Assembly: GCF_027913035.1 (NCBI RefSeq)
Contig: NZ_CP115775.1
Location: 2,823,501 to 2,887,500, forward strand
DNA from: Paracoccus albus
GTDB taxonomy: Bacteria > Pseudomonadota > Alphaproteobacteria > Rhodobacterales > Rhodobacteraceae
Direction of reading: 5' to 3'
Length of the DNA: 64,000 nucleotides
Shown: one piece after another, positions 1-64,000 of the stretch
How positions within the stretch are numbered: position 1 is the stretch's first letter
How the letters are laid out: the number at the start of each line of letters is the position of its first letter
The notes under the pieces: generated by a model
Seen by the model: the letters and a program-made list of their open reading frames with translations, nothing else
The model's database searches: none
Told to the model about the DNA's origin: nothing
Position numbers and translations under genes: made by a program

Positions 1-296
1 ATGATCTGGGCAAAGGCGCGGATATGTGCGCGCTCAATTGCAGTGCCGGGTAGCAGCGGCGGTGCGGGATTGGTTTCGTCAAGCCACTCGATCATGGCCA
101 GGGATTGGCTAAGGACGTTTCCATCAACCTCTAGCGCGGGCACCAGCCCTTGCGGGTTCAGGCTGCGGAAATCATCTGACTTTTGCAGCCCTTCGCGCAA
201 GTTCACGAAAACCGTCTCTGGCTGAACGCCCTTCAGGTTGAACGCGATGCGGCAGCGATATGCCGAGGACGAGCGGAAATAACCGTAGAATTTCAT
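1..296 (-). CDS. maiA: Maleylacetoacetate isomerase / zeta-class glutathione S-transferase (partial)
   Basis: Only the first 98 codons are in the window; the 3' end lies beyond position 1. The start is the ATG at 296-294. The product begins MKFYGYFRSSSAYRCRIAFN, which carries the SSxxYR active-site signature of zeta-class GSTs, followed by a thioredoxin-fold region with the glutathione-contact stretch NPQGLVPAL and QSLAMIEWL. Family members isomerise maleylacetoacetate (or maleylpyruvate) to the fumaryl form with glutathione during tyrosine or gentisate breakdown in the cytoplasm. No homogentisate or gentisate genes are seen on this side of the edge, so the exact substrate is inferred. Confidence 0.8.
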   Translation of the reverse strand, partial: MKFYGYFRSSSAYRCRIAFNLKGVQPETVFVNLREGLQKSDDFRSLNPQGLVPALEVDGNVLSQSLAMIEWLDETNPAPPLLPGTAIERAHIRAFAQI

Positions 297-372
297 TGAT
301 CAGACCTTTTTTGACTATGGACCCGATAGCGGCCCAACCAAGATTTACAAACCCTGCGCATCATCCCCGACT

Positions 373-1140
373 TCACTTCGGCGCCATTCGAACGGCATTG
401 TCGAGGCGAATGACCTCTCCATTCAGGACCGGGTTCTCGACGATCTGCTGGACCAGCATCGCGAATTCATCCGGGCGACCCATGCGCGAGGGAAAGGGAA
501 GGCTGGCTTCCAGCGATTTCTTGAAATCGGGGGTCAGACCGGCGGCCATCGCGGTTTCGAACAACCCCGGCGCGATGGTCATCACGCGAATGCCAACCCG
601 CGCCAGTTCCCGCGCCGCTGGCAATGTCATAGAGGCGACACCGCCCTTTGACGCGGCATAGGCCGACTGGCCGATCTGGCCGTCCTGATAGGCGATGGAC
701 GCCGTGTTGATCACGACCCCGCGCCCACCATCAGCATCCAGCGGCTCTTGCGCGGCCATGCCACGCGCCGCGTAGGACATGACGATATAGGTGCCGATCA
801 GGTTGATCTTCACCGTCTTTTCAAACGCATCAATCGGCAGGTCGCCGTCGCGCGGAAGGATGCGCCCAGCGGTCGCCACGCCCGCGCAGTTCACCGCGAT
901 GCGTGGTGCCGCACCCAGCTTTGCTTCTACCTGGGCGAATGCGGCCTCAACGGCGTTTTGATCGGTCACATCCGCGCCCAGGGCCAGCCCGCCGATGTCA
1001 TCCGCCACGGCCTGTGCGGCATCAAGGCTGCGATCCAACACAGCCACCCTTGCGCCGTGCCCCGCCAGCCGCCGCGCCGTCGCTTCGCCCAGGCCGCTTC
1101 CCGCGCCGGTCACTAACGCTATCTGTTTGTCGATCTTCAT
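373..1140 (-). CDS. SDR-family 3-hydroxyacyl-CoA dehydrogenase (HSD17B10-like)
   Basis: A 255-residue classical short-chain dehydrogenase. The NAD-binding motif TGAGSGLG is at about residues 11-18, the NCAG motif at about 85, the catalytic serine in NTASIA near 147 and YAASK near 161. The long insert around DADGGRGVVINTAS and the end GEVIRLDNAVRMAPK resemble type II 3-hydroxyacyl-CoA / 2-methyl-3-hydroxybutyryl-CoA dehydrogenases, which oxidise hydroxyacyl-CoAs in isoleucine or fatty acid breakdown. It is alone on its strand with a 76-bp gap to the maiA-like start, so it may be expressed separately. Family is secure; the substrate is inferred. Confidence 0.78.
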   Translation of the reverse strand: MKIDKQIALVTGAGSGLGEATARRLAGHGARVAVLDRSLDAAQAVADDIGGLALGADVTDQNAVEAAFAQVEAKLGAAPRIAVNCAGVATAGRILPRDGDLPIDAFEKTVKINLIGTYIVMSYAARGMAAQEPLDADGGRGVVINTASIAYQDGQIGQSAYAASKGGVASMTLPAARELARVGIRVMTIAPGLFETAMAAGLTPDFKKSLEASLPFPSRMGRPDEFAMLVQQIVENPVLNGEVIRLDNAVRMAPK

Positions 1141-1349
1141 GAATATCCCCCCAAACGCCGACTGCGTCTTAGCAGCATAGCCAGGACAAGTGCGAGGTCC
1201 ACCAGCGGCGGAGATGGAGGTAAAGACCTGCGCCAGCGTTCCCGTCGGCGAAACACCGCGTTCGACCGGGCAAGATTGACTTCCGGCGGGTGAATGACTT
1301 CGTTCAACGCAAGGCGCCGCATCGGCGCATTCAATGGTTAGGACACATC

Positions 1350-2885
1350 ATGACCACAGGCATACATCACGTCACTGGGATCACCCGCCGTGTGCAGGAC
1401 AATGTGGATTTCTATGCCGGGTTTCTGGGTCTGCGCATTGTGAAGCAGACCGGCGGCTATGAAGATGCCGAACAGCTTCACCTTTTCTACGGCGATAGCT
1501 CTGGCAGCCCGGGCAGCATTGTCAGCTTCCTTGTCTGGGAAGCTGGATCCCCCGGCCGCACCGGCTTGGGTCAGGTCAGCGAAATCGCATTCGCGGTCCC
1601 GCCCCACAGCATCGGCGACTGGCTGCAACGTGCGATGAGCGCTCATATCCCGGTCGAGGGGCCATTGCGCGAATTCGGTGAGACGGTGCTGCGGCTGAAA
1701 GATCCCGACGGCATCATCGTCAAGCTGGTTGGGCTGGATATGCCCGCCGCCTCGGCCCTGCCGGACCCAATCGCGCCGACCCGCATCCGCGCCGTCACGA
1801 TCCTGACCGACAATCCGGAAGAGACGGCGGCATTCACGGCCCGCTTCGGCTATCGCAGTGAAAGGACAGAGGGCAACAGCCACCGGATGCAGTCGGATAC
1901 AGATGCCGTCGATATTCGCGATGCGCGTGGCTACTTCCCCGGCATTCCGGGAACGTCCATCTTCGATCACGTCGCCTTCAGGGCGCCGGATGTGGATGCC
2001 GTGCGCCAGATGCGGCTGGATCTTCGCGATAGCGACGGGCTGACGAATGTCCACGACCGGAAATACTTCCTGTCGCTTTATGTCCGCGAACCCGCCGGAA
2101 CGCTGTTCGAATACGCCACCGATGCGCCCGGCTTTACTGTTGATGAACCCATGGCGCAGCTTGGTCAGACGCTGATGGTACCACCGTCTGAATCGAGCCG
2201 CGCCGCTGATCTGAAAATAATGCTGCCGCAATTCGCCCTTCCTGGCGAGGAAAGGATCCCCATGAGAGACCTGCCCTTCACCCACCGCTTCCACCACCCC
2301 AAAGATCCGGATGGCAGCGTCATCATCCTGCTGCACGGAACCGGGGGCGATGAAACGGACCTGATGCCGCTTGCGGCCAAACTGAACCCCCGCGCGACGT
2401 TGCTTGGCGTGCGCGGCCGCTCGACAGAAGAAGGAATCAACCGCTGGTTCCGCCGCTTTGATGCGGTCACCTATGATCAGGCGGATATTGCGGCCGAATC
2501 TGCCGCTTTCGTGGCCTTTGTCGAAGGTGCCATCAAAGGATACGGGCTTGAGGCATCGAAGCTTACCTTCCTTGGCTACTCCAACGGTGCAAACCTGCTG
2601 GGCGCCGTGATCCAGATTCACCCCGGCACAATCCGGCGTGCCATCCTTCTTCGCGCCGTGCAGGCACTGGAAGCTGCGCCGGAAAGCGCGGCGTCGGATA
2701 CGCAGGTGCTGATGCTCACCGGCACGCGCGACCCGTTCAGCCGTATGGCACCCGCTTTGGAAGATGCTCTGAAGAAAGGCGGGGCCGATCTTGACGCGCG
2801 CCTTATCGAGGCGGGCCACGAACTTGCGCCCGCCGATATCGAAGTCAGCAGGGAATGGCTGGAACGCCTGACGGAAGGTGCCTGA
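1350..2885 (+). CDS. Fused VOC ring-cleaving dioxygenase-like / alpha-beta hydrolase protein
   Basis: A 511-residue two-part protein. Residues about 1-290 form two vicinal-oxygen-chelate domains; it starts MTTGIHHVTGITRRVQDN, typical of the MhqO/LinE-like ring-cleaving dioxygenase family. Residues about 315-511 form a carboxylesterase/phospholipase-type hydrolase with an oxyanion HGTGG motif, nucleophile GYSNG, acid in TGTRDPFS and histidine in EAGHEL. An in-frame ATG exists 60 bp upstream, but homology begins at 1350. In Bacillus subtilis the MhqO and MhqD proteins of the quinone-stress regulon are separate neighbours; here they are one chain. The convergent FMN quinone reductase next door supports a role in handling hydroquinones or quinones, which is inference. 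Confidence 0.8.
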   Translation: MTTGIHHVTGITRRVQDNVDFYAGFLGLRIVKQTGGYEDAEQLHLFYGDSSGSPGSIVSFLVWEAGSPGRTGLGQVSEIAFAVPPHSIGDWLQRAMSAHIPVEGPLREFGETVLRLKDPDGIIVKLVGLDMPAASALPDPIAPTRIRAVTILTDNPEETAAFTARFGYRSERTEGNSHRMQSDTDAVDIRDARGYFPGIPGTSIFDHVAFRAPDVDAVRQMRLDLRDSDGLTNVHDRKYFLSLYVREPAGTLFEYATDAPGFTVDEPMAQLGQTLMVPPSESSRAADLKIMLPQFALPGEERIPMRDLPFTHRFHHPKDPDGSVIILLHGTGGDETDLMPLAAKLNPRATLLGVRGRSTEEGINRWFRRFDAVTYDQADIAAESAAFVAFVEGAIKGYGLEASKLTFLGYSNGANLLGAVIQIHPGTIRRAILLRAVQALEAAPESAASDTQVLMLTGTRDPFSRMAPALEDALKKGGADLDARLIEAGHELAPADIEVSREWLERLTEGA

Positions 2886-2902
2886 GACGCACCGTCGACA
2901 CT

Positions 2903-2934
2903 GCTGCTGGACCGCGAATTCACGGTCCAGCAGC
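2903..2934. terminator. Hairpin between convergent genes
   Basis: A perfect 12-bp inverted repeat (GCTGCTGGACCG at 2903-2914, its complement at 2923-2934) with an 8-nt loop fills the gap between two convergent stop codons at 2885 and 2937. There is no T-tract, so it is a weak intrinsic terminator or an RNA 3'-end stabiliser for both genes. Confidence 0.55.
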
Positions 2935-2936
2935 CG

Positions 2937-3476
2937 CTAAAGCTCTGCTGCGAAATCCTTCACAAATTTCGCCAGGGCATCGCGGGACTTTTCATCCGCA
3001 AGATTACCCTCGTCGTCATAGACGTTGCCTGCGCGCGAAACGAGCATACGTACTTCTGACCACAGCTCTGCCTTCAGGGTCCGCAGCACGGGAAGCCATG
3101 CGTTCTGCGACAGGATCGTGCCGAAACCGCCGGGCGATGCGCCCATCACCGCGACCGGCTTTCCAACGAACATCTTCAGCCCATCGCCGCGTGACATCCA
3201 GTCGATCGAATTCTTGAAAACGCCCGGTATCGAATTGTTGTATTCCGGCGTTGCCAGAAGCAGACCATCAGCCGCCGACAGTTGAGATTGCAAACGCTCG
3301 ACAGCTTCGGGCAGGCCATGAGCCGCCTCTTCGTCGGCATTATACAGGGGCACCTCGCGGATATCGCCGATCTCTATTGTAACGCCTGCGGGCGCCAGTT
3401 CTGCCGCCGCACGAAGCAGGCCGGTATTGAACGAAGCTTTGCGCAGGCTACCGGATAGGCCGAGGATGACTGGCAT
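2937..3476 (-). CDS. NADPH-dependent FMN reductase (quinone reductase type)
   Basis: A 179-residue flavodoxin-fold protein. The FMN phosphate-binding loop GLSGSLRKASFN is at about 6-17 and the family motif TPEYNNSIPGVFKNSIDW at about 79-96. Length and motifs match the NAD(P)H:FMN/quinone reductases of the ChrR/YieF/SsuE superfamily, which carry out two-electron reduction of quinones, chromate or azo dyes in the cytoplasm. It faces the VOC/hydrolase fusion and shares its terminator region. Combined with that neighbour it suggests a small quinone-defence pair. The substrate is not fixed by the sequence. Confidence 0.82.
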   Translation of the reverse strand: MPVILGLSGSLRKASFNTGLLRAAAELAPAGVTIEIGDIREVPLYNADEEAAHGLPEAVERLQSQLSAADGLLLATPEYNNSIPGVFKNSIDWMSRGDGLKMFVGKPVAVMGASPGGFGTILSQNAWLPVLRTLKAELWSEVRMLVSRAGNVYDDEGNLADEKSRDALAKFVKDFAAEL

Positions 3477-3711
3477 AGATGCTCCCTGACAATAGTGACA
3501 TTTGCGCTCACCTTATCGCAGTTTTGGTTAACCGCAATCCGCCAGCTATGCCCAGAGTTTCAGGTCTCGCAGTCGAGGACAGATACATCGCCCGCCAACA
3601 CTATGAATAATCATAAGTTAACTTCCACTTGCCTGATGGACGTGAAACTCTCAATCTGAGCTTGCACTCAAAGCATCGACAAATTCCCACCCAAAAGGCA
3701 GGAGCCACGCG

Positions 3712-4413
3712 ATGAACGAACCCCCTGGATTTCCCAGCCGTCGTAGTTTCCTTAAAGCCTCAGCCGCAACTGTTGCCTTTTCTGGCATCGCGGCGACGGC
3801 ACAGGCTCAAACGGCAGAGCCACCGCCACCGCTTGAAGATTACGAACCAGAGTATTTCACCGCCGAGGAATGGGCATTCATTCTGGCCGCGACCGCCAGG
3901 CTGATCCCGTCAGACGGCGAGGGTCCCGGCGCGATTGAGGCGCGCGTGCCTGTCTTTATCGACCGTCAGATGGTGGGCGATTACGGCTCTGCCGATGACT
4001 GGTATATGGAAGGTCCGCATGACGCGGCGGCCGATCCATTGCTGGGTTGGCAATCGCCCCTTCCGCCCGCGCAGGTCTATCGCGAAGGCATCGCCGCATT
4101 TGATGCGTGGTGCGAAAGCGAGCATGGCGGGATTTTCACCGAACTTGCGCCAGATGCACAGGACGCGGCACTGACCTCGCTTCAGAAAGGCGACGTTGGC
4201 CTTCAGCCGGAGATCCGGGATTTCTTCACCATCCTGCTGCAGAACACGAAGGAAGGCTATTTCGCCGATCCGATGTATGGCGGAAACCACGGGATGCAAT
4301 CATGGGTCTATATCGGTTTCCCCGGTGCGCGGGCGAGCTTCCGCGAATGGGCCGGCAGACATGATACACCCTACCCGCTGGGACCTGTATCCATTTCCGG
4401 GGAAAGGGCCTGA
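3712..4413 (+). CDS. Gluconate 2-dehydrogenase subunit 3 family protein (Tat-exported)
   Basis: A 233-residue protein starting with a twin-arginine signal: SRRSFLKASAATVAF at about residues 9-23 and a likely signal-peptidase site after AQA. The mature part (EDYEPEYFTAEEWAFILAAT, then GGNHGMQSWVYIGFPG) matches the small subunit of the membrane-bound gluconate 2-dehydrogenase group. This subunit probably escorts the flavoprotein through Tat, because the flavoprotein has no signal of its own. A GGAG sequence lies 8-12 nt before the ATG. The next gene starts 2 bp after this stop, so the three genes form one operon. Confidence 0.87.
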   Translation: MNEPPGFPSRRSFLKASAATVAFSGIAATAQAQTAEPPPPLEDYEPEYFTAEEWAFILAATARLIPSDGEGPGAIEARVPVFIDRQMVGDYGSADDWYMEGPHDAAADPLLGWQSPLPPAQVYREGIAAFDAWCESEHGGIFTELAPDAQDAALTSLQKGDVGLQPEIRDFFTILLQNTKEGYFADPMYGGNHGMQSWVYIGFPGARASFREWAGRHDTPYPLGPVSISGERA

Positions 4414-4415
4414 GC

Positions 4416-6185
4416 ATGGCACGCGAGGAAAAGAAGAAAGACGTCGTCATCGTCGGGCTTGGCTGGACCGGTTCGATCATCGGGATGGAGCTTGCGCAGG
4501 AAGGGCTGGAGATTGTCGCCCTTGAGCGCGGCGAGGATCGCGAAACGGTCCCGGATTTCAAATATCCCAATATGATTGATGAGCTGCGCTATGGCGTGCG
4601 CGTCAAGCTGATGCAGCCGCCCGCGCTTCAGACCCTGACCGTGCGCCGCAGCGCGGCGGAAACGGCTTTGCCATACCGCGTCCTTGGGTCATTCCTGCCG
4701 GGTCGCGGGGTCGGCGGTGCCGGCACGCATTGGAATGGGCTGAACTGGCGGCCCATGCCGGAAGAGATGGGCCTGCGCAGCTATGTCACCGAGAACTGGG
4801 GCGAAGAGATCATCCCCGACGATATGCTGCTGGGTGACTATCCCGTAACCTATGACGAGCTGGAGCCGTTTTTCGACCGTTTCGAGCGCGTGGCGGGTAT
4901 CTCTGGTCAGGCAGGCAATATCAACGGCAGAATCGTGGCTGGCGGCAACCCGTTCGAGGGCTGGCGTTCGCGCGACTATCCGATGCCGCCCATGCCGCCG
5001 ACCTATGACAGCACCAAGTTTGCCGATGCCGCGCAGGCAATGGGCTATCATCCGTTCCCGGCCCCTGCCGGGATTGCATCGACCGCTTATGTCAATGAGT
5101 ACGGGATGCAGATGGGGCCGTGCAATTTCTGCGGCTTCTGCGAGCGTTTCGGCTGCTATCAATATTCCAAATCCTCACCGCAGACAGCGATCCTTGATGC
5201 GCTGAAGCGAAAGCCCAATTTCAGCTATCGCACCCATGCAGAGGTCCTGCGGGTCGAACTGGCAGAGGACGGCAAGACCGCGACAGGCGTGACCTACTAC
5301 GACGAATCGGCGCAGGAAGAGGTGTTCCAGCCCGCCGATATCGTGGTGCTTGCCTCTTATCAGCTGAACAACGTCCACCTCATGCTGCTGTCGGGGATTG
5401 GTCAGCCATATGATCCCGCGACGGGCGAAGGCGTCACCGGTAAAAGCTATGCCTATCAGATGAATGGCGGGATCTCGATGTTCTTCAAAGAGGACATCTT
5501 CAACCCCTTCGTCGGCCACGGATCGAACGGTCAGGTGATCGACGACTTTGCCATCAACCAGATCGATTTCGGCGCCGAAGGGTTTATCGGCGGGTCATAC
5601 TGGCGGTCGGGCACGTTCAATGGACAGCCGATCCGGTCCATGTCGCTGCCGGCGGGCACACCGTCTTGGGGACCCGACTGGAAGGCCGCGATCAAGGAGT
5701 GGTACGGACACGCCATGTCCATCGGCTCTCACGGGTCGCATATGGCCTACAAGACCAATCACCTTGATCTCGACCCGACTTACAGGGACCGCCACGGCAG
5801 GCCGCTGATGCGCATGACCTTCAACTGGAACCCGAACGATTTGCGGATGAACCAGTTCATGAAGTCAAAGATGGAGCCGCTGGCCGAATCCATGACGCCG
5901 GATGTGATGCAGTCCGGCTTCAAGGATATCGGTGCGCAATATGATGTCCGGCCCTATCAGACCACGCATAACACCGGTGGTCACATCATGTCGGAAAGCC
6001 CGGCAGAGGGCGTCGTCAACCGCTATTCGCAGGTCTGGGGACAGCACAACATCTTCGCCACGGGCGCGGGCAACTTCGTCCAGAACACGCAGTATAACCC
6101 GACCGGACTGGTTGGCGGGCTGGCCTATTGGACAGCTGACGCCATCCGCTCGCAATATCTGTCCAACCCGCGGCCATTGGTCTGA
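4416..6185 (+). CDS. GMC-family flavoprotein dehydrogenase subunit (gluconate 2-dehydrogenase type)
   Basis: A 589-residue GMC oxidoreductase. The FAD dinucleotide fold VIVGLGWTGSIIGMELA is at about 10-26, a second FAD contact GRGVGGAGTHWNGLNWR at about 94-110, a cysteine-rich patch CNFCGFCERFGC near 236-247, and the GMC C-terminal TGAGNFVQNTQYNPTG near 548. Members oxidise sugars, aldonates or polyols in the periplasm. It lies between the Tat-signal small subunit and the cytochrome c, the standard three-subunit layout, so electrons should pass FAD to heme c to the quinone pool. The sugar substrate is not readable (gluconate, 2-ketogluconate, sorbitol or fructose types are alike). Confidence 0.87.
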   Translation: MAREEKKKDVVIVGLGWTGSIIGMELAQEGLEIVALERGEDRETVPDFKYPNMIDELRYGVRVKLMQPPALQTLTVRRSAAETALPYRVLGSFLPGRGVGGAGTHWNGLNWRPMPEEMGLRSYVTENWGEEIIPDDMLLGDYPVTYDELEPFFDRFERVAGISGQAGNINGRIVAGGNPFEGWRSRDYPMPPMPPTYDSTKFADAAQAMGYHPFPAPAGIASTAYVNEYGMQMGPCNFCGFCERFGCYQYSKSSPQTAILDALKRKPNFSYRTHAEVLRVELAEDGKTATGVTYYDESAQEEVFQPADIVVLASYQLNNVHLMLLSGIGQPYDPATGEGVTGKSYAYQMNGGISMFFKEDIFNPFVGHGSNGQVIDDFAINQIDFGAEGFIGGSYWRSGTFNGQPIRSMSLPAGTPSWGPDWKAAIKEWYGHAMSIGSHGSHMAYKTNHLDLDPTYRDRHGRPLMRMTFNWNPNDLRMNQFMKSKMEPLAESMTPDVMQSGFKDIGAQYDVRPYQTTHNTGGHIMSESPAEGVVNRYSQVWGQHNIFATGAGNFVQNTQYNPTGLVGGLAYWTADAIRSQYLSNPRPLV

Positions 6186-6200
6186 GGAGGAGGGAATATC

Positions 6201-7574
6201 ATGATTAACCTGCTTCGCTTTCTGGCTGCGCTTGTCCTGATCGGCCTTGTCCTGCTGGTGGCATTCATCTTCTTGCCGGTCCGCACGACGCCACCAACGG
6301 CAGAACTTCCCGATGACTGGACCCCGGCAGAGGGTCAGGGGGAATATGCAATGTATGCCGCAGACTGCATGGCCTGCCACACGGCAGAGGACGGCGAACC
6401 CTTTGCCGGTGGTCTGGCCGTCGCAAGCCCGCTTGGCACGATCTGGTCTACGAATATCACGCCGGACAAGGAAACCGGGATAGGGAACTACACGCTCGAT
6501 CAGTTTCGGGCGGCGCTCTATGACGGTATCGCGGCGGATGGCACGCATCTTTACCCGGCAATGCCTTACGAAAACTACCGTAAGCTGACCGAGGAGGACG
6601 TTCGGGCGCTGTATCATTACTTCATGAATGAGGTTGAGCCGGTCTCGAACGAAGTGCAGACCACCTCGCTTGATTTTCCGTTCAATCAGCGTTGGGGCAT
6701 CCGGGCGTGGAACTGGCTGGCATTGCGCGGAGATGCGGGCTTCACACCTGCCGGCGCGTCGGAGATTCAGGATCGCGGTCAGTATCTGATCGAAGGACCG
6801 GGCCACTGTGCCGCTTGTCACAGCCCCCGAGACCGTTTCATGACGCAGAAAGGCACGTCACTTGGGGAAGAGGGTTTCCTGACCGGCGGTGTCGTCGGCG
6901 GCTGGGACGCGCCCGCCCTTCTGGGTGAGGGCTCTGTCTCCGAATACTGGGATATCGACCAGATCGCACAGTATCTGGCGACGGGACGAAACGTCCATGA
7001 TACCGCGAATGGAGAGATGGCCCTGGTCGTCCGCGATTCGCTCCAGCACCTGACGGACGAAGACAACATTGCGATGGCCGCCTTCCTGAAAGGTTCCGAT
7101 GGGGCAGAGGTGACATTGCCTGAAACGCTGATGCCGGAAGGGACGCAATCACTGCCCGCGGCTGAGGCGGATGAAGCAGGTCAGGAAACCGCTGCGATGC
7201 TGACAGAGGCATCACCCGATATGCCACTTGGTGCGCGGCTGTATCTGGACAATTGCAGCGGCTGCCACTTTGTCACCGGCAAGGGTGCGCCGGGGATATT
7301 CCCGGAACTGGCTGGAAGCGCTCTGACCAATGGCAGCGAAGTTTCGCCGCTTGTTTCGATCATCCTGAACGGAACGTCCGGGCCTTCGACCACATTGCGT
7401 CCCATGCGGCTGGTCATGCAGGGCTATGCCGACAGGCTCTCCGATGAAGAAGTGGCAGAGCTTGCCACCTTTGTACGCTCCGCGTGGGGCAACGAGGGTT
7501 CTGCCGTAACGGCGGATCAGGTCAGCGCGCTGCGTTCTGACGCCGGGCATGGTGAGGCTGCGCAGGCGCAATAG
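6201..7574 (+). CDS. Triheme cytochrome c subunit of the periplasmic dehydrogenase
   Basis: A 457-residue protein with an N-terminal hydrophobic anchor (LLRFLAALVLIGLVLLVAFIF, about 4-24) and three CxxCH heme sites: CMACH near 56, CAACH near 205 and CSGCH near 352. This three-heme layout is that of the cytochrome c subunit of gluconate, sorbitol and alcohol dehydrogenases. It anchors the complex on the outer face of the inner membrane and delivers electrons to ubiquinone. A GGAGGAGG ribosome-binding sequence precedes the ATG and the gap to the flavoprotein gene is 15 bp. Confidence 0.88.
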   Translation: MINLLRFLAALVLIGLVLLVAFIFLPVRTTPPTAELPDDWTPAEGQGEYAMYAADCMACHTAEDGEPFAGGLAVASPLGTIWSTNITPDKETGIGNYTLDQFRAALYDGIAADGTHLYPAMPYENYRKLTEEDVRALYHYFMNEVEPVSNEVQTTSLDFPFNQRWGIRAWNWLALRGDAGFTPAGASEIQDRGQYLIEGPGHCAACHSPRDRFMTQKGTSLGEEGFLTGGVVGGWDAPALLGEGSVSEYWDIDQIAQYLATGRNVHDTANGEMALVVRDSLQHLTDEDNIAMAAFLKGSDGAEVTLPETLMPEGTQSLPAAEADEAGQETAAMLTEASPDMPLGARLYLDNCSGCHFVTGKGAPGIFPELAGSALTNGSEVSPLVSIILNGTSGPSTTLRPMRLVMQGYADRLSDEEVAELATFVRSAWGNEGSAVTADQVSALRSDAGHGEAAQAQ

Positions 7575-7600
7575 AGGACGCCAGAAACGCGAATGAAAAC

Positions 7601-7631
7601 GGGGCGGCGGTTAATTCCACCGCCCCCTTTT
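7601..7631 (+). terminator. Rho-independent terminator of the dehydrogenase operon
   Basis: GGGGCGGCGG at 7601-7610 pairs with CCACCGCCCC at 7617-7626 (one mismatch, 6-nt loop) and is followed by C-TTTT. It lies 26 bp after the cytochrome stop and before the end of the convergent aldehyde dehydrogenase gene. Confidence 0.8.
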
Positions 7632-7648
7632 CATAACAGCGCCTGCTT

Positions 7649-9109
7649 TCAGCCGTGCTGCGCTGTAACGGTTTTCAAACGCGAAAAGCCATACAGCGCC
7701 TCGAACCCTTTTTCGCGACCGTGGCCAGACTTGCCGACTCCGCCGAAAGGCAGTTCGACGCCCCCGCCCGCACCATAGTTGTTGATGAACACCTGACCGA
7801 CATTCAGCCTTCGCGCCATACGCATCTGTCGAGCGCCGTCGCGCGTCCAGACCCCGGCGACAAGGCCGTAATCTGTGCCATTGGCGATCCGGATCGCCTC
7901 GGCCTCATCGTCGAACGGGATCAGGACCTGAACCGGGCCGAAGACCTCCTCCTGTGCAAGGCGATGATCCGGTGGAACATCGGCAAACAGGATCGGCGCG
8001 ACATAATGCCCAGCGGCAGGTGCACGATCCGCGATGACCCCTTCCGCCGCGACAGTAAGTTCGCTTTTGCCAAGGACAATGTAGTCGCTCACGATCTTCT
8101 TCTGCTTGGCAGAAACCAGCGGCCCAAGATCAAGATTTTCCGCCGCTGGTCCGACACGCAGCCCCGCATAAACCTCTGCCATTCGGCGGCGAACCTCATC
8201 ATAGATGCCCCGCTGAACCAGAACGCGCGACGCGGCAGAGCAGGTTTGTCCGGCGCCCTGAATACACGCGCCCACCAATGTCGGCAGGGCTGCTTCAAGG
8301 TCGACATCGTCAAACACGATATGCGGGCTTTTCCCGCCGAGTTCCAATGTGACGGGAACGACGTTCCGCGCCGCGGCCTCTTGTATGTGCTGTCCGGTCA
8401 GGACCGATCCGGTGAAAGAGACATGATCGACACCCGGATGGGTCGACAGTGCCCGGCCAACATCGGCCCCGTATCCCGTCACCACATTCAGCGCCCCGGC
8501 CGGCAGACCAGCCTCTGCCGCCAGTGCCGCGAATGCCAGCGATGAAAGCGAGGCATCCTCTGCCGGTTTCAGCACACAGGCATTGCCCATCGCAAGTGCC
8601 GCCCCGACAGAGCGCCCAAGGATCTGCATCGGATAGTTCCACGGAATGATATGCGCCGTCACACCATGCGGTTCGCGCAGTGTATAGACGGTGAAACCTT
8701 CCTGATAAGGAATGGTCGTGCCATGCAGTTTATCCGCCGCCCCGCCGTAGAACTCCAGATAGCGGGCAAGCGCGACTGAATCGTTACGGGCCTGTTTCAT
8801 CGGTTTGCCGACATCGGTCGATTCCAGAAATGCCAGCTCTTCCGCGCGCTCTTTTACCAATTGCGCGAGGCGGGTCAGCAGGCGACCCCGCTCGACCGCG
8901 GGGGTGCGGCCCCAATCCCCTTCAAGGGCCAGCTGCGCGGCTGCGACGGCCTTGTCGACATCATCCGCCGATGCCTGTCCGATTTCACCGACCACTTCAC
9001 CGGTCGAGGGGTCCTCGACCGCAATCGTCGCGGCATTGCCGGGGTCTTGCCACGCACCGCCGATAAAGATTTTCTTGGGGTCAAACCACAGCGTTTGCTG
9101 GATATTCAT
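7649..9109 (-). CDS. NAD(P)-dependent aldehyde dehydrogenase
   Basis: A 486-residue aldehyde dehydrogenase of full family length. The oxyanion asparagine is in PWNYP (about 156-160), the general base Glu256 in LELGGK and the nucleophile Cys290 in GQTCSAA. The start at 9109 is chosen over an upstream in-frame ATG at 9145 because GGAGGAAA (9114-9121 on the plus strand as its complement) sits at ideal spacing and homology begins there. It oxidises an aldehyde to an acid in the cytoplasm. It is divergent from a TRAP permease pair, so the intergenic 9110-9283 may hold shared control. The substrate is unknown. Confidence 0.88.
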   Translation of the reverse strand: MNIQQTLWFDPKKIFIGGAWQDPGNAATIAVEDPSTGEVVGEIGQASADDVDKAVAAAQLALEGDWGRTPAVERGRLLTRLAQLVKERAEELAFLESTDVGKPMKQARNDSVALARYLEFYGGAADKLHGTTIPYQEGFTVYTLREPHGVTAHIIPWNYPMQILGRSVGAALAMGNACVLKPAEDASLSSLAFAALAAEAGLPAGALNVVTGYGADVGRALSTHPGVDHVSFTGSVLTGQHIQEAAARNVVPVTLELGGKSPHIVFDDVDLEAALPTLVGACIQGAGQTCSAASRVLVQRGIYDEVRRRMAEVYAGLRVGPAAENLDLGPLVSAKQKKIVSDYIVLGKSELTVAAEGVIADRAPAAGHYVAPILFADVPPDHRLAQEEVFGPVQVLIPFDDEAEAIRIANGTDYGLVAGVWTRDGARQMRMARRLNVGQVFINNYGAGGGVELPFGGVGKSGHGREKGFEALYGFSRLKTVTAQHG

Positions 9110-9283
9110 CAGGTTTCCTCCATCCGCGGATGCCCTTTGCCGCACGCATCGGGATATCTTACCAGGAAAACATTGCCCATACCCGACACCGAAGCGGTCG
9201 ACAAATTCGGTTGTTGTTGAGAATACTGTGCCAGCACCTGTGTCGTCTGAACATGGCTGGCCCAGGTCCGTAAGGGGGGCTGA
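9110..9283. promoter_or_regulatory. Divergent intergenic region
   Basis: This 174-bp gap separates the start of the aldehyde dehydrogenase from the start of the TRAP permease pair, so promoters for both directions must lie here or just inside the genes. No clear -35/-10 pair or strong palindrome could be picked out by eye. Confidence 0.35.
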
Positions 9284-9775
9284 ATGAATCTTTTACGACG
9301 CGGCGCCGAATGGCTGATGGTTGTGACCCATAATATCGCGGCCCTGTTACTTGCGGTGGCGTCAGGCATGGTCATCTATCAGGTGTTCACGCGCTTTGTG
9401 CTGGGCGATGCCTCTGGCTGGTCAGAGGTCGCCGCGCGCGGAACAATCATCTGGATGGTCTTCATCGCGGCTGGTGTCGGCTTTAGAACAGGCGCGATGA
9501 TTTCGCTGGAGTTTATTCGTGGCGTGTTGCCGCCCCCGTTGCGGCGGGTTGTGCTGCTGCTTGTCGGCGGGCTTGTGCTGCTGTTTCTGTGTATCCTGGG
9601 CTGGTACGGGATCCAGATGGTGCTGCGCGTGCAGAATCAAAGGGCCGCAATGCTGGGCGTGTCGATGAGCTGGCTTTACGCTGCCATTCCCGTGGGATGC
9701 ATCATTGCCATTCCGGGGGTGATCCTTGCCCTGATCGACCCGCCGCGCCGCCCTGAAGAGGATCTGCCCGAATGA
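9284..9775 (+). CDS. TRAP transporter small permease (DctQ type)
   Basis: A 163-residue protein with four predicted membrane segments (about 20-40, 52-72, 90-112 and 130-152) and the DctQ-type stretch WSEVAARGTIIWMVFIAAGVGFR. With the large permease it forms the membrane part of a sodium-driven tripartite importer for carboxylates. AAGGGG precedes the ATG. It overlaps the next gene by 4 bp. No DctP binding protein is adjacent, which is unusual for this family. Confidence 0.85.
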   Translation: MNLLRRGAEWLMVVTHNIAALLLAVASGMVIYQVFTRFVLGDASGWSEVAARGTIIWMVFIAAGVGFRTGAMISLEFIRGVLPPPLRRVVLLLVGGLVLLFLCILGWYGIQMVLRVQNQRAAMLGVSMSWLYAAIPVGCIIAIPGVILALIDPPRRPEEDLPE

Positions 9776-11043
9776 ACGCAGCCCTTGCCGTCTCGCTTGT
9801 CGTTCTGTTCGTGCTGTCTGTGCCGGTCGCGGTCGCAATCGGTCTGTCTGCAATCTTCGGCATCACCTTTTTCTCGACCATGCCCTTGCTGGTCGTCCCG
9901 CAGAAGATTTTTACCAGCCTCGACAGCTTCCCGCTGCTGGCCGTGCCGTTCTTCATCCTCGCGGGCAACCTCATGTCGCGCGGCGGCGTCTCGACCCGGC
10001 TGGTCGATTTCGCCAAGTCCATCATTGGCGGGATGCAGGGCGGGTTGGCCAGCACATGCGTGGTCACCTGCATGATATTTGCCGCCATCTCAGGCTCATC
10101 GGTTGCGACGACGTATGCCATCGGCGCAATACTTATCCCTGCGATGGTCGCGCATGGCTACCCGACGCCAATGGCCGCCACGATTCAGGCTTCCTCGGCA
10201 GAGCTGGGTGTGATCATTCCGCCGTCCGTGCCAATGATTATCTACGCCGTCTCAACCGAAACCTCGGTCACGAAGCTGTTCATGGCCGGCATCGTACCCG
10301 GCATGTTGATCGCAGCGATGCTGGTCGCGATGGTCCAGATCTGGTGCCGACTCAAAGGCTACGGCACGCGCGACGGCGAGGCGAGGCTATCCATAATTAC
10401 CAGCACTGGACGGGCTTTCTGGGCGTTGCTGTTGCCGATCATTATCCTTGGCGGCATCTATGGTGGTGTGTTCACCCCGACAGAGGCATCTGCCGTCGCG
10501 GTCGGATATGCCCTTTTGGTTGGCATGTTCATCTATCGCGAAATTACACCGCGCGACCTGCCCGAGATATTCCGCACCGCCGCAGTCTCGACCGCCGCGA
10601 TCATGCTGATCATCGGCACTGCCGGTCTGCTGTCGTTTCTGGTAAACCTTTCGGGCCTGCCCCGCGTCATCGGCGGCTGGGCCGAGGGGAATTTCACCAG
10701 CCCGTGGGCGTTTCTGCTTTTCGTGAACCTGCTGTTGTTCGTCGTCGGCATGTTTATCGAAACCTCTGCGGCGATCCTTGTCCTTGGCCCCATCCTCGCC
10801 CCCATCGCCATCAGCTATGGCATTGACCCGGTGCATTTCGGTGTCGTGATGATCGTTAACCTTGCGATGGGAATGATCACCCCGCCACTTGGCGTCAATC
10901 TGTTTGCTGCCGCGTCAGTTGCGCAGATTCCCGTGCAGCGGATGTTCCGCTCTCTGCTGATCCCACTGCTGACCGTCGTGGTGGCGCTTTTGCTGATTAC
11001 CTATATCCCTGACATCAGCCTGTTCCTGACGCGGGGTCTTTAA
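9772..11043 (+). CDS. TRAP transporter large permease (DctM type)
   Basis: A 423-residue, highly hydrophobic protein of normal DctM length with about 12 membrane segments. Typical motifs are PFFILAGNLMSRGG, GSSVATTYAIGAILIPAM, SSAELGVIIPPSVPMIIYA and a C-terminal NLAMGMITPPLGVNLFAA. It moves the substrate across the inner membrane with sodium. It is translationally coupled to DctQ (ATGA overlap) and followed 3 bp later by a dehydrogenase gene that probably acts on the imported acid. Confidence 0.9.
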   Translation: MNAALAVSLVVLFVLSVPVAVAIGLSAIFGITFFSTMPLLVVPQKIFTSLDSFPLLAVPFFILAGNLMSRGGVSTRLVDFAKSIIGGMQGGLASTCVVTCMIFAAISGSSVATTYAIGAILIPAMVAHGYPTPMAATIQASSAELGVIIPPSVPMIIYAVSTETSVTKLFMAGIVPGMLIAAMLVAMVQIWCRLKGYGTRDGEARLSIITSTGRAFWALLLPIIILGGIYGGVFTPTEASAVAVGYALLVGMFIYREITPRDLPEIFRTAAVSTAAIMLIIGTAGLLSFLVNLSGLPRVIGGWAEGNFTSPWAFLLFVNLLLFVVGMFIETSAAILVLGPILAPIAISYGIDPVHFGVVMIVNLAMGMITPPLGVNLFAAASVAQIPVQRMFRSLLIPLLTVVVALLLITYIPDISLFLTRGL

Positions 11044-11046
11044 TTC

Positions 11047-11946
11047 ATGGAGATGGACGGAATGGAGAAAGAACGGGTCGGGATCATCGGGGTTGGCCTG
11101 ATGGGACACGGCATCGCGCAGAACATTGTGGCAAAGGGCTGGCCGCTTTCCTATCTGATTCATCCGGGCAACCAGCCGACTGACAGATTGGACGAAGCAG
11201 GCGCGCGCCCCTGCGAGACAACGGCACAGCTGGCGAGCCAATGTGATATACTGCTGCTCTGCGTCACCGGCACCCCGCAGGTAGAGGATGTGCTGACCGG
11301 ATCGGGCGATCTCCTCTCGGCTCTGCGCAAGGGGATGGTTGTCATCGACTGTTCGACCGCGATCCCGGAGTCGACCGTCGCGATGGCTGAAAAGGTCACG
11401 AAAAGCGGCGCTCATTTCGTCGACGCCGCGATGACGCGGACCCCCAAAGAAGCGCAAGAGGGGCGGCTGAACCTGCTGATCGGCGGCGATGCAAAGGTGG
11501 TTGAACGCATCACACCGCTGCTTTCGGCTTTCTCGGAAAACCGTTTCTACGCTGGTGCGGTCGGCTCTGGCCACCGTCTGAAGCTGCTGCATAACTTCGT
11601 CTCGCTCGGCTCGGTTAGCCTGATTGCAGAGGCAGCGGCCTGCGCGCGTGCTTCCGGCATTTCCGACGAGGTGCTGGTCGATTGCCTGCGTCGCGGCGGC
11701 GGCTATGGCGCGGGTCTGGACCGTATGGCACCGTTTTTGCTGGACGGACAGGTCGATCAGCTTCGCTTTTCGGTTTCAAACAGCCTGAAGGATCTGAGCT
11801 ACTATAATGCGATGGCGGAAGAGGTTGGCACCCCCCACCTGATTGCCGCCGCCGTTCGGCAGATCATGGACAATCTGGTCAATGCCGGTCACGGGCAGGA
11901 AATGCTGCCGCGACAGGTTGATCTGATGGCTCAATCCAAGGAATAG
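11047..11946 (+). CDS. NAD(P)-binding beta-hydroxyacid dehydrogenase (HIBADH/GarR family)
   Basis: A 299-residue member of the 3-hydroxyisobutyrate / tartronate-semialdehyde reductase family. It has the Rossmann motif GIIGVGLMGHGIAQN at about 12-26, the segment VDAAMTRTPKEAQEGRLN in place of the usual DAPVSGG substrate loop, and the catalytic lysine in GSGHRLKLLHNF. Three in-frame ATGs (11047, 11053, 11062) are possible; GGAG at 11049-11052 fits the third. It is the last gene of the TRAP operon, so it likely oxidises or reduces the imported hydroxy acid. The altered substrate loop makes the precise substrate uncertain. Confidence 0.8.
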   Translation: MEMDGMEKERVGIIGVGLMGHGIAQNIVAKGWPLSYLIHPGNQPTDRLDEAGARPCETTAQLASQCDILLLCVTGTPQVEDVLTGSGDLLSALRKGMVVIDCSTAIPESTVAMAEKVTKSGAHFVDAAMTRTPKEAQEGRLNLLIGGDAKVVERITPLLSAFSENRFYAGAVGSGHRLKLLHNFVSLGSVSLIAEAAACARASGISDEVLVDCLRRGGGYGAGLDRMAPFLLDGQVDQLRFSVSNSLKDLSYYNAMAEEVGTPHLIAAAVRQIMDNLVNAGHGQEMLPRQVDLMAQSKE

Positions 11947-11966
11947 CGCCGACAGGCAGCGGCGGG

Positions 11967-13145
11967 CTACGCGACGTGTCGCAGATGTTCCCGCGCCGCG
12001 CGCGCAATCACCAGGCCCTCATTGGTCGGAATGACCATGACCTTTGACCGCGACATGTCGGACGAAATGATCTCTGCATTCCCGGCATTACGCGCGTGGT
12101 CAATCTCTATCCCCATCCACTCGGTGCGCTCGCAGATGCGCGACCGGATGAGGCGTGAGTTCTCACCAATACCTCCGCAAAAGACCAATGCGTCGATCCC
12201 GCCCATTGCCGCTGCCATCGCGCCGAGTTCACGCTGAATGCGAAAGACAAAATACGCAATTGCCTCTTTCGCCTCAATCGCGTCGGATGCTTCAAGCGTT
12301 CGCATATCGCTCGCCAGGCCGCCCGACAGCCCCAGCAGGCCGGAACGGCGATACAGCATGTCGGAAATCTCATCCGCATCCATACCTTCCTGATCCATCA
12401 GATACAGAAGCACACCCGGATCGACCTGCCCGCAGCGCGTGCCCATCGGCAGGCCGTCCAATGCCGAAAAGCCCATCGTCGACGCGACCGAGCGGCCGTT
12501 CTGAATGGCACACATCGACGCACCATTGCCAAGATGCGCAACCACCACCCTGCCCGCCGCGATCAGCGGTGCCCGACGCTGCAATTCGGATGTGATGTAA
12601 TCATAGCTGATCCCGTGAAAGCCGTATCTCCGCACACCCCTGTCATAATATTCTCGCGGTAAGGCGAAGGTATCATTCACCCATGGATGGGTGCGATGAA
12701 ACGAGGTATCGAAACACGCAATCTGCGGCACACCGGGAAATGCCTGCATTGCTGCGCGGATGCCCGCCAGATTATGCGGTTGGTGCAGCGGTGCGAAGGG
12801 CGCCAACGCTTCCAGTTTCTCCAGAACTTCGTCATCAATCGAGGTTGGCCGGTCGAACTCGGTCCCGCCATGAACGACGCGGTGGCCAATCGCGCCAAGC
12901 TTTTTATCTGGAAATGCGGCACGCAGGCTCTCCAAAACCGCCTTGATCGACTGTGCGTGATCCACCAGCGGAATATTGACCACCGGCAATTCCGTCCCAT
13001 CGGCGGCCTTCAGTGACAGCGAAGCCTCATTTGCGCCGATACGGTCAACTGCGCCATCGGCGACGGGCTCATCCCCGTCTTCATCGTAAAGCGCAAACTT
13101 CAGCGAGGACGAACCTGCGTTCAGCGTAAGAACCGCACCAATCAT
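11967..13145 (-). CDS. ackA: Acetate kinase
   Basis: A 392-residue ASKHA-fold kinase. Signatures are LTLNAGSSSLKFALYD (about 6-21), GHRVVHGG (about 86-93), HLGNGAS, the long GLPMGTRCGQVDPG stretch and FCGGIGENS near the end. It interconverts acetate plus ATP with acetyl phosphate. Propionate kinase is a close alternative. No phosphotransacetylase gene is adjacent and it is not coupled to either neighbour; the gap to the TRAP operon's end is 20 bp, convergent. Confidence 0.9.
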   Translation of the reverse strand: MIGAVLTLNAGSSSLKFALYDEDGDEPVADGAVDRIGANEASLSLKAADGTELPVVNIPLVDHAQSIKAVLESLRAAFPDKKLGAIGHRVVHGGTEFDRPTSIDDEVLEKLEALAPFAPLHQPHNLAGIRAAMQAFPGVPQIACFDTSFHRTHPWVNDTFALPREYYDRGVRRYGFHGISYDYITSELQRRAPLIAAGRVVVAHLGNGASMCAIQNGRSVASTMGFSALDGLPMGTRCGQVDPGVLLYLMDQEGMDADEISDMLYRRSGLLGLSGGLASDMRTLEASDAIEAKEAIAYFVFRIQRELGAMAAAMGGIDALVFCGGIGENSRLIRSRICERTEWMGIEIDHARNAGNAEIISSDMSRSKVMVIPTNEGLVIARAAREHLRHVA

Positions 13146-13237
13146 AAAGTACTCCGAAACAGATTGTTCACCTGATTTTGTCGGAGCGAAGTTTTTCCTG
13201 CCGTTGGGCGATTGGCAACCCGCCGGTGGCGTTTTCG

Positions 13238-13948
13238 TCAGGTAGTTTGCAGCACCTTATGCGCACCAGCGACCCAGCCCTGCGCGTAGCGATGCAGGGC
13301 GGCATCGCGTACGTTCATGTCGACCAACGCCTTACGAATACGTGGTGTCAGATCATAGCGCGTGCCCTTGCGATCGGGATTCCGACGCTCTGTCGGGATT
13401 TCGGCTATCTTGCGGTCGGGTCGGAAAAGCCTGGTGAAAACCTCAATCGAGGCATCATAGGCTTCGGTGCAACCAACAAAGGCAAACTCTTCTATCGGCA
13501 TATTGCGAAGCTGAGCGAACTGGCGGTTTTCGCCATACTTGGTCTTTGTCAGGAACTCCTCCGCATCCATCGTTTTTGCCGCATGTTCCCAGGGCGGCAT
13601 CTTTTCAATCGGCTGATGAGATGGGTTGGACCGCAGGAAATAATAGGCGGAAGCGGCACGTTCGACCGGATCGCGAAGCCAGGTGATGAAGATCGGCCGG
13701 ATCCCCTCTACCTCAAAAAGTCGCTTGTATTTTTGCGCCGGAAAATGACCGTGGATACAACGCACATGGCGCAGGGCCTTACGGATGTCCTCATCGCTGC
13801 CGCTTAGCGCCGTGCCTGACAGAACGCCGGGTCGTTCCAGCCAATCGTAATCCTCGATAATCTCGCCCCCGAACGTGCCCTGCAATATCTGGCGAAAGCT
13901 CGTTCCGCCGGTCTTTGGGATATGAACCGAGATGACGACGTTCTGCAT
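13238..13948 (-). CDS. Sulfotransferase-family protein
   Basis: A 236-residue P-loop sulfotransferase-like protein. The 5'-phosphosulfate-binding loop HIPKTGGTSF is at about 9-18 and the 3'-phosphate motif LRDPVERAASAYY near 91-103. These motifs are shared with heparan-sulfate and galactosyl sulfotransferases that use PAPS. In bacteria such genes often modify surface polysaccharide or lipid, but there is no glycan gene nearby. It stands alone between acetate kinase and the divergent CoA transferase. Acceptor unknown. Confidence 0.75.
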   Translation of the reverse strand: MQNVVISVHIPKTGGTSFRQILQGTFGGEIIEDYDWLERPGVLSGTALSGSDEDIRKALRHVRCIHGHFPAQKYKRLFEVEGIRPIFITWLRDPVERAASAYYFLRSNPSHQPIEKMPPWEHAAKTMDAEEFLTKTKYGENRQFAQLRNMPIEEFAFVGCTEAYDASIEVFTRLFRPDRKIAEIPTERRNPDRKGTRYDLTPRIRKALVDMNVRDAALHRYAQGWVAGAHKVLQTT

Positions 13949-14158
13949 CCTTACCCTTTGATCAAGCGGCCCAAACGATCACCATACGAGCCAATTCGTC
14001 ACGCATACTAGAAAAGTAGATACGCGCATCAAGTGTAAATTAAATAAATATGCGACCACTGGTTGCTTTACAGCTGAACGTCACGCAATTCATATATAAA
14101 CTTGCCAACCATCAGCGAATTTCTTAAGCTTCCCTGACACTCACCGTCGGGGCATTTG
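13949..14158. other. AT-rich divergent intergenic region
   Basis: This 210-bp stretch is visibly AT-richer than its surroundings (for example around 14030-14050) and separates two divergent genes, so it should hold both promoters. No clear consensus promoter or operator could be assigned by eye. Confidence 0.35.
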
Positions 14159-15340
14159 ATGAGCGTGACATCCTCTGCAGAACTGCCGACAAGTCAGACC
14201 GATCTTCCATTGGCCGGCCTTGTCGTCGTTGACCTCAGCCAGTTTCTTTCGGGCCCTTACTGTTCGTTGAGACTGTCTGACCTTGGCGCTCGGGTAATTA
14301 AGGTTGAACGTCCCGGCACGGGCGACCTGTCCCGTCAGCTTTATCTTTCCGACACGGAAATCGGCGGTGACAGCACGATCTTTCACGCGATCAATCGCGG
14401 CAAGGAAAGCATCGCGCTTGATCTGAAGGATCCCGGCGACCTTTCGAGACTGAAGAAGCTTCTGGGGCAAGCCGATGTCATGATCCAGAACTTCCGCCCC
14501 GGCGTGGCGGCGAGAATAGGTCTGGACTGGCCAGCGGTACAGAAGATCAATCCGCGCATCGTTTACGGGTCAATCAGCGGATACGGGACATCCGGACCGT
14601 GGGTCGGCCTGCCGGGTCAGGACCTGCTGGCGCAGGCCAGATCGGGCTTGATGTGGCTGAGCGGCGATGCCGATCAGGGGCCAGTCCCGATGGGGTTGGC
14701 CGTTGCAGATATGATGGCTGGCGTCGCGCTGAGCCAGGGCATCCTGGCGGCACTGGTCGGGCGGGGCGTATCGGGTCGTGGGCGACTTGTGGAAACCAGC
14801 CTGCTGGAAGCGCTTGTGGACCTGCAGTTCGAAGTGCTGACCACGCATCTGAACGACGGCCGCCGCCTGCCAGGTCGTGCGGCGAAAAACAGTGCACACG
14901 CCTATCTTTCCGCGCCTTACGGCGTCTACGCCTGCAAGGACGGGCATATTGCATTGGCCATGACCCCTTTGCCGGGTCTGTTCAACTTGCTGGGAATGAC
15001 CGACCTGACCGAGGGCCAGGCAGATGCAGGTTTTCGACGCCGAGATGAGATCAAATCCGCAATCGCTGCACGTCTGGCATCGGAAAAGGTCCCGCATTGG
15101 CTGTCGATCCTTCAGCCGGCGGATATCTGGTGTGCCGAAGTCATGAACTGGCCCGAACTTCTGGCCAGCGAAGGCTTTGCGCAGCTTGATATGCTACAGG
15201 TCGTAACGCGAGATGACGGCGTAAGCATAGAGACGACGCGATCACCGCTTACTCTGGACGGGAAACGCCCGGCAAATGGAAGGGCGGCGCCGAAGGTTGG
15301 AGATCACTCTGATCAGATACGTAAGGAGTTCGGCCTGTGA
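14159..15340 (+). CDS. CaiB/BaiF (class III) CoA transferase
   Basis: A 393-residue class III CoA transferase. It begins near LAGLVVVDLSQFLSGPYCSLRLSDLGA, has the KVERPGTGD and INRGKESIALDLK family motifs, and carries the probable catalytic aspartate in GLAVADMMAGVALSQG near 180. A TTG lies immediately before; the ATG at 14159 is preferred. Members move CoA between short acids without a free energy cost. Its last codons overlap the next gene by 4 bp. Placement next to a sugar-acid pathway with a MaoC hydratase suggests a CoA-thioester branch. Donor and acceptor are unknown. Confidence 0.85.
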   Translation: MSVTSSAELPTSQTDLPLAGLVVVDLSQFLSGPYCSLRLSDLGARVIKVERPGTGDLSRQLYLSDTEIGGDSTIFHAINRGKESIALDLKDPGDLSRLKKLLGQADVMIQNFRPGVAARIGLDWPAVQKINPRIVYGSISGYGTSGPWVGLPGQDLLAQARSGLMWLSGDADQGPVPMGLAVADMMAGVALSQGILAALVGRGVSGRGRLVETSLLEALVDLQFEVLTTHLNDGRRLPGRAAKNSAHAYLSAPYGVYACKDGHIALAMTPLPGLFNLLGMTDLTEGQADAGFRRRDEIKSAIAARLASEKVPHWLSILQPADIWCAEVMNWPELLASEGFAQLDMLQVVTRDDGVSIETTRSPLTLDGKRPANGRAAPKVGDHSDQIRKEFGL

Positions 15341-16446
15341 CCACGTTGCGCGGCATGACGTGGAGCCATCCACGCGGCTATGACCCGATGATAGCCGTAT
15401 CCGCCGAATGGCGTCGGTCAACCGGCGTCACGGTAAACTGGGAAAAGCGGTCGCTGCAGGATTTCGAAAGCTACCCTGTCGAAGATCTCGCGCGGAAATA
15501 CGACCTGATCGTCATTGACCACCCGCATGTCGGACAGATCACGGCAGAAGGATGCCTGCACCCGCTGCCGGACGCGCCCGAGATTGCCGCAGGCAGCGTC
15601 GGGTTGTCCTATCCCAGTTACACATGGCAGGGGCATCAATGGGCTTATCCCATAGATGCCGCGGCTCAGGTGCAGGCGATCCGGCCCGACCTGATGGAGG
15701 CGCCGCCTGCCACATGGGACAATGTGCTGGAGCTTGCGAGGGATGGGCGGGTCGCCATTCCCCTGCGCGCGCCTCATGTGCTGATGTCTTTCCTCACCTT
15801 GGTTGCGAATTCCGGTAATCCCGTCAGGACGAACGGAAGGGGACAGTTCATCGAGCGTCACGCGGGCGTTACCGCACTGGATCGGCTGGCGGCATTGGTC
15901 AATCTGATAGATCCCGATTGTTTCAATTGGGACCCCATCGACGTGCTGGAGCGTATGGCCCGAGATGACAGTATCGCCTGCGCACCGCTGATATATGGCT
16001 ATGTCAGTTACGCCGCACGGAGTGCTGTCGGCAAACGGATCAGCTTTCACGACATTGCCGAAATCCATTCCGGCGCAGGAGTGGCAGGCTCCGCCCTTGG
16101 CGGGACAGGGATCGCGGTTTCCGCTTTCACAGAAAACCCCGACCTTGCGATTGCTTTTGCCCGTCATATTGCCGGACCGGAGGCACAGCGGACCTTGTAT
16201 GCAAGCGCGGGTGGTCAGGTCGGACATGGGGCGGCATGGGCGGACCCACAGGTCGACCAAAAGGCAGGTGGTTTCTATTCGGGAACCTATCGGACGCTGC
16301 AAGCTGCATCCCTGCGCCCCCGGCACGATGGCTATATGCCATTTCAGGAGCAAGCATCGGCACGCATCGCACAGGCATTGCGCGTTGGTGACTTCGAAGA
16401 GGCAATCGACGATCTGGATCGCCTTTTCGACGAAAGCTTCAACTAA
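15337..16446 (+). CDS. Leaderless extracellular-solute-binding-protein-like protein
   Basis: A 369-residue protein resembling family 1 ABC binding proteins: EWRRSTGVTVNWEKRSLQDFESY near the N-terminus, YDLIVIDHPHVGQI, then GIAVSAFTENPDLAIAFARHIAGPEAQ and a C-terminal helical part. Unlike the true binding protein at 18247 it has no signal peptide; it starts directly with MTTLRGMTWSHPRG. The start is fixed by the 4-bp overlap with the CoA transferase. It should therefore be cytoplasmic, perhaps as a ligand sensor or an accessory of the transferase. Function is not established. Confidence 0.72.
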   Translation: MTTLRGMTWSHPRGYDPMIAVSAEWRRSTGVTVNWEKRSLQDFESYPVEDLARKYDLIVIDHPHVGQITAEGCLHPLPDAPEIAAGSVGLSYPSYTWQGHQWAYPIDAAAQVQAIRPDLMEAPPATWDNVLELARDGRVAIPLRAPHVLMSFLTLVANSGNPVRTNGRGQFIERHAGVTALDRLAALVNLIDPDCFNWDPIDVLERMARDDSIACAPLIYGYVSYAARSAVGKRISFHDIAEIHSGAGVAGSALGGTGIAVSAFTENPDLAIAFARHIAGPEAQRTLYASAGGQVGHGAAWADPQVDQKAGGFYSGTYRTLQAASLRPRHDGYMPFQEQASARIAQALRVGDFEEAIDDLDRLFDESFN

Positions 16447-16452
16447 AGCTCA

Positions 16453-17301
16453 TTACGCGGAAGGCAACGACCAGATCCGCTCTGCATTGGCTGAGAACAC
16501 CGCCCGACATTCGCTGTCGGAAAATTCGGCAAAAATCTGTCGGGTTGCATCCACCCATTTCGTCAGCCCACCGCCAAGCGTGCAAACGAACCAGTCGCTG
16601 CCCCATACCATCCGGTCTGTCCCGAAGCTCTGCACGATATGGTCGGTCCAACGGCGCAGGTCTTGCGCCTGCCATCCCTCTTTCGCATAGGCAGGCAGGC
16701 CGGAAACCTTCACCACGACATTATCGCGACGCGCCAGTGACGCGATATCCCGCGACCACGTTTCGAACGCGTCACCTGCGATGTCGGGAACACCGCAATG
16801 GTCCAGCACGAACTGCGTATCCGGCGCCGCATCCGCAAGCGCCATCGCCAGAGGCAGCTGCCGCGCGAGGACGCAGATGTCGAAAGGAATACCGGCTGGC
16901 CCCAGCCGCCTGATATTCTGACGGAAGGTTTCTGTCTGAGATACCTCGTCAGGGACGACATGCAGAACACGGCGGAATCCCACGACCGAAGCCCGCGCCT
17001 GAGCGCGCTCTATCTCTGCCGCGAACCCGTCTGCTCCGGGGCGGCAGGAACTGATGATCCCGGCGATCGGGACGTCATCACGAAACGGCAACGACTCGAT
17101 AAAATCCGTTTCAGCGTCGATCATGTCGGGCGCCACATCCACTTCCATATGGAGGGCGCGCGTAATGCCGCATTGCGACGCCTCAGTCGCATATTCGGCG
17201 TGGCTCCAGTCACGCTCCAGCGGTCCGGCACCTTCGATCCAAGGATAGCTGATCCGGTTGCGGTCAACGAGGTGCAGATGCGTATCCAGTATCGGTGTCA
17301 T
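16453..17301 (-). CDS. Amidohydrolase-family sugar lactonase (L-fuconolactonase type)
   Basis: A 282-residue TIM-barrel metal-dependent hydrolase of the amidohydrolase-2 family. The metal motif DTHLHLVD is at about 6-13, VLDHCGVPDI near 165-174 and WGSDWFVC near 237-244. Proteins of this group hydrolyse L-fucono-1,5-lactone, L-rhamnono-lactone or pyrone-dicarboxylate. Here L-fuconolactone fits best because a fuconate dehydratase homologue and the downstream enzymes lie in the same cluster. It follows the IclR gene on the same strand by 21 bp and probably shares its transcript. Confidence 0.78.
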   Translation of the reverse strand: MTPILDTHLHLVDRNRISYPWIEGAGPLERDWSHAEYATEASQCGITRALHMEVDVAPDMIDAETDFIESLPFRDDVPIAGIISSCRPGADGFAAEIERAQARASVVGFRRVLHVVPDEVSQTETFRQNIRRLGPAGIPFDICVLARQLPLAMALADAAPDTQFVLDHCGVPDIAGDAFETWSRDIASLARRDNVVVKVSGLPAYAKEGWQAQDLRRWTDHIVQSFGTDRMVWGSDWFVCTLGGGLTKWVDATRQIFAEFSDSECRAVFSANAERIWSLPSA

Positions 17302-17322
17302 GTTCCCCCCAAAATATTAGAC

Positions 17323-18096
17323 TTAGCGTTCTCCGTCGCGGACCCCCGCCATCTCGGACAGGCGATGACAGGTATCGACCAGCAAATGCGTGCAATCTGA
17401 CATATCCGGCGCGCCGCTGATATTCACCAATGGGATATATGGCACGGTCAGCGCGGCGATTGCATTTCCGTCGCCGGCAACGATCGGGGCAGAGAGGTTG
17501 AAGACACCCGCAGTCTGCGCCGACGGCATACTTTCATAGCCCTGCTCTCGGATCCGGCCGAAACGATCCTGCAAGGCAGGCGGTATCTCGCCCTTACCGT
17601 CAAGCTGGTTCTCCGTGACCATCATCTGGCGGCGCTCGGGCGTGTTGAACGCCATCAGGATATGCCCCGATCCGGTGTCGAACAGGCTGATATGCGAACC
17701 CACCCGGATGCTGATACCCCAATAGGTCGGCGCTTCCTGCTGCGCGATGACGACAACCTGCCCGCGATCGAACACGGCCAGATGAACGGCCTGTCGCGCG
17801 TTGTTTGCAAGTTCGCGCATCAGCGGTGTCGCATAGCTGACAAGGCGGCGGGTCGGCGCGTGAAGCTGCGCAAGACCGAACATCTTCAGGGTCAGCGCAA
17901 AACGATCGCCGTCGATTCGCGTGACGTAACCGCGCTTTTGCAACCGGTCGAGCATCCGGTAAAGTTCGTTCGGCGTTCGCCCAAGGCTTTTCGCAATCTC
18001 CGCCTGCGTCAGACCGCCATCAATTTCCGCCAGCAATTCCAGCATATCCAACCCCTTATCCAAGGCGGGCGCGCGGTAGCGATCATCTTCGGTCAT
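17323..18096 (-). CDS. IclR-family transcriptional regulator
   Basis: A 257-residue IclR regulator. The N-terminal winged helix (ALDKGLDMLELLAEIDGGLTQAEIAKSLGRTPNELYRMLDRL) is followed by a GAF-like effector domain with GSHISLFDTGSGHILMAFN. The start at 18096 is chosen because GGAGAAACG precedes it and homology begins there; an open frame extends a further 42 codons upstream without support. It is divergent from the ABC transporter operon and very likely controls it and the sugar-acid pathway, with the sugar or an acid intermediate as effector. Confidence 0.88.
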   Translation of the reverse strand: MTEDDRYRAPALDKGLDMLELLAEIDGGLTQAEIAKSLGRTPNELYRMLDRLQKRGYVTRIDGDRFALTLKMFGLAQLHAPTRRLVSYATPLMRELANNARQAVHLAVFDRGQVVVIAQQEAPTYWGISIRVGSHISLFDTGSGHILMAFNTPERRQMMVTENQLDGKGEIPPALQDRFGRIREQGYESMPSAQTAGVFNLSAPIVAGDGNAIAALTVPYIPLVNISGAPDMSDCTHLLVDTCHRLSEMAGVRDGER

Positions 18097-18105
18097 CGTT
18101 TCTCC

Positions 18106-18198
18106 ATGAATAGCTAAATTCATATACGACGTCAGAATCTGGAAAAACAGAAATTTATTGACAGAGCATAGCTTATGAATTTGTATATGAACAGAGCA
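18106..18198. promoter_or_regulatory. IclR-type operator cluster and promoter of the ABC/sugar-acid operon
   Basis: The divergent gap contains ATGAAT-6 nt-ATTCAT (18106-18123), TTCATATAC (18119-18127) with its exact inverse GTATATGAA at 18183-18191, and two copies of ACAGAGCA exactly 30 bp apart (18161 and 18191). A consensus -35 TTGACA at 18158-18163 is followed 17 bp later by TTGTAT (18181-18186). The inverted GTATATGAA copy overlaps the likely -10, which fits repression. The operator assignment is inferred from position. Confidence 0.6.
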
Positions 18199-18246
18199 CT
18201 TACTGATGCACAAAACTGTCACTCACGTGCTCGCAGGGAGGATAAT

Positions 18247-19560
18247 ATGAAATTCTTGACGACCACCGCATTGGTTGTCGGCGGCTCGATCGTGGCGGGC
18301 ACCGCCATTGCGCAGGAGTTGCCGGGAACATTTGATGGCGTGACCGTTCAGGCCAAGCTGATCGGCGGCCAACAGTATGAGGCGCTTTACGCACGCATCG
18401 CAGAATGGGAAGCCGCGACCGGCGCAACGGTCGAGGTGATCTCGAAAAAGAACCATTTCGAACTGGACCGCGAAATCAAATCGGACATCGCGACCGGCCA
18501 GCTTGGCTGGTGTGTGGGATCGAACCACTCGTCCTTCGCGCCGCAATATCCCGGCATCTATGCCGACCTGCGCGGTCTGCTGCCGGAAGACGCACTGGCC
18601 GACTTCGTGCCGGCCACGCTTGACGCAGCGACGCTGGAAGACAAGCTGGTGATGCTGCCCCGCGCCCAGTTCGATGTATCCGCCGTCTACTACCAGAAAT
18701 CGCTGTATGAGGACGAGGAGAACAAAACCGCGTTCCAGGAAGAATACGGCTATGATCTGGCCCCGCCGGACACATGGGAACAGCTTTCGGATCAGGCAAA
18801 ATTCTTCGCGAACCCGCCAGATTTCTACGGCACGCAATATGCCGGCAAGGAAGAGGCAATTGTTGGTCGCTTCTACGAAATGCTGCTGTCCAACGGTGGT
18901 GAATATCTGGACGCGGACGGACGCCCCGCCTTCAATTCGGAAGCAGGCGCGACAACGCTACAATGGTTCGTCGATCTGTACGAAGCCGGTGCGGTCCCGA
19001 ATGGTGTTCCAAACTATCTTTGGGATGACCTCGGGCAGGGTTTTGCTTCGGGCACTGTCGCCATCGACCATGACTGGCCCGGCTGGATGGGCTTTTTCAA
19101 TGACTCGGCCTCCAGCAAGGTCGCGGGCAATGTCGGCGTCGCACCGCCGCCCAAAGGCACATCGGGTGCACGCAGCGGCTGGTCCGGTTTCCACGGATTT
19201 TCCGTCACAGAAGATTGCGGCAACAAGGAAGCGGCAGCATCACTTGTCTGGTTCCTGACGAATGAGGACAGCCAGAAGTTGGAAAGCTCTGCCGGGCCGC
19301 TGCCGACCCGCAATTCGGTGTGGGAACACGTCATCGCAGAAGCGCAGGACGATCCTTACCGGGCAGAAGCGCTTGCTGCCTTCCAGACCGCATCCGAAGG
19401 TGCCTATCCCGTCCCGCGCACGCCAAGCTGGATCGAGATCACCAACGCAGTCTACCCCGAACTTCAGGCCGCAATCCTAGGCGACAAATCGGTGCAGGAC
19501 GCGCTCGACACCGCCGCCGAGGAAGCGACCATCGTGCTTGAGGACGCGGGCGAACTTTAA
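18247..19560 (+). CDS. Sugar ABC transporter substrate-binding protein (family 1)
   Basis: A 437-residue periplasmic binding protein. Residues 1-22 are a signal peptide ending TAIAQ; the mature protein has family 1 features, with DREIKSDIATGQLGWC near the N-lobe and the C-terminal TPSWIEITNAVYPELQAAILG. The ATG at 18247 is set by the GGGAGGATAAT sequence before it and by the signal peptide; an open frame starting at 18175 is not supported. It captures the sugar for the two permeases and ATPase downstream. L-fucose or a fucoside is inferred from the enzymes. Confidence 0.88.
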   Translation: MKFLTTTALVVGGSIVAGTAIAQELPGTFDGVTVQAKLIGGQQYEALYARIAEWEAATGATVEVISKKNHFELDREIKSDIATGQLGWCVGSNHSSFAPQYPGIYADLRGLLPEDALADFVPATLDAATLEDKLVMLPRAQFDVSAVYYQKSLYEDEENKTAFQEEYGYDLAPPDTWEQLSDQAKFFANPPDFYGTQYAGKEEAIVGRFYEMLLSNGGEYLDADGRPAFNSEAGATTLQWFVDLYEAGAVPNGVPNYLWDDLGQGFASGTVAIDHDWPGWMGFFNDSASSKVAGNVGVAPPPKGTSGARSGWSGFHGFSVTEDCGNKEAAASLVWFLTNEDSQKLESSAGPLPTRNSVWEHVIAEAQDDPYRAEALAAFQTASEGAYPVPRTPSWIEITNAVYPELQAAILGDKSVQDALDTAAEEATIVLEDAGEL

Positions 19561-19569
19561 AATCACAAC

Positions 19570-19590
19570 AGGGGGCGGTCGGCGCCCCCT
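19570..19590 (+). terminator. Hairpin between binding-protein and permease genes
   Basis: AGGGGGC (19570-19576) pairs with GCCCCCT (19584-19590) around a 7-nt loop, 10 bp after the binding-protein stop. The following bases are not a T-run. Hairpins placed here commonly protect the upstream mRNA and lower permease expression. Confidence 0.6.
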
Positions 19591-19620
19591 GCCTTCATTC
19601 CACGGCTGGGCCGAAACGCG

Positions 19621-20517
19621 ATGAAACCCTGGCGAATGCCTCCGCATATTCTTCTGCTGTTGCCTGCGCTTCTTGTGCTGGCAGCCGTGGTGGTTTTGCC
19701 GCTCTTACTGTCGCTGTGGTCCAGCATGACACCGTTCCGGCTGACGCGCCCGGATTCGATTTACGATTTCATCGGCCTTCGCAACTACTCACGCTTGATG
19801 AGCGACGGAACCTTCTGGGCGGCATTCGGACGAACGGTCCTGCTGCTGACCCTGGCGCTGAATCTGGAGATGCTGCTTGGGCTTGGACTGGCGCTGCTGA
19901 TCGAGCGGGCCAGCCGGGGGCAGCGCATCCTTCGCACGCTGCTGATGTTCCCGATGATGTTCTCGCCCGTATTGGTGGGCTTTCAGTTCAAGTTCATGTT
20001 TAACGACAATATCGGACTGGTGAACAATACGCTGCAATCGCTCGGGCTGACCGATCAGGCAATCCCCTGGCTGATTGATCAGAATCTGGCCTTCTTCTCG
20101 ATCCTTGTCGCGGAAATCTGGTCGTCGACGTCCGTTTTCGCGATCTTCATCCTGGCCGGTCTGATGGCCATGCCGCGCGACCCGTTGGAGGCAGCGCGGG
20201 TGGATGGCTGCACACCGTGGCAGACTTTCCGCTATGTCACATGGCCCTTCCTGATGCCTTTTGCCTTCATTGCCATGACGATCAGGTCGCTGGATGTCGC
20301 GCGCGCCTATGACATCATCAAGATCATGACGGATGGCGGCCCCGCCCGCCGGACAGAGGTCTTGTGGACGCTGATCGCCCGCACCGGCTATTCGGATGCG
20401 CGGATGGGGATGGCCAATGCGATGGCTTACATTGCCATCCTTTTGTCGATCCTGTTCACGGTGATCTTTTTCCGCAAACTCGCCCAATCGCGCGAACAGA
20501 TCGCGGCGGAGTGGTAG
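19621..20517 (+). CDS. Sugar ABC transporter permease (MalF/UgpA type)
   Basis: A 298-residue inner-membrane protein with six predicted helices and the permease EAA loop EAARVDGCTPWQTFRYVTWPFL near 196-217, which contacts the ATPase. It is the first of two different permeases. The next gene begins 2 bp after its stop, so both are co-translated. Confidence 0.9.
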   Translation: MKPWRMPPHILLLLPALLVLAAVVVLPLLLSLWSSMTPFRLTRPDSIYDFIGLRNYSRLMSDGTFWAAFGRTVLLLTLALNLEMLLGLGLALLIERASRGQRILRTLLMFPMMFSPVLVGFQFKFMFNDNIGLVNNTLQSLGLTDQAIPWLIDQNLAFFSILVAEIWSSTSVFAIFILAGLMAMPRDPLEAARVDGCTPWQTFRYVTWPFLMPFAFIAMTIRSLDVARAYDIIKIMTDGGPARRTEVLWTLIARTGYSDARMGMANAMAYIAILLSILFTVIFFRKLAQSREQIAAEW

Positions 20518-20519
20518 GC

Positions 20520-21386
20520 ATGGACGCCAACAGATCATCACGCATCCGCAAACGCCTGACCCGCTGGGGTCTGAATCTGGCGTTGTTCATCGCCATGGCG
20601 ATCATCTGCCTGCCCGGTCTGTGGATCGTCCTGAACTCTCTGCGCCCGACGGTCGAGATCATGGCAAAACCGCCCGTCTGGATACCCAGAGAGCTGAACT
20701 TTGAGGCTTATGTCGCCATGTTCTCGGGCGTCGGTTCGGGCGGCATTCCGGTCATCGACTACTTCCGAAACTCGATCATTATCGCGGTGACCTCGACGGT
20801 GATTGCACTCGCAATCGGCATGTCTGGCGGCTACGCCTTTGCCCGCTATCGTTTCCGCGGAAAATCCGGCTGGTTCCTTGGCCTGATGCTGACACGAACT
20901 GTTCCGGGCATCGCCCTGTCACTGCCGCTGTTCTTCGTCTATGCGCGACTTGGCATCATCGACACGCATTTCGGCCTGATCCTTGCCTATGTCGCGATGA
21001 ACGTGCCCTTTACCATCTGGCTGATCGACGGTTTCTTCCGTCAGGTGCCGAAGGACCTGGCAGAGGCCGCCCAGATTGACGGCTGCACCCGCTGGCAGGC
21101 CTTCTGGCAGGTCGAGTTTCCGCTTGCGCGCCCGGGCATCGCAAGCGCGGGCATCTTCGCCTTTCTGACAGCCTGGAACGAATTCGCGCTCGCCTCGCAA
21201 CTGACACGCTCAACAAACAGCAAGACGCTGCCGGTCGGGCTGCTGGACTATACCGCCGAATTTACCATCGACTGGCGCGGCATGTGCGCACTTGCCGTGG
21301 TGATGATCGTGCCGGCCCTGGCTCTCACCTATGCGGTTCAAAAACATCTCGTCTCTGGCCTGACCGCCGGTGCCGTGAAGGGATAG
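20520..21386 (+). CDS. Sugar ABC transporter permease (MalG/UgpE type)
   Basis: A 288-residue second permease with six predicted membrane helices and the EAA loop EAAQIDGCTRWQAFWQVEFPLA near 181-202. The end LTYAVQKHLVSGLTAGAVKG is the usual MalG-type tail. The start at 20520 is the ATG directly after the preceding gene's TAG; a longer open frame into the first permease is not real. Confidence 0.9.
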   Translation: MDANRSSRIRKRLTRWGLNLALFIAMAIICLPGLWIVLNSLRPTVEIMAKPPVWIPRELNFEAYVAMFSGVGSGGIPVIDYFRNSIIIAVTSTVIALAIGMSGGYAFARYRFRGKSGWFLGLMLTRTVPGIALSLPLFFVYARLGIIDTHFGLILAYVAMNVPFTIWLIDGFFRQVPKDLAEAAQIDGCTRWQAFWQVEFPLARPGIASAGIFAFLTAWNEFALASQLTRSTNSKTLPVGLLDYTAEFTIDWRGMCALAVVMIVPALALTYAVQKHLVSGLTAGAVKG

Positions 21387-21390
21387 GAAA

Positions 21391-22485
21391 ATGGCCGACC
21401 TGACACTTGCAAAGCTCGACAAGAAATATGGCGCTTTCCACGCTGTGAAGGGGATCGACCTTGCCGTCGAGGATGGCGAGTTCGTCGCGCTTGTCGGGCC
21501 CTCTGGCTGCGGCAAATCCACAACTTTACGCATGATTGCCGGGCTGGAGGAAATATCCGGCGGCGATATTCTGATCGGCGAACGTCTGGTCAACGATCTG
21601 CCGCCGCGGCAGCGCAATATCTCTATGGTGTTCCAGTCATATGCACTCTACCCGCACATGACCGTGCGTGAAAATATGGGTTTCACCCTGAAAATCGCAA
21701 AACGTCCCCAGTCGGAAATCGACACCGCCGTCGATGAGGCCGCTCGGGCGTTGGAGATTGAGGCACTTCTGGACCGCCGTCCGGCGCAGCTATCGGGTGG
21801 TCAGCGTCAGCGCGTGGCGATGGGCCGGGCCATTGTGCGCAGCCCCGATGTCTTTTTGTTTGATGAACCGCTGTCCAACCTCGACGCGAAGCTGCGCGGC
21901 CAGATGCGGACAGAAATCAAGAAGCTTCACGCCCGCCTTGGCGCGACGGTCGTGTACGTTACTCACGATCAGGTAGAGGCAATGACGCTGGCCGACCGCA
22001 TCGTCATCATGCGCGACGGCAATATCGAACAGGCAGGAACCCCGGACGAGGTGTTCAATTATCCCGCCACGCAGTTCGTCGCAGGTTTCATTGGATCGCC
22101 ACCAATGAACATGGCCGAGGCAGAGGTTCGCGGCGGACGTCTTCAATTTGCCGAAGGGGCGGAGCTGCCTGTGCCTGCGACCTATGCCGATCGCGTCACC
22201 GAAGGTCAGAGGGTGATATTTGGCCTGCGTCCCGACGACATCTACCCCGAGGGCCACGGACTGCACACCGGAACAGAGGTAGAGACACGCCCCCTGGAAG
22301 TCATACTGACCGAGCCGCTTGGCAACGAAACCCTGCTTTTCATCCGCTTCGCGGGCGCCGAATGGACAAGCCGGATGCTGAATCCACGGCCGATCCGCAG
22401 TGGAACAGCACTGGATTTTCAGTTCGATCTGTCTCGCGCGCACCTGTTTGACGCCAGCACCGGCCAAAGCCTGAGGGCGACCTGA
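21391..22485 (+). CDS. Sugar ABC transporter ATP-binding protein (UgpC/MsmK type)
   Basis: A 364-residue ATPase. Walker A GPSGCGKST is at about 36-44, the signature LSGGQRQRVAMGRA near 134-147, Walker B VFLFDEPLSNLD near 154-165 and the switch histidine in VTHDQVEA. The C-terminal about 120 residues are a TOBE/OB regulatory domain, as in MalK-type proteins. It powers the importer encoded just upstream. Its TGA overlaps the ATG of the next enzyme gene. Confidence 0.92.
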   Translation: MADLTLAKLDKKYGAFHAVKGIDLAVEDGEFVALVGPSGCGKSTTLRMIAGLEEISGGDILIGERLVNDLPPRQRNISMVFQSYALYPHMTVRENMGFTLKIAKRPQSEIDTAVDEAARALEIEALLDRRPAQLSGGQRQRVAMGRAIVRSPDVFLFDEPLSNLDAKLRGQMRTEIKKLHARLGATVVYVTHDQVEAMTLADRIVIMRDGNIEQAGTPDEVFNYPATQFVAGFIGSPPMNMAEAEVRGGRLQFAEGAELPVPATYADRVTEGQRVIFGLRPDDIYPEGHGLHTGTEVETRPLEVILTEPLGNETLLFIRFAGAEWTSRMLNPRPIRSGTALDFQFDLSRAHLFDASTGQSLRAT

Positions 22486-23606
22486 TGGCCCGGATCGAGC
22501 GCATCGAACTGGCAATGGTCGACCTTGCGCCCAAGGTCGAACGCCGCGATGCGATTCAAAGCTTTGTCAGTCAGGAAACCCCGCTTGTCACCATCACGGA
22601 CAGCGATGGCGCAACCGGGACGGGCTATTCCTATACCATCGGCACCGGCGGGTCGTCGGTCATGCGATTGCTGGCCGATCACCTTTGCCCGCATCTGATT
22701 GGCCGTGACGCGACCGAGGTAGAGGCGATCTGGCATGAGCTGGAATTTCTGACCCACGCCACCACAATTGGCGCGATTACCTCGATTGCTCTGGCCGCCA
22801 TCGATACTGCGCTTTGGGATCTGCGCTGCCGCAAGGCCGGGCTGCCCCTGTGGCGTATGGCCGGGGGCGCGCGGCCATCGGCGCCGTGCTACACGACGGA
22901 AGGCGGCTGGCTGCATCTGCCTGTCGAAGCCATCGTCGATGACGCTCTGAACGCCAAGGCGCAAGGCTTCACCGGATCTAAGGTCAAGATAGGCCGCCCG
23001 GTAATCGCCGAGGATGTGGCCAGAATCGCCGCCCTGCGCGAGGCGGTGGGTGACGGCTATGAGATCATGACCGACGCTAATCAGGGCTTTGCCCGCGACA
23101 GCGCACGCCGCCGCGCCGAGGCATTGTCGCCTTTCAACCTCGCATGGATAGAAGAGCCACTGCCAGCCGATGATATCGCAGGTCACGTCTCGCTTGCGCA
23201 ATCTACCGCCATCCCGATTGCCGTGGGTGAATCACTCTACTCAATCCGACATTTCGCAGAATACGCCGCCCGCGACGCCTGCGGGATCATTCAGGTCGAT
23301 GCAGGCCGGATCGGCGGCATCACCCCCTGGCTGAAGGTCGCCCATATGGCGGAGGGCTTCGACATCCCCGTCTGCCCGCATTTCCTGATGGAGCTGCATG
23401 TCAGCCTGGTCTGCGCGGTCCAGAATGGCCGCTATGTCGAATATATCCCGCAGCTGGATGAGATCACCCGTTCTGGCCTGCGCATCGAGGGTGGACAAGC
23501 CTACGCACCCGAAAGCCCCGGAATTGGGATCGACTGGGATCAGGATGCCATCGCCGCGCGCGCGATAGCGGAATTCAATCGCTCAATCACGGAGGCCGCA
23601 GCATGA
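22485..23606 (+). CDS. Enolase-superfamily acid-sugar dehydratase (mandelate racemase-like)
   Basis: A 373-residue enolase-superfamily enzyme. The barrel carries the KxK base motif (SKVKIG near 165), metal ligands in DANQGF, EEPLPADD and GESLYS, and a possible general acid in CPHFLMELH. It is a different branch from the FucD homologue at 27002, so the operon encodes two acid-sugar dehydratases or a dehydratase and an epimerase/racemase. It begins inside the ATPase stop codon and overlaps the mutarotase gene by 4 bp. The acid-sugar substrate is not resolved. Confidence 0.8.
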   Translation: MARIERIELAMVDLAPKVERRDAIQSFVSQETPLVTITDSDGATGTGYSYTIGTGGSSVMRLLADHLCPHLIGRDATEVEAIWHELEFLTHATTIGAITSIALAAIDTALWDLRCRKAGLPLWRMAGGARPSAPCYTTEGGWLHLPVEAIVDDALNAKAQGFTGSKVKIGRPVIAEDVARIAALREAVGDGYEIMTDANQGFARDSARRRAEALSPFNLAWIEEPLPADDIAGHVSLAQSTAIPIAVGESLYSIRHFAEYAARDACGIIQVDAGRIGGITPWLKVAHMAEGFDIPVCPHFLMELHVSLVCAVQNGRYVEYIPQLDEITRSGLRIEGGQAYAPESPGIGIDWDQDAIAARAIAEFNRSITEAAA

Positions 23607-23932
23607 TCCGCATGGGATCCGTCATCGCCCTCGCGCCGGAGAAGATTGAGGAATACAAGAAGCTCCACGCCAATGCATGGCCCGGCGTGCTGAAGACCAT
23701 AACCGACTGCAACATCCGCAACTATGTGATCTATCTGCGCGAGCCGGAGAATTTGCTCTTCTCGCATTTCGAATATCACGGTGATGATTGGGCGGCCGAT
23801 CAGGCAAAGATGGCCGCCGATCCCGTGACACAGGACTGGTGGGCCGTTTGCGAGCCCTGCCAACGCCCGCTCGACAGCGCGAAGGAGGGCGAATGGTGGG
23901 CGCCGATGGAAGAGGTGTTCTTCCATGAATGA
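23603..23932 (+). CDS. Sugar mutarotase of the L-rhamnose mutarotase family
   Basis: A 109-residue protein beginning MIRMGSVIALAPEKIEEYKK, with NIRNYVIYLREPENLLFSHFEY and QDWWAVCEPCQRPL, which are characteristic of the RhaM/YiiL family. These small dimers speed the alpha-beta interconversion of deoxyhexose pyranoses. In fucose clusters the family member acts on L-fucose, which is the likelier substrate here because no rhamnose isomerase or kinase genes are present. It overlaps both neighbours. Confidence 0.85.
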   Translation: MIRMGSVIALAPEKIEEYKKLHANAWPGVLKTITDCNIRNYVIYLREPENLLFSHFEYHGDDWAADQAKMAADPVTQDWWAVCEPCQRPLDSAKEGEWWAPMEEVFFHE

Positions 23933-24971
23933 TAGCTCTGCCCTGCGCCAGCAATGGCCCGAGCCTTCCGTCCGAAGGCCGATCGTGATTTTCGGCGCGG
24001 GCTCTATCGTGCGTGACGCTCATCTGCCTGCCTACGAAAAGGGCGGGTATGAGATCGCGGGGATCTATGACCCGGACAGTGAAAAAGCCGCGGAACTGGG
24101 CCACCATGCCTTCACATCCATAGAAGACGCGGCATCCGTCGAAGGCGCGGTGTTTGATCTTGCGACACCGCCTGCGGCACATGCCGAGTTGCTGTCGGTT
24201 CTGCCAGAAGGCGCGCCGGTGCTGATCCAGAAGCCGATGGGCATGGATCTGTCCGGCGCGACTGAAATCCTGAAGATTTGTCGGAAACGCAGCCTGTTGG
24301 CGGCGGTGAATTTTCAGCTTCGCTTCGCACCCATGATGCTCGCCCTGCGCGATGCCATCGAAAGGGGTTGGCTGGGCGAGATCGTCGAAATCGAAATGCA
24401 CGGCGTCATGGCCACACCGTGGAGCCTTTGGGCCTTTCTGGACGGCCTTCCACGGATCGAGATGACCATGCATTCGATCCACTATCTTGACAGTATCCGT
24501 ATGTTGCTGGGTGACCCCGAAGGCATACACGCCAAAAGCATCGGTCACCCGGCCCACGAGGTCGCGCAGACAAGAACCTCTGCCATTCTCGACTATGGGG
24601 ATCGGATCCGCTGCACATTATCTGTCAATCACGACTGGAACTATGGCCGCCCGCATCAGGCCTGCGACATGCGCATAGCGGGCACGGAAGGTGCGGCCTA
24701 TCTGAAGCTTGGCGTCAATCTCGACTACCCGAAGGGTGAGCCGGATATCCTTCAAATCAAGCCGAAGGGCAATGATTGGCAGAATGTGGTTCTGAAGGGA
24801 ACGTGGTTCCCCGATGCCTTCACCGGACGAATGCACAACCTGCAACGCGCCATCGCTGGCGAGGAAGCGCTTGTGTCATCGGTCGAGGATGCGTGGAGAA
24901 CAATGGCGCTTGTAGAAGCGGCCTATACGTCCTCCGCCCAGCCAGCGACATCAATCGAAAGCCCGCCCTGA
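23925..24971 (+). CDS. Gfo/Idh/MocA-family oxidoreductase
   Basis: A 348-residue NAD(P)-dependent dehydrogenase. The Rossmann fold begins [29 protein letters not shown] and IQKPMG near 98-103 matches the EKP motif region. The C-terminal half is the usual mixed sheet. No dedicated L-fucose 1-dehydrogenase of another family is visible in the cluster, so this protein is the best candidate for the first oxidation (sugar to lactone). It overlaps the mutarotase and MaoC genes. Confidence 0.82.
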
Positions 24972-25420
24972 TGGAAATCATCCGCTATTTTGACGAGATC
25001 GAGATCGGCGAAAGCCGCATGACCTTCGGCCGTACGATCACCGAGACCGATTTCGTGGTCCATGCCGGCCATACCGGCGACTTCTTTCCGCATCACATGG
25101 ACGCGGTTTTCATGGCTGACAGCGAATTCGGCGGGCGCATCGCGCATGGCACAATGGTCTTTGCCATCGGGATCGGGCTGACTGCGACAGTCATCAACCC
25201 TGTCGCGTTCTCCTATGGATACGACAGGCTACGCTTCATTCGCCCGGTTTTCATAGGAGATACAATCCGCACCCGTGTGACCGCCGCGCGGAAAGAGGAC
25301 GATCCGAAGCGCAGGGATTCCGGCCGGTTGTTCGAAAAGGTCGAGGTCCTGAACCAGCATGATGAAGTCGTGCTGGCCTGCGAACATATCTACATCATCC
25401 AGAAGAAGGAGGCGGCATGA
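24971..25420 (+). CDS. MaoC-family (R)-specific hydratase/dehydratase
   Basis: A 149-residue single hot-dog domain. The hydratase catalytic pair is visible as Asp37 and His42 in [11 protein letters not shown], followed by the [16 protein letters not shown] helix. The ATG overlaps the previous stop codon; a longer open frame upstream is a shadow. MaoC proteins hydrate enoyl-CoA esters. Its presence in a sugar-acid operon is odd and fits the CoA transferase at 14159 better than the fucose route itself. Confidence 0.82.
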
Positions 25421-26148
25421 CCGACCTGGCTGGCAAGACAATCCTGATCACCGCCGCCGCGCAGGGCATCGGACGCGCCACAGCAGAGGCTTTCGCCCGT
25501 GTCGGTGCAACGGTCCATGCGACCGACATTAATGAGGCAGGGCTGAAAGCTCTGAATGATATCGCCGGTATCACCACCCACCGGCTGGACGTGCTGGATG
25601 ATACCGCCGTCAAGGCGCTCGTGGCGGAGATCGGACCTGTAGACGTGCTGTTCAATTGCGCCGGTGTCGTACATGGCGGCAATGTGCTGGACATGCCCGA
25701 CAGCGACCTGGACTTCGCATTCGATCTGAATGTCCGCTCAATGGTACGCACGATCCGCGCCGTGCTGCCCGCCATGCTGGAACGCGGCGAGGGCTGCATC
25801 ATCAATATGAGCTCTGTCGCAAGCTCTATCAAAGGGGTGCCCAACCGCTTTGCCTACAGCACGACAAAGGCAGCCGTTCTGGGGCTGACCAAAGCCATTG
25901 CGGCCGATTTCGTGACGCAGGGCATCCGCTGCAATGCGATCTGTCCGGGTACGGTCCAGTCACCCTCGCTGGACGAAAGGCTGTCAGCGACCGGCGATTA
26001 CGACAAGGCGCGTCGGGACTTCATTGCCCGTCAGCCGATGGGACGGATCGGCGAGGCCGAGGAAATCGCCGATCTGGCCCTGTATCTTGCTGGCGCAACC
26101 TATACCACTGGACAGGCCGTCTGCATCGACGGCGGCTGGACGATTTAA
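25417..26148 (+). CDS. SDR dehydrogenase, likely 2-keto-3-deoxy-L-fuconate dehydrogenase
   Basis: A 243-residue classical SDR with TAAAQGIG at about 12-19, the shortened NCAG motif, serines in NMSSVASS and the YSTTKAAV active-site segment near 148. It ends [15 protein letters not shown]. Its position directly before an FAH-family hydrolase and an L-fuconate dehydratase homologue matches the non-phosphorylative L-fucose route, where this enzyme oxidises C4 of 2-keto-3-deoxy-L-fuconate with NAD. It overlaps the MaoC gene by 4 bp. Confidence 0.83.
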
Positions 26149-26159
26149 GGAGTTCACTT

Positions 26160-27005
26160 ATGAAGCTTGTACGTTTTGGGACGGCTGGCGCCGAAAAGCC
26201 CGGCATGATTGATGCGGATGGCAATATCCGCGACCTGTCAGCCCATATCAGTGATATTGCGGGCAAAGATATCGACCCCGCCCGCCTTGCAGAGCTTGCG
26301 CAGGTCGATCCGGCCTCTTTGCCGCTGGTCGAAGGCAATCCGCGGCTGGGGCCATGCGTCGGCGGAACGGGCAAGTTCATCTGCATCGGGCTGAACTATT
26401 CCGACCACGCGGCCGAGACAGGCGCTCAGGTCCCGGAAGAGCCGATCATCTTCATGAAAGCGACATCGGCCATTTGCGGGCCGAATGATCCGATCATCAT
26501 CCCACGCGGTTCGGAAAAGACCGATTGGGAGGTAGAGCTTGCGATCATCATCGGCAAGCACGCCAAATACGTGTCCGAAGCAGATGCGCTCGACTATGTC
26601 GCCGGATATGCCGTGACCAACGACGTGTCAGAGCGCGCCTTCCAGATCGAGCGTTCGGGCCAATGGACCAAGGGCAAAAGCTGCGACAATTTCGGTCAGA
26701 TCGGCCCGTGGCTGGTGACCAAGGATGAAATAGCGGATCCCCAGAATCTGGGAATGTGGCTGACGGTGAATGGCGAGAAGATGCAGGATGGCACCTCGTC
26801 CACGATGGTTTTCGGTGTCGTTCAGCTTGTCAGCTATCTGTCGCAGTTCATGTCGCTGCATCCCGGTGATGTCATTTCGACCGGCACGCCGCCGGGTGTG
26901 GGCCTTGGGATGAAACCGCCGCGTTTCCTGAAGGCGGGCGACGTTGTCGAACTTGGCATCGAAGGGCTGGGTCAGCAGCGCCAGGACGTGGTTGCCGATA
27001 AATGA
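26160..27005 (+). CDS. Fumarylacetoacetate hydrolase-family protein, likely 2,4-diketo-3-deoxy-L-fuconate hydrolase
   Basis: A 281-residue FAH-fold enzyme. It has the signature stretch CIGLNYSDHAAETGAQVPEE near 77-96 and metal/active-site regions DWEVELAIIIG, GKSCDNFGQIGPWLVT and STGTPPGVGLGMKPP. AAGGAG precedes the ATG at 26160. In the L-fucose pathway this enzyme cleaves the diketo acid to pyruvate and L-lactate. It overlaps the dehydratase gene by 4 bp, so the pathway enzymes are translationally coupled. Confidence 0.87.
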   Translation: MKLVRFGTAGAEKPGMIDADGNIRDLSAHISDIAGKDIDPARLAELAQVDPASLPLVEGNPRLGPCVGGTGKFICIGLNYSDHAAETGAQVPEEPIIFMKATSAICGPNDPIIIPRGSEKTDWEVELAIIIGKHAKYVSEADALDYVAGYAVTNDVSERAFQIERSGQWTKGKSCDNFGQIGPWLVTKDEIADPQNLGMWLTVNGEKMQDGTSSTMVFGVVQLVSYLSQFMSLHPGDVISTGTPPGVGLGMKPPRFLKAGDVVELGIEGLGQQRQDVVADK

Positions 27006-28273
27006 AAATCACGGGGCTGCGGACATATGACCTGAGGTTTCCATCCGAAGGTGCGCTTGACGGATCGGATGCGATGAACCTCGACCCGGTCTATTCTGCG
27101 GCCTATGTCGTGCTGGAGGCTGAAGGCGGGCATGAAGGCTACGGCCTGACCTTCACCATCGGTCGCGGAAACGAGCTCTGCGTGGCGGCAATCGAGGCAT
27201 TGGCGCCACGCGTCGTCGGGCTGGATCTGGACTGGATACGCGAAGATCCCGGTCGTTTCTGGCGGCATGTGACGGGTGACAGCCAGCTTCGCTGGGTGGG
27301 GCCGGACAAGGGCGTCATCCATCTGGCAACCGGGGCGGTCGTAAATGCGGTCTGGGACTTATGGGCGCGGGCAGAGGGCAAGCCGGTCTGGCGCTTGGTC
27401 GGCGATATGACCCCTGCGGAGATCCTGAAAATTGTCGATTTCCGTTATATTACCGATGCGATAACACCAGCGGAGGCGCAGGATATTCTGGAACGCGCCG
27501 CTGACGGCAAAGCAGGTCGCATCGCAGACCTGCAGGCCAATGGTTACCCCTGCTATACGACCTCGGCCGGTTGGCTCGGCTACTCGGACGAGAAACTCCG
27601 ACGCCTGTGCCGCGAGGCCAAGGAAGCGGGCTTCAGTCATGTGAAAATGAAGGTCGGTGGGGACGTTAACGACGACATTCGCCGCCTGACCATCGCCCGC
27701 GAAGAACTCGGCTGGGACACCACCATGATGATTGACGCCAACCAGGTGTGGGAAGTCGATCAGGCCATCAAATGGGTCAAAAAGCTGGAATTCGCGAAAC
27801 CCTATTTCATTGAAGAGCCGACATCACCTGACGACGTGCTAGGCCATCGCTCGATCCGGCGGGAGGTCGCGCCGATCAAGGTTGCGACGGGAGAGATGTG
27901 CCAGAATCGCATCCTCTTCAAACAGTTCATCGCAGGCGGCGCGATCGATATCGTACAGATCGACGCCTGCCGTCTGGGCGGCTTGAACGAGGTTCTGGCA
28001 GTTCAACTGATGGCCGCGAAATATGGCCTGCCGGTCTGGCCCCATGCCGGTGGCGTCGGGCTGTGCGAATATGTCCAGCACCTGTCAATGATCGACTATG
28101 TCGCCGTCGCCGCTACGAAGGAGGGCCGCGTGATCGAGTTTGTGGATCATCTGCACGAGCATTTCAGCGACCCGTGCGAGGTCAGGAACGGCGCATATAT
28201 GGCACCAGATCAGCCCGGCTTTTCGATCCGGATCAAGGAAGCGACGCTGCGTGCCTTCAGCCACACTGGCTGA
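27002..28273 (+). CDS. fucD: L-fuconate dehydratase
   Basis: A 423-residue enolase-superfamily enzyme close to the usual FucD length. It starts MKITGLRTYDLRFPSEGALD and continues with a GSDAMNLDPVYSAAYVVLEA stretch typical of L-fuconate dehydratases. The lysine pair is in HVKMKVGG (near 213-220), metal ligands in IDANQVWE, EEPTSPDD and TGEMCQNR, and the catalytic histidine in WPHAGGVGLCEY. It removes water from L-fuconate to give 2-keto-3-deoxy-L-fuconate. It is the last gene of the operon; the convergent lactonase gene ends 20 bp further on. Confidence 0.87.
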   Translation: MKITGLRTYDLRFPSEGALDGSDAMNLDPVYSAAYVVLEAEGGHEGYGLTFTIGRGNELCVAAIEALAPRVVGLDLDWIREDPGRFWRHVTGDSQLRWVGPDKGVIHLATGAVVNAVWDLWARAEGKPVWRLVGDMTPAEILKIVDFRYITDAITPAEAQDILERAADGKAGRIADLQANGYPCYTTSAGWLGYSDEKLRRLCREAKEAGFSHVKMKVGGDVNDDIRRLTIAREELGWDTTMMIDANQVWEVDQAIKWVKKLEFAKPYFIEEPTSPDDVLGHRSIRREVAPIKVATGEMCQNRILFKQFIAGGAIDIVQIDACRLGGLNEVLAVQLMAAKYGLPVWPHAGGVGLCEYVQHLSMIDYVAVAATKEGRVIEFVDHLHEHFSDPCEVRNGAYMAPDQPGFSIRIKEATLRAFSHTG

Positions 28274-28292
28274 TCGCAGATCAGGCGCGGTA

Positions 28293-29306
28293 TCACCCGG
28301 TCCAATGCGCCAAAGGCAACCCTGCCACCGGGGCGCGGAAGATCGGTATGCGCGTTCCGCGCAGCGATCCGATGGCCACATCGCGCAGATCCGGCCCGCA
28401 AAAGGTCAGAGACGCAAACCATGGCGCAATCTGCCCCCCGCAGGCCAGCATTTGGTCGGCGGTCAGCCGATCCTCGGCAAAGGCGTCATACATTTCCTGC
28501 GCGGCTTGCGGGTTGAAATCTTCCAGCAGAACACGGAAATCGCCGTCCGGCGTGATTGCAAAAATCCGGTCGGACATGACATGCGTGCCCCAAAGATTGC
28601 CGTAAGCATCGAACGCAATCCCATCTATGAACCCGCCCGTATCTTCCGGGCCGAACACTTCGCGATGCGTCGCCTGTCCAGCGTCATCTATCCTTAACCG
28701 GCTGATGCGCCGCCCCGTTGTTTCAACGACATAAAGCCACTCTTCCGTGGCATCGAAGCGGATTTCATTGGTGAACCGAAACCCGTCGGCGACGATGCGT
28801 ATCCCGTTCTCATCCATAACCGCGACATAACCATCCGCTATATTCGGGCTGATCGCCTTCATCCAATTGCGGATCATGGTAGAGATCGTCAGCCATATAC
28901 GTCCCTTGCTGTCCGCCAACACGAAGTTGACCTTTCCAATCGGCTGGCCGTCTATCTGGTCAATCACCACCTCTGAGCGACCATCGCGCTGCATACGCTC
29001 CAACCGGTCGGTTCCGAAATTGGAAATCAGTATGGAACCATCGCGGTCGAAGGCCAGACCGTTGGGCAAGGTCCCCTCTGTAAAGCGCCTTGCTTCGTCG
29101 CTGTTCTGACCGAAGCTGTCACTTTGATCCTGAACGACAAGGCGCTGCGTGCCGTCGGGGCGGATGTGGACCACCCCGCCGCGTGCGTCCGCGCTCCACA
29201 AGCTGCCATCTGCTTCGGCCAGAATACATTCCGGCCGTTGCAGCCCCTCTCCGACATAGCGCAGGCCGTCTGGGTCGATCTGGAACCCGTCAATGGGATT
29301 GGCCAT
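28293..29306 (-). CDS. SMP-30/gluconolactonase-family lactonase
   Basis: A 337-residue six-bladed propeller protein: GLQRPECILAEADGSLWSADARGG near the start, then ...LPNGLAFDRDGSILISNFGTD and GFIDGIAFDAYGNLWGTH. These stretches carry the Glu, Asn and Asp metal ligands of the SMP-30 family. Members hydrolyse sugar or aliphatic lactones. It is the last gene of the minus-strand TetR/TRAP unit and starts 9 bp after the BKACE gene. The lactone substrate is unknown. Confidence 0.85.
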   Translation of the reverse strand: MANPIDGFQIDPDGLRYVGEGLQRPECILAEADGSLWSADARGGVVHIRPDGTQRLVVQDQSDSFGQNSDEARRFTEGTLPNGLAFDRDGSILISNFGTDRLERMQRDGRSEVVIDQIDGQPIGKVNFVLADSKGRIWLTISTMIRNWMKAISPNIADGYVAVMDENGIRIVADGFRFTNEIRFDATEEWLYVVETTGRRISRLRIDDAGQATHREVFGPEDTGGFIDGIAFDAYGNLWGTHVMSDRIFAITPDGDFRVLLEDFNPQAAQEMYDAFAEDRLTADQMLACGGQIAPWFASLTFCGPDLRDVAIGSLRGTRIPIFRAPVAGLPLAHWTG

Positions 29307-29315
29307 GATGCGCCC

Positions 29316-30254
29316 CTAGAAGCCCACCATGTCGCCGCCCTTGAGCGCCAGCATCTCTCGCGCCTCGGTCGGTGACGCGATCTCAAGCCCCATCTCTTCG
29401 ACGATGGCGCGGATCTTGCGGACCTGTTCGGCATTGTTCGCGGCCAGCTTGCCCCGACCGATATACAGGCTGTCTTCCAACCCGACGCGGACATTGCCGC
29501 CCATCATCGCGGCCTGCGTGGCAAGCGGCATCTGCCATTTACCAGCCGCAAGAACGGACCACCGATACTGGTCGCCGAACAGCTTGTCCGCCGTTTCTTT
29601 CATAAAGACGAGGTTTTCGACAGATGGCCCGATCCCGCCAAGAATACCGAAAATCATCTGAACGAAGAACGGTCCCTTAACCAGCCCGCGATCAACGAAA
29701 TGGGCGAGGTTATAAAGGTGGCCGACGTCGTAGCATTCATGTTCGAACCGGGTGCCATGTTCTTCCCCGAGCATCTGAAGAATGCGTTCGATATCGCGGA
29801 AGGTGTTGCGGAAGATAAAATCGTCCGTGCTTTCCAGATAGGGTTTTTCCCAGTCAAATTTCCATTCACGCTCCTTCGCGGCCAGACCGTGAATGGCGAA
29901 ATTCATTGACCCCATGTTCAGGGAACACATCTCTGGCGCCGTCTTCAGCGGTGCGGCCAGACGTTCCTCGACCGTCATGGACAGGCTGCCGCCGGTGGTG
30001 ATGTTTACCACGGCGTCAGTGGACTGTTTGATCCGCGGCAGGAACTGCATGAACACATCCGGGTCCGGCGTCGGCCTGCCATCATCGGGATCACGCGCGT
30101 GCAGATGAAGGATGGCAGCGCCTGCCTCTGCCGCTTCAATGGCCTGTTTGGCGATGTCGTCGGGCTTATAGGGCAGTGCCGGCGACATGGAGGGGGTGTG
30201 AATACCGCCCGTAACCGCGCATGTGATAATGACCTTACCTTGCTTGGCGCTCAT
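29316..30254 (-). CDS. Beta-keto acid cleavage enzyme (BKACE, DUF849)
   Basis: A 312-residue BKACE-family TIM barrel. It starts KVIITCAVTGGIHTPSMSP; the zinc ligands His50 and His52 lie in ILHLHARDP, and NITTGGS near 84 is the next conserved strand. Enzymes of this family condense a beta-keto acid with acetyl-CoA, releasing acetoacetate and a new acyl-CoA. The substrate side-chain pocket cannot be assigned by eye. It lies 15 bp after the cyclase gene in the same transcript. Confidence 0.88.
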   Translation of the reverse strand: MSAKQGKVIITCAVTGGIHTPSMSPALPYKPDDIAKQAIEAAEAGAAILHLHARDPDDGRPTPDPDVFMQFLPRIKQSTDAVVNITTGGSLSMTVEERLAAPLKTAPEMCSLNMGSMNFAIHGLAAKEREWKFDWEKPYLESTDDFIFRNTFRDIERILQMLGEEHGTRFEHECYDVGHLYNLAHFVDRGLVKGPFFVQMIFGILGGIGPSVENLVFMKETADKLFGDQYRWSVLAAGKWQMPLATQAAMMGGNVRVGLEDSLYIGRGKLAANNAEQVRKIRAIVEEMGLEIASPTEAREMLALKGGDMVGF

Positions 30255-30269
30255 GATGGGTTCCTCTTC

Positions 30270-31046
30270 TTAATCGTTCAGAATTGCGACGGCCCTGACA
30301 AATCCGGCGGAAGCGCCCTTGATGTTGAAAGGGAAGCAGGAAATTTCGAAGCCGTCAGGCGGTAGCCGATCCAGATTGGCAAGTTTTTCAATGTGGCAAT
30401 AGCCCCTATCCATAGACGCACGGTGCCCCTCCCATATGATCGAGGGATCATGCGTTTCGTCCCACGCCTTGGCGGTATGTGAAAATGGCGCATCCCAGCT
30501 CCACCCATCGGTGCCGGTCACACGAACGCCACGCTGTGTCAGCCAGTTGGTCGCGTCGCGACCGATGCCACAGCCACGATGGATATAATCATCTTCGCCG
30601 TAGCGTCCGCCAGCGGCAGTGTTCACCACGACAATCTCCAGCGGTTGCAGATGATGGCCGATCCGCTTCAGCTCGGCCTCGATATCTTCCGGTGTCGCGA
30701 CATATCCATCCGGCAGATGCCGGAAGTCCAGTTTCACCGCTGGCTGAAAACACCACTCCAACGGCACCTCATCAATGGTGATGGCGCGCTGCCCGCCATC
30801 CATCGTGGAATGATGATGATAAGGCGCGTCCAGATGGGTGCCGGTATGGGTGGACATCTCCAGCATCTCTATTGCCCACCCCTCGCCGCCGGGCAGCTGG
30901 TCCGTCCGCATTCCCTCATAGAACGACGCCATGCCTTCAGCAGTCGCCCTGTGGTCAAGATAGGTGATCTTCGGCTCATACCCCTTCGGGTCCGAGGCGA
31001 TGCCGGACATGAGCGGAACCGAGATGTCGATGAATTTTCTTGGCAT
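30270..31046 (-). CDS. Cyclase-family metal-dependent hydrolase (kynurenine formamidase / isatin hydrolase type)
   Basis: A 258-residue protein with the family metal motif HTGTHLDAPYHH (His67, His71, Asp73, His77) and DGWSWD further on. The family includes kynurenine formamidase and isatin hydrolase, which open an amide or lactam ring, and related lactone hydrolases. It follows the TRAP large permease by 21 bp and precedes BKACE. Together these suggest ring opening of an imported cyclic acid before cleavage, which is inference. Confidence 0.82.
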   Translation of the reverse strand: MPRKFIDISVPLMSGIASDPKGYEPKITYLDHRATAEGMASFYEGMRTDQLPGGEGWAIEMLEMSTHTGTHLDAPYHHHSTMDGGQRAITIDEVPLEWCFQPAVKLDFRHLPDGYVATPEDIEAELKRIGHHLQPLEIVVVNTAAGGRYGEDDYIHRGCGIGRDATNWLTQRGVRVTGTDGWSWDAPFSHTAKAWDETHDPSIIWEGHRASMDRGYCHIEKLANLDRLPPDGFEISCFPFNIKGASAGFVRAVAILND

Positions 31047-31067
31047 GATAATCCTCTCCGCCGAGCT

Positions 31068-32384
31068 TCAGACAAGACCGGTCACGATGCCGGGGAAGAT
31101 GATGCACAGCACCAGGACGAACAGCATCATCAGTGCAAATGGCACGGTTCCGGCGAAAATCTCGCCGATGGGTATACTATCGTCATCAAGGCTGGATTTG
31201 ATGACAAAGACGGACAGCCCCATCGGTGGCGTCAGCAACCCGATCTCAACCGCGATAACGGTGATCAGCCCGTACCAGATCAGATCAATCTGCAAGGACA
31301 TTGCAATCGGCAGCGCAAGTGGGATGGTGATCAGCAGGATCGAACTGCTGTCGAGGATCGTTCCCAGCAAGATCAGCAGCAGCACGAAGCACGCGAGAAA
31401 GCCGTAGATCCCCAGATTCTGCGCCACCACCCATTCCGTCAGGAATGCAGGTAAACCAGACAGCGCCAGCATACGGCTGTACATCGTAGCTGATATGATA
31501 AGGAAACAGATTGAGGCGGTGACATGCCCCGTTTCCAGCGTAATCTCCCACAAGGTTCGAAGCCCCAGCCGACGCTTGAATGCCGCGATGATCACGGCAC
31601 CGAATGCACCGACAGCGCCTGCCTCTGTCGGGGTGAAGAACCCGCCATAGATGCCGCCCAGAACGAGCGCAATCAGCAGCAGGACGGGTGCAAGCTTGTT
31701 GATCGTGTCAAAGCGGCCATGCGGACCCTCGGCAGCCAAGTCCTGCGCCTCATGCGGATCGCCGGTATAGTCGTGCCAGAACCGCACCATCATCCAGATG
31801 GCGATGCAATAAACCAGAGACAGAAGAACGCCCGGACCGATCCCGGCGATAAACAGCGCGCCAACGGATTGCTCGGCCAGAATGCCGTAAAGGATCAGCA
31901 GCAGGCTCGGCGGGAGCAACATCCCCAGAACAGAGCTTCCCGCGACGACACCCGTCGCGAAGCGCGGAGAGTAGCCCATGCGGATCATCTCGGGCACCGC
32001 GACCTTGGTGAATACGGCAGCCGATGCGATAGATATTCCGGTGATCGCCGCAAAGACTGCATTGGCAGCAACCGTGGCAATGCCTAATCCGCCGGTCACG
32101 CGCCGCAGCGCACGGCCCGCCACCTCGAACGTGTCCCGCCCAAGGCCCGCCCGCGCGACCACAAGACCCATCATCACAAACAAAGGCACGACGCCGAACA
32201 GATAGGAAGAGATGCTTTCGCGCGTCGCCAGCGACATCACCCTTGCGGCTTGCGTCGCATCGCCGCGCAAAATCCAGATGCCAATGAAGCTGACAAAGGC
32301 CAGCGTTATTGCGACATGCAGCCCGGAATAGATCAGCACCAATATCCCGATAAGCGAGGCCAATCCGATTTCAACGCCGCTCAT
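31068..32384 (-). CDS. TRAP transporter large permease (DctM type)
   Basis: A 438-residue DctM-type permease with about 12 membrane helices and the conserved VVAGSSVLGMLLPPSLLLIL, GGIYGGFFTPTEAGAVGA and GLLTPPMGLSVFV stretches. The start at 32384 (ATGA overlap with the DctQ stop) is preferred over an in-frame ATG 63 bp upstream inside dctQ. It completes a full three-part TRAP importer in this unit. Confidence 0.9.
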   Translation of the reverse strand: MSGVEIGLASLIGILVLIYSGLHVAITLAFVSFIGIWILRGDATQAARVMSLATRESISSYLFGVVPLFVMMGLVVARAGLGRDTFEVAGRALRRVTGGLGIATVAANAVFAAITGISIASAAVFTKVAVPEMIRMGYSPRFATGVVAGSSVLGMLLPPSLLLILYGILAEQSVGALFIAGIGPGVLLSLVYCIAIWMMVRFWHDYTGDPHEAQDLAAEGPHGRFDTINKLAPVLLLIALVLGGIYGGFFTPTEAGAVGAFGAVIIAAFKRRLGLRTLWEITLETGHVTASICFLIISATMYSRMLALSGLPAFLTEWVVAQNLGIYGFLACFVLLLILLGTILDSSSILLITIPLALPIAMSLQIDLIWYGLITVIAVEIGLLTPPMGLSVFVIKSSLDDDSIPIGEIFAGTVPFALMMLFVLVLCIIFPGIVTGLV

Positions 32385-32941
32385 GGCGCTGCATCCTTCG
32401 CGGCCAGCACCCACAGGCACACCGCGCGCTGAACGAAAACGGCACACATCAGCACCGCACCGACAAGAACCACCAGATAGCTGGGCCAGATCGGGGCGAG
32501 GAATTGCCCGACCGTTCCCACCATCTCATCGCGTTCATAGCTGCGGACAAACAGCGGGTAGAAGGCAGAGATCAGGACAGCCATGACACCTGCCCCAATC
32601 ATGTGCAGCAGACCATCGAGAATCAGCCGCAGCTTCGGCCGGGTTACGTCCAGCCTGTCCAGCAGCAGGTCTGCCCGCGTGATCTTGCCATGCGCAAGAG
32701 AGTTCGGAAGCTGTAGAAAGACGATGGACAGGATCAGCATCGAAACGATTTCCGGCACACCCATGATAGGCGCGGCGAATACCAGTCGCATCAAGATGTC
32801 CGCGACAATCAGCACCATGATGGCAATGATGCCCAGCGTACCGAACACGCTTAACACCCCGGTCAGCCGGTCCAGCCCGCGCGAGGCGACGTCAAGCCAG
32901 CCGATACCTGTGCGCAACTCTGTCGTTGTGGCGTAGCTCAT
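32381..32941 (-). CDS. TRAP transporter small permease (DctQ type)
   Basis: A 186-residue protein with four predicted membrane helices (LSVFGTLGIIAIMVLIVADIL is the first long one) and the DctQ feature GVPEIVSMLILSIVFLQLP. It lies between the DctP gene (57-bp gap with a hairpin) and the DctM gene (4-bp overlap). Confidence 0.88.
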   Translation of the reverse strand: MSYATTTELRTGIGWLDVASRGLDRLTGVLSVFGTLGIIAIMVLIVADILMRLVFAAPIMGVPEIVSMLILSIVFLQLPNSLAHGKITRADLLLDRLDVTRPKLRLILDGLLHMIGAGVMAVLISAFYPLFVRSYERDEMVGTVGQFLAPIWPSYLVVLVGAVLMCAVFVQRAVCLWVLAAKDAAP

Positions 32942-32964
32942 GTCACGACCTGCCTGAGTGTCAT

Positions 32965-32990
32965 TGCGGGCGAACCAATATCCGCCCGCA
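32965..32990 (-). terminator. Hairpin between DctP and DctQ genes
   Basis: TGCGGGCG (32965-32972) and CGCCCGCA (32983-32990) form a perfect 8-bp stem with a 10-nt loop just after the binding-protein stop, with no T-run. Probably an mRNA-stabilising or attenuating structure. Confidence 0.6.
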
Positions 32991-32998
32991 GAAACGGC

Positions 32999-34057
32999 TC
33001 AATCTTCACGCCAATCGCGCAGCAGCGGCGCACCGCCGTCCTGCAAGCCGCCGATATAGGCGTCCAGAACGCCCGCACCATCCAGCCCCTCTTCCCCGGC
33101 TGCATCGGCCCATGTTTTTGCGATCTGCGGCAACGCATCGGCCCAACGCTTCTTCTCGGCATCGTCCATTTCGGAAACGCCGCCTTCATCGGTGTCCAGC
33201 ACCTCCATCGCTGCGGCAACACGCTGTTCCTGTTCATCCAGATAGGCCGCAGTATAGGCTTTGGCGCCTTCGCGCAGCGCATTCTGCACTTCTTCGGGCT
33301 GCTCTGCAAACCAGTCGCCATTTGCGACGACAGCACCCGCATATTGCGCGCCGAAATTGGTGACGGTGGTATAGGGCGCAACCTCTTGCAGTTTCGCCGG
33401 GGACGCAGCGGTCGGGAAAGTAATGACGCCCTCGAAAACGCCGGTCTGAATATCGCTGTAATAGGTGGTCAGATTGCCCGAAACCCCAACTGCGCCGGTT
33501 CCTTCCAGCCAGTTGACCGCAGGTCCCGGCGCGGCGATCCGCTTTCCGCTCAAATCGTCGATGGAATTCACCGGGAACGTCGTCATCAGCACATAATTGT
33601 CCAGCGTGAAGCCGCCGCCCAGATATGCCAGCCCGTATTTGTCCCACGCCTCGGTCATCGCGGGAACATCGGCGTAAAGCTTATCCATTGTCGCCATGAC
33701 CAGGCGGGGATCACCCGATGAAAACGGCGTGAAATACGACACGTTTTGAAGGGGCAGCGCGGTTGGTTCGAACACGGTCGGCACGACGCCGACTTCGGCA
33801 AGACCGTCCTCAAGCGCCTCCAGCTCACCACCGACAGCGGCCAGCGTCCCGCCATAGTTTTCCGTCCAGGAGATCTGGTAGTCCGTACCCTCCAAAGCCT
33901 GATCAACAGTCGGAATGAAGGTCTCTGTCAGGTGCTTCACCCAAAGGAAAACCGGCGGGTGTCCGTTAACCACGGATACGCGAATTTCTTCTTGCGCCAT
34001 CGCAGCGCCAGTTTGCGCAAGCAATATAGCGCCGGTACTTAGTAGCAGTTTTCTCAT
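32999..34057 (-). CDS. TRAP transporter substrate-binding protein (DctP type)
   Basis: A 352-residue periplasmic binding protein. Residues 1-21 are a signal peptide ending in AMAQ. The mature protein shows the DctP fold, with GKRIAAPGPAVNWLEGTGAVGV near 168-189, where the family's ligand-binding region lies, and EGVITFPTAASPAKLQEVAPY. AGGAGAAG precedes the ATG. It delivers the ligand to DctQM encoded after it. A cyclic or keto acid is plausible from the enzymes, but it is unproven. Confidence 0.88.
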   Translation of the reverse strand: MRKLLLSTGAILLAQTGAAMAQEEIRVSVVNGHPPVFLWVKHLTETFIPTVDQALEGTDYQISWTENYGGTLAAVGGELEALEDGLAEVGVVPTVFEPTALPLQNVSYFTPFSSGDPRLVMATMDKLYADVPAMTEAWDKYGLAYLGGGFTLDNYVLMTTFPVNSIDDLSGKRIAAPGPAVNWLEGTGAVGVSGNLTTYYSDIQTGVFEGVITFPTAASPAKLQEVAPYTTVTNFGAQYAGAVVANGDWFAEQPEEVQNALREGAKAYTAAYLDEQEQRVAAAMEVLDTDEGGVSEMDDAEKKRWADALPQIAKTWADAAGEEGLDGAGVLDAYIGGLQDGGAPLLRDWRED

Positions 34058-34080
34058 CTTCTCCTCCCCAGGAAATTCGT

Positions 34081-34761
34081 TCAGATTTTAACAGTTTGCC
34101 CTGCTGTCTTTGTAAGGATTGCATGTGCACCAGCGGTCACGAATGCCACCGCGTCACTGATCACCGCATCGAGTTCGAAATCTTCAGCCATTGGACCCGC
34201 ACCAGCCAACGATGCTTCACGCCCTGTATTCGCCATCAACGAAATAGAGACGCTGATCGCGAACATATACGCCCGCACCGCTTTCGCATGTCCTGCCAGC
34301 GGGTACACGGCAGCGATACGGTCGGAAAACTCGCGTGCAATTGGATCGAAGGCAGCAGAGGTCAGCGCCCGCGACTGTTCGTCCGTGCGCGAGGCGACAT
34401 CTGCCACCAGACGCGCAAAGTACTGCCCGTCGGGCAGGAGCCGGATTTCAACCGCGGGCCGCAGCAGAGATTCAAATATCTGTTCAAGCGGTGGTCGGTC
34501 CGGCAATTGCGCAAGAAGGGCCCGGCGCTGATCGTTCAGATAGTCAGCGCGGCGCTTCACAGTCGCCTCGAACAGCGTGCGTTTGTTGCCGAAATAGTAA
34601 TGGATAAGGGCCAGATTAACGCCAGCTTCCCGCGCAATCTCCCGCGTTGTCGCCCCATCGAAACCGACGCTGCCGAACACCTTTTCAGCCGCCTTCATAA
34701 TCGCCTCTCGGGGTGAGAGGTCGTCAGATTGCGTCTGTTCGATGAAGGATTGTTTGGTCAT
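34081..34761 (-). CDS. TetR-family transcriptional regulator
   Basis: A 226-residue TetR regulator. The helix-turn-helix region is EAIMKAAEKVFGSVGFDGATTREIAREAGVNLALIHYYFGNKRTL (about 19-63), followed by an all-helical ligand domain. The start at 34761 has no Shine-Dalgarno sequence and lies inside a large palindrome. A second ATG at 34698 has a good GAGAGGCG sequence but would cut into helix 1. It sits between the aldehyde dehydrogenase and the TRAP operon and likely represses both. Confidence 0.85.
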   Translation of the reverse strand: MTKQSFIEQTQSDDLSPREAIMKAAEKVFGSVGFDGATTREIAREAGVNLALIHYYFGNKRTLFEATVKRRADYLNDQRRALLAQLPDRPPLEQIFESLLRPAVEIRLLPDGQYFARLVADVASRTDEQSRALTSAAFDPIAREFSDRIAAVYPLAGHAKAVRAYMFAISVSISLMANTGREASLAGAGPMAEDFELDAVISDAVAFVTAGAHAILTKTAGQTVKI

Positions 34762-34784
34762 TTGACTTAATCAAACGACCAAAC
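34752..34784. promoter_or_regulatory. 33-bp inverted repeat, TetR operator
   Basis: GTTTGGTCATTTGA at 34752-34765 is mirrored by TCAAACGACCAAAC at 34771-34784, with only one mismatch between the 14-bp arms and a short centre. The length and symmetry fit binding by TetR dimers. The repeat covers the annotated start codon of the TetR gene and lies in the 71-bp gap after the aldehyde dehydrogenase gene, so binding would block TetR and downstream TRAP expression directly. Confidence 0.78.
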
Positions 34785-34832
34785 ATCCGATTCGGTCAAG
34801 CGTCGATTGGTTGCTGAACGGCTGTTTCGTGA

Positions 34833-36299
34833 TCAGAACGGATATTCTGGCACTTCATGATTAACCGTAATCCATTGCCACTGGCTGTATTCATCCGCGA
34901 CAGAAGGTCCGCCCGATCTTGCCCCATTCCCAGATGTCCCCATACCGCCAATCGGTGCGAAAGCCTCGTGAACGACAGTCTGATCGTTAATATGCACGAT
35001 CCCGGTTCTAAGCCGATCCGACACGCGCAAAGCCCGCCCAATGTCGTCCGTAAAGACAGAGGTGACCAATCCGTCCGCGACGGCATTGGCAAGGTTAACC
35101 GCTTCATCTTCGTTCCGGAACGTGGTGATCGGTGCAACAGGCCCGAAGATTTCTTCCCGGAACAGCGACATATCAGCCGTCACCCGATCTACCACGATTG
35201 GTTTCATGAACGCCCCCTCGCCATGATCGCCACCGCTCAATTCCGCCCCGGCAGAGATGCTTCGCACAAGGATGTCCCGCGCACGGTCGGCCTGCGTCCG
35301 GTTTATCATCGGCCCGAGATGCACCTGCTCTGTCGCCGGGTTGCCGACATGCAGCCTTGCGGCCTTTTCTGTCAGGAGTTTCAGATACGCCCCTCTCACA
35401 TCTTCATGGACAAGGTGCCTGCCGATCGTGAAGCAGATCTGGCCCTGATGGAAAAACGACCCGAACGCCGTGGCTGACGCCACCGCCGCCAGATCGCAAT
35501 CCGGAAAGACAATCGCCGCGTTGTTGCCACCAAGTTCCAGTGACACCTTTTTCAGCTGCTGCCCGGCTGTCGCGGACACATTGCGTCCGGTCTGCGTCGA
35601 TCCCGTAAAGGAAATCATATTGATACCTGGATTGGTGCATATCTCCTTCCCGATAGCGCCCTCACCAGGTACAACGCTGACCAGTCCGGGCGGGGCGCCG
35701 GCCATTTCGACAAGCCGTGCGATCAGGTAGCCGCCGCTGATCGGCGTTTGAATATCGGGCTTCAAGACGCATCCGTTGCCCATCGCAATGGCGGGCATGA
35801 TGACTCGCGCCGCCAGCACGAAGGGCGAATTCCACGGCGTAATGACACCTACAACGCCAAGCGGAACCCGCCGCGCCTTGCTTTCCCGCACGGATGGCGA
35901 AGCCAGAATATGGCCGTTCGGCTGATCGGTGAGGCTGGCCGCAAACAAGGCATCACGGGCAGATGTCTGAACTTCGAAAACACCCTTGGCGGGGATAGAG
36001 CCGGTCTCCCGCACGATCCAGCCGCCAATCTCATCCTGATGCAAATGACAAAGCCGCGCGAATTCTCGAAGAACATCGCTACGCTCCACCGGGCTCCGGC
36101 TGGCCCACATCTTTTGCGCCGCTGCGGTTGCCTTCACCGCGTCATTGACATCATCAACCGAGGCGACACCCGCTGTGAAAAGTGTTTCGCCGGTGGCTTT
36201 GTCCGTGACTGCGACTGACCCACCTCTGGCTGGACTCAACCTGTCCAGAACAACGCACTGTTCATGCTGCTCGCTCAGCAGTGTGAGGTTTTTTTCCAT
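34833..36299 (-). CDS. Aldehyde dehydrogenase (benzaldehyde/vanillin dehydrogenase-like)
   Basis: A 488-residue aldehyde dehydrogenase. Asn157 lies in TPWNSP, general base Glu255 in SLELGGNN and nucleophile Cys289 in GQICFTIGRHLV. The pattern GGNNAAIVF plus QICFTIGRH is typical of the benzaldehyde/vanillin branch. The start at 36299 is set by homology (MEKNLTLLSEQ) and GGAG just upstream; the open frame extending 97 codons further is not supported. It is the first gene of the minus-strand unit, so an aromatic aldehyde may be one of the intermediates. Confidence 0.86.
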   Translation of the reverse strand: MEKNLTLLSEQHEQCVVLDRLSPARGGSVAVTDKATGETLFTAGVASVDDVNDAVKATAAAQKMWASRSPVERSDVLREFARLCHLHQDEIGGWIVRETGSIPAKGVFEVQTSARDALFAASLTDQPNGHILASPSVRESKARRVPLGVVGVITPWNSPFVLAARVIMPAIAMGNGCVLKPDIQTPISGGYLIARLVEMAGAPPGLVSVVPGEGAIGKEICTNPGINMISFTGSTQTGRNVSATAGQQLKKVSLELGGNNAAIVFPDCDLAAVASATAFGSFFHQGQICFTIGRHLVHEDVRGAYLKLLTEKAARLHVGNPATEQVHLGPMINRTQADRARDILVRSISAGAELSGGDHGEGAFMKPIVVDRVTADMSLFREEIFGPVAPITTFRNEDEAVNLANAVADGLVTSVFTDDIGRALRVSDRLRTGIVHINDQTVVHEAFAPIGGMGTSGNGARSGGPSVADEYSQWQWITVNHEVPEYPF

Positions 36300-36778
36300 A
36301 TACTCCGTATCCCCGGCAAGTTCTCGTTGTGCGAAGATACGCTGCAATATCTCGCGAAGGAGACGGAAACTGCGGCTATGCTTAATGCCGGGGGTATGCG
36401 CTCGGCAGGGTGGGGGCTTCCAAGACCGGCGTATCGAAGCACTAGCAAAAATTTCAGGAAGCGGTCCAGCCACCGTCTTACTACGCTGCGGGCCGGGCAG
36501 AAAAACCAGTCTGCCCTGCGGGCCTGCTTTATGCGCGGCGCTGACATATTCTGAGGCTGGACCGACACCTGAAAGACGGAGTTTTCCCAACCAGCGGCCA
36601 TGCCAAAGAGCAGCTGGCAGAACTTTTATCGTTTATTTAAGGGCAATTGGCGATTGCAATATATCATCAAACTGTATATTTCGCCAAAATGTATACCATT
36701 GTACACCAAGTTAATATCCTTTGGTGTCAGGCTGGTCATACACAGCACGATCCGGAACACAGCAAGCGGGAAATACCG
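36300..36778. promoter_or_regulatory. Divergent region between aldehyde dehydrogenase and acnB, with a TGTATA/TGTACA operator candidate
   Basis: No gene is recognised in this 479-bp gap; the open frames crossing it resemble nothing known. The part near acnB is AT-rich and contains TGTATA at 36673 and 36690 and TGTACA at 36700. The last two form a near-perfect 16-bp palindrome, TGTATACCATTGTACA (36690-36705), of the type bound by GntR-family regulators. Promoters for both divergent genes should be here. Confidence 0.5.
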
Positions 36779-39568
36779 ATGAGCCTTTATGCCAGCTATC
36801 TAGATGAAATCGCCTCGCGCAAGGAACAGGGGCTAAGCCCGAAGCCGATCGACGACGGTGCGCTGACCGAGGAAATCATCGCCCAGATCAAGGATGCCGG
36901 GCACGAGCACCGCGCAGACTCGCTGCAGTTCTTCATCTACAACACATTGCCCGGCACGACGAGCGCGGCGGGCGTGAAGGCAGGTTTCCTGAAAGAAATC
37001 ATCCTTGGGCAGGCAGACGTTCCGGAAATCACCCCGGCTTTCGCATTCGAACTTCTGTCACATATGAAGGGCGGCCCATCGGTCGAGGCGCTGCTGGATC
37101 TGGCGCTTGGCGAGGATCAGGGGATCGCCGCGCAAGCCGCCGAAGTGCTGAAAACGCAGGTCTTCCTGTATGAGGCCGACACGGATCGTCTGGAAGCGGC
37201 CTACAAATCCGGCAATCCGGTGGCCGAAGATATCCTGCAAAGCTACGCCAAGGCCGAGTTCTTCACCAAACTGCCCGAGGTTGAGGAAGAGATCGACGTT
37301 GTCACCTTCGTCGCGGCCGAGGGCGATATCTCGACCGACCTGCTTTCGCCCGGCAATCAGGCGCATTCCCGCGCCGACCGGGAACTGCATGGCAAATGCA
37401 TGTGCGACGAAGCCGCGCAGAAGCATATCGAGGAACTGAAACTGCAGCATCCCGACAAGCGCGTCATGCTGATCGCTGAAAAGGGCACGATGGGTGTAGG
37501 TTCCTCGCGGATGTCGGGCGTCAACAATGTGGCGCTGTGGACCGGCAAGCAGGCCTCTCCCTATGTGCCCTTCGTCAACTATGCGCCGGTCGTGGCCGGC
37601 ACTAACGGGATTTCGCCGATCTTCCTGACCACCGTCGGCGTGACCGGCGGGATCGGTGTCGATCTGAAGAACTGGGTCAAGAAGATGGGCGAGGACGGCA
37701 AGCCGATCCTTGGCAATGACGGCAACCCGCTGCTGGAACAGAAATATTCGGTCGAAACCGGCACGGTTCTGAAGATCAATACCCGCAAGAAAAAGCTGTT
37801 CAGCGAAGACGGCGATGAGCTTGTGGATATGTCCGAGTCCTTCACGCCGCAGAAGCTGGAATTCATGAAGGCAGGCAGCTCCTACGCCATCGTTTTCGGA
37901 AAGAAGCTGCAAACCACCGCTGCCGATATTCTGGGGATCGAGCCGCCGCTGGTCTTTGCGCCATCCAAGGAGATCAGCCACGAGGGTCAGGGCCTGACAG
38001 CGGTTGAGAAGATCTTCAACGCCAATGCCGTCGGCGTGGCAGAAGGCAAGGTTCTGCACGCTGGTTCGGACGTCCGTGTAAAGGTGAATATCGTCGGTAG
38101 CCAGGACACCACAGGCCCGATGACCGCGCAGGAGCTGGAGGCCATGGCCGCGACCGTGCTGTCGCCCGCCGTGGACGGCGCCTATCAGTCCGGCTGCCAC
38201 ACGGCATCGGTCTGGGATGCAAAGGCGCAGGCCAATACACCCAAGCTGATGGCCTTCATGAACAGGTTCGGCCTTGTCACCGGGCGCGATCCTAAGGGCG
38301 TCTATCATCCGATGACGGATGTGATTCACAAGGTTCTGAACGACATTACCGTCGATGACTGGGCTATCATCATCGGCGGCGACAGCCACACCCGCATGTC
38401 CAAAGGCGTGGCCTTTGGCGCGGATTCCGGCACTGTCGCATTGGCATTGGCGACGGGCGAGGCGTCGATGCCGATCCCGGAATCGGTGAAGGTTACCTTC
38501 AAGGGCGAAATGGCCGATCACATGGATTTCCGCGATGTGGTCCATGCGACCCAGGCGCAGATGCTGAAACAGCATGGCGACAACGTCTTCCAGGGCCGCA
38601 TTATCGAGGTCCATATCGGCACCCTGCTGGCCGATCAGGCTTTCACCTTCACCGACTGGACGGCCGAGATGAAGGCAAAGGCCTCTATCTGTATCTCGAA
38701 CGACGACACGCTGATCGACAGTCTGGAACTGGCGAAGAGCCGCATCCAGATCATGATCGACAAGGGGATGGAGCAGGACAGCGGGATGCTGGCCAGGCTG
38801 ATCGGCATTGCCGACCGGCGTATTGCCGAAATCCGTTCCGGCGAGCGTCCGGCGCTGAAGCCCGACGACAATGCCAAGTATTTCGCCGAAGTCGTCGTGG
38901 ATCTGGACGCCATTGTTGAGCCGATGATCGCCGACCCGGATGTGAACAATGCCGATGTGTCCAAGCGCTATACCCACGACACGATCCGGCCGATTTCCTA
39001 TTACATGGCCGAAAAGAAGGTCGATCTGGGCTTTGTCGGTTCCTGTATGGTCCATAAGGGCGATATCAAGATCGTTGCCCAGATGCTTCGCAATCTTGAG
39101 GAGGAGACCGGAAAGGTCGAGTTCAAGGCCCCGCTTGTCGTCGCCGCACCGACCTACAACATCATCGACGAGCTGAAGGAAGAGGGCGACTGGGAGATCC
39201 TGCAGAAGTACTCTGGCTTCGAGTTCGACGATTTCAACCTGAAAACGAAGGCACGGACCGAATACGAAAACATCATGTATCTCGAACGTCCCGGCTGCAA
39301 CCTGTGCATGGGCAATCAGGAAAAGGCCGAGAAGGGTGACACCGTGCTTGCCACCTCGACCCGGCTTTTCCAGGGCCGTGTCGTGGCGGATGCCGAGACA
39401 AAGAAGGGTGAATCGCTGCTGGCATCGACGCCGGTGGTGGTGCTGTCCGCAATCCTCGGGCGCACACCTACGCTGTCGGAATATAAGGAAGCCGTGAAGG
39501 GGATCGACCTGACCAAATTCGCACCGCCGAAACAGACGCCGATTGATACGCTTTCGGTTCATTTCTAA
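36779..39568 (+). CDS. acnB: Aconitate hydratase B / 2-methylisocitrate dehydratase
   Basis: A 929-residue AcnB, in the longer size class compared with the 865-residue Escherichia coli protein. It begins MSLYASYLDEIASRKEQG, has a HEAT-like N-terminal part, swivel domain and the aconitase core. The [4Fe-4S] ligands are Cys756 in VGSCMVHKG and Cys840/Cys843 in PGCNLCMGNQ. It isomerises citrate to isocitrate in the TCA cycle and can act in the methylcitrate cycle. It is monocistronic with its own terminator. The start at 36779 is preferred to an in-frame ATG 132 bp upstream because homology starts there. Confidence 0.95.
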   Translation: MSLYASYLDEIASRKEQGLSPKPIDDGALTEEIIAQIKDAGHEHRADSLQFFIYNTLPGTTSAAGVKAGFLKEIILGQADVPEITPAFAFELLSHMKGGPSVEALLDLALGEDQGIAAQAAEVLKTQVFLYEADTDRLEAAYKSGNPVAEDILQSYAKAEFFTKLPEVEEEIDVVTFVAAEGDISTDLLSPGNQAHSRADRELHGKCMCDEAAQKHIEELKLQHPDKRVMLIAEKGTMGVGSSRMSGVNNVALWTGKQASPYVPFVNYAPVVAGTNGISPIFLTTVGVTGGIGVDLKNWVKKMGEDGKPILGNDGNPLLEQKYSVETGTVLKINTRKKKLFSEDGDELVDMSESFTPQKLEFMKAGSSYAIVFGKKLQTTAADILGIEPPLVFAPSKEISHEGQGLTAVEKIFNANAVGVAEGKVLHAGSDVRVKVNIVGSQDTTGPMTAQELEAMAATVLSPAVDGAYQSGCHTASVWDAKAQANTPKLMAFMNRFGLVTGRDPKGVYHPMTDVIHKVLNDITVDDWAIIIGGDSHTRMSKGVAFGADSGTVALALATGEASMPIPESVKVTFKGEMADHMDFRDVVHATQAQMLKQHGDNVFQGRIIEVHIGTLLADQAFTFTDWTAEMKAKASICISNDDTLIDSLELAKSRIQIMIDKGMEQDSGMLARLIGIADRRIAEIRSGERPALKPDDNAKYFAEVVVDLDAIVEPMIADPDVNNADVSKRYTHDTIRPISYYMAEKKVDLGFVGSCMVHKGDIKIVAQMLRNLEEETGKVEFKAPLVVAAPTYNIIDELKEEGDWEILQKYSGFEFDDFNLKTKARTEYENIMYLERPGCNLCMGNQEKAEKGDTVLATSTRLFQGRVVADAETKKGESLLASTPVVVLSAILGRTPTLSEYKEAVKGIDLTKFAPPKQTPIDTLSVHF

Positions 39569-39586
39569 GGAGCGCTGTGCAATCAG

Positions 39587-39617
39587 AATGGCCCGCCAGA
39601 CTGGCGGGCCATTTTTC
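39587..39617 (+). terminator. Rho-independent terminator after acnB
   Basis: A perfect 12-bp stem (AATGGCCCGCCA at 39587-39598, complement at 39602-39613) with a 3-nt loop, followed by TTTTT overlapping the stem end. It lies 19 bp after the acnB stop. Confidence 0.92.
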
Positions 39618-39661
39618 GTACCGGCTGTGCGTCTGCCATTTACCAAAACCGAGGCATAGCC

Positions 39662-39699
39662 ACGGCTTCACTAACGTCGCTAACGGCTTCACTAACGTC
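39662..39699. repeat. Tandem 17-bp direct repeat
   Basis: ACGGCTTCACTAACGTC occurs at 39662-39678 and again at 39683-39699, with a 21-bp period, in the gap between the acnB terminator and the end of the HpaI-like gene. Only two copies are present, too few for a CRISPR array. Function unknown. Confidence 0.8.
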
Positions 39700-39719
39700 A
39701 CAGGTTAAGGTTCTATCTT

Positions 39720-40487
39720 TCAGTTCCGGTTCATCGCCGTCAGCAGCTCACGCGCCGCGCCGGTCAGCAGACCCAGATCGACACCACAGGCAACAAACCG
39801 ATAGCCCATTTCACAATAGCGTTTCGCATCCGCCATATTTGTGGCGAGGATGCCGGGTGCCTTACCCGCTGCAATGATCCGCTTGGCAGTCTGCGCCAGT
39901 TGTTCCTGCACATCGCGTGCGGAGGGATTCCCCAGATAACCAAGCGACGCCGAAAGATCGGAGGGACCGATGAATATTCCGTCAACGCCATCAACAGCAG
40001 CGATTGCCTCTATTTCGTCTAGCGCGGCACGGGTCTCGACCTGAACGATGGTGCAGATCTCGGCATTTGCGGTTTGCAGATAGTCGGGCTGCGTACCGTA
40101 TCGGCTGGCGCGTGTTCCGCCTGCCACGCCGCGTATGCCTTCGGGCGGATAGCGGGTTGCTGCCACGGCGCCGGCGGCTTCTTCGGCATTCTGCACAAAC
40201 GGCACCAATACGGTCTGCGCCCCGACATCGAGGACGCGCTTGATCAGCACCTTGTCGTTCCATGCGGGACGTGCGGCGCAGCTCGCGGTGCCGGTGGCTG
40301 CGGCCTGAAGAAGCGACTGTAATTGCGCAATCTCGACCGGGGCGTGTTCTGTATCGAACAGCAGCCAGTCGAAACCCAGAAGCGACAGGGCCTCGGCGGC
40401 GACAGGGCTGGCAAGGCTCATCCACAGGCCAAGCTGAGTTTCACCCGCCAGCAGGCGCTGCTTAAAAAGGTTTTTCGGTGCCGGCAT
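39720..40487 (-). CDS. hpaI: HpcH/HpaI-family aldolase (4-hydroxy-2-oxoheptanedioate aldolase type)
   Basis: A 255-residue class II pyruvate aldolase. His48 lies in FDTEHAPVE, the metal glutamate in VQVETRAALDEI and the substrate loop in GIFIGPSDLSASLGY. Members cleave 4-hydroxy-2-oxo acids to pyruvate and an aldehyde at the end of meta-cleavage routes. Its ATG overlaps the stop of the HpaH-like hydratase gene, giving the usual hydratase-aldolase order. Confidence 0.87.
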   Translation of the reverse strand: MPAPKNLFKQRLLAGETQLGLWMSLASPVAAEALSLLGFDWLLFDTEHAPVEIAQLQSLLQAAATGTASCAARPAWNDKVLIKRVLDVGAQTVLVPFVQNAEEAAGAVAATRYPPEGIRGVAGGTRASRYGTQPDYLQTANAEICTIVQVETRAALDEIEAIAAVDGVDGIFIGPSDLSASLGYLGNPSARDVQEQLAQTAKRIIAAGKAPGILATNMADAKRYCEMGYRFVACGVDLGLLTGAARELLTAMNRN

Positions 40488-41269
40488 CAGACGAACCTGA
40501 CCGCGACAGAGCCGAGCGGGCCGAAATCTGCGTGCAGTGTATCGCCCTTATTGGCCCAGACCGGACGCGTGAAGGACCCGGACAGGATCATGTGACCGGG
40601 TTCCAGAGTGGTCCCGAATGCGCCCAGCTTATTGGCCAGCCACGCCACCGCCATGGCCGGATGGCCCAGCACGCCCGCGGCAATGCCCGTTTCCTCAATC
40701 CCGGCATTGCGATAGAAAATCGCGCCGACCCAACGCAGATCGACCTCATCAGGCCTGACAGGCCGCCCGCCAAGCACCGTCCCCGCAGCGGCCCCATTAT
40801 CGGCGACCGTGTCAAAGATGCGGCGCGGTTCGGTTACGCGGGCGTCGATGATTTCGATGGACGGCACCACCCATTCGGTCGCACGCAACACATCGACCAG
40901 ACCCACGCCGGGGCCTTTCAGTGGCTCTTTCAGGATAAAGGTCAGCTCAGGCTCGACGCGCGGCACGCAGAAACTGTCAAACGGAACCTCGGCACCGTCC
41001 TGCAACACCAGATCGTCGAACATATAGCCGTAATCCGGCTCATCTATCTTGGACGCGGCCTGCATCGCCTTGGAGGTCAGCCCGACCTTGTGACCAACGA
41101 TGCGGCGGCCTTCGGCGATTTTCGCGTCGGCCACCATCGACGAAATGGCATAGCTGTCCTCGATCTCGATCTCGGGGAACATCTCGGAAGGGCGCTTGCC
41201 CTGCACCTTGGTTCGGTGGCTTTCCAGAAGCGAGGCGACGGCCTCGCGGCGTTGTGCATCACTGAGCAT
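40487..41269 (-). CDS. hpaH: 2-oxo-hepta-3-ene-1,7-dioate hydratase
   Basis: A 260-residue member of the HpaH/MhpD hydratase group. The motifs GHKVGLTSKAMQAASKIDEPDYG, PRVEPELTFIL and PSIEIIDARVTEPRRIFDTV match HpaH closely. It adds water to the ring-cleaved dienoate so that HpaI can cut it. The start at 41269 is set by homology; an open frame continuing 45 codons upstream overlaps the next gene and is not supported. It begins 8 bp after the chimeric gene's stop. Confidence 0.87.
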   Translation of the reverse strand: MLSDAQRREAVASLLESHRTKVQGKRPSEMFPEIEIEDSYAISSMVADAKIAEGRRIVGHKVGLTSKAMQAASKIDEPDYGYMFDDLVLQDGAEVPFDSFCVPRVEPELTFILKEPLKGPGVGLVDVLRATEWVVPSIEIIDARVTEPRRIFDTVADNGAAAGTVLGGRPVRPDEVDLRWVGAIFYRNAGIEETGIAAGVLGHPAMAVAWLANKLGAFGTTLEPGHMILSGSFTRPVWANKGDTLHADFGPLGSVAVRFV

Positions 41270-41277
41270 CTTCGGAC

Positions 41278-42669
41278 CTATAGTTTGACGCAGACATTGC
41301 GCAGTTCGGAATAGAATTCCATCGAATGGACCCCACCCTCGCGGCCGATCCCGCTGGATTTCGCGCCGCCAAAGGGCGTGCGCAGATCGCGCAGGAACCA
41401 GCAATTCACCCAGCTTATGCCGACCTCGACGCCTGCTGCCACGCGGTGGGCCCGTTGCAGGTTGGTCGTCCAGATCGACGTGGCAAGCCCATAGGGCGAG
41501 TTATTGGCAAGGGCCACGGCCTCATCTTCGCTGTCGAAGGGCTGAAGATGCGTGCAGGGGCCAAAGATTTCGTCGGTGACGACGGCGGCATCCTCGGGCA
41601 GGCCGGTCCAGACGGTGGGTTCGACCCAATAGCCGCCCTCATATCCCTGCATTTCGGGCGCGCCGCCCCCGGCCAGAATGTTGGCCCCGGTAGCACGGGC
41701 CTTGTCGTAATAGGACAGCACCTTCTGGCGATGTTCTGCGGAAATCACCGGCCCCATCGTCGTGGCATTGTCGAACGGGTCGCCAAGGCGATAGCTGCGG
41801 GCCTGTTTGGCCAGCCCCTCGGCCACGCGATCAAAGACACCACGCTGGACATAGATGCGTTCGGTCCCCAGACAGACCTGCCCGGTATTGGCGAAGCACG
41901 CCCGCCCGATACCCTCCATCGTCGCCTCAAAATCAGCGTCGTCGAAGATGATACCGGGATTTTTGCCGCCCGTGCCACCGGACAAGGCAAAGACCGAATG
42001 CGGGCCGATATCACACCAGCGGGGGGCAAGCGCCTCGGTCACGGCACGTTCTGTATCCTCTAGGCTTGCCGCGCCGGTGGTTACCAGATGCACGGCCTCT
42101 CGCCACAGGGCAAGCTGAAGGCGATTGACCAGATGCCCCTTCACAGGCTTATGCAGTGTCAGGACGGTCTTGCCCGCGCCTTCATAGATTTGTCGCGCGG
42201 AATCGATCGCCTGTGGTTGACAGACCGATCCGGCCGACATCTCGACCACCGGCATGAGCCAGGGCGGATTGCACGGATGACCGATAAGCAGACGGTCGGC
42301 AAGGCCCGTCTCTTCCGCAATCTGATCGGCTGTAAAGGTGGACGAACTGGAAGCAATCGCCCTCGCCTGCGCCAGAACCGGCGCAATGGCGCGCAGAGCG
42401 CGCCGCTTTAGTGCAAGATCTTCTGGCAGCGCCTCTTGCAGGAAATCGGCCCGCGCGGCGTCATCAGTGCTACCAATACGTGGAGGCGTGGCTTCGGCGG
42501 TCAGCCGGCCCATCTGCTCCAAAACGGGTCGGGCCTGTTGCCAGCAATCGCTCAACCTGTCTGCCGCAACCGGATCTGGATCAAGCGCCACGACATCATG
42601 ACCCGCCGCCCCGAAGGCCACAGCCCATCCTGTCCCGATCAGCCCGCCGCCGAGGACAGCGAGGCGCAT
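41278..42669 (-). CDS. Chimeric protein: 3-hydroxyacyl-CoA dehydrogenase N-part fused to semialdehyde dehydrogenase C-part
   Basis: A 463-residue in-frame chimera. Residues 1-230 match NAD-dependent 3-hydroxyacyl-CoA / L-carnitine dehydrogenase-type proteins: LAVLGGGLIGTGWA fold, SSSS, His131 in IGHPCNPP, Glu143 and Asn182 in HLVNRLQL form the catalytic set. After GGTGG (231-235) the chain becomes the C-terminal half of a 2-hydroxymuconate-semialdehyde-type aldehyde dehydrogenase, with nucleophile Cys266 in GQVCLGTERIY and the ending FLRDLRTPFGGAKSSGIG...NVCVKL. The dehydrogenase loses its last roughly 80 residues, and the aldehyde dehydrogenase loses its NAD fold and general-base Glu. The start at 42669 overlaps the DctM stop. 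It may be a deletion scar, a new protein, or an assembly error. Confidence 0.8.
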   Translation of the reverse strand: MRLAVLGGGLIGTGWAVAFGAAGHDVVALDPDPVAADRLSDCWQQARPVLEQMGRLTAEATPPRIGSTDDAARADFLQEALPEDLALKRRALRAIAPVLAQARAIASSSSTFTADQIAEETGLADRLLIGHPCNPPWLMPVVEMSAGSVCQPQAIDSARQIYEGAGKTVLTLHKPVKGHLVNRLQLALWREAVHLVTTGAASLEDTERAVTEALAPRWCDIGPHSVFALSGGTGGKNPGIIFDDADFEATMEGIGRACFANTGQVCLGTERIYVQRGVFDRVAEGLAKQARSYRLGDPFDNATTMGPVISAEHRQKVLSYYDKARATGANILAGGGAPEMQGYEGGYWVEPTVWTGLPEDAAVVTDEIFGPCTHLQPFDSEDEAVALANNSPYGLATSIWTTNLQRAHRVAAGVEVGISWVNCWFLRDLRTPFGGAKSSGIGREGGVHSMEFYSELRNVCVKL

Positions 42670-43940
42670 CAGCCCAGCCAATTGTTCAAGCCCAGTGTCA
42701 GCACCGGGAACAGGGCCAGCATCACCAAAACCAAGGCGACCGCCAGAAAGAACGGTGTGATCAGCATGGCCAGGCGTTCCGCCCGAACGTTGCCCATCAT
42801 AGAAGCCGCAAAAAGCCCTGTCCCGACCGGTGGCGTCAGCAGGCCAGCGGTCAGGTTAAGACAGACGATAACGCCGAACTGAAAAGGGTCGATGTTGTAA
42901 ATGTTCACCGCGACCGGCAGGAACACGGGTACAACAAGGATGATCGCTGGTATGGGATCAGTGATCATGCCCAGAAGCAGCAGCATCAGGTTGATCAGCA
43001 GCAGAAAGATCAGCGGTGAGGTCGTCACGCTTTGCAGCCAGGCCGATACGATTGCGGGCAGGTTGTTAAAGGTGATGACCCAGGAAAACAGCCCGGCCGC
43101 CGCGATCAGGAACAGCACCACGGCAGAGGACGCGCCCGCCCTGATGAAGGAAGGCCAGATATCGGACCATTCCATCTCTCGATAGACGAAACGCCCGATC
43201 AGGATCGCCAGAATGCTGGCCACTGCCGCGGACTCCGTTGGTGTCGCGATACCGCCAAGGATGGTGCCGATGATGACGACCGGGATCAGCGCGGCGGGCA
43301 GAGCATCCCGCGCGGCGCGAACACGCTGCGTCATCGTCACCTTTTCGCTGCGGGGAAAGTCATATCTTTGCCCGAGCCAACCAATCACGGCCAGGAAGAC
43401 GATAAACAGGATCACCCCCGGCACGATCCCGGCAATGAACAGGTCCCCAATGGGAAGCTGAGCAATGACTCCAAAGATAATGAACAGCATGGAGGGCGGT
43501 ATGATCGGCGCAAGCATTCCGCCTGCCGCCGTAATCGCGACCGAGACATCGCGTGGATAGCCCGTGCGCTCCATCTCGGGCACGGCGACACGCGACATGA
43601 TGGTGATCTGCGCGACGGTAGAGCCAAGAATCGACGCCATCATCATATTAGCCACAAGGTTCACATAGGCCAGCCCGCCCTTAACAGATCCAAGCAATGC
43701 GACCGCAAGGTTCATCAGGCGTCGTCCGATGCCGCCGGCATTCATGAACTCACCAAGCAAAATGAAAAGTGGCAGGGCTAGAAGTCCGTAATTCTCCAGC
43801 CCGCCGAAGAACTGTTGCGGAAAGCTCTGGAAAAGGATGGCGTTACCGCTGGCCCATATCATGATCATGGCAAAAGCGATAAGCGCGAAAGCAATCGGCA
43901 CACCGATGACAAGCATTGCCAGGAAGGACAGCCCGGTCAT
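42669..43940 (-). CDS. TRAP transporter large permease (DctM type)
   Basis: A 423-residue DctM-type permease with the conserved PLFILLGEFMNAGGIGRRL, AGGMLAPIIPPSMLFIIFGV, GTILGGIATPTESAAVAS and GLLTPPVGTGLFAAS stretches and about 12 membrane helices. It overlaps the DctQ gene by 4 bp. As in the pair at 9284, no DctP gene is adjacent. Confidence 0.9.
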   Translation of the reverse strand: MTGLSFLAMLVIGVPIAFALIAFAMIMIWASGNAILFQSFPQQFFGGLENYGLLALPLFILLGEFMNAGGIGRRLMNLAVALLGSVKGGLAYVNLVANMMMASILGSTVAQITIMSRVAVPEMERTGYPRDVSVAITAAGGMLAPIIPPSMLFIIFGVIAQLPIGDLFIAGIVPGVILFIVFLAVIGWLGQRYDFPRSEKVTMTQRVRAARDALPAALIPVVIIGTILGGIATPTESAAVASILAILIGRFVYREMEWSDIWPSFIRAGASSAVVLFLIAAAGLFSWVITFNNLPAIVSAWLQSVTTSPLIFLLLINLMLLLLGMITDPIPAIILVVPVFLPVAVNIYNIDPFQFGVIVCLNLTAGLLTPPVGTGLFAASMMGNVRAERLAMLITPFFLAVALVLVMLALFPVLTLGLNNWLG

Positions 43941-44497
43941 TGCAACTTATCCGGCGCGGGCTTGCCAAAGCGGGCGGCAACATGGATCAGCCCTGAGAAA
44001 CAGAAAAACGGCATGATCAGCCAGAACCATAGCTTGCGGATACCAAGCGTCGTCGTCGGCTCCTGATACATGAAATTAAAGCTGTCGCGGGCGTAATCCG
44101 ACATGCTTTCCGCGGCAATTACGCCGGGCAGATCAAACCAGTTCCACAGGGTCCAGCCGAAAATCAGCAGGATCGCCAGCAGGACGGTATCAACCACGCG
44201 CAGCAGATTTTTCTGTGCGCCGGGCCCAAGCCTATCGGCCAGAAGCGTTACGGCCAGATGCTCGCGGTTTGCGATTCCAAGCGACGCACCGGCAAAGGCA
44301 CCTACAACCATGAGATACACCGCCAACTCATCTGTCCAGATCAGCGGTCGCCCGAAAGCACGCGAGACGACATTTGCCAGCAGCAGCGCCAGTACCGTAA
44401 GGATCATAAGCCCGGTCAGTCGCGCCTCGGCCCAAGCGAATCCCGCACTCAGCCTTTGCAGCGGACCCGATATCTCACTCTGTGGAAGCTCGGCCAT
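43937..44497 (-). CDS. TRAP transporter small permease (DctQ type)
   Basis: A 186-residue protein with four predicted membrane helices and the DctQ-type LLANVVSRAFGRPLIWTDELAVYLMVVGAFAGAS region. It is the first gene of the minus-strand meta-cleavage unit and is divergent from the GntR regulator. A DctP gene would normally precede it; none does. Confidence 0.86.
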   Translation of the reverse strand: MAELPQSEISGPLQRLSAGFAWAEARLTGLMILTVLALLLANVVSRAFGRPLIWTDELAVYLMVVGAFAGASLGIANREHLAVTLLADRLGPGAQKNLLRVVDTVLLAILLIFGWTLWNWFDLPGVIAAESMSDYARDSFNFMYQEPTTTLGIRKLWFWLIMPFFCFSGLIHVAARFGKPAPDKLQ

Positions 44498-44558
44498 AAT
44501 CCCCCCAATTGCTTAGAGAGATCGCACATACTGGTTTGCCTCCCTCCGGAAATTGAAT

Positions 44559-44600
44559 AAATATCGATATTTTTATTCTGTCAAACCTAAAATCGATATT
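44559..44600. promoter_or_regulatory. Paired ATCGAT-centred operators in front of the GntR gene
   Basis: AAATATCGATATTT at 44559-44572 is a perfect 14-bp palindrome. A second copy of the core, AATCGATATT at 44591-44600, lies with its ATCGAT centre 29 bp away, close to three helical turns. Both lie in the gap between the divergent DctQ and GntR genes, so they are good candidates for GntR binding and autoregulation. Confidence 0.65.
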
Positions 44601-44666
44601 CTTGCGCTTGCCGATCAGCTTGGATACGCTTGCCCAGACAAGTCACATAAAAAGAGGTCGCCTGCG

Positions 44667-45362
44667 TTGAACCAGTTTGAGCCTGAAGTGCAGGAAAAAA
44701 CGCTGTCCGAACGCGCCTATCGCGTTATCCGCGAAGACATCGTTTCGGGTAAGCTTGCGCCCAGTCAGAAGCTGAAGATCGACATGTTGCGGCAGCGCTA
44801 TAGTCTGAATGCGAGCCCACTGCGCGAGGCTCTGTCGCGATTGGCTGGCGATAATCTGGTCGAGGTTTTGGGCCAGCGGGGATTTGCCGTTGCCCCGATC
44901 TATCCCCGCGATGCCGAGGAAATCGGCGACCTCCGCAAGATGCTGGAGGCAGAGGCATTGGCGCGCTCCATCCCGCGCGGCGATAGCGCATGGGAAGAAC
45001 GACTGATTACCGCCTATCATCGCTTGTCGCGCTATGAGGTCGGGCACGATCAGGGCATTGACGAACTGGCCGCATGGGAACTGCGGAATTTCGAGTTCCA
45101 CGAAGCAACGGTCGCTGCCTGTGACAGCCTCTGGCTGCTGCGCGTGCGCGAACAGCTGTTCCGCCAACATGAGCGCTATCGCCGCTTCAGCCGCATCATG
45201 TCGGTCGCCACGCGGGCCATTCATGACGAACACGAAGCCCTGTTCGAAGCCTGTATCGCCCGCAACGTCACCCTCGCACAGGATGTGATCGCCAGCCACA
45301 TCCAGCGTACCACCGATGCGGTCACCTCTGCTCTAAAAGAGAATGGCGATAGGCAGGATTAA
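44667..45362 (+). CDS. GntR-family (FCD subfamily) transcriptional regulator
   Basis: A GntR regulator with winged helix (TLSERAYRVIREDIVSGKLAPSQKLKIDMLRQRYSLNASPLREALSRLAGDNLVEV) and an FCD ligand domain carrying the metal-type histidines and arginines of RKMLEAEAL, NFEFHEATV and IHDEHEALFEA. The chosen start is a TTG at 44667 (231 residues) with AGAGG 9 nt upstream. An ATG at 44553 would add 38 residues of unlike sequence lying across the operator palindromes. It probably controls the divergent TRAP/meta-cleavage operon. Confidence 0.83.
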   Translation: MNQFEPEVQEKTLSERAYRVIREDIVSGKLAPSQKLKIDMLRQRYSLNASPLREALSRLAGDNLVEVLGQRGFAVAPIYPRDAEEIGDLRKMLEAEALARSIPRGDSAWEERLITAYHRLSRYEVGHDQGIDELAAWELRNFEFHEATVAACDSLWLLRVREQLFRQHERYRRFSRIMSVATRAIHDEHEALFEACIARNVTLAQDVIASHIQRTTDAVTSALKENGDRQD

Positions 45363-45500
45363 TCGCAGCCCTGCCGGATTCCAGAGAGTATGCATCGGTC
45401 ATTTCCAGCAACCCGCCCCGAATTATTATGCGGCAACATCTGCCTGCCTAAAAACCATGCCTCTTTTGATTCCCTTCGGCAGTGGCCCCGAACATAACAT

Positions 45501-45528
45501 TTGAAAATCATGCCGCGCTCGCTATAAT
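45501..45528 (+). promoter_or_regulatory. Sigma-70 promoter of the exported GMC oxidoreductase gene
   Basis: TTGAAA at 45501-45506 and a perfect TATAAT at 45523-45528 are separated by 16 bp, in an AT-rich stretch about 105 bp before the ATG. The rest of the 45363-45634 gap shows nothing else recognisable. Confidence 0.72.
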
Positions 45529-45634
45529 TTAATTGTTATCAATCAATATACTGTGCAGAACTTGCAGAATTCGTGTCGACCGAAACAGTTTGTCGGCGTT
45601 TGAAACGGCATATGACGAGTTAAGGGGTATCGTG

Positions 45635-47881
45635 ATGAATGGCACTTTGCTGGACAATATTCGTCCTGACAGAAGGTTTTTTATTCTGTCCATCGCATCC
45701 GCAGTTCTTGCTGCGTCGACCGCGCCCGCATTGGCAACCGGCAGCCCGCCACCGGCACAGCAGGCCGCGCTTCGCGCCACGCATGACGCGCTTTTCGGGC
45801 TGTGGTTCCCTTTGGACGAACTTGGCCTCAGCGATACGGTTAAGGACGCGGTCACGCCGATTTCCGCTCAGGTCAGCGACGGCATCTTCGCAGCATTTCA
45901 GGAACCCCCGCTGAGCGCGCTTCTGGCCGGCATGACCAACCCCGATGCCCTGCCCTTCCACGACAAGCTGGTCGCCAGCGACAACGATGCCGTCAAGGCT
46001 TTCATCTCCAGCCCCGGCGGGTTCGGGGCGCTTGGCCCGGATCAGCAATCGGCGCTTTTGTCTTTCTTCATGAGCGGCAGCGCCGGACCTGTCGCAACAC
46101 AGATTGCACAGGTCCTGCGTGAGGCCTATCTCAGCATGATCTGGGGCCTGCCACTGGCCGAACCCCTGGCAGATTTCGTCGCGCCGCCGGTCTTCGTCAA
46201 ACAACCCGACATTTACGCCGGTCTGAATGCCCCGAAAATAGCACCCAGCCGGCTGCGCTATGATCCGGCGACTCAGACCGTTTCACATGCAGATGGCCCG
46301 ATAGAATATCTCGTGATCGGCAGCGGGCCCGGCGGGGCGACGGTCGCAAGCCAGCTTCGGCAAGCGGGCAAGCGGGTCGTGCTGGTGGAAAAGGGGCCGT
46401 TCGTTGTCTGGGGCTCGATGGATACGCGCAGCTATGCCGGGCTGATGTATCGCCACGACCGCGCGGCGACGGTTGACAATGCCATCGTCATTCGCAGCGG
46501 CGAAACCCTTGGCGGCGGTTCTGCCGTCAATATCGACCTCGCCTTTTCGCCGCTGGAGGCAACCGTTCAGGCCCGCATCAATGAATGGATCGAAAGCGGG
46601 TTAATGGATGGCGATTACTACGCCACCGACAGCATTGCGGCGGCGTATCAGTGGGTTCGCGAAGCCATCGGCACAAGGACATTGTCCGAATCCGAATTGA
46701 ACAACGACAATCGCGTGTTGTGGGACGGTGCGGCATCCTATGGCGTCGATCCGTCGCTCTATCATCTTAACCGTTTTCCGGTCGGCGACTCTCCATCCCC
46801 GGTGAACGACAAGCGCGATGCGGCGCGCCAGCTGATCTATGAAGCGCTTGGCGATGATACAAATCCACTTGGCCTGATCCCCGACGCGACGGTCGACCGC
46901 ATCATTTTCGACGACACGGCCAAGCGGGCAACCGGCATCAGCTTTCGGGCAAACGCACCCTGGACCGATCATGGCAACACCATCGTCGATCCTGCGGGTC
47001 TGAACCTGCCGCTCGATCAGCCATGCACGATAAATGCGGAAAACGTCGTTCTGGCGGCCGGAACGCTTGGTTCGACGCGCGTGCTGCTCAATACGGCAGA
47101 AGCGAATCCGGCAGTTGCCAATGACCTGATCGGTCGCGGGTTGATCCTGCATCCCTCATTCCCGCTGATGGGGCGCTTCGACAAGACGATCAATCTGCTG
47201 CAAGGGCTGGACAGTGCGACCTATGTCAGCTCCTTCGGCGTGTCACCGGGGTTTATCTATGAAACGATGGGCGGTTTGCCGGCCTATGGCGCGCCGCTGA
47301 TACCCGGCAGCGGCAAACAGGTCTTTGATGAGATCAGCAGTTTCAACAACTATGCCGGCTTCGGCTGTATGCTGGTCGACACCCCTTCGCATGACAACAG
47401 GATCGTTCTGGATGCAGAGGGCAATACGACGGTCGAGTACAGTCTCAGCGCCGATGACAAGGCGCGGTTCAGGACGGGCGTCGGTATCGGCATCCGGATG
47501 ATGTTCCTGGCCGGGGCCAGTCAGGTCATCATTCCATCAAGCGAGAACGTGCTGGGCCTGCCCGATTTCGACCCGATGGTCGGCACCTACCTGACCGATA
47601 TCGCTCAGGCCGATCTGGTCGAGCAGAATATCGCCTTCACCCCGAACCGGACAACGCTGACCTCGGCACATCTTCAGGCATCGAACAAGATGGGGCCGCA
47701 TGGACAGGGTGTGGTTTCCCTGCGCCACAGGCTCTGGGCGGCTGACGGGTCAGAGATACCGAATGTCTATGTCATGGACAGCAGCATTTTCCCGACCTCG
47801 GTCGGGGCGAACCCGATGCAGTCGATCTATTCCATCGCGAAGATATTCTCTGATCGTCTGATCGCGGGCATCCCGACCTAG
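45635..47881 (+). CDS. Tat-exported GMC oxidoreductase with extra N-terminal domain
   Basis: A 748-residue protein. Residues 1-35 form a twin-arginine signal (DRRFFILSIASAVLAASTAPALA). About 36-220 is a helical region not seen in plain GMC enzymes; it may stand in for the separate small subunit of gluconate-dehydrogenase-type complexes. The FAD fold EYLVIGSGPGGATVASQLRQ starts near 225, and the C-terminal half has the active-site His in TSAHLQASNKMGPHG and VGANPMQSIYSIAKIF. The ATG at 45635 has AAGGGG upstream. It should oxidise an alcohol or sterol in the periplasm. The stop codon lies at the edge of an insertion element. Confidence 0.82.
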   Translation: MNGTLLDNIRPDRRFFILSIASAVLAASTAPALATGSPPPAQQAALRATHDALFGLWFPLDELGLSDTVKDAVTPISAQVSDGIFAAFQEPPLSALLAGMTNPDALPFHDKLVASDNDAVKAFISSPGGFGALGPDQQSALLSFFMSGSAGPVATQIAQVLREAYLSMIWGLPLAEPLADFVAPPVFVKQPDIYAGLNAPKIAPSRLRYDPATQTVSHADGPIEYLVIGSGPGGATVASQLRQAGKRVVLVEKGPFVVWGSMDTRSYAGLMYRHDRAATVDNAIVIRSGETLGGGSAVNIDLAFSPLEATVQARINEWIESGLMDGDYYATDSIAAAYQWVREAIGTRTLSESELNNDNRVLWDGAASYGVDPSLYHLNRFPVGDSPSPVNDKRDAARQLIYEALGDDTNPLGLIPDATVDRIIFDDTAKRATGISFRANAPWTDHGNTIVDPAGLNLPLDQPCTINAENVVLAAGTLGSTRVLLNTAEANPAVANDLIGRGLILHPSFPLMGRFDKTINLLQGLDSATYVSSFGVSPGFIYETMGGLPAYGAPLIPGSGKQVFDEISSFNNYAGFGCMLVDTPSHDNRIVLDAEGNTTVEYSLSADDKARFRTGVGIGIRMMFLAGASQVIIPSSENVLGLPDFDPMVGTYLTDIAQADLVEQNIAFTPNRTTLTSAHLQASNKMGPHGQGVVSLRHRLWAADGSEIPNVYVMDSSIFPTSVGANPMQSIYSIAKIFSDRLIAGIPT

Positions 47882-48538
47882 GTGTTTAGTCCCGGCATCT
47901 GGTGGATTGGATCGACGATGAATCGGTTGGGCTCTGAAGTCCAGATTTTGCAGATGTACTGGTAGGATGTGAGGCCGCTGAGCGTCTTGAGGCGGCGGGC
48001 GAAGTTGTACGCATCAAGGAAATCGGCGAGATGGCTGCGGAGTTGTTCGTGGCTTTCGTAGTGGTAGCGCTTGACGGTCGCGTCCCTTATCGTCCGGTTC
48101 ATTCGCTCGACCTGGCCGCTTGTCCAGGGATGGTTGGACTTGGTGCGTCGGCGCTCGATCCCGTTCGCCCCGCAGATCATATCGAACCGCATCGGCCGTG
48201 AGATGCCGTGTCGCTGAAGGCATCTGTGCAAAGAAGAACGCGTGAGATGCGGGATCGTCGGCTGCAGGGCATAGAGACAGTCGTCCAGCGGCAGCAGAGT
48301 GTGCCGACGAAAGGCGACGACGATGCCCTCTTCCTGCTCGCTGAGGACGGTCGAGCGCGACTCTTTCGGACCGGTCTTAAGATCCTCGACTGACTTCCGC
48401 TGCCGCCACTTCGCGACCGTCTTCGGGTTAATCCCAAGGTCGCGGCTTAGTTAGCTCCGCGGTCGAAGCTTGCGATCGCTGTATTGCTGCTCTGATGGCG
48501 TGCGTGGTCGTGGCGCTGCCGTGACGTATCTGTCCCAT
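47878..48538 (-). pseudogene. IS481-family transposase, frameshifted and internally deleted
   Basis: Reading from the ATG at 48538, the product begins MGQIRHGSATTTHAIRAAIQ, then is thrown out of frame by a duplicated CTAA near 48448-48455. The other frame continues with INPKTVAKWRQRKSVEDL to HRCLQRHGISRP. It then jumps in frame to MRFDMICGANGIERR, so about 100 residues carrying the first two acidic residues of the DDE triad are gone. The C-terminal NHPWTSGQVERMNRTIRDA with the last catalytic Glu and the tail IDPIHQMPGLNT-type end remain. It cannot encode an active transposase. Confidence 0.88.
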
Positions 48539-48595
48539 AACGCGTCCTTCCATTTATCCGAATGGATCGCACCAGCAAACCGTGGGATCAGACAC
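47882..48595. mobile_element. Decayed IS481-family insertion sequence
   Basis: Imperfect terminal inverted repeats GTGTTTAGTCCC (47882-47893) and GTGTCTGATCCC (complement of 48584-48595) match at 9 of 12 positions and bracket the transposase remnant. The element is about 714 bp, shorter than the roughly 1-kb family norm because of the internal deletion. No target-site duplication is visible. Its left end touches the GMC stop codon and its right end lies against an ion-channel pseudogene. Confidence 0.75.
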
Positions 48596-48941
48596 TTTGC
48601 TGCATCCCCACCAACCGCGACTGCAGGAACACGGTATAAAGCACGCCCAGCACCGCCTCGAACGACACAACGTACTGCGCGAAAGACCCCATCGGGGTGA
48701 TGTCGCCATAGCACCGCGTCGTCAGCGCGATATAGCCTTAATAGACCATCTGCTGCCAGTTGATCGCCGCGCCAGAGCTTGCGACGAACGACCCCGGCAC
48801 CAGCCATTCGATCAGCGCCAGAACCACCCCGGAACCAGAGCCGATCACTACGCCGACAGCGGCACATCCGTCATCACCGTTCTGGCCCTGAAGGGATAAA
48901 TCGCCAGCGTGATGCAGATAACCTAATCTGTGAACCGACAT
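48588..48941 (-). pseudogene. Ion channel (potassium-channel-like) gene remnant
   Basis: One minus frame reads GDDGCAAVGVVIGSGSGVVLALIEWLVPGSFVASSGAAINWQQMVY, a stop at 48740-48738, then GYIALTTRCYGDITPMGSFAQYVVSFEAVLGVLYTVFLQSRLVGMQQ up to the insertion element. TTRCYGDITP is a damaged form of the TTVGYGDITP pore filter. The 5' end is missing, there is an internal stop and the 3' end is joined to the IS terminus, so this is a broken two-helix channel gene. Confidence 0.75.
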
Positions 48942-49154
48942 GCATGTTTGGATGCCCCCCTTGGATGCAAGGATTTTATGACTTTGTGAGCATGTGATCG
49001 GGTGCGGTCATGTTTCAGGCGGACGCCCATCTATTCCTGACCCGACTTGACCCTTATGCCACGCTCCACAACACATTCGGTTCAAAAGATGCCCTTTGAT
49101 CATCAAACTGACTATGGCATGTCCGGGATCACCCGGCAGGCAGAGGCAAAACGA
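48942..49154. other. Non-coding stretch
   Basis: Between the channel remnant and the DUF3489 gene no reading frame, RNA gene or convincing operator is recognised. A short CCGGG-ATCA-CCCGG hairpin at 49123-49136 lies past the DUF3489 stop but has no T-run. Confidence 0.4.
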
Positions 49155-49715
49155 TCACTCCTCGCGACAGATTCTGTAGATCCGGCCTCTCTTCGCATTC
49201 TTCTCAGAAGTGACCTGCAACCCCAGCTTCCTTTTCAACGAGCCGGAGATTGCGCCTCGAATCGAATGATGCAACCAGCCCAGCGCCTCGGCAACCTCTG
49301 CAATAGTTGCGCCTTCGGGCCTCTGCAGCATCGAGATCAGCCGCGCCTGTTTTGTGTCAGGGCGCTGGGCGGCGATGATGGCCTCGGGCTTCGCGTCCCG
49401 CAAACCCATCATGGTCTTGACCACGACCGGATCGATGCCGATGGCGTCAAGCCCGGCATCGGTGGCGATCAATGTGGTGCCATGGCCGTCGCCGGTCTCG
49501 CGCCAGAGCGGTTCGTTGCGCCGGAGGTTGGCATCGACTTCTTCGATAAAGCCGTTCGCAATCACTTTGCCGACAGACATTTTCGCCGCAGCGCCATGCA
49601 GCCCTTCAGGCAGTGGCAGGGCGATATTGCCCGGCCGGATACTGGCGCGGGTCAGTATCAGGGCTTGGGTGTTGGTGAGTTTGTTCATGGCTGGGTCGTT
49701 GAACTGGATCGTCAT
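49155..49715 (-). CDS. DUF3489 domain-containing protein
   Basis: A 186-residue protein. The C-terminal about 70 residues (DTKQARLISMLQRPEGATIAEVAEALGWLHHSIRGAISGSLKRKLGLQVTSE...GRIYRI) match DUF3489, a winged-helix-like domain found in alphaproteobacterial accessory DNA and phage-like regions. The N-terminal half (NTQALILTRAS...FIEEVDANLRRNEPLWRE) is the usual partner region. Start 49715 has GAGG directly against it; an alternative ATG at 49688 (MNKLTNTQ) agrees better with the family's usual beginning. Possible DNA binding; function not known. Confidence 0.72.
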   Translation of the reverse strand: MTIQFNDPAMNKLTNTQALILTRASIRPGNIALPLPEGLHGAAAKMSVGKVIANGFIEEVDANLRRNEPLWRETGDGHGTTLIATDAGLDAIGIDPVVVKTMMGLRDAKPEAIIAAQRPDTKQARLISMLQRPEGATIAEVAEALGWLHHSIRGAISGSLKRKLGLQVTSEKNAKRGRIYRICREE

Positions 49716-49838
49716 CCTCGAAAAGCATGCTCCATCGGCCGCCGACGAGTAGGCAATTCAGGGTAATATTATTGCCTTCTGACTGTCATTTTACTCATCT
49801 CTGGTTCTTCCGGGAGTTCGCTGGCAGGCGACCTTCCC

Positions 49839-50633
49839 TCACATCAAGTGTTCGACCTCCGGCGCGGCCACGAATCGCCAGTGCCTGCGCGGTCCTGCCA
49901 TGACGTTGAGATAGTACATCTCGAACCCATAGGGCGCGCCGCAAGGGTGGTGGCCGCGGGGGACGCAGACGACGTCGCCATCCTTGACGGCCATGGTTTC
50001 ATTCAGAGCACCGTCATCGGTGTAGACGCGCTGAATTGCCCAGCCATTGCTGGGGTTCAGGCGATGGTAATATGTCTCTTCCAGATAGGTGATGCGCGGA
50101 AAGTCGTCCTCATCATGGCGGTGGCTGGGATAGCTGGACCAATGGCCTGCTGGTGTGAAGACCTCGGTCACCAGAAGGCTGTCGCAATAATCTTCGGCCT
50201 CCATGGCGATATTGTTGATATGGCGTGTATTGGTGCCCTTGCCGCGTTCGGTAAGGGTGATGCCGTCGGGGCCGATCCGGCGCGCCTGATGGCCGCCATG
50301 GCCGGGGGCGGAACAGACCGCGACGACGCAATCGGTCACCGCTTCGGCCTGCCATTGCTGGGCATTCGGGACATAGAGGCAATGCGGAGGGGTCTTTTCG
50401 AACACGTCCATGCGGTCACCCAATTCGCCCCAATCCTGACCGGCGGCCTCGATATGTGCCTTGCCCTCGACCATGACCAGAATGACCTCGTTTTCACCCG
50501 TCGCCTCCTGTGCCGTCTCGCCCGCGCGCAGCCGGTAAAGCGAGAATCCGACATAGCGCCAGCCGGCGTTTTCGGGGGTGATCTGATGCACCTTGCCATG
50601 GGTGCCGAAGGGTTTCTTCAGAAGATCGGGCAT
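49839..50633 (-). CDS. iolB: 5-deoxy-glucuronate isomerase
   Basis: A 264-residue bicupin. It contains FSLYRLRAGETAQ, the metal-site region SSYPSHRHDEDDFPRITYLEETYYHRL and VPRGHHPCGAPYGFEMYYLNVMAG, all typical of IolB. It converts 5-deoxy-D-glucuronate to 5-dehydro-2-deoxy-D-gluconate. The ATG at 50633 has GGAGA upstream; a longer frame from 50699 is not supported. It is the last gene of the inositol operon, after a 125-bp gap that contains a palindrome. Confidence 0.92.
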   Translation of the reverse strand: MPDLLKKPFGTHGKVHQITPENAGWRYVGFSLYRLRAGETAQEATGENEVILVMVEGKAHIEAAGQDWGELGDRMDVFEKTPPHCLYVPNAQQWQAEAVTDCVVAVCSAPGHGGHQARRIGPDGITLTERGKGTNTRHINNIAMEAEDYCDSLLVTEVFTPAGHWSSYPSHRHDEDDFPRITYLEETYYHRLNPSNGWAIQRVYTDDGALNETMAVKDGDVVCVPRGHHPCGAPYGFEMYYLNVMAGPRRHWRFVAAPEVEHLM

Positions 50634-50723
50634 GGGGTCTCCTTTCCGGATCGGGAGGCGGCAAGGGCGGCAGGTGCAAGCCTTGGAACCGCCGTGCAAA
50701 GCGTATGGATCGCGTCTATAACG

Positions 50724-50744
50724 CGTATATAATCCGTATATACG
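50724..50744. promoter_or_regulatory. CGTATATA inverted repeat before iolB
   Basis: CGTATATA (50724-50731) and TATATACG (50737-50744) form a perfect 8-bp inverted repeat with a 5-nt spacer in the 125-bp gap between iolE and iolB. The region is the most AT-rich of the operon. It may be a regulator site or part of a separate promoter for iolB. Confidence 0.5.
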
Positions 50745-50758
50745 TCATGCGGGGCGCA

Positions 50759-51673
50759 TCAGCCCACCGGACAACGGTCCAGCCCGGCCTCGGCGGCCAT
50801 CTGGCGCAGGGCGGTGTGACCCATCGACTGATAGTGACGCGGATCGCGCTGAACGGGGTCCTGCTCGGCCTCGATCACCAGCCAGCCGTCATAGCCGTGT
50901 TCGGCGGCGATCCTCAGGATCGGGGCGAAATCGACACAGCCCTCGGGGTCGCCCGGCACGGTGAACATGCCGCGGCGGACAGCTTCGATGAAGGACAGAC
51001 CGTCAGTGCGAACCTGATCCATGAACTCGCGGCGGATGTTCTTGCAGTGGATATGACCCACGCGTTCCATATATTTGCGCGCCACCTCTGCCGGGTTGGC
51101 ACCGCCAAAGGTGCAGTGGCCGGTGTCGAGAAGCAGGTAAACATCCGGCCCTGCCGCGGCCATGAATCGGTCGATGTCTTCGGCGCTTTCCACGCAGGAA
51201 CCTGCATGGTGGTGATAGCAGAAGCGCATCCCCTGCCCCGCCGCGTGCGCCGACAGATCGTTGATGCCCGTCATCAACCTGTCCCATTCCTCATCCGAAA
51301 GGATAGGCCTGTCATTGGCGGCAACCTCGCTATTGCCATGAACGGTATTCGAGCATTCGCAGATGATGATGACATCGCTGCCAGCGGCCTTGGACATCGC
51401 AATATGGGCATCCATTGCCGCTCGCTCCACCTCGGGCGTTGACCCGTTGGCAAGGATATTCGTCGAATGCCACCCGCCGATGAATTGCAGCCCGAAAGCG
51501 CCAAGCGCAGCTTTAAGCTCAGCGCCGTCCGAGGGCATCTTATGGCCCTTTTCGATGCCGTCAAAGCCGATCTCGCGGCAATCGGTCAGGCAATCCTCAA
51601 GGCTCAGATGGGCGCCGATGGATTGGTCGTCATCGTTCGACCAGGCGATTGGGTTGGTGCCGTAGCGGATCAT
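50759..51673 (-). CDS. iolE: Myo-inosose-2 dehydratase
   Basis: A 304-residue TIM-barrel enzyme. It begins IRYGTNPIAWSNDDD and has GFDGIEKGHKMP, YHHHAGSCVES and LLLDTGHCTFGGANP, with the metal ligands expected for IolE. It dehydrates 2-keto-myo-inositol to 3D-trihydroxycyclohexane-1,2-dione. It starts 7 bp after iolD ends. Confidence 0.93.
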   Translation of the reverse strand: MIRYGTNPIAWSNDDDQSIGAHLSLEDCLTDCREIGFDGIEKGHKMPSDGAELKAALGAFGLQFIGGWHSTNILANGSTPEVERAAMDAHIAMSKAAGSDVIIICECSNTVHGNSEVAANDRPILSDEEWDRLMTGINDLSAHAAGQGMRFCYHHHAGSCVESAEDIDRFMAAAGPDVYLLLDTGHCTFGGANPAEVARKYMERVGHIHCKNIRREFMDQVRTDGLSFIEAVRRGMFTVPGDPEGCVDFAPILRIAAEHGYDGWLVIEAEQDPVQRDPRHYQSMGHTALRQMAAEAGLDRCPVG

Positions 51674-51680
51674 GTCACCC

Positions 51681-53519
51681 TCAATTCACGAGCCGCTGCT
51701 TGGCGGCATTTTTCAGATACACTTCATAGGCGTCGCGCAGCTTGTCGGTTTCGCCGACCTCCGGCACGGCCACGTCCCACCAATGGCCCGCACCTTCCAG
51801 CCCGTCGCCCGGTCCGGGGGCTGCCGTCGTGTCGATCACGATCACCGTCGGAATATCGCGGTCGCGGGCCTTGGCGATCTCAGCCTCCAGCTCGGCGATG
51901 CCGCCCGCCTTCACCGCATGGGCCCCCATGCTTGCGGCGTGACCCACAAAGTCGATCTGCGGCTGAACCTCGATATTGCTGTCCACATAGAGGTTGTTGA
52001 ACGGCACCCCGCCGGTGCCTTGCTGCAATCGGTTGATGCAGCCATAGCCACGATTATCGGTCAGCACGACAGTAAAGGGAACGCGCCGCATCACTGCCGT
52101 GGCCAGTTCGGAATTGGCCATCATGTAGCTGCCATCTCCGACAAAACAGATCACTTCGCGATCTGGACGGGCAAGTTTCAGCCCCATCGCGCCTGCGATT
52201 TCATAGCCCATGCAGCTGAACCCGTATTCCATGTGATAGCCATGCCGGCTTGGTTGCCACAACAGCTTCAGCGCACCCGGCATCGTTCCTGCCGCACACA
52301 TGGCGACAGCATCGGGGCCGGTCGCGCGCTGCACCGCACCGATGACCTGCGCATCAGTGGGCAGGGCGTTGGTATCGCAGGGCGCGGCGCAATGGCCATC
52401 GACGGCAGCCAGCCAGCTTGCGCGGATGGCCGGGTCCGCGGCATCGGCGCGGTAATCGCCAAGCGCGGCAGTCAGGGCGTCGAGCGCCTCGCGCGCGTCG
52501 GCGACAAGGGTTACACCGCCATGCTTTGCCGCGTCATAGGGCTGAATATTGATGCCGGCCAGTTGCGCATCCCCGAACAGCGTGCGCGAGCCGGTGGTGA
52601 AATCCTGCAGACGCGTGCCGATGGCGATGACCAGATCGGCCTGCGCCGCCATGGAATTGGCCGCGCCAGACCCATCGACGCCTGCCGCGCCGTAGTTCAT
52701 GACGTGATCCTGCGCCAACGCGGATTTCCCGGCCTGCGTTTCGATAACCGGAATATTGTGCCGGGTCGCAAACGCAGACAGCGTATCTTCGGCGCCGGAA
52801 TAGATCACCCCGCCGCCCGCGACGATAACCGGGGATTTCGCACCGCGGATCATCTCCGCGACTTCGGCCAGTTCGGCCCGGTCGGGTTGGGAGCGGCGGA
52901 TCCGCCAGATGCGCGGTTCAAGGAACGCGTCCGGCCAGTCATAGGCCTCGGCCTGAACGTCCTGACAGAAGGACAGACAGACCGGCCCGCAATTCGCCGG
53001 ATCGGTCATGACCTGCATGGCGCGTGGCAGTGCCGTCAGCAGATGCTCTGGCCGGGTGATGCGATCGAAATAACGCACGACAGGCCGGAAGCAGTCATTG
53101 GCGCTGACCGTACCATCATCAAAATCCTCGATCTGCTGCAACACCGGATCGGGACGGCGATTGGCGAACACATCGCCAGCAATGACCAGCAGCGGCAGGC
53201 GGTTCACATGCGCGAGCGCGGCCGCCGTTACCACATTCGTGGCCCCCGGCCCGATGGAGGTCGTCACCGCCTGCGCCCTGCGCCGCGCATTCCCCTTCGC
53301 AAATGCAATCGCGGCATGGGCCATGGTCTGTTCGTTCTGACCGCGCCATGTCGGCAGCGCATCGCCCATACCCTGCAGCGCCTCACCCAGGCCCGCCACA
53401 TTGCCATGCCCGAAGATCGCCCAGACACCATCAATAAAACGCTGACCCTCTTCGTTGTTCTGAACCGACAGCCAGCGAACCATCGCTTGCGCCGCCGTCA
53501 GCCTGATCTTGTTGCCCAT
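51681..53519 (-). CDS. iolD: 3D-(3,5/4)-trihydroxycyclohexane-1,2-dione acylhydrolase
   Basis: A 612-residue thiamine-diphosphate enzyme of full length. The ThDP motif GDGSYMMANSELATAVMRRVPFTVVLTDN lies near 450-480, and AAGTMPGALKLLWQPSRHGYHMEYGFSCMGYEIAGA precedes it. It cleaves the ring dione to 5-deoxy-glucuronate. The start at 53519 sits after the iolC stop with GAGGAG at good spacing; an earlier in-frame ATG at 53549 lies inside iolC. Confidence 0.94.
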   Translation of the reverse strand: MGNKIRLTAAQAMVRWLSVQNNEEGQRFIDGVWAIFGHGNVAGLGEALQGMGDALPTWRGQNEQTMAHAAIAFAKGNARRRAQAVTTSIGPGATNVVTAAALAHVNRLPLLVIAGDVFANRRPDPVLQQIEDFDDGTVSANDCFRPVVRYFDRITRPEHLLTALPRAMQVMTDPANCGPVCLSFCQDVQAEAYDWPDAFLEPRIWRIRRSQPDRAELAEVAEMIRGAKSPVIVAGGGVIYSGAEDTLSAFATRHNIPVIETQAGKSALAQDHVMNYGAAGVDGSGAANSMAAQADLVIAIGTRLQDFTTGSRTLFGDAQLAGINIQPYDAAKHGGVTLVADAREALDALTAALGDYRADAADPAIRASWLAAVDGHCAAPCDTNALPTDAQVIGAVQRATGPDAVAMCAAGTMPGALKLLWQPSRHGYHMEYGFSCMGYEIAGAMGLKLARPDREVICFVGDGSYMMANSELATAVMRRVPFTVVLTDNRGYGCINRLQQGTGGVPFNNLYVDSNIEVQPQIDFVGHAASMGAHAVKAGGIAELEAEIAKARDRDIPTVIVIDTTAAPGPGDGLEGAGHWWDVAVPEVGETDKLRDAYEVYLKNAAKQRLVN

Positions 53520-53529
53520 CGCCAACTCC

Positions 53530-55485
53530 TCAAAGGCGTTCTTCTTCATTCAAATACCCCGGCGCTCGGGCGGCATCGTTCACATGCGCGCGGGCATCGT
53601 CCCAAAGCGTGCAGAGGCGCGCGTAGCGCTGCGCCATCTGCGCCACCGCGTCCTGATCACTCATTTCGCCGCGCATCCACGCCCGTGCGGCATCGCCGAA
53701 GATCGTGCGTCCGACCGCGAACCCCTTGACCAGATCAAATCGCGCGGCGGCCTCGAAACTGACGGCGAGCTCATCCTCCGGCGCGTCGAGGCCAAGTACG
53801 ACAATGCCGCGTGTATGCTTATCGTGTTCCTCGATGGCGGCGATGGCATTCTGCCAGCCTTCGCGGGTCTGCATCGGTTCCAGCTTCCACCAGTCGGGAT
53901 AGACGCCGATGGCGTAGAATTGCCGGATCAGCGTTGCCGTGGTCATGTTATCGACCGGCCCGACCTTTGACGGGATGATCTCCAGCAGGAAATCCAGACC
54001 GTTGCGGCGGGCGGCGGTGAACAGGCGTTTGACGGTGGCCTCTTGTTCGGCGCGAGTCTCCGCAACGTCATCGGGGTGGCAGAAGCACAACAGCTTGACC
54101 ACGTTCTCCCGCGCCCATTGGTTCAGCGCGCCGCAATCGGGGCCGAGCTCCGGTTCAAGCGCCAGCGGGCGAGAGCCCGGCCATTCCGCGGGACGCCCGA
54201 TCCACAGACCGGTGCCGGATGCCGCGTGCAGCGCCGCGCGGCCGATGCGGTTGTCACACAGGATACCGTAGCCGCCCTGCCCGTCTGCGACCTTCAACGC
54301 GGCCTGCAAGCAGAGTTGCTTGAACGCGCCGCCTTTGTCGGGCGTGTAGCCCTCCATCTCCTCCAGTTGCAGACGGTGGTCGAAGGCGAAGACGCGCATG
54401 GTCGACCAATCGCCGCCCATACGGCCCTGCCGGTTGGTGGCCCAGTGGATCTGTTCCAGCTCGGCATCGTTGCGCAGATCGGGGCGTCGGACGCCGCGTT
54501 TCAGGAAGAAGTCCAGTTCGGCAAGGCTCGGATAGGCGGGTGTGCAGCCGTGGCGGCTGACGGCGAAGGCGCCGCAGGCATTGGCGTATTTCAGCGCCGT
54601 GGGCCAGTCCTCGCCATCCAGCCAGCCTTTCATCAGGCCCGAGAAAAAGCCGTCCCCCGCGCCGAGGACGTTGAACACCTCGATGGGGAAGCCAGGGCCG
54701 GTCTGGCCATCGTCGAGGCTATCGGGGATTGCGCCCTCGAACGCCACTGCGCCTGCCGCGCCGCGTTTGCAGACGAGCGTGGCGTCCGAGACCTTGCGCA
54801 CCGCGCGCAGGGCCTCGATGGTGTCGGTGCTGCCGCCGGCGATGTGAAATTCCTCCTCGGTGCCGACGATCAGGTCGAAAAGATGCAAGGTGGATTGCAG
54901 CTCCGCCGTGACCTTTTCGCTTTCGACAAACCGACTTTCGCCGTCGCCATGACCGGCCACGCCCCATAGATTCGGGCGATAATCGATATCCAGCGCCGTT
55001 TTCGCGCCGTGTTTTTTCGCCAGTTCCAAGGCCTTCAGCACCGCCGCGCGGGTCTGGGGGTGCGACAGATGGGTGCCGGTGGCCAAGACGCTGCGGGCCG
55101 AGGCTATGAAATCCTCGTCAATATCGGCCTTGGTCAGCCCCATATCGGCGCAATTTTCGCGATAGAAGATCAGCGGAAAGCCTTCCTCATCGCGGATGCC
55201 CAGCAGAACCAGGGCGGTCAGCCGGTCCGGATCCGTCTTGACGCCCCGCGTGTCCACGCCCTCGCGTTCAAGCTGTTCGCGAATGAAACGGCCCATATGT
55301 TCGTCGCCAACGGCGGTGATGACCGCCGATTTCAGCCCCAGCCGGGCGGTCCCGCAGGCGATATTGGTCGGACTGCCACCGATATATTTGCTGAAAGACC
55401 CCATATCCTCCAAACGACCACCGATTTGGTCGCCATAGAGGTCAACGCTGCTGCGCCCGATGGTGATCAGATCAAGCGTTTTCAT
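53530..55485 (-). CDS. iolC: 5-dehydro-2-deoxygluconokinase fused to DUF2090 aldolase-like domain
   Basis: A 651-residue two-domain protein. Residues about 1-325 are a PfkB kinase ([22 protein letters not shown] near the start, [16 protein letters not shown] with the catalytic Asp). Residues about 345-640 are a DUF2090 TIM barrel ([32 protein letters not shown]). The kinase phosphorylates 5-dehydro-2-deoxygluconate; the second domain probably supplies the IolJ-type aldolase step, and no separate iolJ is seen. The ATG at 55485 has AAGAGG upstream and overlaps the Gfo/Idh gene by 14 bp. Confidence 0.93.
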
Positions 55486-56608
55486 AAGCGGCCTCTTCGA
55501 TCCTGATTGGCTGGCCGTTTGATACAGCCATGGCGTGAATGATCCGTTCGATCCGCAATCCGGCCACGAAATCCGGCGCGGCGGCAGGGCCACCAGAGAT
55601 TGCACGGACAAGATCACGGCATTCGATGACCTTCTGTTCGTTGAAGCCGAAATTATGGCCGGGTGCGGGGCAGAAAGCTGCGAAGTCGGGCTGCTCCGGG
55701 CCGGTCAGGTGGCGGGTGAAACCGGCTTCTCCCATCTGATGCACCCAAAGCTCGTTCATGTTTTCCTGATCAAAGACGATGCTGCCCTCGGTCCCGTGGA
55801 TTTCCCATTGCAGACGGCATTTGCGGCCACGGGCAACGCGAGAGGTGGCGAAGCTGCCATGCGCACCCGATGAAAAGCGGATGAGTGCCATTGCACTGTC
55901 TTCGTTTTCGACCGCGCGAGGCCCTTCCGGCGATGGTCGGTTAGGCACGGCAATCTGGGTCATGGCGGTGACTTCATCGACCGGCCCCATCAGCGCCAGC
56001 ATCTGGCTGATAAGGTGGCAACCAAGGTCGCCCAGCACACCCAGCCCCCCGCCCGCATGAGTCATGCGCCACGACCAAGGCAGGTTGGGATCGGCCGAGT
56101 AATCTTCATCATAAACACCACGGAAGGCCAGGGGACGACCGATTGCGCCGCCTGTGACCAGACGCTGCGCCGCCTGGAAGGCCGGGCTGCGCAGGTAGTT
56201 ATAGCCCAGAAGCGTCACCTGCGCCGGATGGGCGGCGGCCAGATCGGCCATTGACTGCGCGTCGGCCAAGGTCAACGCCATGGGCTTTTCCAGCCAGACA
56301 TGCTTGCCCGCATTCAGCGCGGCCTCTGCCATGGGGCGGTGCATCCCGTTCGGCGTGGTGATCGAGACAACATCGACCGCCGGATCGGCCACCGCCGCCT
56401 GCCAATCCTCACTGCCACGGGCAAAGCCGAATTGCGCGGCGAAGTCGCCGGCCTTGTCGGCGGGGGTGTCGCAAAGCACCTCCAGCCGGGGATGCGCGCC
56501 GCCAAACACGGTCGCGACATTGCGCCATGCCATTGCGTGACATTTGCCCATGAAGCCGGTGCCGATCAGGGCAACGCCAAGGGGTTTGGTAGGCATATTC
56601 TCGGTCAT
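55472..56608 (-). CDS. Gfo/Idh/MocA oxidoreductase, probable inositol dehydrogenase homologue
   Basis: A 378-residue NAD(P)-dependent dehydrogenase. It has the Rossmann motif [18 protein letters not shown], the EKPMAL motif (WLEKPMAL near 104) and [19 protein letters not shown] with the usual catalytic Lys/Asp/His pattern. Within an iol operon it is likely a scyllo- or chiro-inositol dehydrogenase that widens the range of isomers used, in addition to iolG. The start at 56608 is chosen by homology and AGGAAG upstream. Confidence 0.85.
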
Positions 56609-56654
56609 TTCGGCTTCCTGTCGATGGGCAGGCGCGGACGGCCTGCCCGCTGTT

Positions 56655-57431
56655 TCAGATCGTCCCGCCGAGCGAGCCTTCAAGCTGGGCCATTTCCTGC
56701 CCGCCGGCCATCATGTCCTGCAACTCGGCCGCGTCGATTTCGCCCTTCACCGCCGTGCCCAGCGTCTGGCCCCGGTTCAGCACGGTGAAACGGTCGCCGA
56801 CGGCCATGGCATGGCGCACGTTGTGGCTGATGAAAACGACGCCCACGCCCTGATTGCGGACCCGGTCGATGGTTGCCAGCACGTTAGATGTCTGACGCAC
56901 ACCAAGGGCCGAGGTCGGTTCGTCAAGGATCAGCACCTTGGCCCCGAAATAGACGGCGCGCGCGATGGCCACCGTCTGGCGTTCGCCGCCCGACAGCGTA
57001 CCCACGGCCTGATCCGGCGCGCGCAGGTTGATGCCCATGCGGCGCATTTCCTCCATCGTGATGGCATTGGCCTTGTCCACGTCGAAGCGTTTTATCAGCC
57101 CGCCTTTCGTGGGTTCACGGCCCATGAAGAAATTGCGCGTGACGCTCATCAGCGGGATCATGGCAAGGTCCTGAAAGACGGTGGCAATTCCTGCCTCCAT
57201 CGCGTCGCGCGGGCTGTCGAAGCTGAGCGGTTTGCCTTCGAAGAAGATCTCTCCCGCGGTGGGTTTGTGCACGCCCGACATGGTCTTGATGAAGGTGGAT
57301 TTCCCCGCGCCGTTATCGCCCAGAAGGCAATGGCATTCGCCGGGGCGCACATCGAAAGTCACGCCGTTCAGGGCAATGACGTTGCCGAAGTGCTTCTTGA
57401 TGTTTTCCATATGGATGATGGGATCGGCCAT
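56655..57431 (-). CDS. Inositol ABC transporter ATP-binding protein (single-domain, FrcA type)
   Basis: A 258-residue ATPase with a single nucleotide domain. Walker A is [10 protein letters not shown] near 37-46, the signature [14 protein letters not shown] near 145-158, Walker [13 protein letters not shown] and the switch HNVRHA. Ribose-class importers often have a double-length ATPase; this one has only one domain, like FrcA. It follows the permease gene by 1 bp. Confidence 0.9.
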
Positions 57432-57432
57432 C

Positions 57433-58536
57433 TTAACGCTCCCCCGTCACGCGCTTGCGGATAAGGTTGTTGAACACGACCGCCAGCAGCAGCATGCCGC
57501 CCAGGAAGACCTGGAACCAGTCCTGATCGAAATCGGTATAGGTCAGCCCGATTGTGACCATGCCGAAGATGATCGCGCCGAAGAATGCGCCTGTGGCCGA
57601 GCCGTAGCCGCCGGTCAGCAGACAGCCGCCGATGACGGCGGTGATAATCGCCTCGAATTCCTTCATGAAGCCGCGGCGGGCGTCGGTGGAACCGGCGTCG
57701 ATCACGGTGATAATGGCGACCAGTGCTGCGGCGCATGCGGTCAGCATGAAAAGCGAAACCTTGACGCGCTTGACCGGGACGCCGGAATTGGCGGCCGCGT
57801 TGTCATCGCCGCCGGTGGCGAAGATCCAGTTGCCTGCTGGCGTGCGCAGAAGCACGAATGTGCAGACAAGTGCCATGACGATGAACCACAGGATCTCGGC
57901 CGGGATGCCGGGAACTTTGGGTGCGCCGGAATTGAAGCTGTCGATGATGCCAAGCTCTGCCGCGCGTGTGAACAGGCCGGGGAAGGCGTCGCCGGAAAAG
58001 AATGGGGTCAGAAAGTCGTCCTGCACCGCATCGCGGACACCGCGAAGCTGCGTAGAACCGCCGGTGAACCATTTCAATCCGACGAGAGAGGCGCCGCGCA
58101 GGATGAACAGAAAAGCGAGCGTCACGATGAAGCTGGGCAGGCCGGTTCGGATGACAACATAGCCGTTCAATGCACCCATTGTAGCGGCCGCGGCGAGTGT
58201 CAGCGGGATCGCGGCGACCAGCGGAAGACCCATATTGACGACCAGAACACCGAAGATGAGGCCGGTAAAGGCGACCATCGAGCCAATGGACAGATCGAAC
58301 TCACCACCGATCATCAGCATGGCGGCGGCAATGCCAAGGATGCCAAGCTGCGCGGCGGGGGTCATGAAGTTCATCACGCCCGACAGGGTAAACATGGTGC
58401 TGTCGGCAGTTATCAGAAAGAAGATCGTCACCAGTATAACGCCACTGATCGCACCCAGTTCGGGGCGCTTCATCATGCGGGTCATGAAAGATTCGGATTT
58501 GATCCGCTCGTCCGGCGGAACGGTGCTGTCCGTCAT
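57433..58536 (-). CDS. Inositol ABC transporter permease (RbsC class)
   Basis: A 367-residue membrane protein with about ten helices and the RbsC-class [20 protein letters not shown] and [38 protein letters not shown] motifs. The N-terminal about 40 residues are cytoplasmic and polar. The start at 58536 follows GGGGGACC; a frame from 58581 is not preferred. It pairs with the binding protein upstream for myo-inositol uptake. Confidence 0.9.
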
Positions 58537-58563
58537 TGTCAGGTCCCCCACCCTGAATTGATT

Positions 58564-58588
58564 GGCAGGCGTGAGTGTCACGCCTGCC
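58564..58588 (-). terminator. Hairpin between binding-protein and permease genes
   Basis: GGCAGGCGTGA (58564-58574) pairs perfectly with TCACGCCTGCC (58578-58588) around a 3-nt loop, 9 bp after the binding-protein stop and 28 bp before the permease start. No T-run follows, so it likely stabilises the upstream message and lowers permease expression. Confidence 0.7.
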
Positions 58589-58596
58589 GAATGTGC

Positions 58597-59514
58597 TTAG
58601 CGAATACCTTGTGCGGACAGTTCGACCACCTGCGCGGCCTTGTCCTGCGTGATCAGGTTCGGACCCGAAGGCACGTCGCCGCCGGGCATCAGGCCGTAAT
58701 TGGCATGCAGCGCAAGGAAGCTGACCGGCAGGTAGCCTTGCAGATATTGCTGCTGGTCGATGGCAAAGGCGGCGCGACCGTCGGACACTGCCTCAAGGAA
58801 GCCGGCCGACATGTCGAAGGTCGCAATCAGCACATCATCGCGGCCAACGGCTGCAGCGGCTTCGACCGCCTGTTCGCCCACCAGTGTGGCATTCAGGCTG
58901 AGGATTGCGTTGACCTCAGGGTCGGATTCAAGTGCGGCGCGGACCTTGGACTGAACTTCGGCAGGGTCGTTCTGGGTCGGGAGAACTTCGACCGGGCCGC
59001 CGAAACCTTCGGCGAAACCGTCGCAACGCTGATCGAGCGAGACATTGCCGACTTCCTGGTTGACGCAGATGCCCTTGGTGCCGCCCATCTCGGCAAGCTG
59101 TTCGCCAGCCCTGACGCCGGCGTCATATTCGGACTGGCCGACATGCAGAAGCGCGCCGAGGTCCTTGGCCACGTCACCGCCAGAATTCATCGAAATTACC
59201 GGAATGCCAGCCTCTACCGCACGCTGGATCGACGGCCCAAGCGCATCGGCATCCGGGATCGAGACGATCAGCCCGTCGGGTTCCTGGTTGACGGCGGCGT
59301 CGATCAGCTGGCTCATCTGGACCATGTCGAATGTCTCGGGCGAGCGGAAATCGACATTGGCGCCGGTATCCTCGCCCGCTTTGGCGGCGCCGTTCTTGAC
59401 CACGGACCAGAACGGGTCATTCGCCTGACCGTGGGCGACGACGACGATTTCCTGTGCCAGCGACGGCGTGGCCAGTGCCAGTGTCATGGCGGCGGTTGCG
59501 AAAAGATGTTTCAT
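58597..59514 (-). CDS. Inositol ABC transporter substrate-binding protein (RbsB class)
   Basis: A 305-residue periplasmic protein. Residues 1-20 are a signal peptide ending SLAQ; the mature chain is a type I sugar-binding fold (VVVAHGQANDPFWSVVKNGAAKAGEDTG, then NSGGDVAKDLGALLHVGQSEYDAG). An ATG at 59514 with AGGAGGAGACAT upstream marks the start. Its place between iolG and the other iol genes points to myo-inositol as ligand. Confidence 0.9.
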   Translation of the reverse strand: MKHLFATAAMTLALATPSLAQEIVVVAHGQANDPFWSVVKNGAAKAGEDTGANVDFRSPETFDMVQMSQLIDAAVNQEPDGLIVSIPDADALGPSIQRAVEAGIPVISMNSGGDVAKDLGALLHVGQSEYDAGVRAGEQLAEMGGTKGICVNQEVGNVSLDQRCDGFAEGFGGPVEVLPTQNDPAEVQSKVRAALESDPEVNAILSLNATLVGEQAVEAAAAVGRDDVLIATFDMSAGFLEAVSDGRAAFAIDQQQYLQGYLPVSFLALHANYGLMPGGDVPSGPNLITQDKAAQVVELSAQGIR

Positions 59515-59561
59515 ATGTCTCCTCCTGTTGGTGATGTTCGGGCGTCTCCTCAGCGCCCTGC

Positions 59562-60419
59562 TCATCCGGTGCGTGCTGCACCCGATGGGTTCTGTTGCCC
59601 GATCTGCCGGATCGCGCGGACCGAGCGCGTCAGAATATCTTCGAGCGTATCACGAAACCCCTTACCCTTATCCGTATTGAATGGATCGGGGCCGGGGGCT
59701 GCGGGTTCGATGATGATCGGGCCGTCATAGCCGATGGCATCAAGCGCCGCGATTTGTGCGGCGAAATCGGTATGACCGTCGCCAATGGCGCCGCGATTGG
59801 AATCGGCGGCGTGATAAAGGCCGATATGTTTTCCGCCAGCCAGCAAGGCGGCGGCGGGATCGGCTTCTTCGATGTTCATGTGATAGGCGTCGGGCAGCAG
59901 CGACAGATTGGGCGCGCCGACCTGTTCCAGCAGCGCGAGCCCTTCGGCGACGGTGCGGATCTGGTGGGACTCGTAGCGGTTCAGGATCTCGAACACGACA
60001 GGCAGGCCGGCCTTTTCGGCGGCGGCGCAGATGCGTCTGGTGCTTTCGGCAAGATACCGGTCTTCCTCGGCCTGCGTGCTGATCGGCCGGATGCGCTGAA
60101 CGAGGCCGTGGCAGGAAATACGCGGCAGACCGTCAGGCTGGTTCAGGCGTTTGGCCCAGTCGATCAGCGCAGTATAGCGACGGACTGCATCTTCGCGGAT
60201 TGCCGGATCAGGGTGGGAAATGTCGGCATCGCCGGGCGTGGTCGAGAAGATCGTCAGCCCCTGATCGGCAAAGATGCGACCGGCCTGTTCGGGGTCGATG
60301 CCTTCGAAATCTCCATGCAGCTCTATCCCGTCCATCCCGGCACGCTTGACGCGGGCGGCAATGGAGGTCAGGTCCTCGCCGCCGAAAATCCATGTGCAGC
60401 AGCCGGTCTGCCGCATCAC
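59562..60419 (-). CDS. Xylose-isomerase-like TIM-barrel sugar isomerase/epimerase (IolI/IolH type)
   Basis: A 285-residue protein. It has GMDGIELHGDFEGID near 28, VVFEILNRYESHQIRT with the metal Glu, SLLPDAYHMNIEEAD and a final metal Glu in GPIIIEPAAP. The pattern is that of IolI/IolH and D-tagatose-3-epimerase-like enzymes, which isomerise inosose or a ketose. It overlaps iolG by 4 bp. Likely job: interconvert inosose isomers. Confidence 0.82.
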   Translation of the reverse strand: MMRQTGCCTWIFGGEDLTSIAARVKRAGMDGIELHGDFEGIDPEQAGRIFADQGLTIFSTTPGDADISHPDPAIREDAVRRYTALIDWAKRLNQPDGLPRISCHGLVQRIRPISTQAEEDRYLAESTRRICAAAEKAGLPVVFEILNRYESHQIRTVAEGLALLEQVGAPNLSLLPDAYHMNIEEADPAAALLAGGKHIGLYHAADSNRGAIGDGHTDFAAQIAALDAIGYDGPIIIEPAAPGPDPFNTDKGKGFRDTLEDILTRSVRAIRQIGQQNPSGAARTG

Positions 60420-61426
60420 GCTGGCCCCAGCATATCCGCCGTGATCGCCACGGTTTCGCCCGTTTGCGCCGATTTAGTCGCAGCCTCGGCACAGGCAAGC
60501 GCGGCGACGCCTTCACGCAGCGTGACCGGCATGGTATCGCCCGACTTCAACGCGTCGATGAATGCGGTCCATTCGATTTCATAGGCGCGCATATAGCGTT
60601 CGAGGAAAAAATAGACCGGCTTCGCGGCGCTCGCACCTTCGGCGGAGATTTTCTCAACCGTGTTCTCCAGCACGTTTTTGGCTGACAGCAACCCCTTGGA
60701 GCCAAGTAATTCGATCCGTTGGTCATAGCCATAACCGGCCCGGCGCGAGTTTTTGATGACGCCAATGCGGCCATCATCCCATTGCAGGGTCACAGCGGCA
60801 GTATCCACATCGCCCGCAGCCCCGATTTCGGGATCGACAATCGCGCTGCCGGTCGCGGTAACGCGCGCCGGTGGGCCGCCAAATACCCAGCAGGCCATAT
60901 CGAAGTCATGGATCATCATGTCGCGGAACAACCCGCCAGAGACCTTTACATAGCTGACCGGCGGGGGCGCAGGATCGTAGGAGGTGATCGACAGCAATTC
61001 GCCCTTGCCGATTTCTCCGCCATCGAAAGCCGCCTTCAACGCTGCGAAATTGGGATCAAAGCGGCGGTTGAAACCCACCATGACCGGCTGGCCGGTCCCT
61101 TCGGCGGCTTTCAGCGCTGCCAGTGCGCGATCCAGAGAAAGATCAACCGGCTTTTCGCACAGCACGGCCTTGCCAGCTGCCGTGGCTCGTTCGATCAGAT
61201 CGGAATGCGTGTCGGTGGAGGTCGCGATCAGCACGGCCTGAATGCTGTCATCGGCAAGGATTTCGTCGATGGACCGGACCTCTGCCCCGATCTGAGCAGC
61301 CAGATCTTGTGCCGCCTGTGGCAGCGCATCGGCGACGGCGACCAACTGGCAATCGTCATTTGCGGTAATGGATTTCGCATGAACCTGACCAATGCGGCCA
61401 GCCCCCAACAGGGCAACCCTGATCAT
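60416..61426 (-). CDS. iolG: Inositol 2-dehydrogenase
   Basis: A 336-residue Gfo/Idh/MocA dehydrogenase. It begins VALLGAGRIGQVHAKSI, has CEKPVDLSLDRA with the catalytic Lys near 94, and SGGLFRDMMIHDFDMACWVFG with the catalytic Asp/His pair near 172-176. It oxidises myo-inositol to 2-keto-myo-inositol, the first step. It is the first gene of the minus-strand operon and faces the LacI regulator across a 137-bp gap that contains palindromes. Confidence 0.93.
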   Translation of the reverse strand: MIRVALLGAGRIGQVHAKSITANDDCQLVAVADALPQAAQDLAAQIGAEVRSIDEILADDSIQAVLIATSTDTHSDLIERATAAGKAVLCEKPVDLSLDRALAALKAAEGTGQPVMVGFNRRFDPNFAALKAAFDGGEIGKGELLSITSYDPAPPPVSYVKVSGGLFRDMMIHDFDMACWVFGGPPARVTATGSAIVDPEIGAAGDVDTAAVTLQWDDGRIGVIKNSRRAGYGYDQRIELLGSKGLLSAKNVLENTVEKISAEGASAAKPVYFFLERYMRAYEIEWTAFIDALKSGDTMPVTLREGVAALACAEAATKSAQTGETVAITADMLGPA

Positions 61427-61485
61427 CCTGACTCCTCCCCCGAATCACAGCAGACCATCTTGTTGGCTCCAACACTGCACATCAG

Positions 61486-61522
61486 TGCACGCGCGTGCAA
61501 GAAAAAATTGCTCACGCGTGCA
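61486..61522. promoter_or_regulatory. LacI-type operators between iolG and the LacI gene
   Basis: TGCACGCGCGTGCA at 61486-61499 is a perfect 14-bp palindrome with the central CG typical of LacI/GalR operators. A second, less perfect site, ATTGCTCACGCGTGCAAT, lies about 20 bp further on (about 61507-61524). Both are within the divergent gap, so the LacI protein can silence the iol operon and its own gene. Confidence 0.75.
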
Positions 61523-61563
61523 ATTTGCTTTGCACGACCCGCTTTCCCGCGTAGCTTGTGGTC

Positions 61564-62574
61564 ATGGACGAGATAACCGAAAGCCCCGAACCAGGCGCCG
61601 CCGTCACTGCCGACGACGTGGCCGAAGCCGCCGGGGTGTCACGCTGGACCGTGGCGCGAGCGTTCAAGAAGGACGCCTCGATCTCTGCTAAAAGTCGCAA
61701 GAAGGTGATGGCTGCGGCGGAACGGCTTGGCTATGCGCCTGACCTTCTGGCCGCGTCGCTCGCCTCGGACCGGTCACATCTGGTGGCGCTTATTACCAAT
61801 GATTTCAATAACCCGCATAAGCTCGTGCTGCTGGAACGACTGACCCGTATCCTGTGGTCGCACGGCTGGGGCACGTTGTTGGTCAATATGTCGGAAAGCG
61901 AGGATGCCTCTGCCGCGCTGCTGGCGGCAAGTCAGCGGCGCGTCGATGCGGCAGTGATGATCGGCACGCGCTTTGATGACCGGGTGCTGGATACGGCGCT
62001 AGGGGCGCGGCGGGTGAAGAAGCTGGTCGTTTTTGCGCGTTACAGCCACAACCCGAACACGCTGACAATCGCATGTGACGACAAGCTTGCGATGCGCGAA
62101 ATCGGCAATCACCTGTTGGCGCGTGGGTTTCGACGGCCGGCCTTCATCGCCGGACCGGACACGCAATCGGCCAAACTTCACCGGCTGGACAGCTTCAGCA
62201 CATATTGGCGGAAGCGAACCGGGCAGCATGTCCCCGCGCGTCATGCCGATGGCTATAATTTTCAGTCGGCCATTGAAACCGCACACGAACTGCTGAACGA
62301 GATGACGGGTTCTGATCGACCCGACGTCATGGTCTGTGAGAACGACATTCTTGCGATCGGCGTGGCCGATGCCGTCCGTCAGCATCGCGGAACCTCGGCC
62401 GAGGTTGCTGTGACGGGCTTCGACGATATTCCGCTTGCCGCGGCCCCGGCCTATGATCTGACAACCTATCGTCAGCCGATCACAGCGATGTGCGAAAGCC
62501 TTATAGAGGTGCTTGAAGGCAAGCGAACCCGCAGCGACTTTCTGCCCGGTCGGCTTGTGATCCGCGGCGCATGA
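61564..62574 (+). CDS. LacI-family repressor of the inositol operon
   Basis: A 336-residue LacI-type regulator. The helix-turn-helix and hinge are VTADDVAEAAGVSRWTVARAFKKDASISAKSRKKVMAAAERLGYAPDLLA (about 15-64), and the rest is a periplasmic-binding-fold effector domain ending FLPGRLVIRGA. The ATG at 61564 is preferred; a GTG two codons upstream is possible. No good ribosome-binding sequence is visible. Divergence from iolG and the palindromes between support control by inositol or an intermediate. Confidence 0.87.
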   Translation: MDEITESPEPGAAVTADDVAEAAGVSRWTVARAFKKDASISAKSRKKVMAAAERLGYAPDLLAASLASDRSHLVALITNDFNNPHKLVLLERLTRILWSHGWGTLLVNMSESEDASAALLAASQRRVDAAVMIGTRFDDRVLDTALGARRVKKLVVFARYSHNPNTLTIACDDKLAMREIGNHLLARGFRRPAFIAGPDTQSAKLHRLDSFSTYWRKRTGQHVPARHADGYNFQSAIETAHELLNEMTGSDRPDVMVCENDILAIGVADAVRQHRGTSAEVAVTGFDDIPLAAAPAYDLTTYRQPITAMCESLIEVLEGKRTRSDFLPGRLVIRGA

Positions 62575-62604
62575 CCTGCAACCGACGATGATCCGGGGCG
62601 GTTG

Positions 62605-62862
62605 TCACGCGCGCCCGATCTCCCATTCGTCATTGTCGAAATCTGTCAGATCACGAAGGCGGGCAAAGTCCTGCGGCATTGAGGCGAGCACGCCGAACGG
62701 TCGGCCTTGCAACGCCTGCGCACCGATGGGCGCCGTGCGCCCGCCTGCTGCATCGATCAAGGCGTATGCCGCGCAGCAATCCCAAAGTGACATGCGCGGT
62801 TCGGCATAACCAACCAGCCGCCCCGCCGCGACAAAGGAGGTGATCCGCAGGGAAAATTCAAT
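62605..62862 (-). pseudogene. 3' remnant of an inositol-monophosphatase-family gene
   Basis: The frame reads FSLRITSFVAAGRLVGYAEPRMSLWDCCAAYALIDAAGGR and ends DLTDFDNDEWEIGRA, which is the C-terminal about 85 residues of an inositol-monophosphatase-type protein, including the WDxxAAxxLxxAAGG motif that holds a metal Asp. The first two thirds are absent and upstream sequence is unrelated, so the gene is truncated. It lies convergent with the LacI gene next to the iol operon. Confidence 0.78.
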
Positions 62863-63016
62863 GTTTGAATTTTGTAGCCCTGACGCCTTGCTTGGCGCTT
62901 ACCGTCTACACGGCCACCCGCCTCTTCAAACGTTGATGTGGCGTTGATGTGGATGCGCGCTTGGGATGCTCGACTATTTTCGCTGGCATACAAGCGTTTG
63001 ATCTTAGGGGAATTTT
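62863..63016. other. Non-coding stretch downstream of the rrn operon
   Basis: It separates the phosphatase remnant from the tRNA gene. It includes a short tandem duplication (GTTGATGTGG twice around 62934-62953). No clear terminator for the rrn operon could be identified by eye. Confidence 0.4.
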
Positions 63017-63093
<77 letters not shown>

Positions 63094-63181
63094 ACAGGTG
63101 TGCTTGGCGCACGGTTGCACCGATCTGGTTTTGATGGTGCGGTTTGTTCATCGTTTAGAGAGATTTGCGTTTCTTGTCAGA

Positions 63182-63297
63182 TCTGGCGGTGACCTACTCT
63201 CCCACGTCTTGAGACGCAGTACCATTGGCGCGACGGCACTTAACGGCCGAGTTCGGGATGGGATCGGGTGTTTTGCTCGTGCTATGTCCACCAGATC
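63182..63297 (-). rRNA. rrf: 5S ribosomal RNA
   Basis: About 116 nt with paired ends (GATCTGGTGG / CCGCCAGATC) and the conserved internal ACCCGATCCCATCCCGAACTCGG region read on the minus strand. It lies between the 23S gene and tRNA-fMet. Ends are approximate. Confidence 0.93.
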
Positions 63298-63384
63298 GGA
63301 GAAGAAACGCTCAGCGCTCCGGCTTTGGGCCGGGAAGTTGTCCAAGGATGCTTTTGGAAGTGGCGGTCTGGCCACTTCCGGATC

Positions 63385-64000
<616 letters not shown>

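What the first reader, a model, noticed from the sequence alone, without database searches (positions are those of the whole stretch)
41278..42669. In-frame chimera of a hydroxyacyl-CoA dehydrogenase and a semialdehyde dehydrogenase inside a shrunken meta-cleavage operon
The sequence shows a 3-hydroxyacyl-CoA/L-carnitine-dehydrogenase-like N-part with its Ser, His131, Glu143 and Asn182 set intact, joined at GGTGGKNP (about 41965-41985) to the C-terminal half of a 2-hydroxymuconate-semialdehyde-type aldehyde dehydrogenase. Both families have a GG-rich motif at that point, so recombination at a GG-coding microhomology is a simple explanation. The aldehyde dehydrogenase half keeps Cys266 but lacks the NAD-binding domain and general-base Glu. 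The neighbourhood also lacks a ring-cleavage dioxygenase and a DctP, as expected if the lost DNA carried them. A functional new fusion is the exciting alternative.
Basis: partly seen in the sequence, partly recalled or inferred. Interest (0 to 1): 0.85.

Follow-up and report, generated by a model that had tools for sequence, protein, structure and literature searches.

The report
Deletion-made fusion gene, probably dead
A stretch of about 4.5 kb dropped out of a gene cluster for breaking down aromatic compounds and glued the front of one enzyme gene to the back of another, most likely leaving a non-working remnant; bacterial deletion-made fusions of this kind have already been described.

Summary
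In detail: window 41281-42669 (-) is one open frame of 463 residues, a hydroxyacyl-CoA-dehydrogenase-like (HADH) N-part joined at residues 233-235 to the C-half of a 2-hydroxymuconic-semialdehyde dehydrogenase (HMSD). Relatives explain it. In L119 (Pukyongiella litopenaei by matching proteins) the order is HADH > DctP > two extradiol-type dioxygenases > class II aldolase > HMSD > HpaH > HpaI; 11 of 19 loci examined (10 distinct genomes) share it. The window aligns to L119 on both sides of the junction and lacks the 4.5 kb between, which was not found elsewhere in its genome. No other spanning protein is among the 120 best hits of 8000 scored; of 125 genomes of the genus only the window's own matches both sides. 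The fusion lacks the end of HADH and the HMSD NAD domain and general-base Glu. The window branch shows no excess amino-acid change: the deletion is recent (favoured) or the parts stay constrained. Another genome of the genus has an independent out-of-frame deletion in this operon. Assembly error cannot be excluded without reads; a new functional enzyme is improbable.

The parts
41281..42669 (-). fusion ORF, 463 aa (stop codon 41278-41280)
41971..42669 (-). HADH-derived part, residues 1-233 (NAD-binding domain plus the first helices of the C-terminal domain)
   Evidence: Pfam; alignment with L119 HADH to window 41974; at residue 233 the listed HMSD homologues have L or M, the HADH relatives shown vary (A, R, D, E, K, T)
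41965..41970 (-). GGC GGC, the stretch that could come from either parent; junction
41281..41964 (-). HMSD-derived part, residues 236-463 (catalytic domain with Cys266; no NAD-binding domain, no ELGGK Glu)
40487..41269 (-). 2-oxo-hept-4-ene-1,7-dioate hydratase (HpaH) gene, open frame intact
   Evidence: TIGR02312 357.4 bits, cut-off 351.5
39720..40487 (-). HpaI/HpcH-type aldolase gene, open frame intact
   Evidence: PF03328; best NCBIfam model TIGR02311 at 320 bits, below its cut-off 368.8
42669..43940 (-). TRAP transporter large permease (DctM); its stop overlaps the start of the fusion
   Evidence: PF06808
43937..44497 (-). TRAP transporter small permease (DctQ)
   Evidence: PF04290
44553..45362 (+). 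GntR/FCD regulator, divergent
   Evidence: PF00392, PF07729

Best explanation
A single deletion of about 4.5 kb inside a conserved aromatic meta-cleavage operon removed the end of the HADH gene, DctP, both extradiol-type dioxygenase genes, the class II aldolase gene and the first half of the HMSD gene, and by chance joined the two remaining halves in frame at GG-coding codons. The resulting 463-residue protein keeps a complete HADH NAD-binding domain and the HMSD catalytic domain but most likely performs neither reaction, and the operon by itself can no longer open the ring. Shown: the two parents, the ancestral order in relatives, the missing segment, the in-frame join. Inferred: the microhomology mechanism, that the event is recent, and that the product is non-functional.
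For: Window 45356-41974 and 41970-39732 align to L119 15320-11940 (81%) and 7434-5196 (84%), leaving about 4.5 kb unmatched. Order HADH > DctP > VOC1 > VOC2 > AldII > HMSD > HpaH > HpaI in 11 of 19 loci examined, 10 distinct genomes since L129 and L022 look the same; in these 11 the matching edges lie 4.45-4.60 kb apart (coordinates). The 4.8 kb L119 segment matches the window's genome at the two edges of the fusion and otherwise in four short weak stretches of 46-142 bases. At protein level its VOC2 has one 27% relative there, DctP 12 relatives at 21-29%, VOC1 and the class II aldolase none; the same aldolase query matched 4 of 4 genomes that carry it, no such control was run for VOC1. Only P0001 spans both halves among the 120 best listed of 8000 scored candidates, and of 125 genomes of the genus, own included, only G000 matches both sides of the junction. 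The fusion scores 381 bits for TIGR03216 against a cut-off of 693, the intact parent 815. All 117 HMSD-side homologues listed carry E-(L/M)-GGK; the fusion has G at the Glu position.
Against: Neither part shows excess amino-acid change on the window branch (L120 as outgroup: HADH part 9 window vs 12 L119, HMSD part 5 vs 7), and there is no stop or frameshift, so continued constraint cannot be told from a recent event. The HADH part keeps its NAD domain and the invariant site residues and is predicted to fold alone (pLDDT 92.5), so residual activity is not excluded. L119 does not itself show a good microhomology at the junction.
Confidence: 0.85

Rival explanations
1. A deletion-born fusion that has acquired or kept a function: the HADH NAD domain with the HMSD catalytic domain, or simply a still active HADH with a new tail.
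For: Frame kept over 463 codons, no excess change on the window branch; HADH part predicted to fold alone and HMSD part predicted well in the full model; conserved site residues of HADH and Cys266 kept.
Against: HMSD general-base Glu and NAD domain gone; end of the HADH C-terminal domain gone; dioxygenases and DctP of the operon gone; no second genome with it was found. An open frame is expected if the deletion is recent.
Confidence: 0.06
2. Assembly error: the real genome has both genes whole and the assembler dropped 4.5 kb.
For: Reads were not available; the join is seen in a single genome.
Against: The genome is 5 contigs, 99.99% complete by the tool's figure, with the locus inside a contig of about 3.3 Mb. 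In L119 no direct repeat of 18 bases or more pairs the two edges, and the missing segment was not found in any contig. An arbitrary mis-join would keep the frame only about one time in three.
Confidence: 0.05
3. A single recognised full-length family or an old natural fusion.
For: None found.
Against: In one search no listed protein but P0001 itself covers more than 55% of it (120 listed of 8000 scored); next best score 496 bits against 1059. In one search, from the HADH side, the 119 listed proteins other than P0001 are 293-334 aa long.
Confidence: 0.02

Closest known systems
Deletion-born fusions (Kaul et al. 2026, preprint, PMC12803068; abstract, Introduction and the Results section on putative fusions across the tree read)
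   Same: A deletion joins the start of one ORF to the end of another; the split state is ancestral; the DNA between is ordinary gene content (in their set such segments match mobile elements significantly less often); their narX example involves a 4.6 kb difference within one operon.
   Different: Their 44 candidates come from five very deeply sequenced species; this one is seen in one genome, so fixation, expression and selection cannot be judged.
2-hydroxymuconic semialdehyde dehydrogenase (TIGR03216; solved relatives are 2-aminomuconate 6-semialdehyde dehydrogenases such as 7bzv, 4i1w)
   Same: C-half, residues 236-463, 93% identical to P0002; catalytic Cys kept.
   Different: N-terminal NAD-binding half and the general-base Glu are missing; 381 bits against a cut-off of 693.
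Lambda-crystallin / carnitine-dehydrogenase-like HADH (solved relatives of intact P0121: 3ado, 3f3s, 4om8)
   Same: NAD-binding domain and conserved Ser, His, Glu, Asn kept; 77% identical to P0066.
   Different: About the last 70 residues (rest of the C-terminal domain) missing.

Membership tests
Deletion-born fusion | Relatives carry both parents whole, same strand, separated by the deleted DNA | tested here: met
   11 of 19 loci, edges 4.45-4.60 kb apart; L127 has another order, 7 loci show no HADH in the stretch held
Deletion-born fusion | Start of one ORF and end of another joined in one open frame | tested here: met
Deletion-born fusion | Intervening segment is ancestral content, not an inserted mobile element | tested here: met
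   DctP, two VOC dioxygenases and a class II aldolase in conserved order
Deletion-born fusion | Fusion expressed, spread or under selection | not testable with these tools
   one genome only; no expression data
TIGR03216 2-hydroxymuconic semialdehyde dehydrogenase | Whole-profile score above curated cut-off | tested here: not met
   381.2 bits vs 693.25, profile 246-481 of 481
TIGR03216 2-hydroxymuconic semialdehyde dehydrogenase | Catalytic Cys | tested here: met
   C266 in GQVCL; its role is recalled
TIGR03216 2-hydroxymuconic semialdehyde dehydrogenase | General-base Glu of E-L-G-G-K and N-terminal NAD domain | tested here: not met
   G232 at the Glu position; 117 of 117 listed homologues have Glu; Aldedh match starts at profile 236
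3-hydroxyacyl-CoA dehydrogenase (Pfam 3HCDH_N + 3HCDH) | NAD-binding domain with conserved Ser/His/Glu/Asn | tested here: met
   104.5 bits, cut-off 22; S107, S108, S110, H131, E143, N182 invariant over the 53-row alignment
3-hydroxyacyl-CoA dehydrogenase (Pfam 3HCDH_N + 3HCDH) | C-terminal domain as complete as in the intact parent | tested here: not met
   3HCDH 1-42 of 97; intact P0121 matches 1-65 of 97
NCBIfam HADH equivalogs (NF004783, NF005471, NF005716) | Curated cut-off | tested here: not met
   fusion 178, 137 and 140 bits vs 347, 414 and 592; the related intact protein P0066 also fails all three, so the enzyme's exact substrate is open

The most novel reading that the evidence does not exclude
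The deletion made a new working enzyme in one step: the HADH NAD-binding domain now serves, or sits beside, the HMSD catalytic domain, and the product is kept by selection, caught at birth.
Probability: 0.04. Interest if true: 0.75.

Novelty: new member of a known kind. Interest (0 to 1): 0.3.

Why it matters
It is a clean, reconstructable example of a bacterial deletion that creates an in-frame fusion of two metabolic enzymes, with the parents and their order visible in relatives. It shows the first step of fusion-gene birth, and warns that a domain architecture seen in a single genome (3HCDH_N + Aldedh) may be a scar rather than a bifunctional enzyme.

Tried and rejected
Old natural fusion or recognised family: rejected, no other spanning protein among the hits listed. 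Rearrangement with the lost genes moved elsewhere in the genome: rejected, no copy found. Insertion rather than deletion: rejected, the intervening genes stand in conserved order in relatives. Viral origin: a scan of viral contigs gave six pattern matches, none a relative. Plasmid relatives: 451 records match at 60-80% identity, none covering 80% of the operon; not followed further.

First structure model of the whole fusion gave pLDDT about 90 in most of the HMSD half and low values in the HADH half. I do not use the low values: the alignment behind it had misplaced the HADH rows (21-30% identity there against 46-82%). With a clean alignment of 52 of the 119 HADH proteins listed, the HADH part alone gave pLDDT 92.5. 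A predicted fold is not evidence of stability or activity. The placement of the two halves relative to each other was therefore not tested.

The microhomology statistic (random breakpoints in L119 HADH and HMSD: 6 or more shared bases in 0.3%) is not used as a test, because the undeleted parental allele is not known.

Full report
What is there. Window 42669-41281 on the minus strand is a single open frame of 463 residues. Pfam assigns residues 3-172 to 3HCDH_N, 178-219 to the first 42 of 97 positions of 3HCDH, and 233-459 to positions 236-461 of Aldedh. NCBIfam's best model is TIGR03216, 2-hydroxymuconic semialdehyde dehydrogenase, but only its second half and far below the cut-off (381 vs 693 bits); the intact relative in L119 scores 815. 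Their catalytic roles are recalled; that the HADH ones are invariant in a 53-row alignment is.

How it arose. The protein search listed no other protein spanning both halves (120 best of 8000 candidates; P0001 1059 bits, next 496). A moderately similar fusion should have outranked single halves, but only the best 120 could be seen. The listed hits match either the C-half (P0002, 93%, named Pukyongiella litopenaei) or the N-half (P0066, 77%). In the family search (16 of 394 genomes with a match at E 1e-75 or better), G354 carries both genes on one strand; its contig has the same length, 3,892,138 bases, as the one behind P0002 and P0121. The fetched stretch L119 aligns to the window in two blocks, 45356-41974 at 81% and 41970-39732 at 84%, with L119 7435-11939 absent from the window. 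That stretch holds the end of HADH, DctP, two VOC proteins related to extradiol dioxygenases, a class II aldolase and the first half of HMSD. Of 19 relative loci examined, 11 have the order HADH > DctP > VOC1 > VOC2 > AldII > HMSD > HpaH > HpaI; L129 and L022 appear to be one genome, so 10 distinct ones. L127 has HMSD in another place. The other 7 (L124, L125, L126, L128, L023, L024, L025; L126 and L023 also look alike) show no HADH in the stretch held. So HADH is a variable member of the operon, and the window descends from the full form.

Junction. The codons are G231 GGT, G232 GGC, T233 ACG, G234 GGC, G235 GGC, K236 AAA (41979-41962). The HADH relatives shown mostly read (S/A)-G-(G/A)-x-x-G-M here (P0066: S-G-G-A-G-G-M), and all 117 listed HMSD-side homologues read E-(L/M)-G-G-K. 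T233 is not the HMSD residue, so the cross-over lies within GGC GGC or at its edges. If the lost HADH allele read G-G at 234-235, as P0066 does, 6 to 8 bases were shared; at the least the invariant HADH Gly and an HMSD Gly share GG. L119's own HADH reads R-Q-G there and shows little microhomology. No direct repeat of 18 bases or more pairs the two edges in L119.

Is anything left elsewhere? A DNA search of the window's genome with L119 7300-12100 found the two edges at the fusion (86-87%) and four short weak matches of 46-142 bases. At protein level VOC2 has one 27% relative, DctP 12 relatives at 21-29%, VOC1 and the class II aldolase none; the aldolase query matched 4 of 4 carrier genomes as a control, none was run for VOC1. 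No close second copy of either parent was found: best HMSD-side match 44%, best HADH-side match 38%. Across the genus, 5 of 125 genomes match the junction region, and only the window's own matches both sides; the other four match the HMSD side, the earliest match starting about ten bases before the junction. I infer that the genus is Paracoccus, since G033 contig 124 has the length (11,197 bases) of the contig behind proteins named Paracoccus sp..

Age and constraint. Between window and L119, dN/dS is 0.15 for the HADH part and 0.05 for the HMSD part, against 0.04-0.13 for five neighbours. The HADH value is thus the highest of the seven, but the excess is not on the window branch: with L120 as outgroup, changes on the window branch are 9 (HADH) and 5 (HMSD), on the L119 branch 12 and 7. 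Counting only sites where all outgroups used agree, they are 3 and 0 against 2 and 1; two untouched neighbours, HpaI (6 against 3) and DctQ (3 against 1), lean more to the window branch than the fusion does. A rough bound puts the unconstrained share of the window branch at no more than about 5-10% (it assumes equal branches and three quarters of sites non-synonymous). So the deletion is recent on that scale, or the parts are still constrained. One genome cannot decide this; I prefer recent, because essential HMSD elements and the upstream pathway are gone.

What it can do. The HMSD part keeps Cys266 but lacks the NAD-binding domain and the Glu of the ELGGK motif; structures of E268A and N169A mutants of the related aminomuconate enzyme are among the matches (titles only), and the equation of E268 with the ELGGK Glu is mine. 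The HADH part keeps its NAD domain and the conserved site residues, and a clean AlphaFold2 run folds it confidently up to about residue 220, so weak HADH activity is conceivable. The in-frame join also keeps translation running to the HMSD stop, eight bases before the HpaH start, but this needs no selection: one join in three would be in frame.

A second case nearby. L125 (G080, same genus) has an independent deletion in the same operon: roughly the first 95-100 residues of DctQ are joined to the class II aldolase gene, out of frame, and DctM, HADH, DctP and both VOC genes are absent from the 17 kb held. VOC2 has only a 25% relative in that whole genome. The genome is a draft of about 210 contigs at 86% completeness, so an assembly fault is possible there. 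With the window's case, 2 of the 5 carriers seen among 125 genomes of the genus have lost the operon's dioxygenases, apparently by an internal deletion. This fits decay of a dispensable operon better than birth of a new enzyme.

Literature. Kaul et al. 2026 (PMC12803068, preprint; abstract, Introduction and one Results section read) describe deletion-born fusions across bacteria. This case fits their anatomy; spread, expression and selection are untested. For the pathway, passages of PMC6362003 report a class II aldolase decarboxylating a ring-cleavage product in another meta pathway, and TRAP-type transporter genes in such a cluster. Two searches for an operon of this make-up listed nothing closer; its substrate remains unknown. 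Whether this particular fusion is in print was not searched.

Noticed in passing
L125 (G080) about 9013-9360 and 8415-9047: Independent, out-of-frame deletion in the same operon of another genome of the genus: DctQ start joined to the class II aldolase gene, with TRAP large permease, HADH, DctP and both dioxygenases missing.
   Followed up: partly
L124 (G029) 12184-12068: DctM is followed directly by DctP with no HADH gene between; HADH is a variable member of the operon.
   Followed up: no
window 47878-48231: Fragment with an integrase core domain (rve_3, rve_2), probably an insertion-sequence remnant beside the GMC oxidoreductase gene.
   Followed up: no
window 32999-34057: A separate DctP-family binding protein gene, near an aldehyde dehydrogenase gene and what looks by eye like a TetR-type regulator; not the operon's lost DctP.
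   Followed up: no
G000:C1 2166732-2172362: Another cluster in the same genome with three aldehyde dehydrogenases (32-44% to the fusion) and a VOC protein; perhaps an intact homoprotocatechuate-type pathway.
   Followed up: no
window 39720-45362 vs L119: The operon's closest relative found is in another genus (91-93% in the HMSD part) while the four other carriers in its own genus are at 73-81%, and homology to L119 ends at the operon's edges; suggests horizontal transfer.
   Followed up: no
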